Made by a program: the position numbers and the translations under genes | Notes under the pieces: model-generated | What the model saw: only the letters and a program-made list of their open reading frames with translations | Databases searched by the model: none | What the model was told of the DNA's origin: nothing | Assembly (NCBI GenBank): GCA_001599915.1 | Contig: BCIG01000007.1 | Location: 744,001-808,000 of the forward strand | Direction: 5' to 3' | Length of the DNA stretch: 64,000 nt | DNA from: Symbiotaphrina buchneri | Taxonomy: Eukaryota > Ascomycota > Symbiotaphrinales > Symbiotaphrinaceae | In this document: piece by piece, positions 1 through 64,000 of the stretch | Layout: the number at the start of each line of letters is the position of its first letter | How positions within the stretch are numbered: position 1 is the first letter of the stretch

Positions 1-600
1 ACCGACAGTACAGATAGTGGGAACGGGCATTCGAGGGGCACGGATGAAAATGCGTCTCGATCTCATAGCGGCCCTACTTATGGCGAGCAAGCTGGGGAGA
101 TTATTGATGCGATTCTACGCTTCTTGACATCAAATTTGCCGAAGCACTTCCGCCTTGATACATCTGTGTCTCAACTCGACGGGGTTCCACGCCTGCCATC
201 CCCAGCAGAGATGCCGAAGAAAGCCGATCCACGCCTCAAGTCCATCCGCTTCGGTGACTACTCACCAGAGGAGGCTGATGATAGGGACCCCACCATCACT
301 CTGCTCTCCAAGATTCTCCTTTCTCTCCCCTTTGCTCTTCTGAAATTCATTCTCGAATATCCTCACCTTGGCAATCCTCGCGAGGGGCCGCTTGATCTAG
401 CTTTAAAGCACGCGTTGGCTCAGTCTGTCATCCAAGAACGTGAGAAACGGCGCCAAGCTGTACGCTGCAAGCCGACCTCTTCTGGCGAGGAGAACGCCGC
501 TACCGCAGCATTGTGGGATGCCGTTGGATGGGAGGAGCAGGTCATTCCTCATGGCCCTCACGGGGATTTCGAGCTCATTCGGACCAAGCTCATGTCTTAG
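1..600 (+). CDS. C-terminal part of an unidentified protein, cut by the window edge
   Basis: The frame is open from the first base to a TAG at 598-600, giving 199 residues of a gene that begins upstream of the window. The first 30 residues are polar and Ser/Gly-rich. They are followed by helical stretches (IIDAILRFLTSNLPKHF, then LLSKILLSLPFALLKFILEY) separated by a Pro/Lys-rich linker, and a charged helix (QSVIQEREKRRQ). The alternating hydrophobic helices around LP motifs loosely recall RhoGAP-like helical folds, but I cannot assign a family. No signal peptide or membrane segment is evident in the visible part. Coding character is supported by the absence of stops over 600 bases and by stop-rich sequence immediately after it. 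Confidence 0.6.
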   Translation, partial: TDSTDSGNGHSRGTDENASRSHSGPTYGEQAGEIIDAILRFLTSNLPKHFRLDTSVSQLDGVPRLPSPAEMPKKADPRLKSIRFGDYSPEEADDRDPTITLLSKILLSLPFALLKFILEYPHLGNPREGPLDLALKHALAQSVIQEREKRRQAVRCKPTSSGEENAATAALWDAVGWEEQVIPHGPHGDFELIRTKLMS

Positions 601-3600
601 AGCAAGTCTGCAAATCATCATTGCTGGTGCCTTTTCTTTTTTCACAAAATCGTGCATTTTATTGCATCATCGTGTTTTGTCTTGAGTATCATCGTGTTTT
701 GTCTTGAGTATCATCGTCGTTATCATCGTCTCGCATCCGGGCGTTGAATATCCCTCGCGGCATAGCAAGCGTTGGCGTTGTCTTTCCGGGCGTCGAATGG
801 CAGTTTCTGGCACGCATTGAGGTCTTCTTCTTCTTTTGTAGATGCGGACCCATTTCTCTTCTTTTCTGGATGGCCTTGTCACTCCATGTCTACGGGTTAA
901 GAAGAAAGCATTTGGGGGTGTGCCGAGTGGGTATCTTTCTCCGCCGCTATGCATCCGTGCTTGCACATTTTTGTCATGGCTGGAATCGCGGATCTCTAGC
1001 ATCTGGGATCATGTACTGAGTATGAAAATAAAAATGAGATTGTTGTATGAGTTAACACTGTGTATGGAGTGAATGATGCGTGTGTTGAGGTCGTGGATTC
1101 ACCTCGGTTGGTTTTCTCGTTGAGTGAGTGAACGCTCTGGGTGATCAACCCGCCGCTTGCTCCCTTCACACCCTTACCCACGGCTTGTACCCATCAGTGA
1201 TATTGCAGTCTTCAGAGTGACAAAGTCCCCCCGCCCAAACCGTCACGGACGCGTCTCCGTCCTGAGTAGCTGGCGTGAATTTGGTTGCGCAAGGAAGTCC
1301 CAAAGTTTATGTGCGGTGAGCAGTTTGGTGAATGGTGAGCCCCCGAAAGAGCAAGTTAAGGTAGGCAGGGCAGGGCAACTAAGGTTTAGGGAAGCGTAAT
1401 TTCCGATGGTCAAGCCTCAGTGGAGTTTACAACAAGGAAAAGCGGATGATCAAAGATAACCCGACCCACGCACTCCACACCGTTCAGTGCTCTCCTCGGG
1501 GCTACAGATGCGGCAGATCATCCACCCTACCTGTACGGAGTACTCCGTACGAGCTGTCAGGCGGGCGCGGGTGCGGGTTGTGGGACTTCCTGCCAGTGGG
1601 ACTTGGCGACGGGGAGAGATGCTTATTCCCTTTTTTCCCCTTCTCAAAGGAGCAGTTCAAGGGGGAAGAATCGCTACGAGAGATGTGGAGGGAGGCTGGG
1701 AAAACGTTTCCGTTTGAAGATCACGGCCCATATCTGTGTGATCTTGCATCTCTCGACGGCAACGTGCAGGAAACTGACATGATGGGTGCAAGCGTTGCAG
1801 GTTGTAAGTTGTCGATCACACGGGGCGGAGTCAGGTACAGTACGGTGTCGGTATTAGGTCAAGAGGACGCGGTGCTTTTGATTGGTCTGGGGTCTACTCT
1901 ACAGCGATGAGGTTTTAAATCATGCTTCTTCTCTTGAGTACTTCGTAGTCCTCTGTGCGACTCGAATTGCCTTTTTCCTTGACCCACTCGAAGAGTCGAA
2001 ACGGGTTTCCTTGAACGCCGTCGAGCCGTCCCGGCCTGAGGAGGAGGTTGGTTATGAAAAAGACGACTATCGAATGCGTGAGACAGGGATCAGATTAAAG
2101 GGGTCATCCTTGTTTTGAGTCCTGCGACTTTGGGCAGGCATTGCAGGCATGGCGGATGAATCCCGGGAGGAATACGCTAAAGTCAACAAAGGAGGAGGAT
2201 GTTGAAATATCGGGCCAAAATTATTATCAAAAGGATGACGTCTACATTTTATGGTGTTTGGATTGGTTGTCGCAGGACTGCAGAGTAATTGCGTCGTGAC
2301 GGTCGAATTGTGAGTCCTCTGAGAGGGATGGGAGGTTGGTGGCCTAACGTGTCCGGGACCGATTTCCAAGCTTTCACAAGTTTCAGCGGCAAGATGGCAT
2401 CCATCTCTGGGATAAAAATTGGATAGATCCGCAACAAAAGGTATTCCCAAGATCCACCACTGGATGCAAGAGAGACTGTCAGACATCTTCTCGCAGTACT
2501 CAGTACGGTATCTCCCAGCCTTCCAATAATGCCTCTCCTATTCTGAGATGTTCCTGTCAATGAACAGCGATCACGGCACGGCTCCCGAGATCTGTCAGGG
2601 GTTGGATGCTCCCAGCCAATTGTTTCGATGGCGGTTTATGGAGGTCAAGAATAGGATTCAAACGGGCACAAAGATCTTGACATTATTTCTATGACTGATT
2701 CAAGCAACCCAAGTCGCCATACGTTTTGGTGCAAGCCCGATCTTGGCACCGGTAACCTGGAGCAGTTTAGGTGTGATTTGCAGAGCGTCAATCTCGTGGC
2801 TGCTTTACCGGTTCCGGTAAGGATTCGGGCACAAGTGTGTCGTTCCGGTCCATGCCAGGCTCGCCAGCGGAGGCGGGTTGCTCGCGCCATCCCAACGTTT
2901 CTTCCCGCTCATTGGGCAGCCGTTGGACAAGCTCTGGAGCCAAAGCTCGAGCGGTCGACTGCGCCCCTTTTCCGCCGGTGGTTGGCGTGCTTGTCACTCA
3001 GGCTAAGGTCCCGGATTCGTGGGCGCACAAGAAGTAAGTTGGCGCCCGTCGGTTTCAAGGGGCTTGGTTGGCACCTGCAGAAATGGATGCAGGTGGATGG
3101 AGCCGTGAGGGAGCGGTCCGCACACTCCGCACCAGCTTGCTCCGTAGGCCGTGGCCTCGAGGGAACGTTTGTGCGGGCCTCGAGTCCCCTTTTACCCCTT
3201 GATGCAGGGTTCACTGAGTTTCTCCTTACATATTCGCCCCGTAGTCCCGCATCTCGCAGATAGCTCCACCGCAAAAGAATTTTCTCTCTCACCTTTGATC
3301 GCATCTCCAGGTGAATTCGGTCGCTCAATTATGTTCATTGCTCATCGTCGACGCCATTTTGTATTTGTCCGATATTATCGCAGTGTCGCTGGACGAGCCG
3401 GCTCTTGAGCCCATGCGAAAATCGGTTTAGCCTTTGACGCGTATCGGCGGTAGAGAAGCTCATCTTACTCGCGCTAGAGCGCTGCCCCCGTTTGGCTGCG
3501 CGCGACCACTACAAACAGTGACGAACAATCACAACAAACCTCGAGGAGCAGTGTCGCTGTTTTTGAAGAACTCTGGGCGATACAATTCCTATATCACTTT

Positions 3601-4410
3601 TGCGCAAACGAATGCTGGAAGTTTGAAGGAGAGCTGTACGGTACTGCTCTTCAATTTTCTGGTGATTTTGTGGGTGTCTAAGTGGACATTCAGTTGGTGG
3701 TGCTGCTTTCACCAGCGCGCTCTGTGATTGGCCCAGAGGGCAAGCCTTCATTTCGCTCCAGGACATCGTGAAAACCGGGAGCACAACACCCTCATTTCCC
3801 ATCCTGTCGGATACTCTGCCCCGGTCTGCGCTGCTTAGCAACTCCCCCAAACTGACAAAGAGCCGTTCGATCGGTGCTGCCGTCCTTCATTTCCCCCATT
3901 CAGCTGGCGCGTGCGTTTCGTGCCTCTGCAGTCTCTGCTACCTTACTGCTTGCCTTTACTATCCGATAGAGGAACCTCCACTCGTCATCTTGGACTCCAC
4001 GATCTTTCTCCAGGTCTGACACTGCAACCGTGACACGTAGGAGGACAACTTTCTTTCCTTCACTTTTCAGACTTCTCGGATGATCCGCCCGAGCCATCGA
4101 TCAAAAGCGATAGACTCTAATCAAGCATCATCATTCCTCGTGCATTCCAAGCTTCGGCAACCGTCAAGTCCAAGCGACACCGCCGCTGTTCGGCCAATCG
4201 CTCAGTTCGGCATTTCAGCGTGCATCCATGGTGCGACTCGAGCATTCCTGTTAATCTTATCAAGCTGAAGCTTTACGAAGCTAGAAATGTGAGTGAGCAC
4301 ACGAAGCAAAACAACACCTTGCCCTGTGCTACCTCTGATCTTGAGACGTGCTGATCGATGTAACAAAGACTCTTGCGTCTGTGTAACGATCATCTCGACA
4401 TTGCACGACA
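601..4410. other. Long intergenic region with no supported gene
   Basis: I see no convincing coding region in these 3.8 kb. The open frames present are short or of biased composition, and none shows a recognisable domain. The stretch holds the 3' flank of the preceding gene, a perfect 18-bp palindrome at 1533-1550, and presumably the promoter and a long leader for the gene at 4411. The last kilobase is CT-rich in places, as is common upstream of fungal genes, and GT..AG pairs near 4289 could mark a leader intron. A non-coding RNA cannot be excluded by eye. Confidence 0.5.
1533..1550. repeat. Perfect palindrome built on TACGGAGTA/TACTCCGTA
   Basis: GTACGGAGTACTCCGTAC reads identically on both strands. 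The half-site TACTCCGTA recurs at 8650-8658, 12054-12062 and 12345-12353, always between genes. Its function is unknown to me; it could be a protein-binding site, a cruciform-forming element or the footprint of a small repeat family. Confidence 0.8.
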
Positions 4411-7400
4411 ATGAATCGTTTCCGGACGCGTAAGAAGTCGACTGGTGCCGGATCTCGCTCTGAAACTCCATCGCAAGATGCGGACAGACCGGCGATGCCT
4501 TCACTATCGAGCAAGTCGTTCAGGAAGAAAAAGCAGCAGCCACCACCAAAACTGGAGTTCGATTTAGCAACAGCTCTACCATCTTCAGATGAGTTCCGTA
4601 CGAGTCTGCTCATGCCGAAGCTCTCGGCGCGTTTTAGCATGCTGAGGGAACAAGACGATCCCAACTCGAAACTGGGCAAGGCGAACGATGACAGCGTCTT
4701 ATCTCCAAAACGACAGTCACGGATTGGTTATGGATTCGTCTCATATGTAGGAGGACTCGCGGATATAGCGGAGGTGGACTCGATAAAGGGATCTGTGAAG
4801 GAAGCTGTTCGCCCTCCGTTTGCCAACGAGCGCGTAGGATCATTTGCATCGGACGGCTCCGGTCTCGAAGATGACCCAGCACATCCTGGCGGCGGAATGA
4901 CTCGATCACGCACGCGAGAAGGGAACAACTTGTTCGGCGGAAGGCAAAAGGTCTATAAGATTCCGGTCAGTGGGACAGCTTCCACCAAGACCCTTGCAGG
5001 AGACAACGCTTCACAGAGTTCTGGAGGAGGGATGGGGGGGAGGTTTCTATATGAATACGATGTCAACCCATCTTCCTTCAATGGACTCCGCGAGATCTCT
5101 CAGGAGCATGAAGGGCAACATACCGAGCGTGATTCTCTGATCAACCGCGACTCAGACGAGAAAGATCGAGCAAGCTCGCCCTCTATTCCTGGATATAACC
5201 ACAACCGGGAGACATCATCCTCCACAAATTCAGCGCCTTCGAACATCCGAACCTCAACAGCTGCGACTTCTATAGCCTCTCAAGGTGCTGCGTCTATACC
5301 TGGCAGCGCCGGGCTCCCAGGAAGAGCTCCATCCGCGCAGGGTTCGACCCCGCCCAGTAGCTTGGAGCGTCTAGAGCGGTCAACGACCAAATCGAGGCGC
5401 TTATATGAACAAGGCCTGGATCAGCAACTCCAGGATCAACAGTCATCTGCCCTCAGCCGTCTCGAACACCTGCAACGACAACGCACACTTGGCTCTGGAG
5501 GAGCAGCGGGCGGAAGGCTTATGCACGCTCAGAGTGCTACCAGTCTCCGAGACCGGTACGACCGAACTATTGCTAGACCAAGCCCAGGTGCCACTCGTAA
5601 CTGCAGTCCTATTCCGCCAACCTCACCGACAAGTATCACAAGTTATGACTTGAATCGCCAAGAGTCAGCATCGAGAGCATCAGGGCAAGATTCTGGTGCA
5701 TCTAACTCAAGGCCAATGTCCCCAGTACTCCATCCCGGCATGAGTGAAGAAGATGCTTCCACACTGGCGAAATCCATACAACCACAAGACCGAGGGAAAG
5801 CCACCGCGCTCGGTGCATTCAACAAACCGGCCAAGCAGTTCGACGAGGAGGACTACTCATTGCGGCAGTTACAGCTTCATGGAGGAAAAGTCAGCCCGGC
5901 TTTGCCCAGTCCGCTCTGGAGGAGCTCCTCACCGAGGTCATCGCCGAAGAAAGCCGCTGAGCATAAACTTGGCGGCGAGAATATTCCGAACCCTTCAACA
6001 TCGTCTTCTTTACAATCTCCTACCACAACGTCCTTCCAAGACCAGCTGCTTGCACGTCAAGGAGACCACAGTCGTCATTCATCACGTCCTAGTGGGTCGG
6101 CAATCTATCGAAACTCGGCCACTCTGCCAGTACAAAATGGCACATTCCTCGCAGCCCCCGATGGCAGCGATATGAGCTCACAGGCCGACAGTGAAGCTGA
6201 GACAGAGGAGAAACCGACCATACAGCGTACAGAAAAGGAAGAGGTTGTCGAGGGCACTCATGCTCAACTCGCTGCGCCGGATGCTGGTCGGCATTCTAAC
6301 GAGAACTCATCTCACTGGCATGCTCATCAACCGTCCAACTTTGCAGATATCACTGCAGAAGAGTTGGACGATCTCTATCCACCGAACCATTCAACCTATC
6401 CTAAAGCATCCTCTCCTGGCATGTCAATCGGCTCACTCGGACCTGAGTCGCCTACGCTTGGGCCCGCAGCCGGATTGAATGGTCTCGTTCAACAACACTT
6501 GCGCACTGACAGCAATACTTCTTCGGTCTATCCCGCCCCATCATCATCGGGTTCCGGCCTTCCTAGAGATCCGAGGAGACTGAATGCAGCCCCGAAGAGC
6601 TCGCAAGCGGACGAGTACAGCAGACCAGGAGACAGCAATCCTTGGAATGACTGGGACGGTGATTACACCACCGGTAACGGCTCGCCACTGCGGAACGCAC
6701 CACGCCATCCGAGCCACCTTGTCCCATCTCCGAAATCCAGCAAGGCCAGTCAGTTTTTCGGGGCCGAGCTTCCTATGCAGGATCGAAGCGAGCAATGGTC
6801 AGTCGGCCATGCCAGGGAAGGCAGCAATGAAACGCAGAGGGAACGAGAAGCGTTTACGACTGAGTTGGCAAATAGAAGGAAGATGATCCAGCAGAATCTG
6901 AAGAATGCGGCCGGAAACTCAAGATCTGGTAGCCCAGCGCCCACATCTGACTCTGCCAGAGATAGTCCCCTACGCCCGCCAAATTCTTTCACTAACATCC
7001 TGAAGCCCAAGTCCAGCCGTTCATCCATTAAGCAAGAGGCATCTTCCAAAGCAATGAGGATGCTGGGAATAGGCCACTCGAACGCCAGTACCGGAACCGT
7101 TGCAAACTCATCTCAACTGGACAACCAACAGATCATGCGACAAGAAGATGTCCCAAAGGTTCCAGTCGTCCCGACTCCACAGATGAGGAAGGCTTTGAGA
7201 CAGTACCATCAAAACGCTCAGAAGGAGGCGGGGTTAAAGAGGACAGGAGTCTGGGACAGCCAATCTTCTCCGAAGCAATCGTCATCACCATCCCCACCCA
7301 CCAGCCGTGGCTCTGAATCAGGTGCATCCAGTGGACCGCCTCGCAGCCGCGACGGCAAGACAGGAAATGATCCCATGGTGCCTCTGGAAGAAAACAGATC

Positions 7401-8106
7401 TCGTGCCAACATCTTTGCCAACGTTCGAAATCACTTTATCGAGAATCCACCGAATGCGTCTTTCGCCCAAAACCAAGGGACTGGCAGACCTCCTCTTCAA
7501 GGCTACTTCGACAAACCGTTACCTGCCTATCAGGCGAGGAAGGATAGTCCCTTATTCCCGCCAGCAAAACAATCTAGGAATCCGTCTCCATACGAATCTC
7601 CATTGAACTCAGCATCCACGACGCCTAGCATCACCCCGAGCTTGACCCAAACTGACGCCAACCGTGCAGCAGCCATGCGGAAGAAGTCTGTGAAAAAGGC
7701 TGACATCTCCGAACCCACGCTGTTGTCCACCACCTCAACTCAGGATACCATCAATCTGCCTGCTAGTTCCCACTTTCTTCAAAGCTCCGACACCCCTCCG
7801 CCAGTGCCACCCCTCAATCCTCGAAGGAAACGTCTAGGAAAAGCACAGACTGTCTTCGATTCACTGCGTGGCGAAAGGATGGATCGTGCTCTTCCCTCCC
7901 CCCAGACTCCAGATTACAGCGATGAAGGCTTTGAGCCAAGGGGGCTGAAGAAATCTACCAGCGAAGGAGGAGGGTTGAATGTGATTGCGAACCAACGCGC
8001 CATGACTGGCAACCCTCAGCCTCCAGTGCCGGCCAGAAACCACACGGATCCTCTTCAGCCAAACGCAGCTTATTCCACGGCTGCGGCTGATGGAGCGATG
8101 TTCTGA
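4411..8106 (+). CDS. Large intrinsically disordered conserved-type fungal protein
   Basis: A single uninterrupted frame encodes 1,231 residues with no intron. The N-terminus is basic (NRFRTRKKS, then FRKKKQQPPPK). A more ordered block follows at about residues 48-110, including FDLATALPSSDEFRTSLLMP and ARFSMLREQDDPNSKLGK, and looks like the conserved core. The rest is rich in Ser, Pro, Gln and Asn, with many SP/TP sites and proline motifs (TPPPVPPLNPRRKR near residue 1130, PQPPVPARN near the C-terminus) resembling SH3-binding ligands. There is no membrane segment and no enzyme motif. The proline motifs suggest a scaffold or signalling role at cortex or cytoskeleton, but that is inference. The start is supported by an A-rich context before the ATG. 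I do not recognise a named family. Confidence 0.8.
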   Translation: MNRFRTRKKSTGAGSRSETPSQDADRPAMPSLSSKSFRKKKQQPPPKLEFDLATALPSSDEFRTSLLMPKLSARFSMLREQDDPNSKLGKANDDSVLSPKRQSRIGYGFVSYVGGLADIAEVDSIKGSVKEAVRPPFANERVGSFASDGSGLEDDPAHPGGGMTRSRTREGNNLFGGRQKVYKIPVSGTASTKTLAGDNASQSSGGGMGGRFLYEYDVNPSSFNGLREISQEHEGQHTERDSLINRDSDEKDRASSPSIPGYNHNRETSSSTNSAPSNIRTSTAATSIASQGAASIPGSAGLPGRAPSAQGSTPPSSLERLERSTTKSRRLYEQGLDQQLQDQQSSALSRLEHLQRQRTLGSGGAAGGRLMHAQSATSLRDRYDRTIARPSPGATRNCSPIPPTSPTSITSYDLNRQESASRASGQDSGASNSRPMSPVLHPGMSEEDASTLAKSIQPQDRGKATALGAFNKPAKQFDEEDYSLRQLQLHGGKVSPALPSPLWRSSSPRSSPKKAAEHKLGGENIPNPSTSSSLQSPTTTSFQDQLLARQGDHSRHSSRPSGSAIYRNSATLPVQNGTFLAAPDGSDMSSQADSEAETEEKPTIQRTEKEEVVEGTHAQLAAPDAGRHSNENSSHWHAHQPSNFADITAEELDDLYPPNHSTYPKASSPGMSIGSLGPESPTLGPAAGLNGLVQQHLRTDSNTSSVYPAPSSSGSGLPRDPRRLNAAPKSSQADEYSRPGDSNPWNDWDGDYTTGNGSPLRNAPRHPSHLVPSPKSSKASQFFGAELPMQDRSEQWSVGHAREGSNETQREREAFTTELANRRKMIQQNLKNAAGNSRSGSPAPTSDSARDSPLRPPNSFTNILKPKSSRSSIKQEASSKAMRMLGIGHSNASTGTVANSSQLDNQQIMRQEDVPKVPVVPTPQMRKALRQYHQNAQKEAGLKRTGVWDSQSSPKQSSSPSPPTSRGSESGASSGPPRSRDGKTGNDPMVPLEENRSRANIFANVRNHFIENPPNASFAQNQGTGRPPLQGYFDKPLPAYQARKDSPLFPPAKQSRNPSPYESPLNSASTTPSITPSLTQTDANRAAAMRKKSVKKADISEPTLLSTTSTQDTINLPASSHFLQSSDTPPPVPPLNPRRKRLGKAQTVFDSLRGERMDRALPSPQTPDYSDEGFEPRGLKKSTSEGGGLNVIANQRAMTGNPQPPVPARNHTDPLQPNAAYSTAAADGAMF

Positions 8107-8811
8107 TGCAGCAGGAATTACAGATGCTTATGATATCTCCTGCCATCACCACGCTTTGCCTTCCTCGCTACCATCTACTTCTTCGATTCGATGTACATCT
8201 TTGCACATACACGTTCGACATCAATGTCATTTTCGCGACTTGTCACGGCCGCACTCGGTGATGTGTCATGACGGTCTCTCTTCCTGTCACCGGTTACGAT
8301 ACACCATCCTCATTTCTTCGCGTCAAAAAGGATTCTGTCATCTGAGTGTACACATGCTGGGGCAATGAGATGTGTTGGCTCAGGACAAGTATTTCGTCCC
8401 TTATGGGCGGGCCATTGCTTATGCGCTCTTGGTCTTTGCGATGGTTTTGCGCAGCTGGCTTGCGCGTCGATGGCTGTTGGTGCCCCCCTGTACATAGGAC
8501 ACTCGAGCAAATAGCATAATGCAAAAACTGAAAAGTAATAATATTCTGTGTGCGACCTATCGTAGGCAAATTTCCCAGGTAGTGCATGCCTGGCCTCGAA
8601 GTCCTGGTACATTACTGTAGCCGGTGCTTGCTTTCATCTTCTCCGCATCTACTCCGTACTTCCGTACCACTAGTGATCTGAGGCGCCCAGGCTAAAGCAG
8701 CCTTGATTATGTAATCCGCGTTTCAAGCGGGTGAGCCACAGCCACCGAGCTGTCAAAACTTCCGCATGCGACTATCGTGCAAGCACGTCTCCAAGGCACA
8801 AAGACATCACC
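8107..8811. other. Intergenic region with a TACTCCGTA motif
   Basis: These 705 bases hold the 3' flank of the disordered-protein gene and the promoter of the Rtf2 gene. A TACTCCGTACT motif lies at 8650-8660, followed at once by a degenerate second copy (TTCCGTACC). No open frame here looks coding. Confidence 0.6.
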
Positions 8812-9863
8812 ATGGGTAATGACGGTGGCAGGTAAGGATATCTTGCCCCTTGGGAACAGTGATTCTCTTTACCAGATCCTGACGTGTTTCACCTAGCATT
8901 CCGACCCGGCGCGAGCTGGTCAAAGAAGCCGCTCGCAACCCTACCACGACGGAGCTCAAAGAAACACAAAACGAGGCGCAAGAATGGGCCTGGACCACGG
9001 ACCCGCTATCACACAAACCGCTCGCGCAACCGGTCGTGAGCGACTGCGCCGGGCGGCTCTACAATAAAGACGCCGTGCTCGAGTTCCTGCTCCCGGCATC
9101 CGACGACGAGGCCCAGGCGGCCAAGGCAGACAAAGCGGCGCTGCTCGAGGGCCGCGTTAACAGCCTGCGCGACGTCGTCGAGGTTAGGTTTAAGGCGGAC
9201 AAAGAGGGCGGGGAGCGCGATGGTCGTGGAGGCAGATGGCAGCGCTGGGTGTGCCCTGTGACGGGCAAGACCCTGGGCCCGGGGCTGAAGAGTGTGTATC
9301 TGGTGCCATGTGGCCATGCGTTCTCGGAGGTCTCGATCAAGGAGATGGGGAAGGACAGGACGTGTGTGGAGTGCGGTGAGCCGTACGAGCCGGATAATGT
9401 CGTCCCGATCTTGACCATTTCGGAGAGCGAGAAGGAGAGGCTGGAGAAGAGGATTAAGAGGTTGAGAGAGCAGGGTCTGACGCACTCGTTGAAGAAGGCG
9501 CCCGGGTCGGGGAAGAAGAGGAAGAAGGATAAGGTTGCGGCCGAGGAGGCGGCTGCTACGACTGTTGCTGAGGGTGTTGGGTCTAAGGGTGCTTCGAAGG
9601 CTGGGACGCCACAGCCAGTGACGAATGGCAGTGGTGCTTCGACGCCGACGGTCTCGACGAATGGCATCAAGAATGCGGCGACGGCGTCGCTGACTGCGAA
9701 GGTCCTGGAGGAGCAGGAGGAGCGGAATAAACGCCGCAAGATGGCTGGTAATGAGAACCTTCAGAGCCTGTTCCATAAGGGCGGTGCGGGCATCACGGAT
9801 AGAAAGACGCAGGACTTCATGTCCAGGGGTTTTAGCATACCTGCGAATGCGAAGCATAGCTAG
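8812..9863 (+). CDS. rtf2: Replication termination factor 2 (Rtf2-type RING-like protein)
   Basis: Two exons (8812-8831 and 8897-9863) give 328 residues. The 65-nt intron begins GTAAGG and ends CCTAG. Splicing restores the hallmark N-terminus MGNDGGSIPTRRELV, which decides the start and intron. The protein has the Rtf2 layout: an N-terminal segment (WTTDPLSHKPLAQPVVSD), then a C2HC2 RING-like domain at about 121-180 with Cys126, Cys145, His147, Cys163 and Cys166, then a basic Lys-rich tail (GSGKKRKKDK) that probably targets the nucleus. In fission yeast, Rtf2 stabilises paused forks at site-specific termination barriers; related proteins act in fork restart and splicing. The glucosidase II beta gene follows on the same strand 355 bases downstream, with no functional link. 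The opposite strand is also open over most of this GC-rich exon, but its translation is an Arg/Leu-rich shadow. Confidence 0.95.
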
Positions 9864-10218
9864 ATGGCATTGGTGGTTACGGCGGCGTTGTGCATTCTGC
9901 TGGCGAGGACGGGAGGAGGGTGTTCTGGGAGTTCTAGTTCAGCATGGGAAGGGCTCAAAGGTCGACTTATTCAAACGCGAAATAGTCTAGATCAAATATC
10001 AAATGCCATCTGTTCAAGTGCTCCAAGCTTCCTTTCAATTTGTACGAGGCATTCCCTTGGCGTGCTCCCAAGCTCTCTCTCGCCGAGAGTTTTGGTGTTT
10101 GACCGCACGTAAGCGAACATCTGTCCCCGAAGCTCCTGTCAAGCTCTCCCTAAAGCTCCCATCACCACTTCCAGGCCGGCCCTGACTACAATCATTTGCA
10201 GCGAAGATTGAAAGGAAG

Positions 10219-12044
10219 ATGAGGCAATTGGAGGCCTTTGCCCTCCTGGGTGTAGCTGTCAGCTGCGCCGCTGCCGCCGAGTCGTCGCGCCCGCGCGGCG
10301 TGGGTCCTGATTGTATGTATCGAGGATATTCATCCCTTGCTGGGGGGTTGAGTTCTATGATACCCATTGCTGACATGTTCTTTCGCAGTCGCCAAGTTCT
10401 ACAAGTCTGCCGATACCTTCACCTGCATCTCGAACCCCAGCATCACTCTCCCTCTCTCAGCCGTGAACGACGACTACTGCGATTGCCCAGATGGCTCTGA
10501 CGAACCTGGCACCTCGGCCTGCTCGCACCTCTCATACCTCTCGCCAGCATCGCTCGACTCGCCGCAGAACATCAGCTTGGCGCTGCCGGGCTTCTACTGC
10601 AAGAACAAAGGCCATCGGCCCAGCTACGTCCCGTTCACATACGTCAATGACGGCGTCTGCGACTACGAGCTGTGCTGTGACGGGTCGGATGAGTGGGCTG
10701 GCGTGGGCGGCGTGCACTGCGAGGATAAATGCAAGGAGATTGGCAAGGAGTGGAGGAAGCAGGATGAGGCGAGGCGGAAATCTCTAGGTGCGGCCAGCAG
10801 GCGCAGGAAGGAGCTGGTGAAGGAGGCGGAGAGGTTGCGGAAGGAGGTCGAGGACCGGATAGAGACGCTGCAAACGGAGATCCAAGGCGCGGAGTTGAGA
10901 GTCAGGGATCTGGAGAAGGAGCTGGAGGAAGTGGAGCGGAAGGAGAAGAGCAAGGTCATCAGGGGCGTCGGAAAGAAGGGCGGAAAGCTTGCCGTGGTGA
11001 TTGAGATGGCAAAGGAAAGGATTGAGGAGCTGAGAGAGGCCGTTATAAGAGTTAGAGGGGAGAGGGATAGCAGTACTGCCAGGGTCAAGGAGCTGGAGCA
11101 GATACTGTCCACGTTCAAGGAGGAATATAACCCCAACTTCAATGACGAGGGAGTCAAGAGGGCCGTTCGTGCCTGGGAGGATTATGCCGCTCGCGATAAA
11201 GGTCCCGAGCCTGATGCGGCACATGACCGTGATCTCGACGAGATCACCAAGCCTGACACGCCAGAGAGTGGTATCAATTGGGCCGAATTCGATACAATGG
11301 AGGGAGAGAGTGACGTGGATCTTCGTAAGTTGTTACATTTCCCTCAAAGCTTCCATGTTCTAACGACCTTGCACAGTCTACAATTTCTCAGCTTACCTAC
11401 CTGCATCTGTTCAACACTGGATCGATGCGAAACTGCATGAACTCCATATGTGGGCGATCGACAACGGTCTACTGGCCAACCCTGCTTCATCCACCGCCGC
11501 CGGTTCCGAATCTCAAGCGGTCGTGGACGCGCGCAACACCCTCACATCTGCGCGCAACGAGCTGAACGGCAGAATTTCGCAACTCGAGTCCCACCGCGCG
11601 GATCTCTCCGCCGAGAAGTACGGGCCATCAGAAGTCTTCCGGGCGCTCAAGGGCACGTGCATCTCCACCGACTCGGGCGAATACACCTACGAGCTCTGCT
11701 TCCTGGACCGGGCCAAGCAGAAGCCCAAGAAAGGCGGCGGCGAGACCAACATGGGTACCTTCACGGGCCTCACGACCATCCACGTGGACGAGGAGGTCGG
11801 CGCCGACGGCAAGGGCCTGGGCAAGGGCGAGCGCATCGCCATGAAGCATGAGAACGGTCAGCACTGCTGGAACGGCCCCAACCGCAGCACGATGGTGGTG
11901 CTGGCGTGTGCGGAGAAGGACGAGATCTGGAAGATTGTCGAGGAGGAGAAATGCGTCTATCGCATGGAGGTTGGCACGGCGGCGGTGTGTGATGAGAATG
12001 TGGCCGGGCCGGAGAAGGAGCAGGGCAGGAAGGACGAGTTGTAG
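10219..12044 (+). CDS. Glucosidase II beta subunit (ER N-glycan processing)
   Basis: Three exons (10219-10312, 10389-11324, 11377-12044) encode 565 residues. A signal peptide (about residues 1-21) precedes GVGPDFAKFY. Two LDL-receptor-A-like modules follow, with the diagnostic DDYCDCPDGSDE and VCDYELCCDGSDE acidic motifs. A long charged coiled coil spans about 120-270. The C-terminal half holds the mannose-6-phosphate-receptor-homology lectin domain (YTYELCFLDRA, MGTFTGL, GQHCWNGPNRS). The protein ends in KDEL, the ER-retrieval signal. It would partner the GH31 alpha subunit, recruiting it to glycans so that the two inner glucoses are trimmed during the calnexin folding cycle. The intron junctions restore conserved protein sequence exactly: GPD-FAKFY and DL-LYNFSAYLP. 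A TACTCCGTA motif lies 10 bases after the stop. Confidence 0.95.
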
Positions 12045-12843
12045 AACGAAAAGTACTCCGTATGCTTGCTAGATTTACATAGATTTGTGGTTGGAGAGGA
12101 CTATGAATGTGGAAGAAAATGTCTTCTAAAAGTTCTGCGTAATTGCTGGCGTGTATTTTATGGCAGTGTATTTTATGGCAGTAGGGAGATAGAGATGAAC
12201 GTACAGGACCGCTCCTCAAATCTCGGCGAAGCGACGTCGCATCCTCTCTCACGTTTTCCGTCCGCACTTGCAGCCACAGTCGACTTTACCTGACATCTCA
12301 TTCACCCAACAACGTCAGACACCTCGGTGATTAAGCCTTCGTGTTACTCCGTACGCTGTGATTGCAAGAAACTCATTCCAGATTTCTAAAGAAAAGTTCC
12401 AGACGTCTGCTGCCTTATGCTAGCATGGATTTCTTTATTCTCCATTTGCGTTTCCCGGATCCGGGTGCAAATGGGATCTTTGTTGCTGCTGCTGCCTCCG
12501 CTCTTTCCTTGCTGGTCGCAAATTATGTCCCTCCCTAGCAGAGCAACTTGTCTTCGTATGCTTTCATTATTGTCAGTCTATTGTGTGTAAATATACCGTT
12601 TCCGTTCTGTATTTGCGCTCAAGGTAGTCGGACTCGAATTGCTTTATCCGGCGACTTGCCTGCGGGTTACTCGACTGGAGACAATGCATTTGAGAGGATC
12701 AATACCCCGTATCCACTGCACAATGCCTACAGGGAATTACTTGAGGGACCATCTAGCGACAAGTTGCAGAAGAAGCATAGAGCGCTCGTCGACTCCAGGA
12801 CCTGACAGTACATTTTGCATCATCCGACGCAGGAACAGTCAAA
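12045..12843. other. Intergenic region with two TACTCCGTA motifs
   Basis: This holds the 3' flank of the glucosidase II beta gene and the promoter of the first pseudo-OTU gene. TACTCCGTA occurs at 12054-12062 and again at 12345-12353. A short direct repeat (GTATTTTATGGCAGT) lies near 12152-12182. A weak open frame from about 12548 to 12805 begins with hydrophobic residues but has no ATG and no family resemblance; I do not call it a gene. Confidence 0.5.
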
Positions 12844-15800
12844 ATGGCTTATCCGCCCAGAGAGCCCCTTCACATGAGACGTTTGGCGGAAACTGTGGGG
12901 CCCAGTACAGAGTCCAACGATCGCGATTATAAGTCGCTCTACCGGGCACTTGCCCGGCAATTGGAAGGAGATCCAAAGAAGCATCCTGTGGTTCGCCGGC
13001 ATGTTCTGGATAGTTATCTACGGATCAAAACAGATCCAGTGCATCCGCTTTTTCGAGAGTATCCCCAGCCGACCTATGATGAGAGAGAAGAGGACCCATT
13101 TCTTACAGCTCTGGCCTGGCCGGATGAGAAATTACATGAGGATGTTCTGAGTTTTATTGCGGACGCTCTAGGAATAAAAGTCTGCGTCTACAAGCGGGAA
13201 GTTGGCACTCAAAACTTTGAAGTCACAGGTGAATATGGGGATCAGGAATTTCCCATTGTCCAAATCCTCCAGGAATCAAAGCATGGTGTGACACAGTACC
13301 ATACGCTTTACGAAGATGATACGGGTAGGGCTCTGATCGCATTCATGAGGGCTTATAAGGCAAGCAAAGCACCAAACAGACCAGAGGTGTACGAAGGACG
13401 GTGGAGTCACAGAGAGGGTCAACAAATACATCCATCATGGGCTAATTACGAGGCTCCTGCAGTGGCTGTCAGCAAGGAGGTAAGCAGAGAAAATCATGAG
13501 TTTCGCCATACACTAAAGCGGGATATAGCATAACGACGCGAACCTTCCGAGACTCGATAAGTCGATGTACTGTTTGTGCGTTTTCAATGTCTCCGTCGAC
13601 AAGACAAGTCAAATCGAGGAAGCCATCGACCTCTTCGAAAAGGTCATGCAGCGTGCTCCCGCCCAGGAAGTCGCCCGACACGGCCCAGATGGCTCCGTTC
13701 GTAGATTGCGCCGTTATGTCGGCGCAGATGTGGAATTCCGATATGCGGAGAATGAGAACACAGTTAGTGGGGAATTTTCCAATTTTCGGCAGTCGGAGAG
13801 GTTGTGCGGGGTGTTATCCCTAGCAGTTGATCGCTTCGTGGTTTTCACATTTTATATTCACGACATGCTTGCAATACCCCATAAAAATACCGTCGGCGAG
13901 GTACAAGTCTCATCAGGTACACGAGAATTACTCCCTCTAACGCGAACTAGATGCTTCCCCTCTTTCGAAAGATTCTCCTCAACCCGGATTATGCCAAGTT
14001 CTGGTTCCAGTACACGAATGATATAGCTTGTCTGGATGCCACCCTTGCGTACATGCACAAGGGTACCGAGCGCCCGAGACAGAATCGATATATATACTAC
14101 GCCGGTGACTCAGACAGAAGGGATACTTCAACTTTCATTCCTCGATTCAACACAAAGCCGGCAAAGGGTTGGGCATGGAATGCCAAAGTCTACAAAGGGC
14201 CACGGCCGCGTGACCTTTTCTTCCCAGTCACAGGTAACGATAATCCCGATTGCCCATTCCACATCCCGAATTCAACGGCGGAGCACCTCAACATACCGAC
14301 CTGTCCTTGTGATAAAGGCAATTTTGACGTCCTCAATGTCTTTGACTATATTTGCCGTTCACAGGGAATGGTGCATATTGACAGAAGGGAAGGGGAGACC
14401 GAGGAAGGAGAAACGAAAAGAGAGGGAAAAGCGAAAGAAACGAAAGCCCGCAAGAAGACTGAGAAAGGAAGCCTTGAGCGTCATAGATGGTTCGAAGTGC
14501 GGGAAGGGTTCAACTATGACAGGTTCAATGAGCTGTTATTCAAGAACCACCGGCTACATGACCTATTCATGTACTTCAAGAAATGCTCGGAAATAAGGGT
14601 ACCTGATGATGTCTATACTGCCATCCAGGAGGAGGATAAAAGGCAGGGAAGATTGCCGAAAGGCGGCTTCTTCATGAGCATGAGCCCCGGCTACATGGAG
14701 CGTGATCCTCAACACCATCAATTGGGATATATCATGGGCGATGTATGTATTTCCACGTGCCCCAACAGACCGGGTAGAGGGATTAGCTAATGTATAATTG
14801 GTCACAGGTCATATCTGTAGCAATGACTGTGCGCATGGCCACTACAACGGACGACAGGAAATTGTCAGTTGCGATTGTTTTTCCTATCTTGTTCCTTGTT
14901 GATTTGCCAACTGACGGATCTTGCAAATATAGTCTGGCGGAAACCCTCCTAAACTACAGGGAACTGAATAGCGACTATGCAACCGCAGCGCGGCAGCAAT
15001 CGACTTTGTGGACCTTCAGAAACAGCGACCGTCTGGGTGTGCCTTTGATCAGCGACTTCCCGAAGATCTGGCACCGTGATGACATTTCAAAACTCGATTG
15101 CGAGGAACCAAAATCCGTCGACTCACACTTCAATGTCACGAACATACGGGATGCTCTCGATATCTCCTATACCGAGCATGAGGACCAAGTAGACGCGGCA
15201 AGGGCTGGTCTGGATGCCGCGCTGGGCAGCTGGGCAATGCAAAACCAATCCGCTGGCTTTTGGGGGCGCAAAGCCCAGAGCAACACAGGCGGGCCCACCC
15301 AGCTGCAGAAAATGGAAAAGGAAGCAAGAACACATGCACTCTCGAGCCTCTTCGACCCGACGAAGTTTACCTTGCCAGACCTGTTGACTCACGAAAGCGA
15401 GCATAATCCAAAACATCGTCTGGTCTTCAAGCCGGTGGTTCCAGCTGGGACGGCGCACGAACGCGATCTCCGTGCGGTGCTGCGAGACCCGACCCACCAG
15501 GGCCCACAGGTAGGCGTCCTTCCAGGCGTCAAACCGGACCAGGACTTCTCAGCAATCGATCCCGAGTCACGAAACCGGACCGACTGCGCCCTCTCCGCCT
15601 TCAAAGACCGCGCAGGACTCCTCGCGGCCGCCTCCGGAGACCACGAATCGGAGCCCGAGATCACCACGGAATACGCATACAACTGGAAGATCAACAAGAC
15701 GACTAACGGCGGCGATGGCGCCGCGGCCGCTGTCCAAGCAGGAGGAGGTCCTAACCTCGACACTGAGCCGTATGCGGTCAAGGATTACATCTTTGATCGG

Positions 15801-15941
15801 AGAGGCACGAAGGACGCGAATAATAAGCGCAAGGCGGATCAGATGGTTCGTGACTGGGTGCAGCAGGATTGGCCGGCGATTGATCAGGCGAGACTGGTGA
15901 GAGAGGCGAATGCGGGGGTTACGAGGCGGAGGTTGATCTGA
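12844..15941 (+). CDS. Pseudo-OTU multidomain protein, copy A (intact)
   Basis: Five exons (12844-13479, 13529-13900, 13951-14742, 14808-14863, 14933-15941) give 954 residues. Residues about 26-165 follow the OTU cysteine-protease fold pattern: DYKSLYRALARQLEGD, then an HPVVRRHVLDSYLR helix, FIADALGIKVCVYKRE, and finally TQYHTLYEDD. The catalytic Cys of DGxCLFRAL is Ser31, and the His of HYxSL is Gln151, so protease activity is unlikely. Downstream come LCVFNVSV (about 225), a CPFH...CPCDKGN cluster (Cys437, His440, Cys454, Cys456) that could bind zinc, a Lys/Glu-rich insert (about 487-515), and a C-terminal region with FDPTKFTLPDLL. No signal peptide is evident. The ATG context (AAAATGG) is good. 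A paralogue with the same four intron positions lies inverted downstream. Intron 4 (69 nt) is in frame and stop-free, so its retention would add 23 residues. Function is unknown; ubiquitin binding without cleavage is a guess. Confidence 0.8.
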
Positions 15942-16987
15942 GAGGATTCTGGGGGTGTGATTGGATAGGAAGTTTGAGTCATGAGGTGGGAGAGGCGATT
16001 TCGGGTGGTGAAAGGAGTGGATGAAGAGTGTTTTTGGTGTTTTCTGTTTGGTTTCCTCGGTTTCCTTGATCGATCTGTCTTGACTCTGGGCTTGTTGGTA
16101 GTTTTGTCTTTTCACTGGTTCGCAGCAGGGTGATCCTATTTATTCTACTACTCTCATAGGTAATATTAATCACGGTGATATGTCAACCAGAAGCCTCATC
16201 ACAAGTGCTGCCTCGTTGGCGGTAACGCTGCAGGACGTTGTAAGGCTACACACTTCAGAATCTGGCCCTGCTGCTGCCATGCTATATATTCCGAACTACC
16301 CACTAACCCACGAAATTCTCGAACAAATTACTATACGTGACACATCCTCCTCATACCTAATGCCGTTCTTACTAGCTCAGATTGAGATTCGTTATGCTCA
16401 TCACTACCGTAACCCGGCCCGCTCGGCCGTTCTTCAACTTATCATATCTTTCTTGAAATAGACCATACCAAGACAGAGGAGAGGAAAAACAGGGAACATT
16501 GTTTCCTGTGGTGTTTATTGAACCCCCGGAAGCGGATATTTCTTTGTGTAACGGCTAGGATGCAATTATACTGGCTCTTCAGAACAAACAAAGCATGCAG
16601 TAAGCTCACAGCTGGTTGCAGTAAGAGCCTCCTCTGATATCATAAGCGGCTGGGGAATGATATCCGCATCCGGCTGTATTCAGTTTAATTTCCGGCAAAA
16701 TTATGCTCGCTGCCTGCGTTTGTGGGTGAGGAAATCATGGCGTTTTTCGGGGGTAGATGGTGGTTGGTCAGCTTGATTCTTGTCGAAAAGGAGAGCAATT
16801 GTTAGGATAGAAACACACGGTATGCGGACTACGACGGAAGAAAAGTTCACCTTGGTGCCAGAATCCCTTAGGAGAATAAGAAATTTGATTAGAATTAGTA
16901 GACATATCAGATATTGCGTGTTACGAACTGTAGATGACCCCTTGTCCTTATATCTCCACTCCACACAATCTTCGACGGCGCTTAATA
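15942..16987. other. Spacer between two convergent paralogous genes
   Basis: About 1 kb separates the 3' ends of the two pseudo-OTU copies. I see no open frame with coding character. The sequence is AT-richer than the flanking exons. I found no obvious inverted arms beyond the genes themselves, so the convergent arrangement does not look like a simple fresh palindrome. Confidence 0.5.
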
Positions 16988-19900
16988 TCACCACTGGACC
17001 ATATTGTCTGTCACGACCACCGGCTGAGGTGCCTCAGTCAAAGGTTCATTCGGGTCAATGGTCAATCTCCAATAATCCTTGCCGAGGACAGCGTCCACCT
17101 CTTCGCAGTCATCCCGGTAGATCCTCCCACTGTTAACGTAGACGTCGTTGACGAGCCTAGGGTCCCACACCGGTATCGGCGCGTCTACCTGTCTCCAAGG
17201 CTCGGCTTCCAACGTTAGTTGCCCCCGTTCGTAGTTTGTTACTGCCCACGCGAAGGTCTTAAGTTCTTCCATGGTGCCGTCCTCGTACGCTTCAGTGATG
17301 CCTCGAATGGAGGAACCGTAGGCTAAGACTCTGTTGATCGATGCAGAGCTCCACTCGAAAAGGAAACCGCGGGGAAATCCCAGTCTATTGCGTCGCAGTT
17401 TCTTAACCTTGTCCAGTAAGCTTAGGTTGTGAGAAGCGGCTGGGCGAATAACAGGCTTCCTCCTCAGCCGGAAGACTCTTTTATAACGACTGGTGTCGAC
17501 CAACAAGCATGGCAGCTGAAACTTGGTAGGGTCGAAAGTTCACTTCTCAACTATTGACCGAGTCGCGGCCCGGAGTTGCACAACTGAAGGATTCGCCGAC
17601 TCGCGTTGAATCTGGTTGAGATCTTGGGTGGCCTTTGCCAACTTTTCATATGCATCTTCAACATCTCTCTCTTGTGCAACTTGAGACCTATGAGCATTTC
17701 TCGATCTCTGCGCATCTTTTACCTTGTCGTCGCGATCGCGACGCTTGTGTTCGGCATCACGTATCTTGTCGACATAGTATGATTTCACGTTCCCGTACGC
17801 CCATTGGACTGACCTCGCACGCTCCTCATGTTCAGCGTACGAGAGCGGCAAAACAGAGCCAGGATTCCCGTGTCTGCGGAATTCCTCAAGCTCACGATAT
17901 TCCCATTCACGCCAATTTCTACCTGCATCACCATCTGGTAGTCTCGGCCAGTCGACAATTGATGGAATACCATATGAGCCCACTTCTGGTGCCTGGAGCC
18001 GAGCTTCATTCACTGGGCGGGCACCAATAGTCGTTTGGTGGACATAGTCCAAGGCTCCGCGCTAATCTTTTCCTACCGAGTCAGTGCAATTTACACCAAA
18101 TGCAGGTAATACTACTTACAGATGTCGATCATCTGTCGTAGTCAAAAATCTCATAAAAAGCGCAATGCCGATAACCTTCTTCGCGTCAGCGCATTCAACA
18201 TCGCGCTCTCGACGTTTGTACAACTTACATCACCCATAGTGTAGCCGAGCAGGCACATGTCTTCTTGCTCTTCCATCTCAGGGTTCATGTCCTCATAGAA
18301 GAGGTCATACCGTTCAATTGGGTAACGACAGCGGCTCTCTTTGAAGTAGTGCAGCAAAGGGTACAGACGGTTATGCCCCAGGATCCATTGTAAACAGGCT
18401 CCATAGTTACAACGGTGTCTGGAGTCGAACCAGTAACGCTTGCTCATATCATTCTGCCGGTCCGTCTCTTCTGTACCATCCTTCAACGACTTTACACCGA
18501 GGTCGCGACAGATGTGGTCAATAACGGTTGTTATGTCCACGTTGCCCCTGTCACAGATGCATGAAAAGATTCGAGGCGCCTTCGGGTCATGTGGCACCTT
18601 CGGGTCATGTGGCTTGTGGAATGGGCAGTCCGACTTCATCTCCCCGGGCATGTAGAGATTTTCAGGTCGTTTCCCCTGAAAGACGGGATCTGACCACTTC
18701 CACCGGTCGGATTCGTCTCGTGTCACAATGGTCCGTTTGATCGGCACGAATGCGCCGCTGACATCGGCGCGAGCTCGGTACATATGTGCTAACGTAGCAT
18801 CAAGAGCTTTGAGATCGCCCTGGTAGTTGAACCATAATTTGATCAAGTCCGGTCGGAAGATGACGTGCTTGAGCAGGTATTCTATCTACACGTTTTGAAC
18901 TGCCGTCAGTAGAAGGAGGACAGAAAATTAGAGGAATGCTCACAGCGTCCAGGACTTCACGCCCGGGTTCGTTAAGCATATGCCGGAGATATATGGTAAA
19001 GACGACATGCCTGTCAACTGCTAATGAAAGCACGCTGCAAAGCCTTTCCGCACCCTCATCAGAGTCCAGGCCGGCGATCCTCTGTGCATGCTCATCGTTA
19101 TCATCCAGCCGATCCTTGGCGTAACAGAATTCAAGATCCACTCCAACGTATCTATGCAAAGTCCCTCGAGCACCATCCTGCCCTAGATGGAACCGTTCTT
19201 GCGCTGGGGCTCTCTGAAGGACCTCATCAAGTAGAGCAACCGCCTCTCGCATCTGATTTGGGTTTGAGACCGAGACATTGAACACGCACAAGCTACGTAT
19301 CTCCCCACTAAGATTCGGAAGTGCTCCTTCCTATAACACCTTTAATCAAAGCAGTACTAAGCATGATATGTGGCTTACCTTTCCGTTATAATGATGAACC
19401 GTTATATTATCTGCTGTTCCTTCGAATTTCCAGCGGACCTCGGAGATCTGCGGCACCCCTTCTTTGGTCCGGTACTTCTCGATCTTTTCTTTCATGAATT
19501 TGATCAATGCGTGACCGGTGTCATCCTCTGTAAGGCTGTCATAGCGGACCGTTGTACTTCCTGTGTCGACTGTCTGGCAAACATTCGCAATAGGGTAGCT
19601 CTGTTGCCCATGATGGCTCACGGGAACTGTGGCTTTTCGAGATCCCGTTGGCCTCTGGAAGACACAGATATGAATGTCGAGCGCGTCGGCAATGAAATTC
19701 AGGACTTCTGTTGACTCGTTTGGGGAGCAGGCGTCAGGGTAGGATAATGCACCAATAAAAGGCATAGACTCTGACAGACCCTTGACAAAAGTGGTGTCTA
19801 GCTGTTTATATGTTCCATGGAGGGGATGCTCCTGATCCAAATAATACCTTATAAAGTTGTCCAACACAGCATTCCTTACATCATGATATTTAGCAGCGTC

Positions 19901-20128
19901 GCCTTCTAATTGCCGTGCCAGAGCCCTGTAAAGTGTTTGCTGATCTGAGTAGTTCTCTGCAATCACCCGATTCGAGGCTGTACCACCAAGATAAAGGCCT
20001 CGGAGGGCTTGTAGAAGTAATCCTCGGTCCGCGGAAGTCTCTCTCAGGGCGCCACCAGGCAAGTCTACTCCAGGGTAAGGCCTGCCTTGCCCGTTGTTGT
20101 CGTTGGTCCGCGGAGTCGGATTGGCCAT
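16988..20128 (-). pseudogene. Pseudo-OTU multidomain protein, copy B (decayed paralogue)
   Basis: On the - strand the exons run 20128-19379, 19330-18944, 18885-18229, 18175-18120 and about 18061-16988, with the same four introns and phases as copy A. The N-terminal OTU-like domain reads SDQQTLYRALARQLEGD, with Thr65 at the catalytic Cys position; the motif TVRYDSLTEDDTG has Arg at the catalytic His position. Shared blocks with A include LCVFNVSV, RLCSVLSLAVDRHVVFT, the CPFHKP...CICDRGN cluster, LGYTMGD, TTTDDR and FDPTKFQLP. Early in exon 5 the frame matching copy A is lost, consistent with a small deletion after LAEP, and a TGA at 17540-17542 interrupts the frame just before FDPTKF. Both lie in the last exon, so a shorter N-terminal product of about 670 residues remains possible. 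A short tandem duplication (HDPKVPHDPKAP) is also specific to this copy. The upstream ATG (20128) follows directly from a conserved-looking leader. Confidence 0.75.
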
Positions 20129-20295
20129 TGCCTCAAGTTACTCGTGTTGAAATAAGACAGAAGATCAGAGCAGTAAAGCAGCGTTTCGAAGATTCTGATC
20201 GAGGAAACAGGAATAATTGTGGCTGACACTCCTGCTCCGCACGATGTTGGAGAGGTCCCAATGCAGAGACACCATCCTTACGTATATTGCAACGA

Positions 20296-20701
20296 CTATT
20301 CGATATGCCTCTTCCTCCAAGGCCGGACGCCTAACTGAGAGCCATTGACATGCCCTTTGATGTAGCATGTTTCCGGATAGTGAGTGCTGACATGCAAGTG
20401 CGGCGTTTGGCCGGAATCTTTCCAAGTGATGGTGCGAAGGATGTAGTCCTCGTTCCGGAAATACTGTCCCGCTTTCAGAAATCTGACACTCGTAGACAGA
20501 GAAAATACAGGCCGTGAAGTTGCTTTGTTGCCCAGGCCCGACCCCTGTTCCCGCGCACGCGACGTCCCGCAAGACCACTCCATGACACTTGAAAGGAACA
20601 ATGGCAACTTTCTCAGCTTTCCTTGGAGAGAGTAAAATTTCCGAATGAGGCCTAATATCAGATATGTTTTTAATGTGCTGTATCAGCGGGCCGGCGTCCA
20701 A
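20296..20701 (-). pseudogene. Possible small gene relic upstream of pseudo-OTU copy B
   Basis: Two overlapping - strand frames read like protein. One runs ...FKCHGVVLRDVACAG...NFTACIFSVYECQISESG. The second continues GQYFRNEDYILRTITWKD...HLHVSTHYPETCYIKGHVNG to a stop at 20296. Together they resemble one small protein whose frame changes near 20480. I recognise no family and see no clear ATG or intron that would join them. It could be a decayed gene, an unrecognised intron or chance. Confidence 0.25.
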
Positions 20702-21044
20702 AGAGAGTCGTGCCTAGGCGGATTTGCGGTTGTACAAATCGTCAGTCGATTTGGCGACTGGGTTCGCTTCAACCTGCTTCGCTTTCACTTTCAGCCTCGT
20801 TCGCTGCTGCATTCGGCAACAACAAACATTCCTGTACCACCTGTGACGATTCCTAGGACCGGATCCTATTAACCTCTTTAACTCTCCATTGTTTCTGTAT
20901 CTTTACACGCGCTCTTTCAAATACGGAAACGGCCATCCTCCTTGACTGGCTGTCCGGCTGTAGGCTCACTCGATTCCGCATCAGCGTACCCACCTGGAGT
21001 ACGCGTCAAGGTAACAGCCGATACGAACCCGTGTTTCTTCGCAA

Positions 21045-22901
21045 ATGGCACAATTGTTAGCCAGAACATCGAAGGACCAAATCTGGATTGCGCCAGACCT
21101 GCTATATCCTGACCCACTTGCGGATAGCTTCTATAGCAGCGAACTTTCACCCTGGACGCACGCCAGACCCATACGCAGTTGCTTGAGGACACGAGAAAGC
21201 GTTGATGCCGAACCCAGCCCCACTATACTCCCACAGAGCTCTGAAGAGCTTCCCAGCGAACTGGATGGCGAGGCAAGCACACGGGCGCTGCAGAAACGGG
21301 TCCGTATGCGGATGAGAGTAAGATTCACGACGGACGGCAGCGCCGAGGACTTCCAGCCCATTTCGGCTCCAGTCATTCAAGGAACAAGTGTCGGCAAATA
21401 TGGTCTCACCGACTTGGGTGCTGAACCTGTCTTTTCCGGGACAACAGTTGTTTCCTTGCCTCAGCGAGAAACAAAAGCTTGCACCGAGGAGCGAGGTCAG
21501 TCTTCAGAAAGACCAGGACTAGCGAGAGACGTCTCTGCAGCAGGAATACATCTCGGAAGACAGAACCCTGGCAGGCTAGAGAGGCTCATATCTGCAAGCG
21601 CGGCCTTCAGTCCCCATAGATGGCCTTCGCTCCACAGCAACGCCAGCGTAAAACCAAAGCCACCGCGATACCTTCAGACTCTCATGGCTTTTCCGACATC
21701 GTCAGAGACTGGGGCAAACGCAGCAGAGGCAACAGACTCGGCGCCTGGACATCTTGAAACACCAGTCCCTCCCAAAGATCATTATACTGAGGACAATCAA
21801 CATGGAAAACCAGAGTCACCGAGTACTTCTCCGACAGAAGTAGGTATGCAGCGAGACGTTGACAGGCAGGAAGACGGAACGATAGGAGCGCACGCCACAT
21901 CTGATCTTAAGCCTCCCACAGAATCAACGGATAGTCCTGGGTGGCCATGGCCACGGTCTGCAGCGCCCAGTTTGAAAAGTGATGCCGACGTATCTTCACA
22001 GGATGATAATCCCAACAATAACGAGGAGGATCAAGCCAATACCGTGTCGACTGGAACTTCGACCACCCGTAGTTCCGCGTCAGTGAACAACGTTTTATTC
22101 TTTCCCCCGTTACCCTCCAGGAAATCGACCTTAGAATGGCAGAACCCGCCAGATTTGAACTTGATCGATCCATTCCATTGTGAAGGTCCCGGCGGTGGCA
22201 TGACTGCGGCCGCTTGTAAGCCGGAACTAGCCCTGGATAGTCCTTCACCAGTTGATGCGGACATAAATCTGGGCTTGGGGGACCCCTTGAAAATTTCTCA
22301 GTCCTCAATAATAGTCAAATCATCCAAGCTGCGCCGAAGTCGTACATTCCATACTCAAACAACGCCAACTCCGCGTTTATACGACATTATGCGAGGTGGA
22401 AGCGCGCTTGGCTCGAGTTCTCGAGTACGGCGAAAGTCGGCGAATCCTCCAAGAGAGACCCCTAGACCTCGGCGGCCAGAGACGGACCGGGGGATTGTAC
22501 CATCGTCTCGCGGTGTTGCTACTCCAACTCTGCTTCGTTCAAACACCTCTTATATACCGCTGAGCCGGTCACGGACAAGTAATCCCGAGTCACCACTGGC
22601 CCCTCGCTGGACGTCCGCCCAAGAAGCTCTCGAAGGGTCAATTGATAATCCCACAGTAGGGACAGCCTCTTCGGGTTCGATCAGTACGTCAAGCATAGTG
22701 ACCCAGAGGATCATACCGCCAGTGGCGTCGCAACCAGCCGTGCGTAATGATGTTGCAGGTAATACTGTACCTCGTACTAACCCCGGTGATGACTTGTTGG
22801 CTTCTCCCGTTTCCCGCTCAACGCCAGGGACTAGTCGAGCGACATCTTCAAACTCCATACCAACGAGCAGTGCAGCAATCAGTGTTGACTGGTTCGGCTA
22901 G
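21045..22901 (+). CDS. Disordered Ser/Thr/Pro-rich protein of unknown function
   Basis: One uninterrupted frame encodes 618 residues. Residues 1-60 are the most ordered-looking part (KDQIWIAPDLLYPDPLADSF). A basic strand follows at about 85-95 (KRVRMRMRVRFTTDG); its RVRF matches the RVxF docking consensus for protein phosphatase 1, though such a short motif is weak evidence. The remainder is low-complexity with many SP/TP pairs and an Asn/Asp/Glu-rich patch (DDNPNNNEEDQ), and it ends in ISVDWFG. No membrane segment, enzyme motif or zinc site is visible. The long intron-free open frame in moderate-GC sequence supports a real gene. I do not recognise it. Confidence 0.65.
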   Translation: MAQLLARTSKDQIWIAPDLLYPDPLADSFYSSELSPWTHARPIRSCLRTRESVDAEPSPTILPQSSEELPSELDGEASTRALQKRVRMRMRVRFTTDGSAEDFQPISAPVIQGTSVGKYGLTDLGAEPVFSGTTVVSLPQRETKACTEERGQSSERPGLARDVSAAGIHLGRQNPGRLERLISASAAFSPHRWPSLHSNASVKPKPPRYLQTLMAFPTSSETGANAAEATDSAPGHLETPVPPKDHYTEDNQHGKPESPSTSPTEVGMQRDVDRQEDGTIGAHATSDLKPPTESTDSPGWPWPRSAAPSLKSDADVSSQDDNPNNNEEDQANTVSTGTSTTRSSASVNNVLFFPPLPSRKSTLEWQNPPDLNLIDPFHCEGPGGGMTAAACKPELALDSPSPVDADINLGLGDPLKISQSSIIVKSSKLRRSRTFHTQTTPTPRLYDIMRGGSALGSSSRVRRKSANPPRETPRPRRPETDRGIVPSSRGVATPTLLRSNTSYIPLSRSRTSNPESPLAPRWTSAQEALEGSIDNPTVGTASSGSISTSSIVTQRIIPPVASQPAVRNDVAGNTVPRTNPGDDLLASPVSRSTPGTSRATSSNSIPTSSAAISVDWFG

Positions 22902-23976
22902 GGCTGCAATGGCTGACATTGGGAGGATGGAGAATCCGGCAGCCGTGTTAAAGATGAAGGTATCAGCATCCTTTCCGTCATCCATTGGATGGATGTATCG
23001 CAGCGGACTTTGTATCTTTCATCTAATTCGAGGCGCTGATCCGAAGGGCAGCGTGGCTGCACTTCGCCCAGGCCATCCTATATATCTTTGTCTGGAGCCT
23101 GAAGATAGACCAAGGCCTGAGCATCTTCTACCCTTCCACACTAGCCTTCCCACGCTCATGCGGTGATTGAACTTGTCTAACGTGCATGAATGCTGCGACC
23201 TTGGAATTCTTAGAGTGCCTGCTTCCATCGAGAGACCTGCACAGCTTTGAGATCTAGTCCAGAGGAGCTTGCTGGCGGTCAATTTGTTCAAGTCGGGCTT
23301 TACCCCCTGACAAGTCAACGGAGGTTAAGCGCCAATGGCCGCCGCGCCCGCCGTAGGCAAAGGGCCTACCGTTGGTAGACCCGGCCCAGACCTACCAGTA
23401 ATTAGGACTGAGGCGGGTATTTCCTCCTCCGACACCCAAAATTTCGAGCATGTCGTTGTAGCATGGTTGAAACAATGTGCTTTATTGAATTGAATTACCT
23501 TAGAGAAACATACGTAAAAGAAATCAGGAATTACTGTCCCAAGATGGCTGGATATTTTCTCCGATTAGCTTCGAGCCAATCGGTAAGCTCGGAAGAGGTT
23601 CGGCAGCTACCCCGCGTTACCCTTCGATCGGGAACGAGAGCTTCACAGGCTTCGTATAGGATGGATTGCTTTAGCACCCAACTTACAAGTAACAATGCGG
23701 TCCAGACGACCTAGATTAGTGTCTCGGCGAAGAGGGCTTTTGCATTTCCATTTGCTCAGTTCAATCCGCTGTGGATCAACTTCTATCGCCCTGGCAATCG
23801 TATGATACCAATCAGGTGATTGGAGACCTAAGATCTCGCCGAGTCGGCTAGGCTGACGGCGTCACGCAACGTCTGGCTTGATCGCGTTCGTCCAGCTATA
23901 TGGTCAGCAAGCCCACAACCAAAATGGACGACCTTTCTATTTCTAAAGAAGAACATCACCTGTTTCCCTGTCCACC
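22902..23976. other. Intergenic region, nothing recognised
   Basis: About 1.1 kb with only short open frames. A GC-rich patch near 23336-23400 contains near-inverted words (GGGCCTACCGTTGGTAGACCC) that could form a small hairpin. The last part is the promoter of the alcohol dehydrogenase gene. Confidence 0.45.
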
Positions 23977-25197
23977 ATGTTGCCGCTGCTTCGCTCAAGA
24001 TTGGTTGCTTATTCACGTCCCTCCCGGTTGAACGTCTCCCGTGCTTGTTCCTCTTGTACTCCAGCAAGGTTGAACTTACACGGAAGTCCTTTCAATAACC
24101 AAACGGGAAAGAGTGCTGTCAGGCAAGCCCACTCAATGCCTATTCAGAACACAATGAAAGCCCTGGTCTACAATGGACCAGGCAAACAGGCCCTCGAAGA
24201 ACGACCAATTCCCAGAGTCGAAACACCAACCGATGCTGTTGTGCAGCTGCGTACCGGAACTATTTGCGGCACTGACCTTCACATCCTCAAGGGGGATGTG
24301 CCAGATTGCAAACCGGGAACAATTCTGGGTCATGAAGGCGTTGGGATCGTGCGAGAAGTTGGGGCCGCGGTCACAAACTTCAAACCCGGTGACGAAGTCA
24401 TCATTTCATGCATTACCAGTTGCGGCCGCTGTGAATACTGCCGTCGGGCGATGTACTCGCACTGTACGACAGCCGGCTGGATTCTGGGCAATACCGTGGA
24501 CGGCACGCAAGCCGAATACGTGAAGATCCGACATGCAGATTTCAGTCTCTACGCGGTCCCTCCGAATTTGAGCGACGAGACTCTTGTGATGTTGAGCGAT
24601 GTTCTTCCCACAGCGTTTGAGGTTGGGGTCGTCAACGGGCAGGTGAAACCCGGCAACAGCGTGGCCATCGTCGGCGCTGGCGGCATTGGACAAGGGGTCC
24701 TACTTACCGCGAAGCTCTATTCTCCAGCACAGATCATTATGATCGATTTAGATGACAATCGTCTAGCTACCGCATCCAAATATGGTGCCACGCACACAAT
24801 CAACAGCCGAACTCAAGACGCCGTTGCTGAGGTGAAGGCGCTAACTGGCGGAAAAGGGGCGGACACCGTCATCGAGGCCGTTGGCATCCCACAAACATGG
24901 GATATCTGCCAGTCCATCGTTGCTCCGGGAGGCACTATTGCCAACGTCGGCGTGCACGGCGCCAAAGTGGATCTGCACCTGGAGACGCTCTGGACGCACA
25001 ATATCACCATTAAGACTGGCTTGGTGGATGCCAATACGACCCCTATGCTCTTGAAGACGGTGCAGGCGAAGACTATTGACCCCAGCACGCTGGTTACGCA
25101 TCGCTTCCCGTTCAGCAAAGCCTTGGAGGCATATGAGACGTTTGGAGCGGCGTCGAAGAACCAGGCCTTGAAGGTCATCTTGAACTTTGGGCAGTGA
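23977..25197 (+). CDS. Zinc-dependent alcohol dehydrogenase with mitochondrial-like leader
   Basis: A single exon encodes 406 residues of the medium-chain dehydrogenase family. Catalytic-zinc ligands sit in TICGTDLHILKGD and GHEGVGIV. The structural zinc site is CGRCEYCRRAMYSHC. The NAD(P)-binding turn is VGAGGIGQG, followed by IDLDDNR, whose Asp suggests NAD over NADP. The catalytic domain begins near residue 60 (MKALVYNGPGK). The first 50 residues are Arg/Ser-rich with almost no acids (LLRSRLVAYSRPSRLNVSRACSS), as in mitochondrial presequences. A second in-frame Met at residue 54 could give a cytosolic form. The reaction would be reversible oxidation of an alcohol to an aldehyde or ketone; the exact substrate is not readable. 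Closest relatives by pattern are fungal and bacterial isopropanol/threonine-dehydrogenase-like enzymes. Confidence 0.93.
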   Translation: MLPLLRSRLVAYSRPSRLNVSRACSSCTPARLNLHGSPFNNQTGKSAVRQAHSMPIQNTMKALVYNGPGKQALEERPIPRVETPTDAVVQLRTGTICGTDLHILKGDVPDCKPGTILGHEGVGIVREVGAAVTNFKPGDEVIISCITSCGRCEYCRRAMYSHCTTAGWILGNTVDGTQAEYVKIRHADFSLYAVPPNLSDETLVMLSDVLPTAFEVGVVNGQVKPGNSVAIVGAGGIGQGVLLTAKLYSPAQIIMIDLDDNRLATASKYGATHTINSRTQDAVAEVKALTGGKGADTVIEAVGIPQTWDICQSIVAPGGTIANVGVHGAKVDLHLETLWTHNITIKTGLVDANTTPMLLKTVQAKTIDPSTLVTHRFPFSKALEAYETFGAASKNQALKVILNFGQ

Positions 25198-25759
25198 TGA
25201 GAGCGTGGATTGCATGGTGCAGGTTACGTGCGACGAGGAGATGAAGTGTGTACAGTGGAGAGGCATTGACTGAGGCAACGGCGTCAAATGTTTTATGGCT
25301 TGAATTGGATATGGTGTTATCACGGGTATCTGTATCTATCGAGCCGCTCCGTATGGCTAAGGAAATGCATAAACAAAAAATGAATGGCGCTTGGCAGCCG
25401 ATGTTCCCCCTTGTCACACAGCTCCGGAGCTTGACCATCTGTTTCAGGGCGAGGTAGGAGCCATGACGACGTATCCTGAGACAGAAGCAATGCCGCCGAC
25501 GTGGTGGCCCGGCAAGGCGGGCTTGCCAGGAACTTCATCAACTTCATCCCACAACCATCCCCTTCAGACCTTGTCGACTAGGTTCTCTGGCGATTGGAGG
25601 TACCAGCACAAGCTGAGCATTTCATACATGCGATGGATGGTCAAGCAGCCGAGCAATTTTGGCAAGCTCAATGCTGGCACAGCAGAGAAGACATCATTCT
25701 CTTCAAGGAAAGCGCCCCTCTTCGTCCCCAAAACTCGGGCCTGCCTTCCAAACCAGCGC
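25198..25759. other. Intergenic region between convergent genes
   Basis: About 560 bases between the ends of the alcohol dehydrogenase gene (+) and the small helical protein gene (-). No coding signal is seen beyond fragmentary open frames. Confidence 0.4.
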
Positions 25760-26206
25760 TCACTGCTTCCGATTCTCAATATTCCTCAACGCCAACCTAT
25801 TACTCAAGCGCTCCAACCTGTGCGCCGCGTACTCGCTGCGGCTCTTGCACAGCTGAATGTTATCATGCAAGCGAAAGACAGCGGCCAGCCAATGGTCGTC
25901 GGCGAGGGAGATGCGGCCGGCCTCAACGCGCTTGCGCAGCTGCGTTAGCTGCACCGTCGCCGTGTCCAGCTGCAGCTCCAGCACACGCAGCTCATACACC
26001 CAGTACACGGCGCTGGTGTGCATGGAGAAGGCCCGCTGCGCGTCTTGCAGTTGGCGTTGCTGCGCCCAGTTGGCTTGGATGTGGAAGAAGTAGTGGTTGG
26101 CCGGCAGGCCGGTGCGCCCGCTGGTGGTGGTGGAGAAGAGCCCCGTAGAGGTGGTGAGAGGCGTGTTGGTGTTGGTGTTGGTGTTGGTGATGATTGTGAC
26201 CTCCAT
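25760..26206 (-). CDS. Small helical protein of unknown function
   Basis: One exon encodes 148 residues from the ATG at 26206; an in-frame ATG at 26269 would add 21. The N-terminus is a Thr/Asn repeat (TNTNTNTNT) encoded by a hexanucleotide microsatellite. From about residue 35 on, the protein is helical with heptad-like hydrophobics (WAQQRQLQDAQRAF, LELQLDTATVQLTQLRKR, RLERLSNRLALRNI), consistent with a bundle or coiled coil. It has no membrane segment and no known motif. I chose the inner ATG because the added residues lie in AT-rich, leader-like sequence. I do not recognise the family. Confidence 0.55.
   Translation of the reverse strand: MEVTIITNTNTNTNTPLTTSTGLFSTTTSGRTGLPANHYFFHIQANWAQQRQLQDAQRAFSMHTSAVYWVYELRVLELQLDTATVQLTQLRKRVEAGRISLADDHWLAAVFRLHDNIQLCKSRSEYAAHRLERLSNRLALRNIENRKQ
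26162..26189. repeat. GGTGTT hexanucleotide microsatellite
   Basis: About four and a half copies of GGTGTT (coding strand AACACC) encode the Thr-Asn repeat at the start of the small helical protein. Such runs vary in length between strains. Confidence 0.8.
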
Positions 26207-27358
26207 CTTTGATGATGAGATGGTGGGGTTGATGCTGGATAAAGCTTGAAGGGGGGTCAAGGAGGGCAAGGACGTTGTAGATTGTATATATAGTTGTATA
26301 TATAAGCAAGGAATTTTTCTTTTGAGTGATGAATAGAAAAATGGAAATTGTCAACCATTGTCGTCCTTTATATAGACAGCTGCAATCCATCACCGGCGCA
26401 ATCACATTTTGGTCGTCTATGAATATTGAAACATGCTTCACCTATTCTGGATCGGCTTGATATCCAGAAGGGTTACGATGCCATCATATCCGAGATCAAA
26501 CAAGATGGGAAACGGATAAGTTTTGTCCCAATCGGTTGAGCAGCGGCCAACAATCCAATAGGACAGCTCTGGATGGTGTTACCCTGGGGGTGGCCCCCAT
26601 CACCACGGCTGAAAATGGATTCCCATTCATCACTGCTAGTTCGATCAGAGTGAATATAAATACAAACAACATAATCATTGTAAGAGAGAAATACAGGTAA
26701 TGTCATTAATCTTTGATTGATTTCGTCCGCGAAAGATATGTAAACTACATTGAAAGAGAACAATACAAGCCGTTTGAAGGATTCCATAGGTATAAGAAGG
26801 AAGAGACGCAAAATATTGACGGTAATCGGGCCATATCCAGGGCCGTATTGATCAAAACTGTCATCTCGATAAATCTTGCCTAGTGGAGTGCTGTATGATA
26901 CGTTTCAAAGCTTCAGCCACCAGGGTGTTGCTGCATACTTAGCCACGACATCAAACTTCCGCTTCGAGCATAGTCATCCTACCGTGACCGCCAGTATCGA
27001 CATGAAATTCCGGCCCAATGAAAGGGTATGAAGTAGTATCCATGATTAGGAAAGCTGAGCATGGTAACTGTACATGAGCCCCGGCGCAGTGACATTCAAG
27101 TAGAATGCATGGGATTAAAAGAAGACAACCCCTGAAAAGGGCGAGACCACGAAAAGGGGTTGCGAGGCTGCGGAACTTCCCGCGTACGGTCCCGCATCGA
27201 GACCTGATGCGCATCTTTCATCCGACAAATTTCAGCGCTTAATTCTCGAAACCAACCAGCGCTCAGAACACCCCTCTCAGCCTGACCTCTGCATATCTGG
27301 GTCATACCAGCGCTTACGCTGAATCGAACAGTCTGGGGCCCGTAAGGTTCATCTGAAT
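26207..27358. other. Divergent intergenic region
   Basis: About 1.15 kb between two divergently transcribed genes. A TATATATA-rich patch near 26281-26304 is a plausible core promoter for the - strand gene. No open frame looks coding. Confidence 0.45.
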
Positions 27359-29086
27359 ATGGCCGTAGCCGCCGCGCAGACCCCCTCCATATCCAGCAAA
27401 TCCCCGAAGAAGCTGAGCCTCGAAAGCTCTACCAAAGCGCCAGGCACCGCTGAGCGGACACGCCTCCATATCACCCCGCTTGATCCTACACTCCTTCCGA
27501 CAATAATTCCACCGTCTGTTCTTCCAGAGGCATCGAACATATCTTACCATACCATCGAGACCTTTCCGGAGAGGCGCTACGGCTACGTCGAACTTCCTAC
27601 AACTGACGCAGATAAGCTGCGGCGGAAGCTGAACGGTTCTATTCTGAAAGGCACTAAAATTCGCATTGAGGTTGCGCGGCCAGCGAAGACACTTGCAGGC
27701 ATGCCTACAGCAAATAATACAGATCACAAGAACGGAGAGAGGCGGAGGAAGAGGCAGCGACGTGAAGAAGGGGTCTTGCCGGGCTTTGAGTTGCCAAACG
27801 AACGGCATGTCCAGAGGGGATGGACCAAACCAGCTTCGGAGAAGATAAAAGCCAAGAAGGAAGGGAAGGAGAAACAAGTCAAGTCGCAGGTCTCGGCATA
27901 CACGGATAAACCAGAGTGTCTGTTTCGGACGAAGTTACCACCGAATGCCGCGGATTTGGTGGACAGCAAGAAGAAAAGGAAGAAGACTAAGGGCAATCAG
28001 ACTGTCCTGCATGAGTTTGAGACGACAGCAAAAGTTCCTAGCTTCCTGCGTGGTAGTGGCTTGGGCGATAAAGAGAAGGCTGTCATGGAGTACGTCGACG
28101 GAAAAGGCTGGGTAGACGCTCACGGCAATGTTGTGGAGGAAGCGCCAAAGTCTAGCAAAGCAGCAAAAGGCAGCAAGAAGTTGCCAAAAGAAACCACTAC
28201 GGACCCTAAAACTGAGGCTATTGGCGACGCCGTTAGCATGTCCCCTGGGGTAGTCGGCTCCACCTTGCCAGACGTAGCACCCACAAAACCCGGTCATGGT
28301 CAAAAGCAGACCATACGTCGCGCCGATGAGACTTCTTCGAGCGGCACATCTAGCGAGAGTGATGATGATGAGACCTCATCGTCAAGTTCAGATGCATCTA
28401 CTGATGCAGGAAGCAGTTCAGACAGCGAGACCGATTCCGAAGAGTCTAGCGAAGCTGAAAGCAGTTCTGCCAGTGAGACCGATTCTGAAGCTTCAGCACC
28501 GTCTGCATCAGAGGAGCTCAATTCTACACCTAAGAAGTCAAATGGCAATGGCAATGTGAATGCGCCGACAGACAAACCCACAACACCACCCCAAGCACCC
28601 AAAGAAGTTCACCCCTTAGAAGCCCTTTTCAAGCGGCCTACGCAAACTGCGTCCAGCACCTTGGCTACCTCCAACAAACTTCATCTTGAGATCGACAATA
28701 CCTTCAACTTCTTCAACCCGGATAACGAAGCAAGCACCGATGCAGTCCCACCGACGCCGTTCACGCAGCGTGATCTTATGCAACGCGGGTTGAGGAGTGG
28801 TGCGCCTACTCCTGACACACCATGGCCCGGAAAAACTTTCCAGTTCTTTGCGGATGGTGATGAGGAAGAAGAGGCTGACGAAGAGATGCTAGAGGTGCAA
28901 CCAGCCCCGTCAAGAGAAGTCAATGAGTCTACTACTACAGGGGAGGCTTCGCAAGAGAAAAGCTTTGTTGACTGGTTTTACGAGCATCGAGGGGAGACGA
29001 ATCGGGCCTGGAAAAAGAGGCGACGGATTTGCATGAAAGAGAAACGGAAGAGGGAGAATAAGCGTTTGGGGAGAACAGTAGGCTGA
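27359..29086 (+). CDS. Acidic Ser-rich, RRM-like nucleolar-type protein
   Basis: One exon encodes 575 residues. Residues about 33-105 have the spacing of a degenerate RNA-recognition motif: LHITPLDPTLLPTIIPP, then RRYGYVELPTTDADKLRRKL, then GTKIRIEVARP. Basic patches follow (GERRRKRQRREEG, KKKRKKTKG), consistent with nuclear or nucleolar localisation signals. The centre (about 320-390) is a long Ser/Asp/Glu tract (SSSDSETDSEESSEAESSS) like those in Nopp140/Srp40-type proteins. The C-terminal part contains FNFFNPD, PWPGKTFQFF and a basic helix (WKKRRRICMKEKRKRENKR). A role in ribosome biogenesis is likely from this architecture, but the sequence does not give a specific function. Confidence 0.75.
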   Translation: MAVAAAQTPSISSKSPKKLSLESSTKAPGTAERTRLHITPLDPTLLPTIIPPSVLPEASNISYHTIETFPERRYGYVELPTTDADKLRRKLNGSILKGTKIRIEVARPAKTLAGMPTANNTDHKNGERRRKRQRREEGVLPGFELPNERHVQRGWTKPASEKIKAKKEGKEKQVKSQVSAYTDKPECLFRTKLPPNAADLVDSKKKRKKTKGNQTVLHEFETTAKVPSFLRGSGLGDKEKAVMEYVDGKGWVDAHGNVVEEAPKSSKAAKGSKKLPKETTTDPKTEAIGDAVSMSPGVVGSTLPDVAPTKPGHGQKQTIRRADETSSSGTSSESDDDETSSSSSDASTDAGSSSDSETDSEESSEAESSSASETDSEASAPSASEELNSTPKKSNGNGNVNAPTDKPTTPPQAPKEVHPLEALFKRPTQTASSTLATSNKLHLEIDNTFNFFNPDNEASTDAVPPTPFTQRDLMQRGLRSGAPTPDTPWPGKTFQFFADGDEEEEADEEMLEVQPAPSREVNESTTTGEASQEKSFVDWFYEHRGETNRAWKKRRRICMKEKRKRENKRLGRTVG

Positions 29087-29323
29087 TCACAGGCTCGTGC
29101 TTCGTGCGAGTCATGAGGATCTTCCCATTTGACGCAAATTCACTTCTGTACCCTGGACATCCGCTCTGACAGATCATGATCTCCAATTGTGAATGACGAT
29201 ACCTGACATGCGGCAGCCGCCCTGGAATTAATATAATAATCCTGGTTCCACAAGGTTTCAGTCCGCTATTCCTCATTCTCTCCTACTTCGGTCTCCCACC
29301 TAGTCCACTATCGTGTGCGACAC

Positions 29324-30943
29324 ATGGCTAGGTCGTCAAACTTGCGCAACACACTCTTTGTCGTATGTATCTTCTCAGCAGAGGCATTTCTGGTCAGCAC
29401 CTCAACAGCAACAGTATATCTTGTCCAGCAAAGTCGACTGAACGGTATCCGGCCAGGAGCACTTGCTTGGGGCGTGCTGTCTCTAAGTGGCCTGATCGTA
29501 ACTGCGGTAGGCAGTGGCGTGACATATGTGTACCGGAGATCCTACGAGAAGGACCAATTGAACAGATTTGAAGTCGAGGCACAAAGGTGGAAGTTGGAAG
29601 CTGAAAAAGCAGGATTGGAGACCCAAGGGCTGAGAGAGGTTTTCATGGGCCTAAGACCTGGGGAAGGGAAAAGCAAGCTCGACTTTGAGACCTTCACCCT
29701 GCCTGGGATTGACAAAGCCCTGATTCCGAAGGAACTACGCCGTGACCACCGCCCTGCTAGTTCTATGGGGCCCAGGGGGCCATCGATATACCAGGATCTG
29801 GAATCTGGAGTTGGAGATGATGCTGGATCTCCTAACCGATTGGAGCAACACCCCATCTACAGTCATTCACTCTCCAGCAATTTCAAATGCGATCACCAAG
29901 ATCATCACAGGGATCCGACACTCAGCCACAACGTTGGATCACACCATCCAAGTGACAACGCGTCATTGAGTCATCCCCACTCCGTCACTGGAACCCAATC
30001 ACGTTCAGAAGCTGTGACCGGCACACAACCGGAAACAGGATCCGTGTATGAAGACCAGGAGACTCTGTTCCGCGAGCTGTTTCAAAGGATCCGCGACTCC
30101 AACTACCGTCCCTGGCCTGCTGATAAAAAACGTTCAAGGTCAGCGCCGCCAGTGGAAAGGTCTTTTGCTCGGGAGCCCTACAGTGGAGCGCCATCTGGAG
30201 CTACCTCGAGGATGGATATGAATACCGAGTTGGAAGCGTATCTCGCCGGCAACCTACGTCGTCCATCAGGTCCTCGTACGCCTCCCTCGACTCAGTATGC
30301 CGTCAGCGGCGACACTTCTCGCTATGCCAGAGGATCAACAATGGATCAGAAGCGCAGGACGTTGCCCCGGATTTCATTCAGTCAATATTCGCAACCAACC
30401 GACGGAGCATGCTTGACTGCCGGCGCTCGTGGTACGTTCGCCAACCTCGCGGCCAGCATCGGTTCTCTTACCAGCAAGGCCCTCACCGTATCGAGCTTCC
30501 ACCCCGTCCCTGTGGCCGTCAAAGGCAAGCGCCAAATCGAAGTCGTGAAGCAAGAAATTCAGCACCCGAACCCCATCGAGGCGGTCAGGGAAAAGCTCAC
30601 ATCTCCCTTGACCAGCACCGGTAACCAGACGAGCGTCTACCGCCCACGCAGCTCGCAGCTCCTGCTGTCTTCCGACGGCAGCGTCTACGGCGACCCGCTG
30701 TCGGCGCAGGAACGCCAGATGCGCACTCTGGATCTGGTGCGTGCATGGCTTCCGGGGGTGGAGCTTGGTGCTTCGCCCGTCCGTGAGGAGGCCTCCGTGT
30801 CGGAGACTGTCAGCGTTGGCGCGCGCTCGACTAAGCAGGATTCTTGCCGCTCACGACGCTTGAGGAGGGTGGGGAATTGGGTCAGGAGGGATTCGACGGG
30901 CACGTGGCAGCATTTACGCTCGGGGCAGTATGCTCGTGCGTAG
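29324..30943 (+). CDS. Two-helix membrane protein with a long disordered tail
   Basis: One exon encodes 539 residues from the ATG at 29324. Two hydrophobic segments lie near the N-terminus: about residues 9-32 (LFVVCIFSAEAFLVSTSTATVY) and 44-68 (ALAWGVLSLSGLIVTAVGSG). A basic, coiled-coil-like helix follows (YRRSYEKDQLNRFEVEAQRW), and the remaining 420 residues are Ser/Pro/His-rich and probably cytosolic. The hairpin layout suggests an integral membrane protein with a large cytoplasmic regulatory tail. I see no transporter, receptor or enzyme motif. The family is not recognised. Confidence 0.7.
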   Translation: MARSSNLRNTLFVVCIFSAEAFLVSTSTATVYLVQQSRLNGIRPGALAWGVLSLSGLIVTAVGSGVTYVYRRSYEKDQLNRFEVEAQRWKLEAEKAGLETQGLREVFMGLRPGEGKSKLDFETFTLPGIDKALIPKELRRDHRPASSMGPRGPSIYQDLESGVGDDAGSPNRLEQHPIYSHSLSSNFKCDHQDHHRDPTLSHNVGSHHPSDNASLSHPHSVTGTQSRSEAVTGTQPETGSVYEDQETLFRELFQRIRDSNYRPWPADKKRSRSAPPVERSFAREPYSGAPSGATSRMDMNTELEAYLAGNLRRPSGPRTPPSTQYAVSGDTSRYARGSTMDQKRRTLPRISFSQYSQPTDGACLTAGARGTFANLAASIGSLTSKALTVSSFHPVPVAVKGKRQIEVVKQEIQHPNPIEAVREKLTSPLTSTGNQTSVYRPRSSQLLLSSDGSVYGDPLSAQERQMRTLDLVRAWLPGVELGASPVREEASVSETVSVGARSTKQDSCRSRRLRRVGNWVRRDSTGTWQHLRSGQYARA

Positions 30944-33835
30944 ACTTACATCGCGGATCCTTTGTGTGGACGGTTAATTCTGGACGTGCGTTGGTGAATA
31001 GGGAATAGGGCGCGTCTTAGAAGCATGTCAAACAGAGGGCGTCGGAGTATCTCTTACAAAGTTCGTTCCTCACTCGGCGAGAAGCTTAGTAGCTTGCTGT
31101 AGGATCATGTACAGTAGCTACCTTAGTTACAGCGGGACTAGATCTGCGAATCTCTACTCGTCTGTCAAGAACTGTTGTTGCTGAAGTTTACCTTATCTCC
31201 TCATACGCAAAACTTTTCATTTCGGTGCTGGTTCTGATATCCTAAACGAACACCCTGATTAAGACCACCCGGCTGCGGTATTTTCCCGCCAAAGTCGCCA
31301 TTCTTTTCCCGTAACCGTTCCTGCAGGCACAAGGAGGTCCCCGGAACCTCTTCATCCCTGCTTGCGCCTTGGAAGGGCTCTGATTTTGAGATGCAGTTTC
31401 TTGAGCGGTCTCTATGTTTATCGGGGACTCTTCGAGCTCGAAGGACGGCGACTAGGCGCAGGCAGAGCCTACCTTGACCAAAACCCGGTCGTTATCCAAC
31501 GTAAGCACCATTCGGCATCCCTGTGCCCGAATGGAGGAAAAGTTCAACATTGACTGTTCTGTGCCTCTCATTTCATTCCCTATGCATGAACGACAAGAAT
31601 ATGCATGGCCTATTGTTCCTCCGAGCTCGCTATCCTTGAGCCCGGATTCGTGCGCCAAAAAGGTGACCTTCGCTACGACCGATATCTCCGCACTCGCACC
31701 TCGCTGAATTCACTCCAACTCACGTCGCGCTCTGGGAGAGCATCCTCCTAGCCTGCTGGACCCGGGAAGCCTCTTTGGGCAATTATCCACTTGTTGGCAG
31801 GAAGCGACGAATGATGCCATTCCGATTGCTAATCCTAATCGTGGCTGAAAGGGATTCTGAGACATGGCGACGTGGGTGGATTTGATGCCGCCGCGTACGA
31901 ACCCCTCGATCAGGTCAACGTCCCACACCGACGGATGAGCGGGCCGGCCGCGCATGACTGAACGGCGGAAGGTTATGGAGCACCTCGCTGCTAGGGACTC
32001 CGAAGTGACGAATGCGGAAAATGCTGCATCGAAGACCATCATGCTTCCATTGTGGGGAGCATGAACGTGGGCTACTACGTCACTAAGCGGCCAGGTCTAG
32101 GCCAATGTGCACGCCTGATAAGGCTGAATGATTAACCGCCGTCTAATGGCGACACTTCCGAGCTCCGTACGTACAGAGGCAGGCACCGAGGCATTACTGT
32201 GATACAATGCTCCCTGGTCGTTGCACTTGACCCTTCCACTTGATCGTAGGAGGAGCGGACCATCATACACCGCTCCCAAAAGCAGACGTCTCATGCATTC
32301 GCAGCCAGCAATGGAGGTGAGCATCGTCAAAGCTCCACGCAGAGATGCTGCCCCACATTTGACGTACCAGGTATACGCTGTATGGCAAGCCATATATAGC
32401 ATGATGATAAATCGGCGAGGGGCTTGCAGCGCCCTCGGCATAAGCACAGGCCGAGACAACGCCATTGCTCTCGTTTTCGTGCACCTGATACAAAACTTGA
32501 CGAGTGACATGGAGTGGGTCATTGCAGTTCCCAGCTGTCTGGGCCTACATCCACTCAGGTGAAAAGAAGCATTAACTAAGCTAGATGGAGCCAGCGGACC
32601 CATGTCAGTGACCAGGTCAAGCTCTTGGAAAGCACTAGACGGAGGGCTCAATACTGAACTTTGTCCACCCAGTGACCTACGGGAGTCTTCCCGTTGGTCA
32701 ACCCATCAGGATGGCTTGCAGAAGCTCTGCCACATGCAAAGCTTGGGCTCGGCATCGGATGCAGCACCCTGATTCTGCGGCCCCTGCTAGCAACATCTCT
32801 CCGAGCGTTGGTTCTCGTAAGATATACGCCCGAGACACTGACCGCTGAAGCGGGATCCCTTCAACCAACCACAAGCTCGCTCAATGACGACTCGGGTCTA
32901 TCACTTCCGCTATGCCGAACCTTCATTTGCCCATTGCGGTTTCCGCTCTGACTGCCCGACCGTGCCATCCATAGAGAAGCTACCAGTGTTCGAGTCCGCC
33001 GATATCATACATGACTACACCGCACAAACCAACGCACAACATCCTGGATTGAGGCCCCCCATCTGCGGAGCCATGTTTGTATTGAACCGTGCAAACTGAA
33101 GATACGGCAGAGATGACCAATGGCAACAGCAAGGGGGAGCTTCCTGCCACTTCTTCAGAGCTCTGCAAGCTTATCTCTCACATTGCGGCCGTACACCTGA
33201 CAACTATGTGTCCCGGGGACTAACAATTACTGAGGGAAGCGCGTTCTTGGGGCTGGGGTGTCTGATTTCTCACCAAGAAAGTCCAGATCTCGAAGCCTTC
33301 GTTGTGACCACCAAATGACCGGGCAAAGATATTATGGGTAATCGGCGAGGTTGCCAATCATTGGAAGGTTGACAGAGTTGTATATGAACTCACTTATGTT
33401 TACCAACACCTCTCCTTCCTTTCTTGTCATGGCACATGATATCCAGAGAGATGTCTCCATACTGGCCGTGCCGTTTTTGTCTGTTGAAGCGTCATTCGCC
33501 AGATACTGTTTTTGAGACTATTCATCCCAGCCAGACGCGTAAGGGCCTTTACTAAGAATTGGTCCCTTACTTAGTATGGAATTTCCAGCGGTCACTGGTT
33601 TATCGAGCCTGTTGGTCTGCCCTCTGCATGTCAGAGTCACATAGCGAGATCTTCCGGAAGAGAAAGCAATCAACGGAATATATACCATCAGACTTTTAAA
33701 GTTCAAAAGGCCATGAGCTTCTTCAAGCAAAGTTACCACGTCGCGATCTTTGACGGGAATCTCCCGAGCTCGACTAAATACACGATGGAACCCTAGGAGT
33801 CGTATGCATATCAAATTTTCGGCCCACCCCCTGAA
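30944..33835. other. Gene-poor 2.9-kb region
   Basis: Open frames here are all below about 190 codons and lack coding-like residue patterns on both strands. I looked for integrase, reverse-transcriptase and transposase motifs and terminal repeats and found none. The stretch has a normal base mix with no obvious RIP-like AT collapse. The last 300 bases may contain additional 5' exons or the promoter of the Ndt80/PhoG gene: an acceptor-like CCTAG lies at 33791-33795, just before a frame open into the first called exon. Confidence 0.45.
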
Positions 33836-35438
33836 ATGCAAGCCAAGAACACTCCCGCCTTCGACTTGGGGGCCACAACATATACCGCGATCCCACATGA
33901 ACCACATAGCCAATACTTTCCTTACGATTATGGAGATGAATCAAGGTAAGTGACAGCGGAATTTAACCAACCGGTCTTTTTGCTATGCTCACCGGAATTT
34001 TTCACAATGCCGCCGCTCAGCACAACATTGCAGAACTTTATGTAGAGGTGCACTGGGCTGACTCCTGATTTGCAGTCTATTCGAGGATGTGACACAGACG
34101 CACTCAATCGACCTTGGACAGGGAGGCATTCAGCCTTCCCCGCTCATCCCTGGATGTGATTTGAGTGATCCGAATGACCTTGCCTGGTCACTTCAAGACT
34201 GGGAACAGACACCAGGTACATCAACAACGCACCTCAGACCCGACAACAGCCTCCTCAATTTCAAGCCTTCATTTCAGCCTGTCACAGCAGTGGACTGTTC
34301 TGGTTACCCGGTTCCTATCGCAGTCAATGCGCGGCTGGACGGGATATTCTTCTTTGCCGAACCCTCCTCGTCGATCGTGGCTTCGACCCCGGCGTTGACA
34401 TGTTACCGTCGGAATCTCTTCCAAATCTCCGGAATAGTATCCGTGCCGCGAGCACTCGACTCCGTCCGAAAGGACCACTCAACGACATTGAAGATCACCG
34501 GCTACGCGCTCCGCGTCTGCGCCACGGAGTCCCTCGAGCAAACCCCCGTGAAACTCATCACCATCCCACCAAAAGCAATCGCCAGCCCCGAGAATCCACC
34601 GACGACCCCTCCACTCCTCCCTCTTCCGCTGCCCGGGTCCCTCCCACCTCCCGAATCTCCAACCGACGGCTCTCCCAACCCGACTCCGGACCCTGAGATC
34701 CTCGCCTTCGACCTCCCGCGCCTCCAGTTCCGCACCGCGACTTCCAACAACGGCCGCCGCGCCGCCCTGCAGCAGCACTTCACGCTGCACCTCGCGCTCG
34801 TCGCGACGCTGGCTGATGGAACCCAGGCGACGCTGACGGAAGCGCAGTCGAACCCGATTGTTGTCCGCGGCCGCTCGCCAAGGAATTTCCAGAGTAGACG
34901 CGATGTGCTGCTTTCGACGGGAGGGAGTATTCGCCAGAATACCGCGAGTGCTGGCGGGCGTCCCCATGCTGCTGCGCAGGCGGCAAATGGGAGCAGGCGC
35001 ACGAGTGGTGCTGGGGGTGTGACTGTTGGGCTTGGCGTTGGAGGGTCTGAGGTTGCTTTTGATGGATCTGAGACGAGCCAGTTCGTGGCTGCAGGAGAGG
35101 GAGATCCCGGTGGCTTTCCTCACTCCTTCCCGTCAGGGAGATCGGAAAGCAGGAGGGCCAGTCGACATGCCTCCCACTCCACTTCCTCGACCACTATTCA
35201 CGTCCAGCGTCCAGCAGACACGTCAGTGACCCACGGCTCTACGGCTGTCACATCATACCAGCCTGGTCGGATACATGCGGATAATAGTCACCGACGCCAT
35301 GGTTCTGTCGTTGAGGCCAGCACGATGGGGTCAGTGCAAGCGGGTCCGCTGGAGCAAGTCCCTTTCGGTTTCCTTGATCCAGAGGCCTTTGAGCGCGCTT
35401 CGGGCTCGACGGCGGGGCTGTTTGAGGGGCCTTTATGA
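33836..35438 (+). CDS. Ndt80/PhoG-family transcription factor (p53-like fold)
   Basis: Two exons (33836-33945, 34076-35438) give 490 residues. The 130-nt intron starts GTAAGT and ends TTTGCAG. The DNA-binding domain spans about 75-315: GYPVPIAVNARLDGIFFF, TCYRRNLFQISG, the strand RLQFRTATSNNGRRAALQQHF, and the closing SNPIVVRGRSPRNFQSRRD typical of the family. A Pro-rich insert separates two halves of the domain (about 195-235), and the C-terminal 150 residues are Ser/Gly-rich. Relatives include yeast Ndt80 (middle meiosis), Aspergillus XprG (nutrient-stress proteases) and Neurospora VIB-1 (incompatibility cell death). Which role applies cannot be read here. The frame extends upstream of the chosen ATG to CCTAG at 33795, so another 5' exon may exist. 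Confidence 0.82.
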
Positions 35439-36116
35439 GAGTGCTGGATTAAAGGAGCAGAGGTGAAGGAGGGGGGACGGCGGTGTCTGAGTCTGGTGCG
35501 GTGTGGGGTTGGGAAGACAGCCTTGGCTAGATGACGCGCGAGCAAAGGGGGAAAGAGAGCTGAATGCAGGCGCTGCAGTGGAAGGGAAGCCTTATATCTC
35601 GTGTAATGCAGCTCTTGCTGCTGCCAGTGTCCGCTGCGGCTCTGCTTCATCGAGGACGATCGAAGGATAGGACGGGAGATGAAGGGTATACAGTTCATAT
35701 CTGGCGCTTTAGCATTGTAACTTCTAGCTTCTTCTATTTTACTAGCCAGCTGGAGGAAACATATAGACAGGAGGTTTGGGTATTCCCTTTTCTATCACCA
35801 TCATCAGCAGCAGCAGCGGGCTAGCTCTCTCTCCTTCCCTTCCTCCTCGTTCTATGGAATGTGATGTTCGTGCCTCCAGGCTGAGATAGCGCCCGAGTAC
35901 AGATGGCGGGCTGGCGTATCGAATAACCCTCCGAATCGTTTTTCTGACCAGTCCATAAGGCCTGCAGCCAATAAATGCCGCGCCCTCCACGCCTAACCTT
36001 GCCTTCAGGCCCCTTACCCATCTCGCCGGCCCCAACGGCCAGCTCTCTCCCTCGCTCGCTCTCTCTCCCTCCCTCACTCTCCCTTCCGCCCCGTCACAAA
36101 TCTTAAATCTCAAATC
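35439..36116. other. Intergenic region between convergent genes
   Basis: About 680 bases separating the 3' ends of the Ndt80/PhoG gene (+) and the choline-oxidase-like gene (-). It includes pyrimidine-rich tracts near 36035-36100 and a short CAG run near 35807. No coding region is seen. Confidence 0.45.
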
Positions 36117-37866
36117 CTAGATCTTCGCCCTCCCCTCCCTCCCGCCCCTCACCGGGCCCGTCCCTCTCCTCCACCCGGCCTGCTCCGCAATCATCTCCGC
36201 CGCGCGCTCCCCAACTCCAAGAACCGTCAACATCGGATTCACAGTCGTGATCTCCGGAAACACGCCTGCGTCCGCGATCCTCACTCCTTTTAATCCACGG
36301 ATCCTTAAGGAGGGGTCGACCACGGCTAGTGGGTCCTTGGAAACGTCGCCCATTTTTGTGGTTCCGCACGGGTGGTACACCGTGTGCGCGGCGCGGCGCG
36401 CGTATTCGGAGAGATCCTCGTCGGAGGTTACAGCGGGCCCGGGGGCGACCTCGCGTTTGAGCCAGCGTGCAAAGGGCGGCTGGGAGGCGACGCGGCGCGC
36501 GGCGCGCAGGCCCGCGACGAGGGTGTCGGCGTCGTAGGCAGAGTCGTCGGTGAAGTACCGGAAGTCGAGCGCCGGCTTGACGGACGGGTCGGAGGAAGTG
36601 AGATAGAGTTTGCCCCGCGAGCGCGGGCGTGGGATGTTGGGCGTCATGCAGAAGGCGTCGATGGGCGTGGGATACCCCAGCCGGGAAGTGTTCAGGCAGA
36701 AGGGGATCTGGTAGCAGTGCATCATGATGTCGGCGGTGTGGGACTCGAGCGGGTCGGTGGGCGAGAGGGAGTTGGAGGGGGAGGGGGAGCGACGCAGGAA
36801 GATGCCCGCGTCGGAGTCCATTGTTGTTTGGTTCGGTGGTACGGGGGTGTTGAGTTCCCAGATTATGATTGTTTCCGGGTGGTCTTGTAGGTTGAGCCCG
36901 ACGCCGGGGATGTCGGCCACGACGGGGATGGAGAGCGCGGAGAGATCGGCAGAGGGCCCGATGCCGGAGAGGAGAAGCAGGCGGGGGGTGTCGACCGCGC
37001 CGGCGCAGAGGATGGTTTCGGTGCGGGCGCGGAGGGAGGGGGTTTCGCCGCTCTGCAGCGTGACGGAGACGCCCGTGACTGTGTCGCCCTCGACGTTCAC
37101 GCGGCCGACCCAGGCGTTAGTCAGGATGGTTAGGTTAGGGCGTTTCTCCTCACCCCTCAAAATGGGGTGGATATATGCCACGCTCGCGCTGCTGCGCCGG
37201 CCGTCGTCCGGGTTGTAGCTCACGCTGAAGAAACCTACGCCCTGCTCGATGGTGCCGGTGCGCCGGATCTGCTCGTTGAAGTCCTCGATCACGGGGATGG
37301 AGAGTGCGCTGCTGCAGGAGGACACCCAGTCCTTGCACAGCTGGTTCCGGTGCCGTGCGTGGACCGGCTGGACGGTGTTTCGTAGGTTGTCGAGTACGCG
37401 CGTGAAGGTGTCGAAACCCCACCCGGTGCAGCCCGCGCGCTCCCAGGCGGCGCAGTCGTAGGCTAACGGACGGAAGGAGATCAGTGTGTTGTGCGAGGAG
37501 CACCCGCCGAGGACTTTGGCGCGCGAATGGCGGATGTGGGAGTTGCCTAGGGGGGTATACGGTCAGTATCCTCTTTCATCCAGCCAAGGGCTCTTCTGAG
37601 CTATGGTGGTGTGGGGTCGTACCCATTGGTTGTTCAGTAGTTCCATAATCGTAATCAAGTTCCCCGCCTAATAGGCTCAACCAGTCTTTGAGCAGCAGCA
37701 CGCGGTCATCCATGAAGTCGCTGGGCCCGGCTTCGATGAGCAGCACGCGCTTGTGAGGCAGGTATTCGGCGAGCCGGCTGGCGATGACGCAGCCTGCGGT
37801 CCCGCCCCCGACGATGATGTAGTCGTAGGAGGACGCCTCGGAGGGGTGCAGCGTGTTGGTCGTCAT
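36117..37866 (-). CDS. GMC oxidoreductase, probable choline oxidase
   Basis: Two exons on the - strand (37866-37623, 37546-36117) encode 557 residues. The FAD-binding turn is [20 protein letters not shown] signatures follow: GGCSSHN after the intron and [19 protein letters not shown] in mid-protein. The catalytic pair is the His of [10 protein letters not shown] and the Asn of [15 protein letters not shown], as in choline oxidase. Splicing restores [19 protein letters not shown]. The enzyme would oxidise choline to betaine aldehyde (and possibly on to betaine), making hydrogen peroxide. The assignment as choline oxidase rests largely on its divergent neighbour 697 bases away, a betaine aldehyde dehydrogenase. 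Other GMC alcohol oxidases remain possible. An in-frame upstream ATG (37959) would add 31 residues without clear targeting character. Confidence 0.85.
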
Positions 37867-38562
37867 GGTTGAGGAGGTGGGAGGTTGATGGTGGTGGAGG
37901 ATGGAGATTGGGCGGAGGAGAAGGGGCACTCTTGGAAGTGGTCCTGTACTGGAGCACAAGAGGGCGGGAAGGGGGTATATTAATTGAATGGGGACTGTGA
38001 ATAATATGGATGTGTCTAGGAGAGCAATGTTTGTTGCCCCTAGTCTTCCGTCCTAATCTCTAAGAAATTTTCTGCCTCCTCCGCATTATTATCTTTGCTA
38101 ATCACGTCAGGAGGTCCACAGTCGTGCGATAAGTGCCGAACCGGATAGCGCCAGATAGTGGGCTTGATAGCTCAGCCCTATATGGAAACCGTTGCCGGAT
38201 CGAGTGAAAATTCGCAGCGAAAAGAAAAAAAAAGACTGCGGATAATCGAGCCGCTAGTGTGATGCCCGGTAGAACCGTAGAAGCATTTTTGGTGCGAGTC
38301 TTGCTAGAAACCGATTGGGCAAGGTTTTCCTGACGGAGCCCGGCGCTAGGCGATACGATTGGCCGGCTTGACCTCATTCGAGAGAGAGTTGAAATTTGGG
38401 CGGTGACGAGAGGATGCGGACACTGCTTGTTGCCTCTCGGTGGACGATGATATAGACAACTACACGTACTACTCTTTCTTTTTATTTTTGAGGCCTCCTG
38501 TGATAGCCAGGGCCATCTTCAATTATCCTCAACGTGCGAAAAATTTCCCCATCATCAGCATC
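37867..38562. promoter_or_regulatory. Shared divergent promoter of the choline-to-betaine gene pair
   Basis: About 700 bases lie between the start codons of the oxidase (-) and aldehyde dehydrogenase (+). Sites matching the fungal GATA-factor consensus HGATAR occur (CGATAAG near 38128, AGATAG near 38153), which would fit nitrogen control, but single matches are expected by chance. A TATATTAAT patch near 37976-37984 could be the core promoter of the - strand gene. Confidence 0.55.
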
Positions 38563-40137
38563 ATGGCAGACCCAACGACATACCCCTCCCGACAACTCTA
38601 CTACAACGGGCAACCACAACGCGCAACCTCCGGCGAGACAATAACCTCCTACAACCCCTCGACCGGCTCTCCACTCTACACCATCCAAGTGGCCTCACAC
38701 TCCGACATCGACGCCGCCATCTCCTCCGCACAATCCGCCTTCCCCGCCTGGTCGCAGACGAACCCCATCGAGCGCGCCCGCATCCTGCTTAAAGCCGTGC
38801 AGATCCTCCGCGCACGCAACGACGAGATCGCGAAGATGGAGACGGATGATACGGGCAAACCCTTCTCCGAGACGAGTGCGGTGGACGTCGTTACCGGCGC
38901 GGACGTACTCGAGTTCTTCGCCCATGTCGTTGGCGGAGGCGGCATGAATGGCGAGACGGCGCGGTTGAGAGAGGATGCTTGGGTGTATACTGCGAAAGAG
39001 CCATTGGGTGTTTGTGCGGGCATCGGGGCATGGAACTATCCTATACAAATGTGCGCCCTATTCCTTGCCCCCCGAATGCTGTCCCAGCTTAACAACTGAC
39101 CCTTTTTTCGCGCCAACAGTGCCCTCTGGAAATCCGCACCCTGTCTCGCAGCAGGGAACTGCATGATCTACAAACCCTCCGAATTCACCACCCTGCACGC
39201 CCTGACGCTCGCCTCCATCTTCACCGACGCCGGCGTGCCCCCAGGGGTGTTCAACATCGTCAACGGGCCCGGCTCCGTCGGCGCCTACCTCACGTCCCAC
39301 CCCGGCATCGCCAAAGTATCGTTCACAGGCCAAGTCTCCACCGGCCAAAAAGTCGCCGCCGCCGCGGGCGCAGGCATGAAGTCCGTAACGATGGAACTGG
39401 GCGGCAAGAGCCCGCTGCTGATCCTCGAGGACGCAGATTTGGAGAATGCAGTCTACGGCGCTATGATGGCGAATTTCTTCTCCTCGGGCCAGGTCTGCAC
39501 GAACGGCACGCGCGTCTTCGTCCCCGAGCGTATGCACGACGCTTTCGTCGCGCGCCTGCTGCAGAAAATGCCCGAGGTCCGCGCCGGCGACGTCATGCAC
39601 CCGCACACCAATTTCGGCCCGCTCGTCAGCAAAGCGCACTACGATAAAGTCACGCGCTATATCCGCGCCGGCATCGAGTCCGACCGGGCAAAACTCCTCT
39701 ACGGCGGCGCCGAGCCTCCTCCCTCCCTATCTCCAAACTTCAAAGGTGGCTACTGGGTGCAGCCCACGATCTTCACCGCGTGCACCGACGACATGCTCAT
39801 CGCGCGCGACGAGATCTTCGGGCCCGTGCTGTGCATCCTGACCTACACTTCCCTCGCAGAAGCCATCCAACGCGCCAACGCGACGCCGCTCGGGCTGGCC
39901 GCGGGGGTGTTTACGAGGGATGTTAATGCAGCGCATAAAGTGACGGCGAAGCTGCAGGCGGGCATCACGTGGGTTAATACCTGGGGAGAGAGTCCGGCGG
40001 AAATGAGTGTGGGCGGCTGGAAGATGAGTGGGTTGGGAGTGGAGAATGGGAGGAGGGGGCTGGAGGGCTGGGTTCGGAATAAAAGTACCCTCGTGGAGAT
40101 GGGGGGGAGGGTGGGGACGGCGTTTGCGAAGTTGTGA
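38563..40137 (+). CDS. Betaine aldehyde dehydrogenase (ALDH family)
   Basis: Two exons (38563-39050, 39120-40137) encode 501 residues. The junction restores [21 protein letters not shown]. Key ALDH features are PWN-like AWNYP, KPSEFT, the nucleotide-binding [10 protein letters not shown], the general base Glu in [10 protein letters not shown], the catalytic Cys in [11 protein letters not shown], and EIFGPVLCI. The length is standard for the superfamily. The betaine-aldehyde assignment comes from overall pattern and from the divergent choline-oxidase-like neighbour; the product would be glycine betaine, an osmoprotectant and a nitrogen and carbon source. The start was placed at the ATG after CAGCATC because it gives the usual short N-terminus; an upstream in-frame extension would add 41 aromatic-rich residues. 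Confidence 0.92.
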
Positions 40138-40377
40138 GAGTTGGGATTATGGAGAGAAAGGGGGGAATAGGAGAGAGGGTGGTGCATTCATGGGCGTTGG
40201 GAAGTGGCGTCTGTTGTTGACTCGTGAGAGTCAGGTTGAAGAGAGGGCGCATTCTGCCAGCGTTTGCGTGCACGCTTCGTGATGGTTGTCTCCCTAAGGT
40301 AGGTAGGTGAAAAAAATGACCCTGGAAGGATGCGATCAATCGATAAAGCTCTGGTCTATCCGAATAAGACCATACCC

Positions 40378-41225
40378 AAAAACGGGACAAAAGAGCCATG
40401 CAAGCAGATATTCTTCAAACTTGAAACGCACAACTGTCAAGTACGATACCGGTACAGAATCGAGAAATCCTCAATTTCAAGTGCACCACCTCAGAGGTTC
40501 TTCCCGTGCATGCATAGCTTCAGCCTTCTGCTTCTTCCTCTCACATACGGCCTCATTTCACCTTCGTGCAAGACTCATGGTCGCTTGGGGTCCCTTCAAA
40601 ATCATTCATACAAGTCGGCGTGAAAAGTCCGGACGGACGGCGACCTTGGTGGACAGACAGACCAGTACCAGACGTTGCAGAGTCGCAGGATTGCACGATT
40701 GCAGCAGCGGACAGCAAAGAAAGGTCTAGCGTGCAAACATGGAGAAGGAGGTTACTTGCCCTGTTTGGGCCACGCAGCTCCCTGGAAGAATAACGTAGCT
40801 GTTGTAGATACAGCTATGTTCTGTCCGGCTACGAAATGTACTCAAAAAGGGGACATGAAAGTCATGCAAAGCAGATGATCATCTCAAAAGGTGAAGTTGA
40901 AAGACATGACAGTCACATTCGATATAGAATCGAGAAAAACAATTTCAAGTGGACTATCTCAAGGGTGTTCTCCGCATGAATTTCTTTCAGCCTTGGGGGC
41001 CTCCTTTCCGCCTTGGTCTGTCCCCAACCCCGGGGTTTCCTCCAAGATCATTCATACAAGTCGGCATGAGAAGTTCGGACGGACGGCGGGCGACCTTGGT
41101 GGACACACTACTATCGGAGGTTGTAGAGTTGCAGGGTCTCAGCATACATCGAAGGTCTAGCGTTCCCGCGACAAATGGAGCTTACTTGCCCTATTTGGGC
41201 CGGACATCTCCCTGGAGAAAGAATA
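40378..41225. repeat. Diverged direct tandem duplication, unit about 430-465 bp
   Basis: Two copies, about 40378-40800 and 40844-41225, share an ordered series of blocks: AAAACGGGACA/AAAAAGGGGACA, AGAATCGAGAAA, AATTTCAAGTG, CATTCATACAAGTCGGC (about 40604 and 41050), GGACGGACGGCG with GACCTTGGTGGACA, AAGGTCTAGCG, and TTACTTGCCCT with TTTGGGCC. Spacing between matching blocks falls from about 465 to 430 bases. Neither copy has a coding frame. It lies upstream of the gene at 41379 and may be a promoter duplication or an unrecognised non-coding element. Confidence 0.75.
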
Positions 41226-41378
41226 GCTAGGGGAGGGAGTTGCAGGGAATGCGCAGCAGCAGCGTAGGGGATGTATAAAATGGCTGGTGGATGGGTGAGC
41301 TGGATGTTATTCCTTATTTTCGCGTTTGCTTGCAGCTTTCAAGCGGTACCGAGAGCCCGTACCTTTGAAAAGGAAAAT

Positions 41379-42803
41379 ATGGATACTTCCGGAGGACGCA
41401 CTGCCGTGCCGCGGTATTACGCTGCTGCTAATGTGGTTCATGAGCGGAGTACTCCTCCCGTGGAACATAAACAGGACAAAGCAAACCGCGTTCGGGATGC
41501 AGCCCGCGTCGGTGAGGAGTGGGAGGTGGAGGTGGGTCCTAGCACGCGTACTGCAGGTCTTGTGAGTGTTGGTGATGCCAGAATGGAAGATGAGGATGAA
41601 GATGAACAGGCGTTGTTGAATGACTCTGAGAACGATGAGGACGATGAGGAGTTTATGTGGCATGACCACCGTATCGGCGAAGTCTCGTTCTGCTTGCCGT
41701 GTCAGCGCAAGCTGCGCAAGCGTACCAACGGACAAGTCGGCTTTGCGCTGACTTTAGAGGAAGGAGCGATGCGGCTGCAGCAGCAAGCGAATGATGACGA
41801 GGAGGCCGACGACGACGCGGCTACGCAGGATGGCGATGTTGTTGACTCCTCGGATATCGGCATCGACATCAACGCAACTCGCACGCCCGAGACTGATACT
41901 GCCACTTATGAGCATACCGCGATTTCAGGTGAACAGCTGAGCCCTGAGTCTGAACTTGACTTGCCAGAGGAGATGTCCACCATGGCATCCCTTCCGCACC
42001 TCAACATCAACACCCACAACGGCGGGACCAGGACGCGTCCGAACGGGATCAGCAACGGGATCACCACCAATGGCTCCACTCCCACGCCATACAACTCTCC
42101 CTCAACCGGCCTGACGCCCGCCACTGCATTCCATAGGCCCAACCCGAACACCATCGGCGGCAGCACCAGCGTGCACGCCATGGCTCACCTCGCACCCCTT
42201 CGCGGGGCCAGCAATCTGTCCCCCACCCTCCGCAAACGCCTGAACGCAAGCCACCACCTCACCCTCAACGCGGCCTTCAACTCCAACGGCGGTGCCACAT
42301 CGCGCATCCCCCCGCCGCCGCCCTACGACCCGGCGCTGTTCCCGCAGTATGTGCACCAGCACGCGGTGAGCTTCCACTTGCAGCAGACGCTGGTTCAAGT
42401 CTATGGTGTAGAGAGGATTGTGCAGAAGCCGTTGTTGTTGGCGCTGTATCGGATTTATGAAAGGGATCAGATCAGAACGTCGCTGCTTGCCGGGAGGTAC
42501 GAGAAGTGGGCGAGGAATTTGAGGGTGGGCGTTGTGGGGGGCTGGTGTGGACGGTGTAAGGACAGTTGGGAGGGGCTTGAGAAGGAGGATAGGGAGGAGG
42601 AGAGGGTCCTGGCTGGCAGGTTGGGAAAGGCGGAGAAAGAGGTGGGAAGGGAGTTGCAGAGGGTTGAGAAGGGGCTGGGGATTAGAGGGGAGGAGAGTGC
42701 GATGATGGTCAAGGGGATTGAAGAGGGCTTGACGTGTTCGTGCCAGTGTGAGTGCTGTGAGGGGTGTGGGGGAGAGGGAGAGGCAGAGGCGATGCAGCAG
42801 TGA
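41379..42803 (+). CDS. Acidic Cys-containing protein of unknown function
   Basis: One exon encodes 474 residues from the ATG at 41379. The same frame opens at 41271, but TATAAAA at 41274-41280 looks like the core promoter, so I favour the inner ATG. The upstream reading would add a hydrophobic, signal-like segment. Visible parts are an acidic tract (MEDEDEDEQALL...ENDEDDEEF, about 75-105), a CLPCQRKLRKR motif, a polar Asn/Thr-rich middle, and a helical C-terminal domain (QYVHQHAVSFHLQQTLVQVYG, KPLLLALYRIYERDQ) with WCGRC and a terminal Cys cluster (CSCQCECCEGCG). The paired CxxC motifs could bind metal. I do not recognise the family. Confidence 0.6.
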   Translation: MDTSGGRTAVPRYYAAANVVHERSTPPVEHKQDKANRVRDAARVGEEWEVEVGPSTRTAGLVSVGDARMEDEDEDEQALLNDSENDEDDEEFMWHDHRIGEVSFCLPCQRKLRKRTNGQVGFALTLEEGAMRLQQQANDDEEADDDAATQDGDVVDSSDIGIDINATRTPETDTATYEHTAISGEQLSPESELDLPEEMSTMASLPHLNINTHNGGTRTRPNGISNGITTNGSTPTPYNSPSTGLTPATAFHRPNPNTIGGSTSVHAMAHLAPLRGASNLSPTLRKRLNASHHLTLNAAFNSNGGATSRIPPPPPYDPALFPQYVHQHAVSFHLQQTLVQVYGVERIVQKPLLLALYRIYERDQIRTSLLAGRYEKWARNLRVGVVGGWCGRCKDSWEGLEKEDREEERVLAGRLGKAEKEVGRELQRVEKGLGIRGEESAMMVKGIEEGLTCSCQCECCEGCGGEGEAEAMQQ

Positions 42804-43942
42804 GGGAAGGAAGGCAGCGTTCTTCTGCTGGTGATGATTGTCATCTGGACTTGGGTATGCGTGGATGGCCGGCTATCTGCGCTGTCCGGCGTTTTGATGG
42901 CCTTCTCCTGCAACTGGAGGCACGGGATTAGTATCCTGGAGAGTTTCCTTTGGGTCTCGGTCTCTGACAGCAGATGTCGAAGCCTGTGGGAACTGGAAAT
43001 CAAAGGTATTGGCCTGGGGAAGGAAGGCATTGGATTAATGGCATTTCCTTCTTTGAACTGGATTAGTAGATTAATAGGCACATTCCTTTTTGACGAAGCA
43101 AAAGTGTTTCATACTTGATGTATTGCTTGAGGGACAGCTCAAATAAGGGGTTTCAGGGTGAGAATAGCATAGAATACGCCTTGAGTTGGAAACCAGTGAA
43201 CCACCAAGATGGACATTCGTCTGTGTGTACGAACGGTATGTCTTGAGGGGAAAGTATATAATTCACTCACCTGGATGACCACACCGAGGGAGAGAACTTT
43301 TCAAGACCAGATTGCCCATATGTACACGCGCATTTGTGTATGCGTGTCCGGAGGACAGTCGTCCAAAGTCCAGCCCAAATCCGGTCAAAATCCACCCGGG
43401 TCCTCGAAAACACAATCCCCAACACGACCCATCCTATCAGCACATAGGACCGCTCCACAAGGGTAACTTCCCAGAACGGGTAAAGTAGCAGTAAAAAGAA
43501 CAGATTTTTGTCCTAAACTGTCTGTCTCCATCTGGTCAAGCGCTCCTTTGCAAGACCGGTCTGACCAGATGCGGCGTGGGGAACTGCGATCCCTGGGAAC
43601 GAGGACTTGCAACCTCAGGGGCTACGCGACATGCGGCGGTTTTGATGAGGGGGGTATATAATACCCGTGCCTGGTCTGGGGGGCTGTTTCCTCTTTTCTT
43701 TTTTTTCCTCTTTTCTTTTTTTCTTTGCGCCTTCGTTCTGCGGTTGGCGGCGACAATTGGATTTATAGCAACACCAAACAGGACATTTGGGGGCAACACC
43801 AGGCACTCGCTCAGGGGAAGAAAAGGGCAAAGCGGACAAGACAACCCAACACCAACCACGAGCCTTCGTATCTGTGCAATCTATCAGCAAGCAGACAGAC
43901 AGACACACCCGTTGGCACGATACCCTAACGCGTCACTGCACC
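42804..43942. other. Intergenic region with a strong core-promoter-like 3' end
   Basis: About 1.1 kb with no supported gene. Its last 300 bases hold TATATAATA at 43654-43662 and a long pyrimidine tract at about 43687-43730, the usual arrangement upstream of a well-transcribed fungal gene. This supports the presence of a gene starting near 43943. Confidence 0.55.
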
Positions 43943-44990
43943 ATGTACAGCTTCTTCGCTCCCAGCAACTCGACGAACGCCCTCCTGCCGGCCCTCTCGG
44001 ACGAGCAGCAGCAGTGGTACACGGACGAACAGCAATCGCTGCCGCCGCAGCAGCAGCACTGGTTTGAGCAGCAGCAGTGGTTCACGGAGCCCGCAGACCA
44101 CCCTACAGTCCAGCGCCAGCGCAACCAGCAGCAGCATCATCAATCCGCCATCCAGCGCCCCCGCCGCTGGGGCCATCCCCGCCGAGCTTCAATGAATCCG
44201 CCTCTGGCACCCACCCAGCGTCCTCTTCCCGCACGTCTTCCTCCCGTGAGTCCCCGTCCCGGTCCGCCGCGCATTCCGCTCTCGCGGCCCAGCGGCACCG
44301 CGGGAAAAAGCACCCTCGCCGCCAGCGATCTCCCGCCAAGGTGGCGCTCGCTGTCGCCTTACCCGGTTCGGTCGCCAGATCGGACCCTTTCGGCGTCGCC
44401 CTTGCGTTCTGCGGTCTCCTTCGCGGTCTTCGCGTTCTGCCTCTCCCTCTCCCAGCAGCAACGGCAGCACCAGCCACGGAAGCACCAGCAGCGGCACCAA
44501 CAACAACAACAGCCACTCACCAGCCCGATTCAGGCCTCTACGCAGTTTCATCCAGCGGCACAACGCGCTGCTGTGGCGGCGCTCCCGCCTCCGCCAGTCA
44601 CAAGACGTCGAATACTGGACGACCGAGCTCGACCTCGTGCGCGCGCGGCGCGGGATCCTCGACGCCGTGTACCGGATCCTCGAGGCCGGGCTGGAAGCGC
44701 GCTCGCTGCGAAGAGCCGGTGCCGGAGGCGTGTGGCGCGATGCGGAGGCGGCTCTGGGGGGCTGGGTCCTGGGCGTGACGCAGGCGTGGGAGCTGAGGGT
44801 GATTGTGGCGAGGGAGAGGAGGGTGTTGAGGGAGGAGGAGGCGAGAGTGGTGAGAGGGTTGAATGGTCTTTGGAGGAGGGGCGTGGCGAGGGAGGAGGGG
44901 GAGATGTTTGAGAGGGTTTGTAGTTGGATGGATGGCTGGGGAGAGGATGGGTATGAGGCTGGTGAGGAGAGTGGGATGGAGGAGGAGTAG
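43943..44990 (+). pseudogene. Gln/Ser/Arg-rich gene whose coding frame changes several times
   Basis: The ATG at 43943 opens MYSFFAPSNSTNALLPALSD and a poly-Gln segment (EEQQQW-like repeats). Coding-like sequence then moves between frames: ESASGTHPASSSRTSSSRES in one, WRSLSPYPVRSPDRTLSASP in another, and SPSRSSRSASPSPSSNGSTS followed by a convincing helical C-terminal domain (FIQRHNALLWRRSRLR, VEYWTTELDLVRARRGILDAV, AWELRVIVARERRVLREEE) in the third, ending at 44990. I see no normal introns that would join these. Either the gene is decaying, the GC-rich low-complexity part holds sequencing indels, or introns are unusual. A good TATA and pyrimidine tract precede it, so it was or is a gene. The family is not recognised. 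Confidence 0.45.
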
Positions 44991-45663
44991 AGGTGGAGTG
45001 GAGCGCGGGGTGTGAGACTGATGTAGTATGGATCTTGCTACTGAGGGGGTCTTTTGAGCGGGTGGTGAGGAATGGTGTTTTGAGAAAAGCAGGATTAAAG
45101 CAAAGGAAGCAAGCTGGATCTTCTAATGACACATACGTATCCCGTTCACCTATCTCCGGGTCTATATATTGCTTATCTTTCATGAGTCAACGAGTCCATC
45201 GATTTTCGATCTTGCACATTCACTTGGATATATCAGGGACAGTTGCGGCTCATTGAGATATGAAGATTTGTCAACGATGTGTGCCACTGATGGAAACCTA
45301 TCTGCGATCCTTTCGGTCCTATTCGTGAAAACGTCTTTGAAGGTCATGGTCGTGTGCATGTTGTTCGAAATGCGACGTCGGGTCTGTTGAACGAGGTACG
45401 TCGTGCTCAATCCCCTTGCTCAGGGGGAAAGCTCGGGATTGGTCCCCGCGGCCGAGAGAGCAATCATTTATCATTTAGCTTCCCCCGCGCCGAGCCATCG
45501 CACAAGGCCGAGCATTCGTAGCCGGCCGCGATAAAGGCTTGATTTTCAGCCGTTTGCGCCGATAAACGTCCAGGGACTTGGCCTTGATAACAGCTTCATG
45601 CTTGGCCTGTACGGCTCTTCCAGCACGAATTTCCAATCCAAGTAACAAGCCCTCAAGAGCAAG
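44991..45663. other. Intergenic region, nothing recognised
   Basis: About 670 bases between the frame-broken Gln-rich gene and the 2-hydroxyacid dehydrogenase. It contains only short open frames on both strands. The distal part is the promoter of the dehydrogenase. Confidence 0.4.
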
Positions 45664-46915
45664 ATGCCTGCCGAGCCCAAGAAGAAAGTCCTCTCCCTGC
45701 GGTACCCCGGCCACGCGGGCGAGGCTTACCTCCAGGACTTCGAATCGCAATATGAACTCCACGTAGCTCCTCCTCCTCCCATCCTCCCCGCCGCAACTGA
45801 CCCAGCGAGCACAGTATATCGAGCCGCGCGACGCCTCCGACCGGGCCGGCACAATCGCCGACATCCGCGCCAAAGTCTCCTCCGCCGGGCCCTTCGACGT
45901 CGTGATGGTGCTCATGGGCACACCCGCCTACGAGCCGATCGACGCATCGCTGCTCGAGGCCGTGCTGCCGCACTGCAAGTTGATTGTCTCGGCGTCGGCC
46001 GGGTACAATGAGTTCGACGTCGACTGGATGACGCGCAACGGCATCGTCTTCTGCAATTCCCGAAATGCCGTCTCGGAGTCTACCGCCGATATGGCGGTCA
46101 TGCTTATGCTGATGACGCTTCGTGATGCGAGTCTGGCGGAAAGACAGATTCGCCAGGGGGGATGGAGGGGCAAGATTGCGCCGACGAGGGATCCCAGTGG
46201 TATGACGCTGGGCATTGTGGGCATGGGCGCGATTGGGAAGGTAGGTCCTTCGCTGTCGTTTTCGTTGTCATCGAGGAGTGGATGGGAGGTGGTATAGCAA
46301 TGTGCAAAATGCTGACCCCGGGAATAGCATATCGCCCGCAAAGCAGGCGCGTTCAACATGAAAGTCAAGTACTACAACCGGCGGCAACTGCCCGCCGACG
46401 AGGAGGGCAAGTATCAAGCCACGTACTGCGCCACGCTCGAGGAGCTGCTCGGCGCCGCGGACGTCGTTTCCATCAGCACGCCGCTCAACGCGGACACGAC
46501 CGGCCTGATCGGCGCTAAAGAGTTTGCGCAGATGAAAGATGGCGTGTTCGTCATAAATACCGCCCGCGGCGCTGTCATTGATGAGCCGGCGTTCATTGAG
46601 GCGCTGGAGAGCGGGAAGGTCGCCCGTGCGGGGCTGGATGTTTTTGTGGGTGAGCCGAATATCAAGTAAGACTCTCTTTTCGTTGGTGCTCTTGTTATCA
46701 TGCTTGATTGCGAATGGGCTGGAGAGACAGTGATAGCAGAAGGCTGATTTTAGAGCTGTAGTGAGTACTTTAGGAAGAGCGACAAGGTCTGCGTGCAGCC
46801 GCATATGGGCGGCTTGACGGATGTGGCGTGGCAGAAGGCGTTTCGGGAGTGCATGGAGAACATCAAGGCGTTCTTTTCGACGGGGAAGGCTATCAGTCCG
46901 GTGAATGTTGTTTAA
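45664..46915 (+). CDS. D-isomer-specific 2-hydroxyacid dehydrogenase
   Basis: Four exons (45664-45762, 45815-46240, 46328-46665, 46762-46915) encode 338 residues. The NAD-binding turn is GIVGMGAIGK, interrupted right after GK by intron 2. The catalytic triad is visible: Arg in INTARGAVID, Glu in FVGEPN, and His in VQPHMGG. The lid and substrate part has SASAGYNEFDVDWM. Splice junctions restore standard family sequence at GKHIARKAGAF and EPNINEYFRKSDK. The reaction would be NAD(P)H-linked reduction of a 2-oxoacid such as glyoxylate, hydroxypyruvate or an aromatic 2-oxoacid; the residues seen do not separate these. It lies tail to tail with the PhyH-like gene, 211 bases away. Confidence 0.93.
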
Positions 46916-47126
46916 TCAGTTGGCATAGATATCTCAGAGCACGTTAGTTTAAAGGGGGATGAGAGCAGAGGGTTTGAATATCTGGTTGTGCCAGATATAG
47001 GATGGTTCTGTTGGTTGATAAAAGATACTTGTAGGTCCGCGATGGTCGGTGAATGTAGTGATACTCTTATGAGTTATAGATCCTTTTACACAGCGAGCTT
47101 GAGGCTTGGGAAGTGTCATTTACTAT

Positions 47127-48201
47127 TTAGTACAAATCAGCAGTCCCCGGTACCTCATCTCCATATAGCACCTTGAGTGGCGTATCAAGATTGACCCAGC
47201 CCAGGAATGGCTTGCTTGTGTCGTAACCGATCAACTTCAACGTCTCCATGTCATACATCTCCTTCAGTTTCTGCGGGTCGTTGGCCAGATATTGATTTTC
47301 TTCCTATATGGTCGAGATGTGTTACTATGGAGCGTGAAGAGGTTAGAAATGTTCACTGACCTGTCTTAAGAAACCCTTTGCCATGAAGCAGCTATACACA
47401 AGCCGTTCCTCGTTCTCAGTCTTGTTCGCTGAGCCACCGTGGTAGCATGAGGAAAGCACAATGAACCTGCAATTGACTGGATCAGCTAACGTAATCTATC
47501 CTCGCTTCGAGTATCTGCTCACCCATCGCCGGGCTCAAGCTCCGCATAAAAAGCAAGATCATCATTCGGCGGAATATCCGAATCTCAGAGATTACTTCCA
47601 GGGATGAACCTCGTCGCACCATTCCTCTTCGTCGTCTTCTTCCCGGCCACAAAGAACCCAATACCCACGTCCCTTCCCATCTTATACGCCTCCGGTTTGA
47701 TCTCCTTCAGCGGGAGGTCATGATGGATCATATCATCGCGATGCAGTTCCTGGTCCCTCGCGCCGGGGCCAATACTAAAAATAATCGTATTATTCAGCTG
47801 CGGCCGGCTCGTGCTGACCTCTTTCTTCTTGCCCACCCATGCCGAGATGGTATCGGAGAGCATCACGTTCGACACCTCCTGCAAAACCCGGTTCAGCACC
47901 ACGTTGGTGAAGAAGGACTTGGATTTGCTAGCTAGCCCGTATACGCGGCGTGTCTCGGGAGGAAAGAAATCTCCGTTCCAGGGCTTGTCGGCGTCAAGCC
48001 ACGGTCGGATGTCGGCTTCGATTTTGTCGAGCTCGGACTTGGGGGACGCAGTTCCGCAGCACGGCGCCCCGGCATGGATCATGGCGTGCACTACTTCATC
48101 GGTTGTTACGGTGTTGGCGTCGAAGATGGGGCTTCGGGGATATCCTTTTTGGTTTTGGAACAGAACGGTGCTGGGACGTCATCCAGCGCAACTGGCGCCA
48201 T
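47127..48201 (-). pseudogene. Phytanoyl-CoA dioxygenase (PhyH)-like gene, broken
   Basis: On the - strand, exons 47466-47361 and 47303-47127 (acceptor TTGCAG; donor GTCAGT) follow a long first coding block from about 48201. Family features include KSELDKIEADIRPWLD, the iron-binding His-x-Asp in ELHRDDM, GARDQE, NGATRFIPGS, YAELEPGDG and SCYHGGSAN, whose His is the distal iron ligand. It would be a 2-oxoglutarate/Fe(II) dioxygenase acting on a lipid or secondary metabolite. The frame is not continuous: a TGA at 47585-47587 falls where relatives have Trp (GSNL-W), and short shifts at C- or G-runs near 48132, 48075 and 48054 are needed to keep the conserved pattern. Four lesions in one small gene argue for a pseudogene, but homopolymer errors in a draft assembly could explain three of them. 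Confidence 0.7.
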
Positions 48202-48747
48202 TGCTGTTTACCCACGAGCCTGATGTCGACCGAATTGTGGACTGATGCTGCTTAAGATGTAGCTTATCAATCTCTGCGCCGTGAACGGATCGACAACACC
48301 AGATTGGATGGAGATCCGTACGGATATAAAGTTCACTGGATCGCAAACACGTCTTATGTCTCTTGACTGGCAGTCACTCTTCCCATTTATTCAAGATCAT
48401 AGTTGATTCGATGCCGCGCTTATCGTGGACCGATTGATCTGCAAGCGCGCCGAGGGGTCAAGAATTAGAGGCCGATTTAGGAAGGAGAGATTGCCTGCGG
48501 GAGCCTTTCCGTTCTTATCAAGGTTCGGCCCATCTTACTGTCAGATAACGGACGATTCACAATCCGAAAGTTCAAGAAAGCGCAGACCTCCGTCTTCCCC
48601 TTGGCAGTTCCCCACCCTCGCCCGCAAAGTAGTTGATAAGAACCCAAGCTCGGCTTCAAATCCATGGCAATACGCGCTCGCAGTCCTCCTCCGCGCATTT
48701 ACCCAGTCGTTCAGTAGTCGGGCGTTAATTCGCCTCATACTGTCACC
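48202..48747. promoter_or_regulatory. Divergent promoter between the PhyH-like gene and the Zn2Cys6 regulator
   Basis: About 550 bases between two divergent start regions. It includes ATCCGTACGGAT at 48306-48317, a perfect 12-bp palindrome. Zn2Cys6 proteins bind CGG/CCG half-sites, so the motif is a candidate site for the adjacent regulator, but this is inference only. Confidence 0.4.
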
Positions 48748-50874
48748 ATGACCATGACCACTGAAACGCAAACAAACGCCGATGCCGCCTCCGACAAAGT
48801 CAAGAGAGTCAGCGGCACCCGCTCCAAAACCGGCTGCCTCACCTGCCGTCAACGAAGAAAGAAGTGCGACGAGATCAAGCCCCGCTGCGCAGGATGTGAA
48901 CGAAATCGTCTTGCTTGTGTATGGCCTGATCCTAAAAGCTTCGAGCCCCGCAACAAACGCCAGAAATGTGTGCCTAAGGCACCTTCGGCGGCGCCACAAC
49001 CGCCGCCACCACTGCGCAGACAGAGTGCCCCGGTCGTGATGAGCTCGGTGATGGATGAACAGCAATGGGCACTTGGCGGGCAAGAGTGGTTGCAGTTGCC
49101 GACGCCTTATGAACCATTGATGGAGAACAAGATGGTGGGATTAGGTGATGCTCTTATGAGCTCCCAGCTGAAGAGCGTACCGCTCCAGTACTTTCAGTCC
49201 TTCGATTGGTCCCATGATCCGTTGGGACTGGGCATTGGAAGCTCGTCATTGGATCCTTCACTGGACCCTTCATCGCTATCATCATCAAACGAAGGTGAAT
49301 CGGAGAAGTCTTTTGCTGCAGCGCATCCAGCCGAAAATACCATCACAACAGGAGCACTACGAACGTATGAGCTGCAACGGCTGCAATCCCAACAGCCTGT
49401 ACTTTGGAACAGACATACACACCCTTCATTATTCTCGTCGCTAAAGGAGTCTGAGGAATCCTCCATCCTTCTCGAGCATTATATGGACAAAACGTCGAGG
49501 GCTATTTCACTCATTGGAGATAATGAAGCCAACCCTGCATTATCATATCTAATACCATTGGCCGTGAGTTCACCAATTGTCACGAAGAGCATCCTTATGC
49601 TTTCCGCTGCGCATATGTCTCAGACTCGACCACGGCTTGCGGTGGTTGCATGGCGTTTTCATGCGGAGGTGGCTAGGGAACTGAAGACGATCATAAAAGC
49701 CGAGCGGCGCTCCGAAAGTGTGGTTGTGGGCGTGACAAAAGCGACACCCGAGGAGAAGTTGACGGTTTTGATATTGTTGAGCTTCTTCATGGTAAGATAT
49801 CCTGGGTTATACCTCGTCCAGTATCTTTACTGATGTATTGTCCAGCCTATTGGTGGTGGCGAGTCGAAGCATTTCAAACGGCACCTCAGCCACGCTGCCT
49901 CGCTCATAAAATCCACAATTCAGACATCCCCAAACACGAGTATAAGCCCATTCGTCGCGGAGGCATTCTTTTACTCGCATGTCCTCTCGCAGGCCTCTGC
50001 GCCAGCCGAGTCGTTGGCTGAAACATCGTCAGATCAGCCTGGCAATATTGACGATGATGCACTTTTTGATTTTCTAATGCCCCAATACTCTTCTACTGCA
50101 TCCAGTTCTGGCATGGACAGCCCGGCACCCCTTCCGGGAATGCTTTGTGGCGTTGCACATGACATATTCCGTTATATCGCGAGGATCTCCAACCTTGGCA
50201 GACACCTCAAGACCGACCGCACATTGCTCACTCAATTTTCCACGCGGAGTCCAGAATCCTCTGCGATTATCGAAGTCAAAGCCAGAAGACTGAAGCTTCT
50301 GCTTGAGACCTGGACGCCTCCTTTTACGACCCAGCATGAACCGTACATGCTCCCCATCGCGCACCTTTACCGCCTCGCCGCACTCATCTATTTACGCCGC
50401 ACCATCAACCCGTGGACGTACAGGCCTAGCGACCCCGAGATCCAGAACTGCATCGCGCAGTTCTTGGAGCAGCTAGCGCTTGTCCCAGCACATGCACAAG
50501 CGGCCACGGTGTTGAGCTGGCCAATCGTCATGGTAGCTGTGTGCGTCGGTGAGGGCTGTGAACCCAGACCCAGTGGAGACGATAGCAGTGCAATCCAGGC
50601 TGCCGGTATTAGTCCACATGGTCAGAGAGAGGTCTTGATGGATTACTTGTATGGCATGTATGAATGCCTGAAGTTGGGAAATATTGCGCAGAATATCAGG
50701 TTGTTGGCACGGCTGTGGTGGGTGGAGGACGAGGAGGAAGAAGAAGAAGATGAAGAGAGGGCGGGATGTGCTAAGGGCGGACAGGTAGAGGGAGGGAAGA
50801 GGGGAAGGAGATGTACGTGGGATTTCGAGTATGTGATGCAGACGCTGAAGGAGAGGGATATTATTTTGATTTGA
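48748..50874 (+). CDS. Zn2Cys6 fungal transcription factor
   Basis: Two exons (48748-49791, 49846-50874) give 690 residues. The binuclear zinc cluster is at residues 30-57: Cys30, Cys33, Cys40, Cys47, Cys50 and Cys57 in KTGCLTCRQRRKKCDEIKPR. A basic linker (EPRNKRQKC) follows. The large C-terminal region has the helical pattern of the fungal-specific domain (ISLIGDNEANPALSYLIPLA, MLSAAHMSQTRPRL, LYRLAALIYLRRTINPW) and an acidic run (EDEEEEEEDEE) near the end. The 54-nt intron falls after SFFM and restores FFMPIGGGESKHF. It would act in the nucleus on CGG-type sites. Neighbours are an Old Yellow Enzyme, a dioxygenase relic and an amine oxidase, so it may control a small metabolic cluster, but the sequence does not show this. 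Confidence 0.93.
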
Positions 50875-51235
50875 GTCGAAGGTGCTGTGAATTGGGGTCT
50901 GAACCTAATGACTGTATGACATGGACTTTTCCAGGGCTTCTGGCTGACGTTGGGTTCGTTGAATGCGATCTTTGGAGTTATGCTGGATCTATGATGAGGT
51001 CATGAATTAAACATTGAGTGTCAATTTGGTACACTCTCAGGAATCTATCCTGGAACAGACTTTGCGAACAAGACCTATATCGATGTCCACTATTCATACA
51101 ATCTGCTTATTCCCAAGCTGTTTATCATCCGATTTAGTAACGTCCTCGTCTGCCTTTTTATCCGTGGAAATATTCGTCGTGCTCTCCACGTTTCGACCAT
51201 ATATCTAAATCAAATTGAACCATTGGTCAGCGAGA
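50875..51235. other. Short intergenic region between convergent genes
   Basis: About 360 bases between the 3' ends of the Zn2Cys6 gene (+) and the Old Yellow Enzyme gene (-). It contains AT-rich stretches suited to polyadenylation and no coding signal. Confidence 0.5.
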
Positions 51236-52704
51236 TTATTCTTTTGAAGGTGAAGGGTTATTTGTAGCAGGATTGTTCGGGATTTTAGGGACGAAGGAAT
51301 ATCTTACCGGTGCACGATGATACTGGTCAACCCACGTCACCTCCGTCCCTGTCTCATGCGCGACGCGATGCACGAAATTCGGGTCACGCAGGAATTCGCG
51401 CGCGATAGATACAGCATCTGCCTTTCGATCCCGAATCACCTCCTCCACCAACTTCGGATCCCTCAACCAGCCCACCGCACCGACCGCCAGCCCCGGCACG
51501 GCCTTCTTAACCGCCTCCGCAAAGGGCACCTGGTACGCCGGCGCGATCTTGACCTTCTGCGTGCGATCTGTGCCGCCGCTGCTGACGTCGAGGAAGTCGA
51601 CGCCTGAGTCCCGCAGCAGCGCCGCGTACCGGATCGTGTCCTCAAGTTCCCAGCCCTGCCCCGCCGGCAGCCAGTCCACCGCGGAGATTTTCCAGAAGAG
51701 TAGTGTGGATGCGGGCACGGCACGCCGGATAGAGCGCACGATTTCGAGCCCGAGCCGCACGCGGTTCGTGAACGATCCGCCCCAGTGGTCGGTGCGGTGG
51801 TTGCTCTGTGGTGAGGATCGGCGTCAGAAAACGGGATTCCAAGACGTAGGGAGAAGGACGTACAGCAGGGCTCGCAAAGCTATGAATCAAATACCCATGG
51901 GCGCCATGGACGGCGATGACTTTCACACCCGCCTTAACTGCCCTAGCAGCCGCCGCGGCAAAGGCCTCAATGACCTCCTCGATCTCGGCCTCGCTCATCT
52001 CGCGTGGCGTCGCGTAGTTCTCGTTCCACGCCTCGGCGCTGGGCCCTCGCACGCCCGCGGGGTCGCCGCCGAACTGCGCCGGCACGGTCTTGAGCCCCAG
52101 CCACGGCGGGCACACGGAGCCTTTCCGCCCGGCGTGTTGTAGCTGGATGCCGGCGGTTTGGCCTTGTGCGTGGATGATGTCCACCACGCGCTTTAGGGGC
52201 GCGATGTGCGCGTCGGACCACAGGCCGGCGTCTTGGGGCGTGTTGAGGCCCTAGGGAAGAAGGTGATTAGCAGAGCTTTCCTGGTAAATTGATTAATCGA
52301 CGGGCGGGGCGAAAGCAGGGCTGAAGGGCGAAGTTGGAGGAGTGTTCATCAGCGAACAAACGCACCCAGGGCAGAACTGCGGTGGCCTCAATCGTGATCA
52401 ATGGCACGCCGCGCAGAGCATATTGCCCATAATGCACGACGTGATAATCAGACAGCATGCCGCCCTCGCAGCTATACTGGCACATGGGCGCGAGGAAGAT
52501 GCGGTTCTGGAACACCACGTCCCGGATCCGCAGCGGCCGGAAGACCGGCGAGATGGTCTCTTCGGTGATGCCCCGCGCGGGGTCGAGGATCGCGCTCCCG
52601 CATGGCGAGGAGGGTTTGGGGATGAAGTATGGCACGTTTGAGGCCGGGAGACTCCGGTAGGCGGCGTACTCACTGTCGGAGGGGGGCGGGGTTGCGGTGG
52701 CCAT
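51236..52704 (-). CDS. Old Yellow Enzyme family NADH:flavin oxidoreductase (YqjM-like)
   Basis: Three exons on the - strand (52704-52366, 52250-51864, 51805-51236) encode 431 residues. It has the FMN-barrel landmarks of the YqjM subclass: FLAPMCQYSCEGG (with the flavin-tuning Cys), GIQLQHAGRKGS, VHGAHGYLIHSFASPASNHR (active-site His pair and loop), GGSFTNRVRL, VDFLDVSSGG and WLRDPKLVEEVI. Introns restore AVLPWGLNTPQDAG and SPASNHRTDHWGG. The enzyme would reduce activated C=C bonds of enones using NAD(P)H. The protein is about 60 residues longer than bacterial YqjM at the N-terminus, with no targeting signal that I can see. It is divergent from the copper amine oxidase gene, with 537 bases between starts. 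Confidence 0.95.
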
Positions 52705-53241
52705 TGTGTTTGTGGAAAAGGAGACGAAAGGGAATGAATTGGACTCAAGGCGTTATCATTACGGGAATCTGAGCAATAGGAAGAGGTCACTCCATGATGA
52801 GTATGATGGACATAAACCAAAATGGCCGTGGTTGTAGTCTCAGAAAGCTACAACGAGAGGCTAGGAGAAACCCGCAGCCATGGTCCCCGGCCCGCCGTGG
52901 CAAAGATAAAGCTCCTCCACTCCTATCCCTGAATCCGATAAGAGATTCTGGGCGGATCTTTGACCCGCGGGTAACTTGCCCCTTTTACAGTTAGGGGGCA
53001 CCCAAGCACGGGAGACCCTTTACCGAAGAACCGGCCAGCTTTTGGCCAGCTTATCGCCCATTCGCCGAACGCGCCGATGAGGGAAAGGCTGACCGCCAAC
53101 TATCACTATCAATATTCATTATCGCTGTACGTTTATCATCACCTAAGATTGATGAATACTAGACGATCGCGATCTTCGACCGTCTAGACAGATCTCGATA
53201 GACACAATTGTCTCTATTCGAGGCACCAAGAAATCTTCACA
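52705..53241. promoter_or_regulatory. Divergent promoter of Old Yellow Enzyme and amine oxidase genes
   Basis: About 540 bases. Several matches to the HGATAR GATA-factor consensus are present: AGATAA near 52904, CGATAAG near 52937, and reverse copies in CTTATCG (near 53053) and TTATCG (near 53119). Clustering of such sites upstream of an amine oxidase would fit nitrogen regulation by an AreA-type factor. Binding is inferred, not shown. Confidence 0.5.
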
Positions 53242-55843
53242 ATGGCCAGCTCTGCATGGCCCACGACGGCCGCTCCATTGAAGACGCCGGCTTCCGGCCC
53301 TACGCATCCTCTTGACCCTCTTGGACCGCAAGAGATATCCCTCGTAAGCCTTCCTCACAGCATCGCGTACCAAACTTCGAAGACTAATCCGTCTCCTCTC
53401 ACATCTAGGCCGCCAAGATCCTCAAAGACGCACTGCCAGCGCACAGCTTCAACTTCCGCGTCATCACGCTCAGCGAGCCGCCCAAAGCTCTCCTGGCGCC
53501 GTATCTCGAGGCGGAACGTCTTGGGCAACGCCTGCCTCCGACGCCACCACGGGTCGCGATGGTGCAGTGCTATCTCGACCACTCGCCGGCGCTGTTCCGA
53601 GAGTACAAGATCGAGCTGGCGAGTGGCCGGGTGTTTGATTTCAAGGACCTCGCCGGCAAACACTCGTACACGGATGCGCTGGAGATGCAGACGGCCGAGG
53701 AGGCGTGCTTGGCGGACCCGAAGGTGCAGGCGGAATTGAAGGCTATGGAGCTGCCGGATGATGCGGTTGTGTGTATCGAGCCGTGGACGTATGTATATCC
53801 ACAATCTCTTGAATGTGAGGGGTGGGGAGCTGATATATGGTTGAAAGCTATGCCACGGACGGCATGAACGACATGACGAAGCGGATCATCATGGTACTCC
53901 CACCCACCCTGACCCGTCGCTCTCTCCCCAGCTGACCTCCACTTGCACAGTGCTACTTCTACATGCGCATCGGCTCGCACCTCGACGCCAACCACTACGC
54001 CTACCCGCTCGAGCTGTGCGCCGAACTGACCATCACGGGCGACGTCCTCGGCGTCTACAGCCTCCCCTGCGGCGAAAACGAACTGATGAAACCCGCCGAG
54101 GGCAAGCCCCGTAAATTCGATCGCTCCAAGCTGCATAACTCTAGCGAGTACCATCCTGATGTCTTCGATGCCGAACGTAGGACCAGTACGAAGCCGTACT
54201 TGGTCAGCCAGCCTGAGGGCCCGTCGTTTCAGACGAAGGGCAATTTGGTCACGTGGGAGAAGTGGCGCATGAGGGTGGGGTTTAATTATGTGAGCTACCT
54301 TTTTTCTTTGGATTATTGAGGATTGGTTCGCTTCCGTGGATTTTCAGGCGATGGGTGTCTAGCTCTTAGGGATTTGGTTGCGGGAGATCCAGTGACACTT
54401 GTAAAGCTTTGCTCCTGAGTTGTGTTCCTGAGATGTTCCCGAGATGTGTTCCTGGGAGATGTGTTCCTGCGATTAGTTTCTGAGATCTGATCCTCAAGAT
54501 TAGCCCCTGGGGTGCCTTTATTCAGCATTGTACTATATCGGTGTTGGAAGCTAACCTCATAACAGAGAGAAGGGTTGACTATCCACGATATATCGTTCGA
54601 CAACCGTAGCCTCTTCTACCGACTTTCCTTATCCGAGATGTTCGTCCCATACGGGGACAGCAGAGCTCCATACCCAAGGAAAGCAGCTTTCGATCTTGGA
54701 AATAACGGTGCAGGAATCAATGCCAACAATTTAAAACTAGGTAAAGCTACGTTATACATTGATTCCTGTGTGCTTGTTTCCAGCCATTAACGGTAGCAGG
54801 TTGTGACTGCCTCGGCCATATCAAATACTTCGACTTCCACCACCACAGCTCTGCCGGCGATCCTATCAAGTTCCCCAACGTGGTCTGCTTGCATGAGATT
54901 GATGATGGCATTCTCTGGAAACACACCAATTATCGTACTGGGAATGCGGTGGTAACGCGGTCCCGGGTGTTGGTGCTGCAGACCATCATCACCGTGGGCA
55001 ACTACGAATATATCTTCGCCTTCCATTTCTCCCAAGCCGCAGAAATTTCCTACGAGGTCCGGGCAACCGGAATCTTAAGCACGTCCCCGATTGGACTTGG
55101 GGAGCATGTCCCATACGGCACGAACGTGGCCCCTGGAGTCATGGCACCTTACCATCAGCACATCTTCTCTCTGCGCATCGACCCGGCGCTGGACGGGCAC
55201 AGCAACTCTCTAATGCTCGAAGAATCCCACCCCATGGCGCTCGATGACCCAAACAACCCCTTCGCATGCGGCTACATCACGAAACGCGACTACATCGAGA
55301 GCGAAAGCGGCCTGGACACCGACGTGGCCACCAACCGCACCTTCAAGCTCGTCAACGAGGCCGTCACGAACCCGCACAGCGGCACGCCCGTCGCCTACAA
55401 GGTCGTGCCGCACTACAGCCAGATGCTGCTCTCGCACCCGTCCTCGTACCACGCGGCGCGCAGCCAGTTCGGCGCCCACGCCTTCTGGGTCACGCAGTAC
55501 CGCGACGGCGAGCTCTTCTCGGCCGGCGACCACACGATGCAGTCGCTTGGCGGCGTCGGCATTGCGGAAGAAGCAGGCTGATGCGGAGGCGAGAAGTGTG
55601 CGCGATAAGGATATTGTCCTGTGGCACTCGTTTGGCACGACGCATAACCCCCGCGTTGAGGACTGGCCTGTCATGCCGGCGGAGAAGATGTTGGTTAGTT
55701 TGAAGCCGGTGAATTTCTTTGAGAGGAATCCGGCAATGGATGTGCGGATTAGTAACCAGAAAGATAATAAGAGTGTGCTGGTTGAGGACGAGCCGGAGAA
55801 GGAATGCGCGTGTGCTGCGGAGAAAGGGAGCGCGAAGTTGTGA
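53242..55843 (+). CDS. Copper amine oxidase, peroxisomal type, with one frame break near its end
   Basis: Six exons are supported: 53242-53343, 53409-53788, 53848-53893, 53951-54289, 54566-54740 and 54800-55843, about 690 residues. The topaquinone precursor Tyr lies in VGNYEYIF, copper ligands in YHQHIFSLRID and the HNPRVEDWPVMP region, and the active-site Asp block in LTIHDISFDNRSLFYRLSLSE. The C-terminus is SAKL, a peroxisomal PTS1 signal. The enzyme would deaminate primary amines to aldehydes, releasing ammonia and hydrogen peroxide. Conserved sequence changes frame near 55567, between SLGGVGIA and DAEARSVRDKDIVLWHSFG. A one-base excess explains it; no intron of normal size fits. Without continuity the product would stop at 55581 and lose a copper ligand. 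Intron 4 is unusually long (276 nt). Confidence 0.85.
54420..54470. repeat. Short tandem repeats inside an amine-oxidase intron
   Basis: Variants of GAGATGTGTTCCTG recur three to four times in tandem within the 276-nt intron 4. They account for part of its excess length. Confidence 0.6.
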
Positions 55844-56277
55844 GGTGAAGATGGCGGAACTAGAATATTGGCTTTTGGTGATAGATCTATTTCGCTGAAT
55901 ACCTGATTGGCATGTTTATAGATCCTAGATCACGAAATCTTGATGATACGCAGTAGACCGCAGGTCTATCAACATGTCTAGGTCATCGATATGGGTCTAG
56001 GTCCAGTCACGTCCATACTGAGTATGTATAACTTATCACACGACCCCCCTTTCGACGTCTAGATGTAGCAAACATAGTAGCAAACATTGTTGCGAACACC
56101 GCGAAGAATACATAAAGCAGGACTTGTGACCGGCGTTTCGTTGAGCGGGGATCATATTATATTCCTCTTATTGTACTTAAGTAGGCACGCTCATATCCTT
56201 GTTTTCCCGACCACAACGAAAGATGAGTATAGATACATCCAATTTCAATCCGACATTTCCCTCTGTTTTCTCACGAT

Positions 56278-57014
56278 GCCAAACCATCTGGACGTTGCGG
56301 ACCTAGTGGATACGAACCATCTTGATAGTATAAAGCAACAATACGCAGAGTTCAAGAAAATGACAACTCAGCTCGGGGAAGCGGGTGCAGAGTATGGATG
56401 GCAGACGACGCAGCCATATACCGCTGTGTTGAACAATATACTCAATAGGAGCACCGAAGCTGTTGGACGATTGTCCACTGTGAGACAACTCAACGCTGAT
56501 ATACAAGAAGAAATACGAGCAAAATCGAAGGATTTGCAAGCCGGGATTGAGCTCTTTGAACGTGTCCGCACCATGGACGATTCTATATCATGCCAATCGA
56601 ACAACGACCATACAGCTGAGCAAATCTATTCGTTCTCTCCCGTGGGAGTGCATGACCATGGAAGTGGAGGAATAGACCATGTCGTTAAAGAAAATATATT
56701 CTTTTCACGGAGTGGTATCTATATGATGGGGACGGCGACTAGACCAGTTTTACAAGTCTACCCCAAGCGGTGAAAAGGCAAATCCAAGGTTTGATTGCCA
56801 CGGCGGAACAAACCATCATTGCCCTGAATTCTGTGGGAATGGGCTTGAGGAGGCCATTGAGGCGGCGATATCGAAGACAACCGAGGGTGTGGATACGGCT
56901 GTGACCGCAACAAAGTCAGCAAACAGGACCGAGGATAAGGCAAAAGATGTCGAAAAGACTGCTTTGGCCAAAGCAAACGAGTTGGATGTTTTGTTGTCAG
57001 TAGCCCAGGCTTAG
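56278..57014 (+). CDS. Coiled-coil protein of unknown function, frame uncertain
   Basis: From the ATG at 56278 the frame encodes a helical protein (LDSIKQQYAEFKKMTTQLGEA, TVRQLNADIQEEIRAKSK) of 165 residues, ending at 56773. Coding-like helical sequence continues in other frames: AVKRQIQGLIATAEQTIIAL, then LEEAIEAAISKTTEGVDTAV and ANELDVLLSVAQA, ending at 57014. A small intron near 56717-56758 and a frame change near 56836 would be needed to link them, and I cannot define these with confidence. The heptad pattern suggests a coiled coil. No domain is recognised. It could be a decayed gene or a gene with unresolved introns. Confidence 0.35.
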
Positions 57015-57308
57015 CATATGTCACAATGGTAGAAGATCGCAGTGGATATCTTCGTTTCCAGTCCTCTGAAGCTGCTGGAATACTCCGCTGCCAGGGGCCA
57101 GAGTTCGGTAGCACATCCATATCAGGTGTACAGGTCTAACTCTATTCACGTTCAGTCTCTATAACTTCTTTCAATCATCAGGCATCACCCTCCGTCGGTG
57201 CAGTGAATCCACTTCAACCACATCCCTCCGTTGTCATGTACATGTATATCCCATCGCACCACTCCAACCCCTTCATCCGCACCATCATAACCCGCACCAA
57301 ATACCACC

Positions 57309-59536
57309 CTAAAGCTCCCTCTTCTCGCCCAGATCCCTGCCGGAGGAGACCGCCGACTCCTGCTCCTTGGGTTGCAAGCCATAGGTGACCAGGCCGGGAT
57401 CGCCGGTCGCCGTCGCAGTCTCCTTGGGGCTCCTCTTGAAGAAAACGAAGAGGAAGAACTTCTTGAGCGCGTGCCGGCCCTCCCATAGCGGCAAGATCGT
57501 GATGGTCATGGATGCGTAGAAGGCCCAGAGGAAGGCTACGACGATCCAGCCGCGGAAGAAGGGCTTGGAGAAGACTGGGAGATGGTGCGTTAGCGAAGGA
57601 ACGGGACAGGGAAGACAGGGGAGATGGAAAGAAGGGACGTACTGTAGCTTGTGCCGTACATAGGGATCGGCCACAGGATCAAATAACACAACGTCATCAC
57701 CACGCTAGCAATGAGCGCATACTTCCGTGCGCGCAGCAGACGTCGGTCCTCAGCCGCCTCATGCTGCAGCATCTCATTGGTGGCAACCTCTGCATCGGAG
57801 ACACCAGGTTCATGGTGCGAGAGCGTGCTGTCATCAGCCTGCTTGATCTTCTTGAACTCGTTCCAGTCGAAGTTCTCCGGGCGGAGATACGTGAAGAGCG
57901 GCGTAAGCAGGATCGGGCCGCCGAGGGACATCATGTTGCCGGCGACGAGGGGCAGGTTCTCGCTTGTTGTAGAGAGGGTGACGGAGCCGTAGTGCGTATA
58001 CGCCGTGCCCAGCCACGCGGCGATGGCGGCGGCCGAGGAGATGACGGGCGAGGCTACGACGGCGAATTTGGATTGCTTGCGCCACATGATCGTGCAGGCC
58101 ATAGGCACAATGGCCGAGTCGACGATGATGCCGATGCACGTCGTGAGGTAGTTGACGGAGAAACCGGCGTGGTTCAGCCCCGCGGCGATGCCCGCGCAGA
58201 AGATCCCGAACCCGATGACGATGAAGTGCGAGAAGTTGATGAGCTGCTTGCCGGTTGCTTTGGGGTTGATATACGCGTGGTAGAAGTCATAGGTCATTAG
58301 ACCGGTTGTAGCCATCGTTTCAGAACTCATTGCCGACGTCACGGCCATGAAGGCCATGAGAAGAATGGCAATCCCGCCTCCTTTGCCCATGACGGTGATG
58401 GCAGCATAGGGCATGGACATGCCCGTAGAAACTTCGTAAGCCGTCATGCGGTTGGGATAGGTGGGGAACTGCGGCAGGTGCTCTGTTGCAGCAGCCGTCA
58501 ATCCGTAGGTCGTAGCCAGGACGAAGGGAATTGTGAACCAGGCACTACCACCGATGAGGTAGCCACCAAGGGTGCTGGCGGGATCAGCGGCGATGGCTTT
58601 CTGGAACAGCTGGCTATCGACGGCGGCGGAGAAACCACTGCCGACGAAGATGAGGCCGATGTATCCACCCTGCTGGCTTCGCATTGTCAGGTACGAGCCC
58701 CCAGCATTGCCCTCTACCGGGTGCAGCTCGCCCGCGGTCTTGAGAAGATCGAACATCTTGTCTGGCGAGCCGACAACTTTCGAGGTGGCATAGACGGTGA
58801 AGATGGATGTGAGCATAATGATGTAGATGACGACAGTGTGCACCTATTTAACTAATTAGCCAGATACATGGGACTCAGCAACGGGTTTCTTACCCAGTCA
58901 GTCAAGAAAGTGGCTTTCATGCCTCCGAACAGGGTGTACACTATGACACCAAGCGGAAACAGGAAGCAGGCAGCATCACTGCTCATGCCAGTCAAGTTAC
59001 CGAACAACGCGGACCCACCGACCAGAAGGTTCACCGTCTGGATAATCTGGAAGATGAGCGAGTATAGTGAGAGCGTGATGTGGGCGACAGCGCCATATCG
59101 GACTTTGACCACCTCCAGGAAGGTGTGTGCATTGGGTGCTTTCCTCTTCAGCTCGATGGCCGCAACGGAGAACAATAGGATCTGGACAGACGCGCCGGCA
59201 CCGTACCAGAACGGTCCGGAGACACCATAATCATAGCCATCTGCTGTATGTCAACACACGCTCAAAGGCGCCCAGGGTCTTGTGGCGCGACTCACAAGTA
59301 GTGGAGGTAAGAAGTGTAGCTGCGATCGTCCATGAGGATACCACTGCAGATGCTGTAAGACCCGTCTTGACGGAGTGCTTGGCCGTCATGAACATTTCAG
59401 AGGTCTGCACCTCTGCGAAATACTTGGACAGACCCCATGACACGAGGGACATGCCCACGGCGAACACGGCTCCGGCGCCCAGGATGATTCCATACCCGGT
59501 GCCTTGGCCGAAGATGGGTGGGAGAGCGTCCGACAT
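57309..59536 (-). CDS. Sodium:solute symporter family, Dur3-like urea/polyamine transporter
   Basis: Four exons on the - strand (59536-59296, 59240-58894, 58843-57643, 57574-57309) encode 684 residues, the usual Dur3 size. About 15 hydrophobic segments are spread along the protein. Family landmarks include FMTAKHSVKTGLTASAVVSS, SWTIAATLLTSTTYGYDYGV, VKVRYGAVAHI, SQQGGYIGLIFVGSGFSAAVDSQ and SSETMATTGLMTYDFYHAYI. Junctions restore STTYGYDYG, TDWVHTVV and TSYIFSKPFF. The cytosolic tail is Lys/Glu-rich. Yeast Dur3 is a plasma-membrane importer of urea and polyamines; fungal genomes have several paralogues of uncertain substrate, so urea specificity is inference. It is divergent from a PxpA (5-oxoprolinase subunit A) gene, which hints at 5-oxoproline or a related amide as substrate. 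TGATAA sites lie upstream. Confidence 0.92.
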
Positions 59537-60177
59537 GATTTGAGCCTTGTAAGACGCGTCTCAGATATACAGATTCCGTCAGAGTTGGGGCTTTGGAAAA
59601 AGTGACGATGGAAAAGGGAAAAGGGGCCAGACATGACGATCGGCCATGCAGGGCTTATGTACGATTTGCTTATCCACACGTTGCCCCCCCATCCCTCCTC
59701 TATCAGACCCCTGTCAGCAATGACATCTCCCCGGTGCATAATCGGCTTACCATTGCCCAACTGATAAGTGATAAGGAGCGCATGAGCCAAGGAGGTGAGG
59801 ATCTCCACCCTTGAATAGGCCGTCTGATAACAACGTGTGCTCTCGCCAATCAGCCCGCCAACCGGCAGCGATCTTGCCTTCCTATGTCGGTGGCGGGAGG
59901 AGCTAGAGCGATTGGCCGAACCTTAGTTTCGGATCCACCGACAACGGCGTGCGCGCCGGCCAATCGATAGCTCGACTTTGGCCCGCCTGCGGCGCGAGGC
60001 TCTTTCGGCGACTGTAGAGATATCGGAGGTTGGAGTCTCGCGTGCTAAGTATTAATGTTATCACCGAGAAGTGGTGGACATCACACAATGTTTAAGTTTG
60101 CAGGAAGATATCGAGGGAATATTGGCGGAGTCGGCAACTTCTTCGTAACGTGCGCAATCAGAGCACCGGCAAGAACA
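59537..60177. promoter_or_regulatory. Divergent promoter of Dur3-like and PxpA genes with TGATAA sites
   Basis: TGATAA occurs at 59762-59767, 59769-59774 and 59825-59830, and as TTATCA at 60058-60063. The first two are adjacent (TGATAAGTGATAA), the paired arrangement favoured by fungal AreA/Nit2 GATA factors. Their position upstream of a nitrogen-compound transporter supports nitrogen-repression control. The sites are seen; the binding is inferred. Confidence 0.65.
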
Positions 60178-61059
60178 ATGGCGACGGCTACGAGACATGT
60201 GCAGAAGATAGAAATCAATTGTGATATGGGCGAAGGCTTCGGCAAGTGGAAGATGGTATGTCGGACGACATCTCCCTGTTGATGACCTTGATGCTTATCG
60301 CCCGGATCATCAGGGCCCAGATGAGCAGCTCATGGATTATATCGACGTGGCCAACATCGCCTGTGGCTTTCACGGCGGGGATCCCTCGATAATGCTGAAA
60401 ACGGTGCGGATGGCAAAAGCCAAAGGCGTCAAAGCTGGCGCACACCCGGGGCTCCAAGGTTAGCATGACCAGCCTGTATCAACTTCCAGCAAAAGCTCAA
60501 GATCGTGGCAGATCTCTTCGGCTTCGGCCGACGAAGGATGGAAGTCGACCCAGAAGACATGTACGCCATGATCTTATACCAGGTCGGCTCCCTCAAAGCC
60601 ATGCTCGATGCAGAAGGCGTGCCACTTCACCACATCAAGCCTCACGGCGAGCTGTATTTCTATATGCAGCGAGACCCGGCGATCATGCGCTCTGTGCTCC
60701 GCGCATGCAGCCACTACGGGGTTCCGGTTTATGCGTGTAAGAACCCGGCGCAGCAAGCCATGTGCGATGAAGAAGGTGTGGAGTTCATCGGCGAGTTCTA
60801 CCCGGATGTCGAGTACACACCTGACGGCAATCTCTTGCCCATGAAGGCTTCGAGAGAGGCGACTGTGGCGGAAGTCGAGGAGAGAGTCGTTCAAGCGGCG
60901 GAGAAGGATGTGAGGAAGGACTTTCAGGGTGGGCAGGTAAGACTGGGGTTCAAGGGCGAGCCGTTCAGTATCTGTTTGCATTCGGATAAGCCTGGAGCAT
61001 TGGAAAATGCGAAGGCGACGAGAAGGGTGATTGACGAGATCAACAAGAAGAGATATTGA
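60178..61059 (+). CDS. LamB/YcsF family protein (PxpA, 5-oxoprolinase subunit A-like)
   Basis: Three exons (60178-60255, 60314-60458, 60512-61059) encode 256 residues, the normal family size. Conserved blocks are [69 protein letters not shown] and [12 protein letters not shown]. The His/Asp residues in these blocks form the proposed active site. In bacteria PxpA works with PxpB and PxpC to open 5-oxoproline to glutamate with ATP; no B or C partner is visible here, so the fungal reaction is uncertain. In-frame ATGs at 60088 and 60055 would add an Arg/Gly-rich leader that could be mitochondrial; a TTATCA promoter-like site at 60058 argues against the longest form. It is divergent from the Dur3-like gene. 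Confidence 0.9.
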
Positions 61060-61789
61060 GCAGGTGCGTAGATTCAAGTATTGCAACGGTGCACTGTCCA
61101 ACATACATAGTCTTTTTCAACCGTCACGCCGAGGTTCTGATTTTCGTTGCGTACTCATTAGATGATGCCGATACGCTTGTGTGAATGCAGCTCGGCGTCC
61201 GTGGTGAATCATCTTTTGATAGCCTGCATATGTGTCCGCTCGATCGTACCTGTTCCGTGATCGGTAAAGGGCAGTGAAGCCCATCAGGACGCATTTCGTA
61301 CCACGCTGTCAAACAACAATGCGGGGTCATTGATCCGCGCCATCTGTCAAACAAAACTAGACGACGTAGCACCTTCCCTCTTTGTCATGGCTCTCAACAC
61401 ACCCCGCATTCGATCTTCGCAGAGGTCGAGTCTTATGCACGATGACCAAATGACATACCCGTAAATGGAAGGTACACGGCTCTGTAAAGTCCTCCGCTGA
61501 AATCCGATGTAACTGCTAGCCCTAGCCTGAACAAGAAGCCCAAATTGCTACCGGGTATCACAACGCAGCAAGCTTTAGCCAGAAAACGCCCACATGCACA
61601 TTCCCGCGCGGGGAGCGTGTGGAATAGTGTAACGTCGTATTATCTTGCAGGGGTCAGAGAGGGGTAAAATGTCGATCTTCCAACGGCGTGACAGGGTTCA
61701 TGACTGGGCATAAAAGACGCGCGGGGAACAAGCTGCAGCCACTGTCAATAAGCTGTTGTACGCAAAGAAATATCCAAGTATCCAAGTAA
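61060..61789. other. Intergenic region, promoter of the GH47 gene
   Basis: About 730 bases without coding character. GGCATAAAAGA at 61708-61718, about 75 bases upstream of the GH47 start, is a plausible TATA element. Nothing else is recognised. Confidence 0.45.
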
Positions 61790-63896
61790 ATGTGCAAAAT
61801 GTCTCTCTTGAAGGCAGTCTTGCTTCTGGCACTGGCCAGTAGTGGGCTTCAAGTAACCTCCGCGGGCGCGACTGCGCCCTCTTTCGAAAATACGACAACA
61901 ACCGCTTCGACCGCTACATCTACCACATCCTCGACGGCGTCGAGCGGGGCTTGTAAGCAGATCCAGTATGCATTCCCACCCGGGACGAATAGCGACACTT
62001 CAAGGGCCGATGCTATCAAAGATGCGTACCTGCGGTCGTGGAACGCGTATGAGCAGTATGCATTCGGAATGGACGAGCTCATGCCGCTGAATCGCACTGG
62101 AATCAATAACTGGAATGGGTGGGGGATGACGATTATTGATGCCATTGACACGGCGATTGTGATGAACCTGACGGATGTGGTAACGAGACAGCTGGCTTTT
62201 ATTCCGACCGTTGATTTTACGTTAGTACCTTCTGATAGTCGCTCTCCTTGACTGACGGGGCTGACGGATTAAGCTCGACGGATACCCTTGTGGAGATTTT
62301 CGATATCAATATTCGATATGTTGGCGGGTAAGTCGCTCATCTCTGCTGGGTTTGAAGAAGATGAATAATGACATACCAACGACAAAAAGATTGTTATCCG
62401 CCTACGACCTCCTGACGAGCGGGCTCTTCCCGAATACCTACGACCAAAGTCAGGTTGCGTCCCTTCTCAGCCAGGCGCAGACGCTTGCCAATGGCCTCAA
62501 ATCTGCCTTTGATACAGCGACAGGACTACCAGCAGGGGATGTCAATTTCACCACGAAATTGCTAGAGATGTCTACTTACACCATAGGCAACACAACCTAC
62601 AACGCAACGAACACAGCACAGGCAGGTACTTTTGTGATGGAATGGTTCCGGCTGTCAGACTTGACTGGAGACTCGTCTTATCGTGACATCGTACGAGCCG
62701 ATACCTCGAACTGCCGAGCGAAGGTTGTTGACTATCTATAGATCGAGCGGGCAGAATCGTACTTGATCAACCCGAGTCCAGCGCCAGTCTATCCGGGTGT
62801 TGTGGGTACCGAACTCAACACAGAGACTGGAGAGTTCTTGACCTTCGATGGAGGATGGCACAGCGGTGTTGATAGCTTCATTGAGGTAAACACGTCCCCT
62901 GAAATAGGAGGAGCCGCAAGCTTACGACCTGCAAAGTATCTAATTAAGTCATATGTCTACAATCCTACAGACAGTGCCACCACGATGTATAAAGACTTCT
63001 GGCTGCAGACTGCCGCATCAACTGAACAGTACTTGGCTCTACACCCTTATGGCTTCCCGCAGACCACGTTCCTCACGAATTTGAACACTCATGGTCGGAT
63101 ACAATATACCATGGATGACTTTGTACGTATGCCTCTATCCGTCATGACCATAGCTGACGGACGCAGGCATGCTTCGCAGGAGGGAACCTCTTGCTCGGCG
63201 GTAAATATCTCGACATGCCCAATCTCGTCGACCTCGGCATTGCGGTAACAGACGGGTGTCATTCAACCTACAACACCACCCCCACCGGCATCGGGCCTCA
63301 ACGTACGCACCCCTCCGTCCCTCCCTCCCACCGCGACCCCCACTAACCCACGCCGCAGAATTCGCATGGTACAACGCCTCGAACCTCGCCTTCAACGCGC
63401 ACAACGACGTGGACGCGGCGCGGCGCGCGGCCGCAGCCAAGTACGGCTACTTCATCGAGTCGCACAGCTGGGAGTTCCGGCCCGAGAGCATCGAGAGCAT
63501 TTTTTATGCGTGGCGCATCACAGGCGACCCCGTCTGGCAGCAGTATGCGTGGGAGATTTTCCTCGCGATCAATGCCACGGCGTCGAATGAGGTTGCGGTT
63601 GCGCAGGTGGCGAATGTGGATGCGCCGTTTGGGCAAAGGCAGTGGAATTATGTGGATACGTGAGTTTATTCTTTTTGCTTTGTTTTTCTTGCTGGTGTTC
63701 CTGCTCGTGGGAGATGAGTGGAGTTTGGAGATAGGGGCTGATGTGCGTTGATGCGAATAGGTTTTGGTTCGCGGAGGTGCTGAAGTATCTTTACCTCACG
63801 TTTGCGCCGCCGGACGTGGTCAGCTTGGATACGTTCGTGTTCAACACGGAGGCACATCCATTCAAAATCCAGAGCGGAACCTGTGGTGCGCTTTGA
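61790..63896 (+). CDS. Secreted class I alpha-1,2-mannosidase (GH47)
   Basis: Eight exons (61790-62220, 62274-62327, 62390-62690, 62742-62885, 62937-63122, 63167-63302, 63359-63659, 63761-63896) encode 562 residues. A signal peptide ([20 protein letters not shown]) is followed by a Thr/Ser-rich linker and the (alpha/alpha)7 barrel. GH47 landmarks are [120 protein letters not shown] and the calcium-binding TEAHPF. Several N-glycosylation sequons occur. The enzyme trims alpha-1,2-linked mannose from N-glycans, extracellularly or in the secretory path. Two introns (62691-62741, 62886-62936) are multiples of three; the first ends in a stop if retained, and the second is open. A second ATG at 61799 gives nearly the same signal peptide. 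Confidence 0.95.
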
Positions 63897-64000
63897 GGTA
63901 ATAATAAATAATTGGGGCTGGGCAAGTTTATAGCATTGCAGGACGGAAATATGAGCTGTGTCTAGAATGGGCAGTCTGGTTAGGGACTAATGACACTCAA

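Follow-up and report, generated by a model that had tools for sequence, protein, structure and literature searches.

An old tail-to-tail gene pair in Symbiotaphrina buchneri with a putative inactive OTU-like domain and one disrupted copy

Two convergent paralogues and their surroundings

The window analysed here, a 64-kb stretch of Symbiotaphrina buchneri DNA, contains two convergent genes, A and B, that lie tail-to-tail with a stop-to-stop spacer of 1,046 nt. Gene A (12844-15941, + strand; 3,098 nt) is intact and is modelled with five exons, at 12844-13479, 13529-13900, 13951-14742, 14808-14863 and 14933-15941, whose spliced product has 954 residues. Gene B (20128-16988, - strand; 3,141 nt) is a paralogue of A that is disrupted in its fifth exon. 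Its first four exons are placed at 20128-19379, 19330-18944, 18885-18229 and 18175-18120, and exon 5 begins at 18066 or 18072, two plausible acceptors for intron 4 of which one was picked by eye, both yielding the same frame. These exon-intron structures are predictions from the sequence that are supported by homology. GT..AG introns are predicted at four aligned positions, with phases 0, 0, 0 and 2 in both genes, and exon 4 (14808-14863, +, in A; 18120-18175, -, in B) has 56 nt and carries a TTTDDR motif in each. A branch-like YTRAY motif occurs in three of the four introns of A and in all three of the B introns inspected, a set that left out intron 4. A preliminary description of this DNA had reported two genes of about 3.1 kb facing one another across a spacer of about 1 kb, with four introns at matching positions and phases, a 56-nt exon 4 in both and a 954-residue product for A, and our models agree with it in all of these respects.

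Homology between the two copies exceeds chance. The encoded proteins align with 86 identities in 203 positions for exon 1 (BLASTP E 7e-35; Z 21), 59 in 121 for exon 2 (E 2e-33; Z 25) and 79 in 209 for exon 3 (E 5e-32; Z 24), the Z scores being taken from 200 shuffles each, and 10 of 18 residues are identical in exon 4. Homology is weaker in exon 5, where comparison of A with two pieces of B gave Z scores of 3.0 and 4.5 and best BLASTP E values of 0.001 with the first B piece and 4e-7 over a 40-residue stretch opening with the FDPTKF motif (15351-15368, +, in A); more than about 40 residues past FDPTKF, the C-termini of A and B have no clear likeness. A and B are an old, inverted, tail-to-tail duplication of one multi-domain gene. 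The preliminary description had also called the duplication old, and its age follows from the fourfold-degenerate sites, which are identical at 25 of 101 positions, a chance level of agreement. Across 551 aligned codons of exons 1 to 4, identity is 52.5% at first, 64.4% at second and 32.7% at third positions, in a protein-guided alignment that favours positions 1 and 2. Since fourfold sites have reached chance level and the first two codon positions agree better than the third, both copies were probably under protein-level constraint for most of the time since they were duplicated.

Neighbours of the pair in the window include a Zn(2)-Cys(6)/Fungal_trans_2 regulator, an NDT80/PhoG gene, Rtf2 and a glucosidase II beta-like gene; these and further neighbours, like the short introns, fit a filamentous fungus. 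A choline-oxidase-like GMC frame at 36120-37562 (-) has choline oxidase as its best solved match (E 2.2e-96), and a betaine-aldehyde-dehydrogenase-like frame at 39163-40134 (+; E 4.9e-110) lies near it in divergent orientation, which suggests a pair of genes for a glycine betaine pathway. Two open reading frames in the same frame, 38407-39096 and 39100-40134 (+), the second of which is the aldehyde dehydrogenase, are split by a single TGA at 39097-39099 that is likely spanned by an intron. A frame at 60469-61056 (+) belongs to LamB/YcsF (Pfam E 1.2e-44), the family of one 5-oxoprolinase subunit, and two long frames, 21045-22901 (+; 618 aa) and 4411-8106 (+; 1231 aa), have no Pfam match at E 0.01. 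Scans of the 64-kb window gave no Rfam match at the gathering threshold and no tRNA.

The break in exon 5 of gene B

Gene B loses its reading frame in or near the start of exon 5 (18006-18072, -), where the spliced frame differs from the one in which homology with A continues. From either acceptor the spliced frame closes at a TGA at 18008-18006, giving a product of 636 or 638 residues. The downstream frame that resembles A is not the spliced one; it runs from 18061 to 17543 and then from 17539 to 16991, and is interrupted within its A-homologous stretch by an in-frame TGA (17540-17542, -) directly before FDPTKF. Beyond that stop lies an open continuation of 183 codons (16991-17539, -) that begins with T-FDPTKF and whose residues 2-41 are 45% identical to A. 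Two statements of the preliminary description therefore stand in part. Five readable exons, claimed there for both copies, are found in A, whereas B stops in exon 5 (TGA 18008-18006; TGA 17542-17540); the motifs quoted as common to the two copies are all present, but FDPTKF appears in B only after its TGA.

Over 1,071 nt the A-homologous frame holds a single stop, where the two alternative frames hold 13 and 24, and the exon-5 protein of A aligns over 17614-17417, flanking the TGA of B on both sides (tblastn E 2e-5). Taken together, these observations indicate that a frame coding until lately has acquired two or more defects, or that the assembly contains two errors. An intron that would excise the TGA was looked for by eye, and no usual donor and acceptor pair that keeps the frame was seen. 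No marked signal of RIP-type mutation was found: TpA/ApT is 0.70 in B, while gene A has 0.59 and two other long stretches have 0.53 and 0.62, and a second RIP index is 1.15, compared with 1.25-1.32.

Compared with its intact paralogue, B has an interrupted reading frame, for which an assembly error is a possible cause. If B were intact in the organism, with the frame break and the TGA both due to errors of sequencing or assembly, each gene would encode a full-length protein. We regard this as somewhat unlikely: the scarcity of stops downstream speaks for it, as do the clean exons 1 to 4 of B, but it needs two separate errors about 0.5 kb apart, and no such defect occurs in gene A at a distance of 1 kb. 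It is also conceivable, though to our minds rather doubtful, that B is functional and encodes a truncated protein of about 636-638 residues that has kept the OTU-like region and a Cys/His cluster described below and has lost its end. Open exons 1 to 4 and GT..AG introns at conserved places are what such a gene would have, but the frame downstream has stayed open and A-like, which speaks for a recent loss rather than for a short form maintained over a long time. Unless the assembly is wrong, gene B as it reads here is a decaying or truncated copy.

The N-terminal domain and the regions that follow

The preliminary description had called the N-terminal part of both proteins a pseudo-OTU domain, and we find moderate support for a domain whose fold may go back to that of the OTU (ovarian tumour) deubiquitinases (MEROPS C64, C85 and C87). 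In A the region lies at 12916-13353 (+; about residues 25-170, limits approximate) and is outlined by profile, PDB sequence and Foldseek matches; the stretch of B that matches exon 1 of A and includes the region lies at 19430-19954 (-). A profile built from exon 1 of A and B matched PDB sequences of OTUD5 (E 0.0021 and 0.0029) and OTUD3 (E 0.15), which make up three of its four matches at E<=10, the fourth being NUCLEOLAR PROTEIN 3 (E 0.44). Exon 1 of A alone had two matches at E<=10, both to OTUD5 (E 0.041 and 0.055); exon 1 of B alone had four matches, with no OTU chain among them, and the Pfam OTU model (PF02338) had no hmmscan match to A or B at E<=10.

The structural comparison points the same way from a weak model. 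An AlphaFold2 model of exon 1, built from two sequences, is poor (mean pLDDT 43, pTM 0.38). When it was searched against the PDB with Foldseek, which scores amino acids too and is hence not independent of the sequence match, ranks 1 to 33 were all OTU proteases, with DUBA/OTUD5 first (E 0.022). Among the best 50 of 116 matches at E<=10, there are 42 to named OTU proteases and six to other proteins, and two further rows, 3von and 4a5u, are presumably OTU-type as well. E 0.001 is not reached by any match in this search, and superposition is poor, with TM-scores of 0.18-0.29 and rmsd up to 19.9 in the top rows. Against a viral structure library, the best 50 of 196 matches were mixed and included a few OTU proteins (best E 0.071). 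A model of exon 3, likewise built from two sequences and worse than that of exon 1 (pLDDT 33), returned no fold match at all, and serves as a weak negative control in that poor models of gene A do not always match OTU proteins. The moderate support for the pseudo-OTU assignment comes from the OTUD5 profile match at E 0.0021 and from a Foldseek list that is coherent but stays below threshold and derives from a poor model.

A chance likeness was also weighed, in which the domain would not be OTU at all and the LYRAL..GD motif would be a coincidence. The silence of the Pfam OTU model and of B exon 1 on its own would fit such a coincidence, and so would the poor model, the low TM-scores and the lack of a structure match below E 0.001. 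We nevertheless consider it unlikely, because OTUD5 ranks first in both the sequence profile and the fold search and the exon-3 model draws no fold match.

If the domain is of OTU origin, it would appear to have lost its active site. Like OTUD5/DUBA and OTUD3, A and B contain the catalytic-helix sequence D-x-x-[C/S/T]-L-[FY]-R-A-[LV], and OTUD5/DUBA is also the best fold match of the (poor) exon-1 model. They differ from these enzymes in carrying Ser or Thr in place of Cys, in having no motif His and, for A, in about 740 further residues of unlike make-up. In the profile alignment the catalytic Cys of OTUD5 (DGACLFR) sits over Ser31 of A (12934-12936, +) and Thr65 of B (19936-19934, -). The column that precedes the conserved Tyr of the second motif, which we take from the HYxS motif to be the site of the catalytic His, holds Gln151 in A and Arg195 in B, and two places further on there is His in A and Asp in B. 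Exon 1 has one Cys (C114) and one His (H67) common to both copies, each outside the catalytic motifs. Under the alignments used, the OTU catalytic Cys and the OTU catalytic His are both absent from A and B. We also considered the Ser or Thr as a functioning nucleophile, and think it unlikely because A and B share no His around the HYxS-type motif.

Exon 3 encodes a Cys/His cluster that is conserved between the copies. In A it lies at 14251-14355 (+; exon 3 residues 101-135) and reads C-x2-H-x13-C-x-C-x14-C, and in B it lies at 18508-18627 (-) and comprises C87, H90, C109, C111 and C126 of the exon; the residues kept in both are C101, H104, C118, C120 and C135 in A numbering. The exon has 5 Cys in one copy and 8 in the other over 209 aligned columns, and four Cys columns are shared; none of 20,000 shuffles, which ignore the fitting of the alignment, gave that many. 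The loop of the B cluster has been stretched by an 18-nt tandem duplication (18575-18592 and 18593-18610), so that 18 residues separate the His from the next Cys in B compared with 13 in A. This pattern makes a putative metal site possible; no family (Pfam at E<=10) or fold match to the cluster region backs one. Profile matches of exons 2 and 3 to the PDB (best E 3 and 0.57) were dismissed. Further along, the region that ends at FDPTKF is probably helical. One exon-5 piece of B has five weak sub-cutoff Pfam matches (best Seryl_tRNA_N, E 0.01), which at a guess reflect a coiled coil.

Relatives and a possible role

The preliminary description recognised no named family here, and as far as our comparisons go that judgement holds: there is no Pfam or NCBIfam model at cut-off, and the best PHROGs match has E 0.032. 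With hmmscan, exons 1 to 4 of A and B matched no Pfam family at E<=10. Across nine exon pieces, NCBIfam gave three sub-cutoff matches that were rejected (the best, a sigma-factor model at E 0.0024, scored 17.6 bits against a cut-off of 206), and the six PHROGs matches are to families without assigned function. Judged against Pfam, NCBIfam and PHROGs, A and B represent an unnamed protein family. Scans of viral contigs with exon 1, 2 and 3 profiles and of prokaryote contigs with the exon 1 profile confirmed no relative, each scan using two short peptide patterns that distant relatives may escape. Since the searches for relatives covered viruses and prokaryotes, fungi may well contain many members of the family annotated as "hypothetical protein".

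An origin of A and B in a mobile element or virus that carried an OTU domain, for example a Helitron, was weighed as well, since OTU domains are present in Helentrons and Helitrons (PMC5148889, PMC9741609). We hold it to be very improbable. The Pfam matches of the A and B pieces include no Rep or helicase model, the three viral-contig scans confirmed no relative, and each gene has four predicted introns. The longest listed repeat in 11000-22000 is 32 nt, which says little, as Helitrons need none.

Inactive members of the OTU class have been recorded elsewhere. In the relevant passage of one source, OTULINL and vertnin are the inactive human OTU homologues named (PMC10318531), and a passage on OTULINL states that it does not bind ubiquitin and attributes the retention of its dead domain to a presumed role in protein-protein contacts (PMC7862380). 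By these descriptions, OTULINL/FAM105A is like A and B, as we read them, in that its OTU-class domain has a defective active site, but it is OTULIN-related and membrane-located, and the likeness is one of description only (PMC7862380, PMC10318531). A review of fungal deubiquitinases gives S. cerevisiae and M. oryzae two OTU genes each and C. neoformans a single one (PMC9599802). Fungal OTU1 and OTU2 are akin to A and B as fungal OTU-class proteins, a kinship by description and not by sequence comparison, but are classed in that source as putative deubiquitinases (PMC9599802). Within the open-licence PMC literature, no fungal pseudo-OTU protein was found by title or abstract opening.

Our proposal, in which we place about even confidence, is that A and B stem from an old inverted duplication of a multi-domain gene with a dead OTU domain, that the protein acts as a non-catalytic binding scaffold, and that A is the working copy and B has recently been broken. 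We infer the fold, metal binding, partner binding and expression of the two products. Each product would begin with an OTU-derived domain that lacks catalytic residues, followed by a mixed region whose conserved Cys/His cluster may bind metal and then by the probably helical region up to FDPTKF. The dead OTU domain might bind a partner, with ubiquitin or a ubiquitin-like protein as candidates, and the remainder of the protein could serve as a scaffold. Gene B would have been under long protein-level constraint before recently losing its C-terminus through the frame break and the stop, and would now be either a young pseudogene or the source of a protein cut at about 636-638 residues. Since the catalytic residues appear to be lost, a non-catalytic mode of action seems likeliest, and we have moderate confidence in a non-catalytic scaffold. 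The simplest view of a dead OTU domain within a large protein is that it serves for binding. The example of OTULINL, which does not bind ubiquitin, shows that a dead OTU domain is not necessarily a ubiquitin reader. Going further, one could imagine a group of fungal multi-domain pseudo-deubiquitinases that combine a dead OTU domain reading ubiquitin or a ubiquitin-like protein with a new Cys/His metal module, and that diverge quickly as inverted pairs under birth-and-death in the style of recognition genes; we consider this distinctly improbable.

The locus had been put forward as an undescribed protein system. We find no sign of joint action by A and B, and B reads as broken; a duplication in which one of the copies decays is nothing unusual in the turnover of gene families. 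The find is a modest one, an unnamed protein family and no new system. If the fold is confirmed, it would make a fungal addition to the few recorded inactive OTU domains, tied to an unnamed multi-domain architecture, and would offer a defined place for asking what role a dead deubiquitinase has in fungi.
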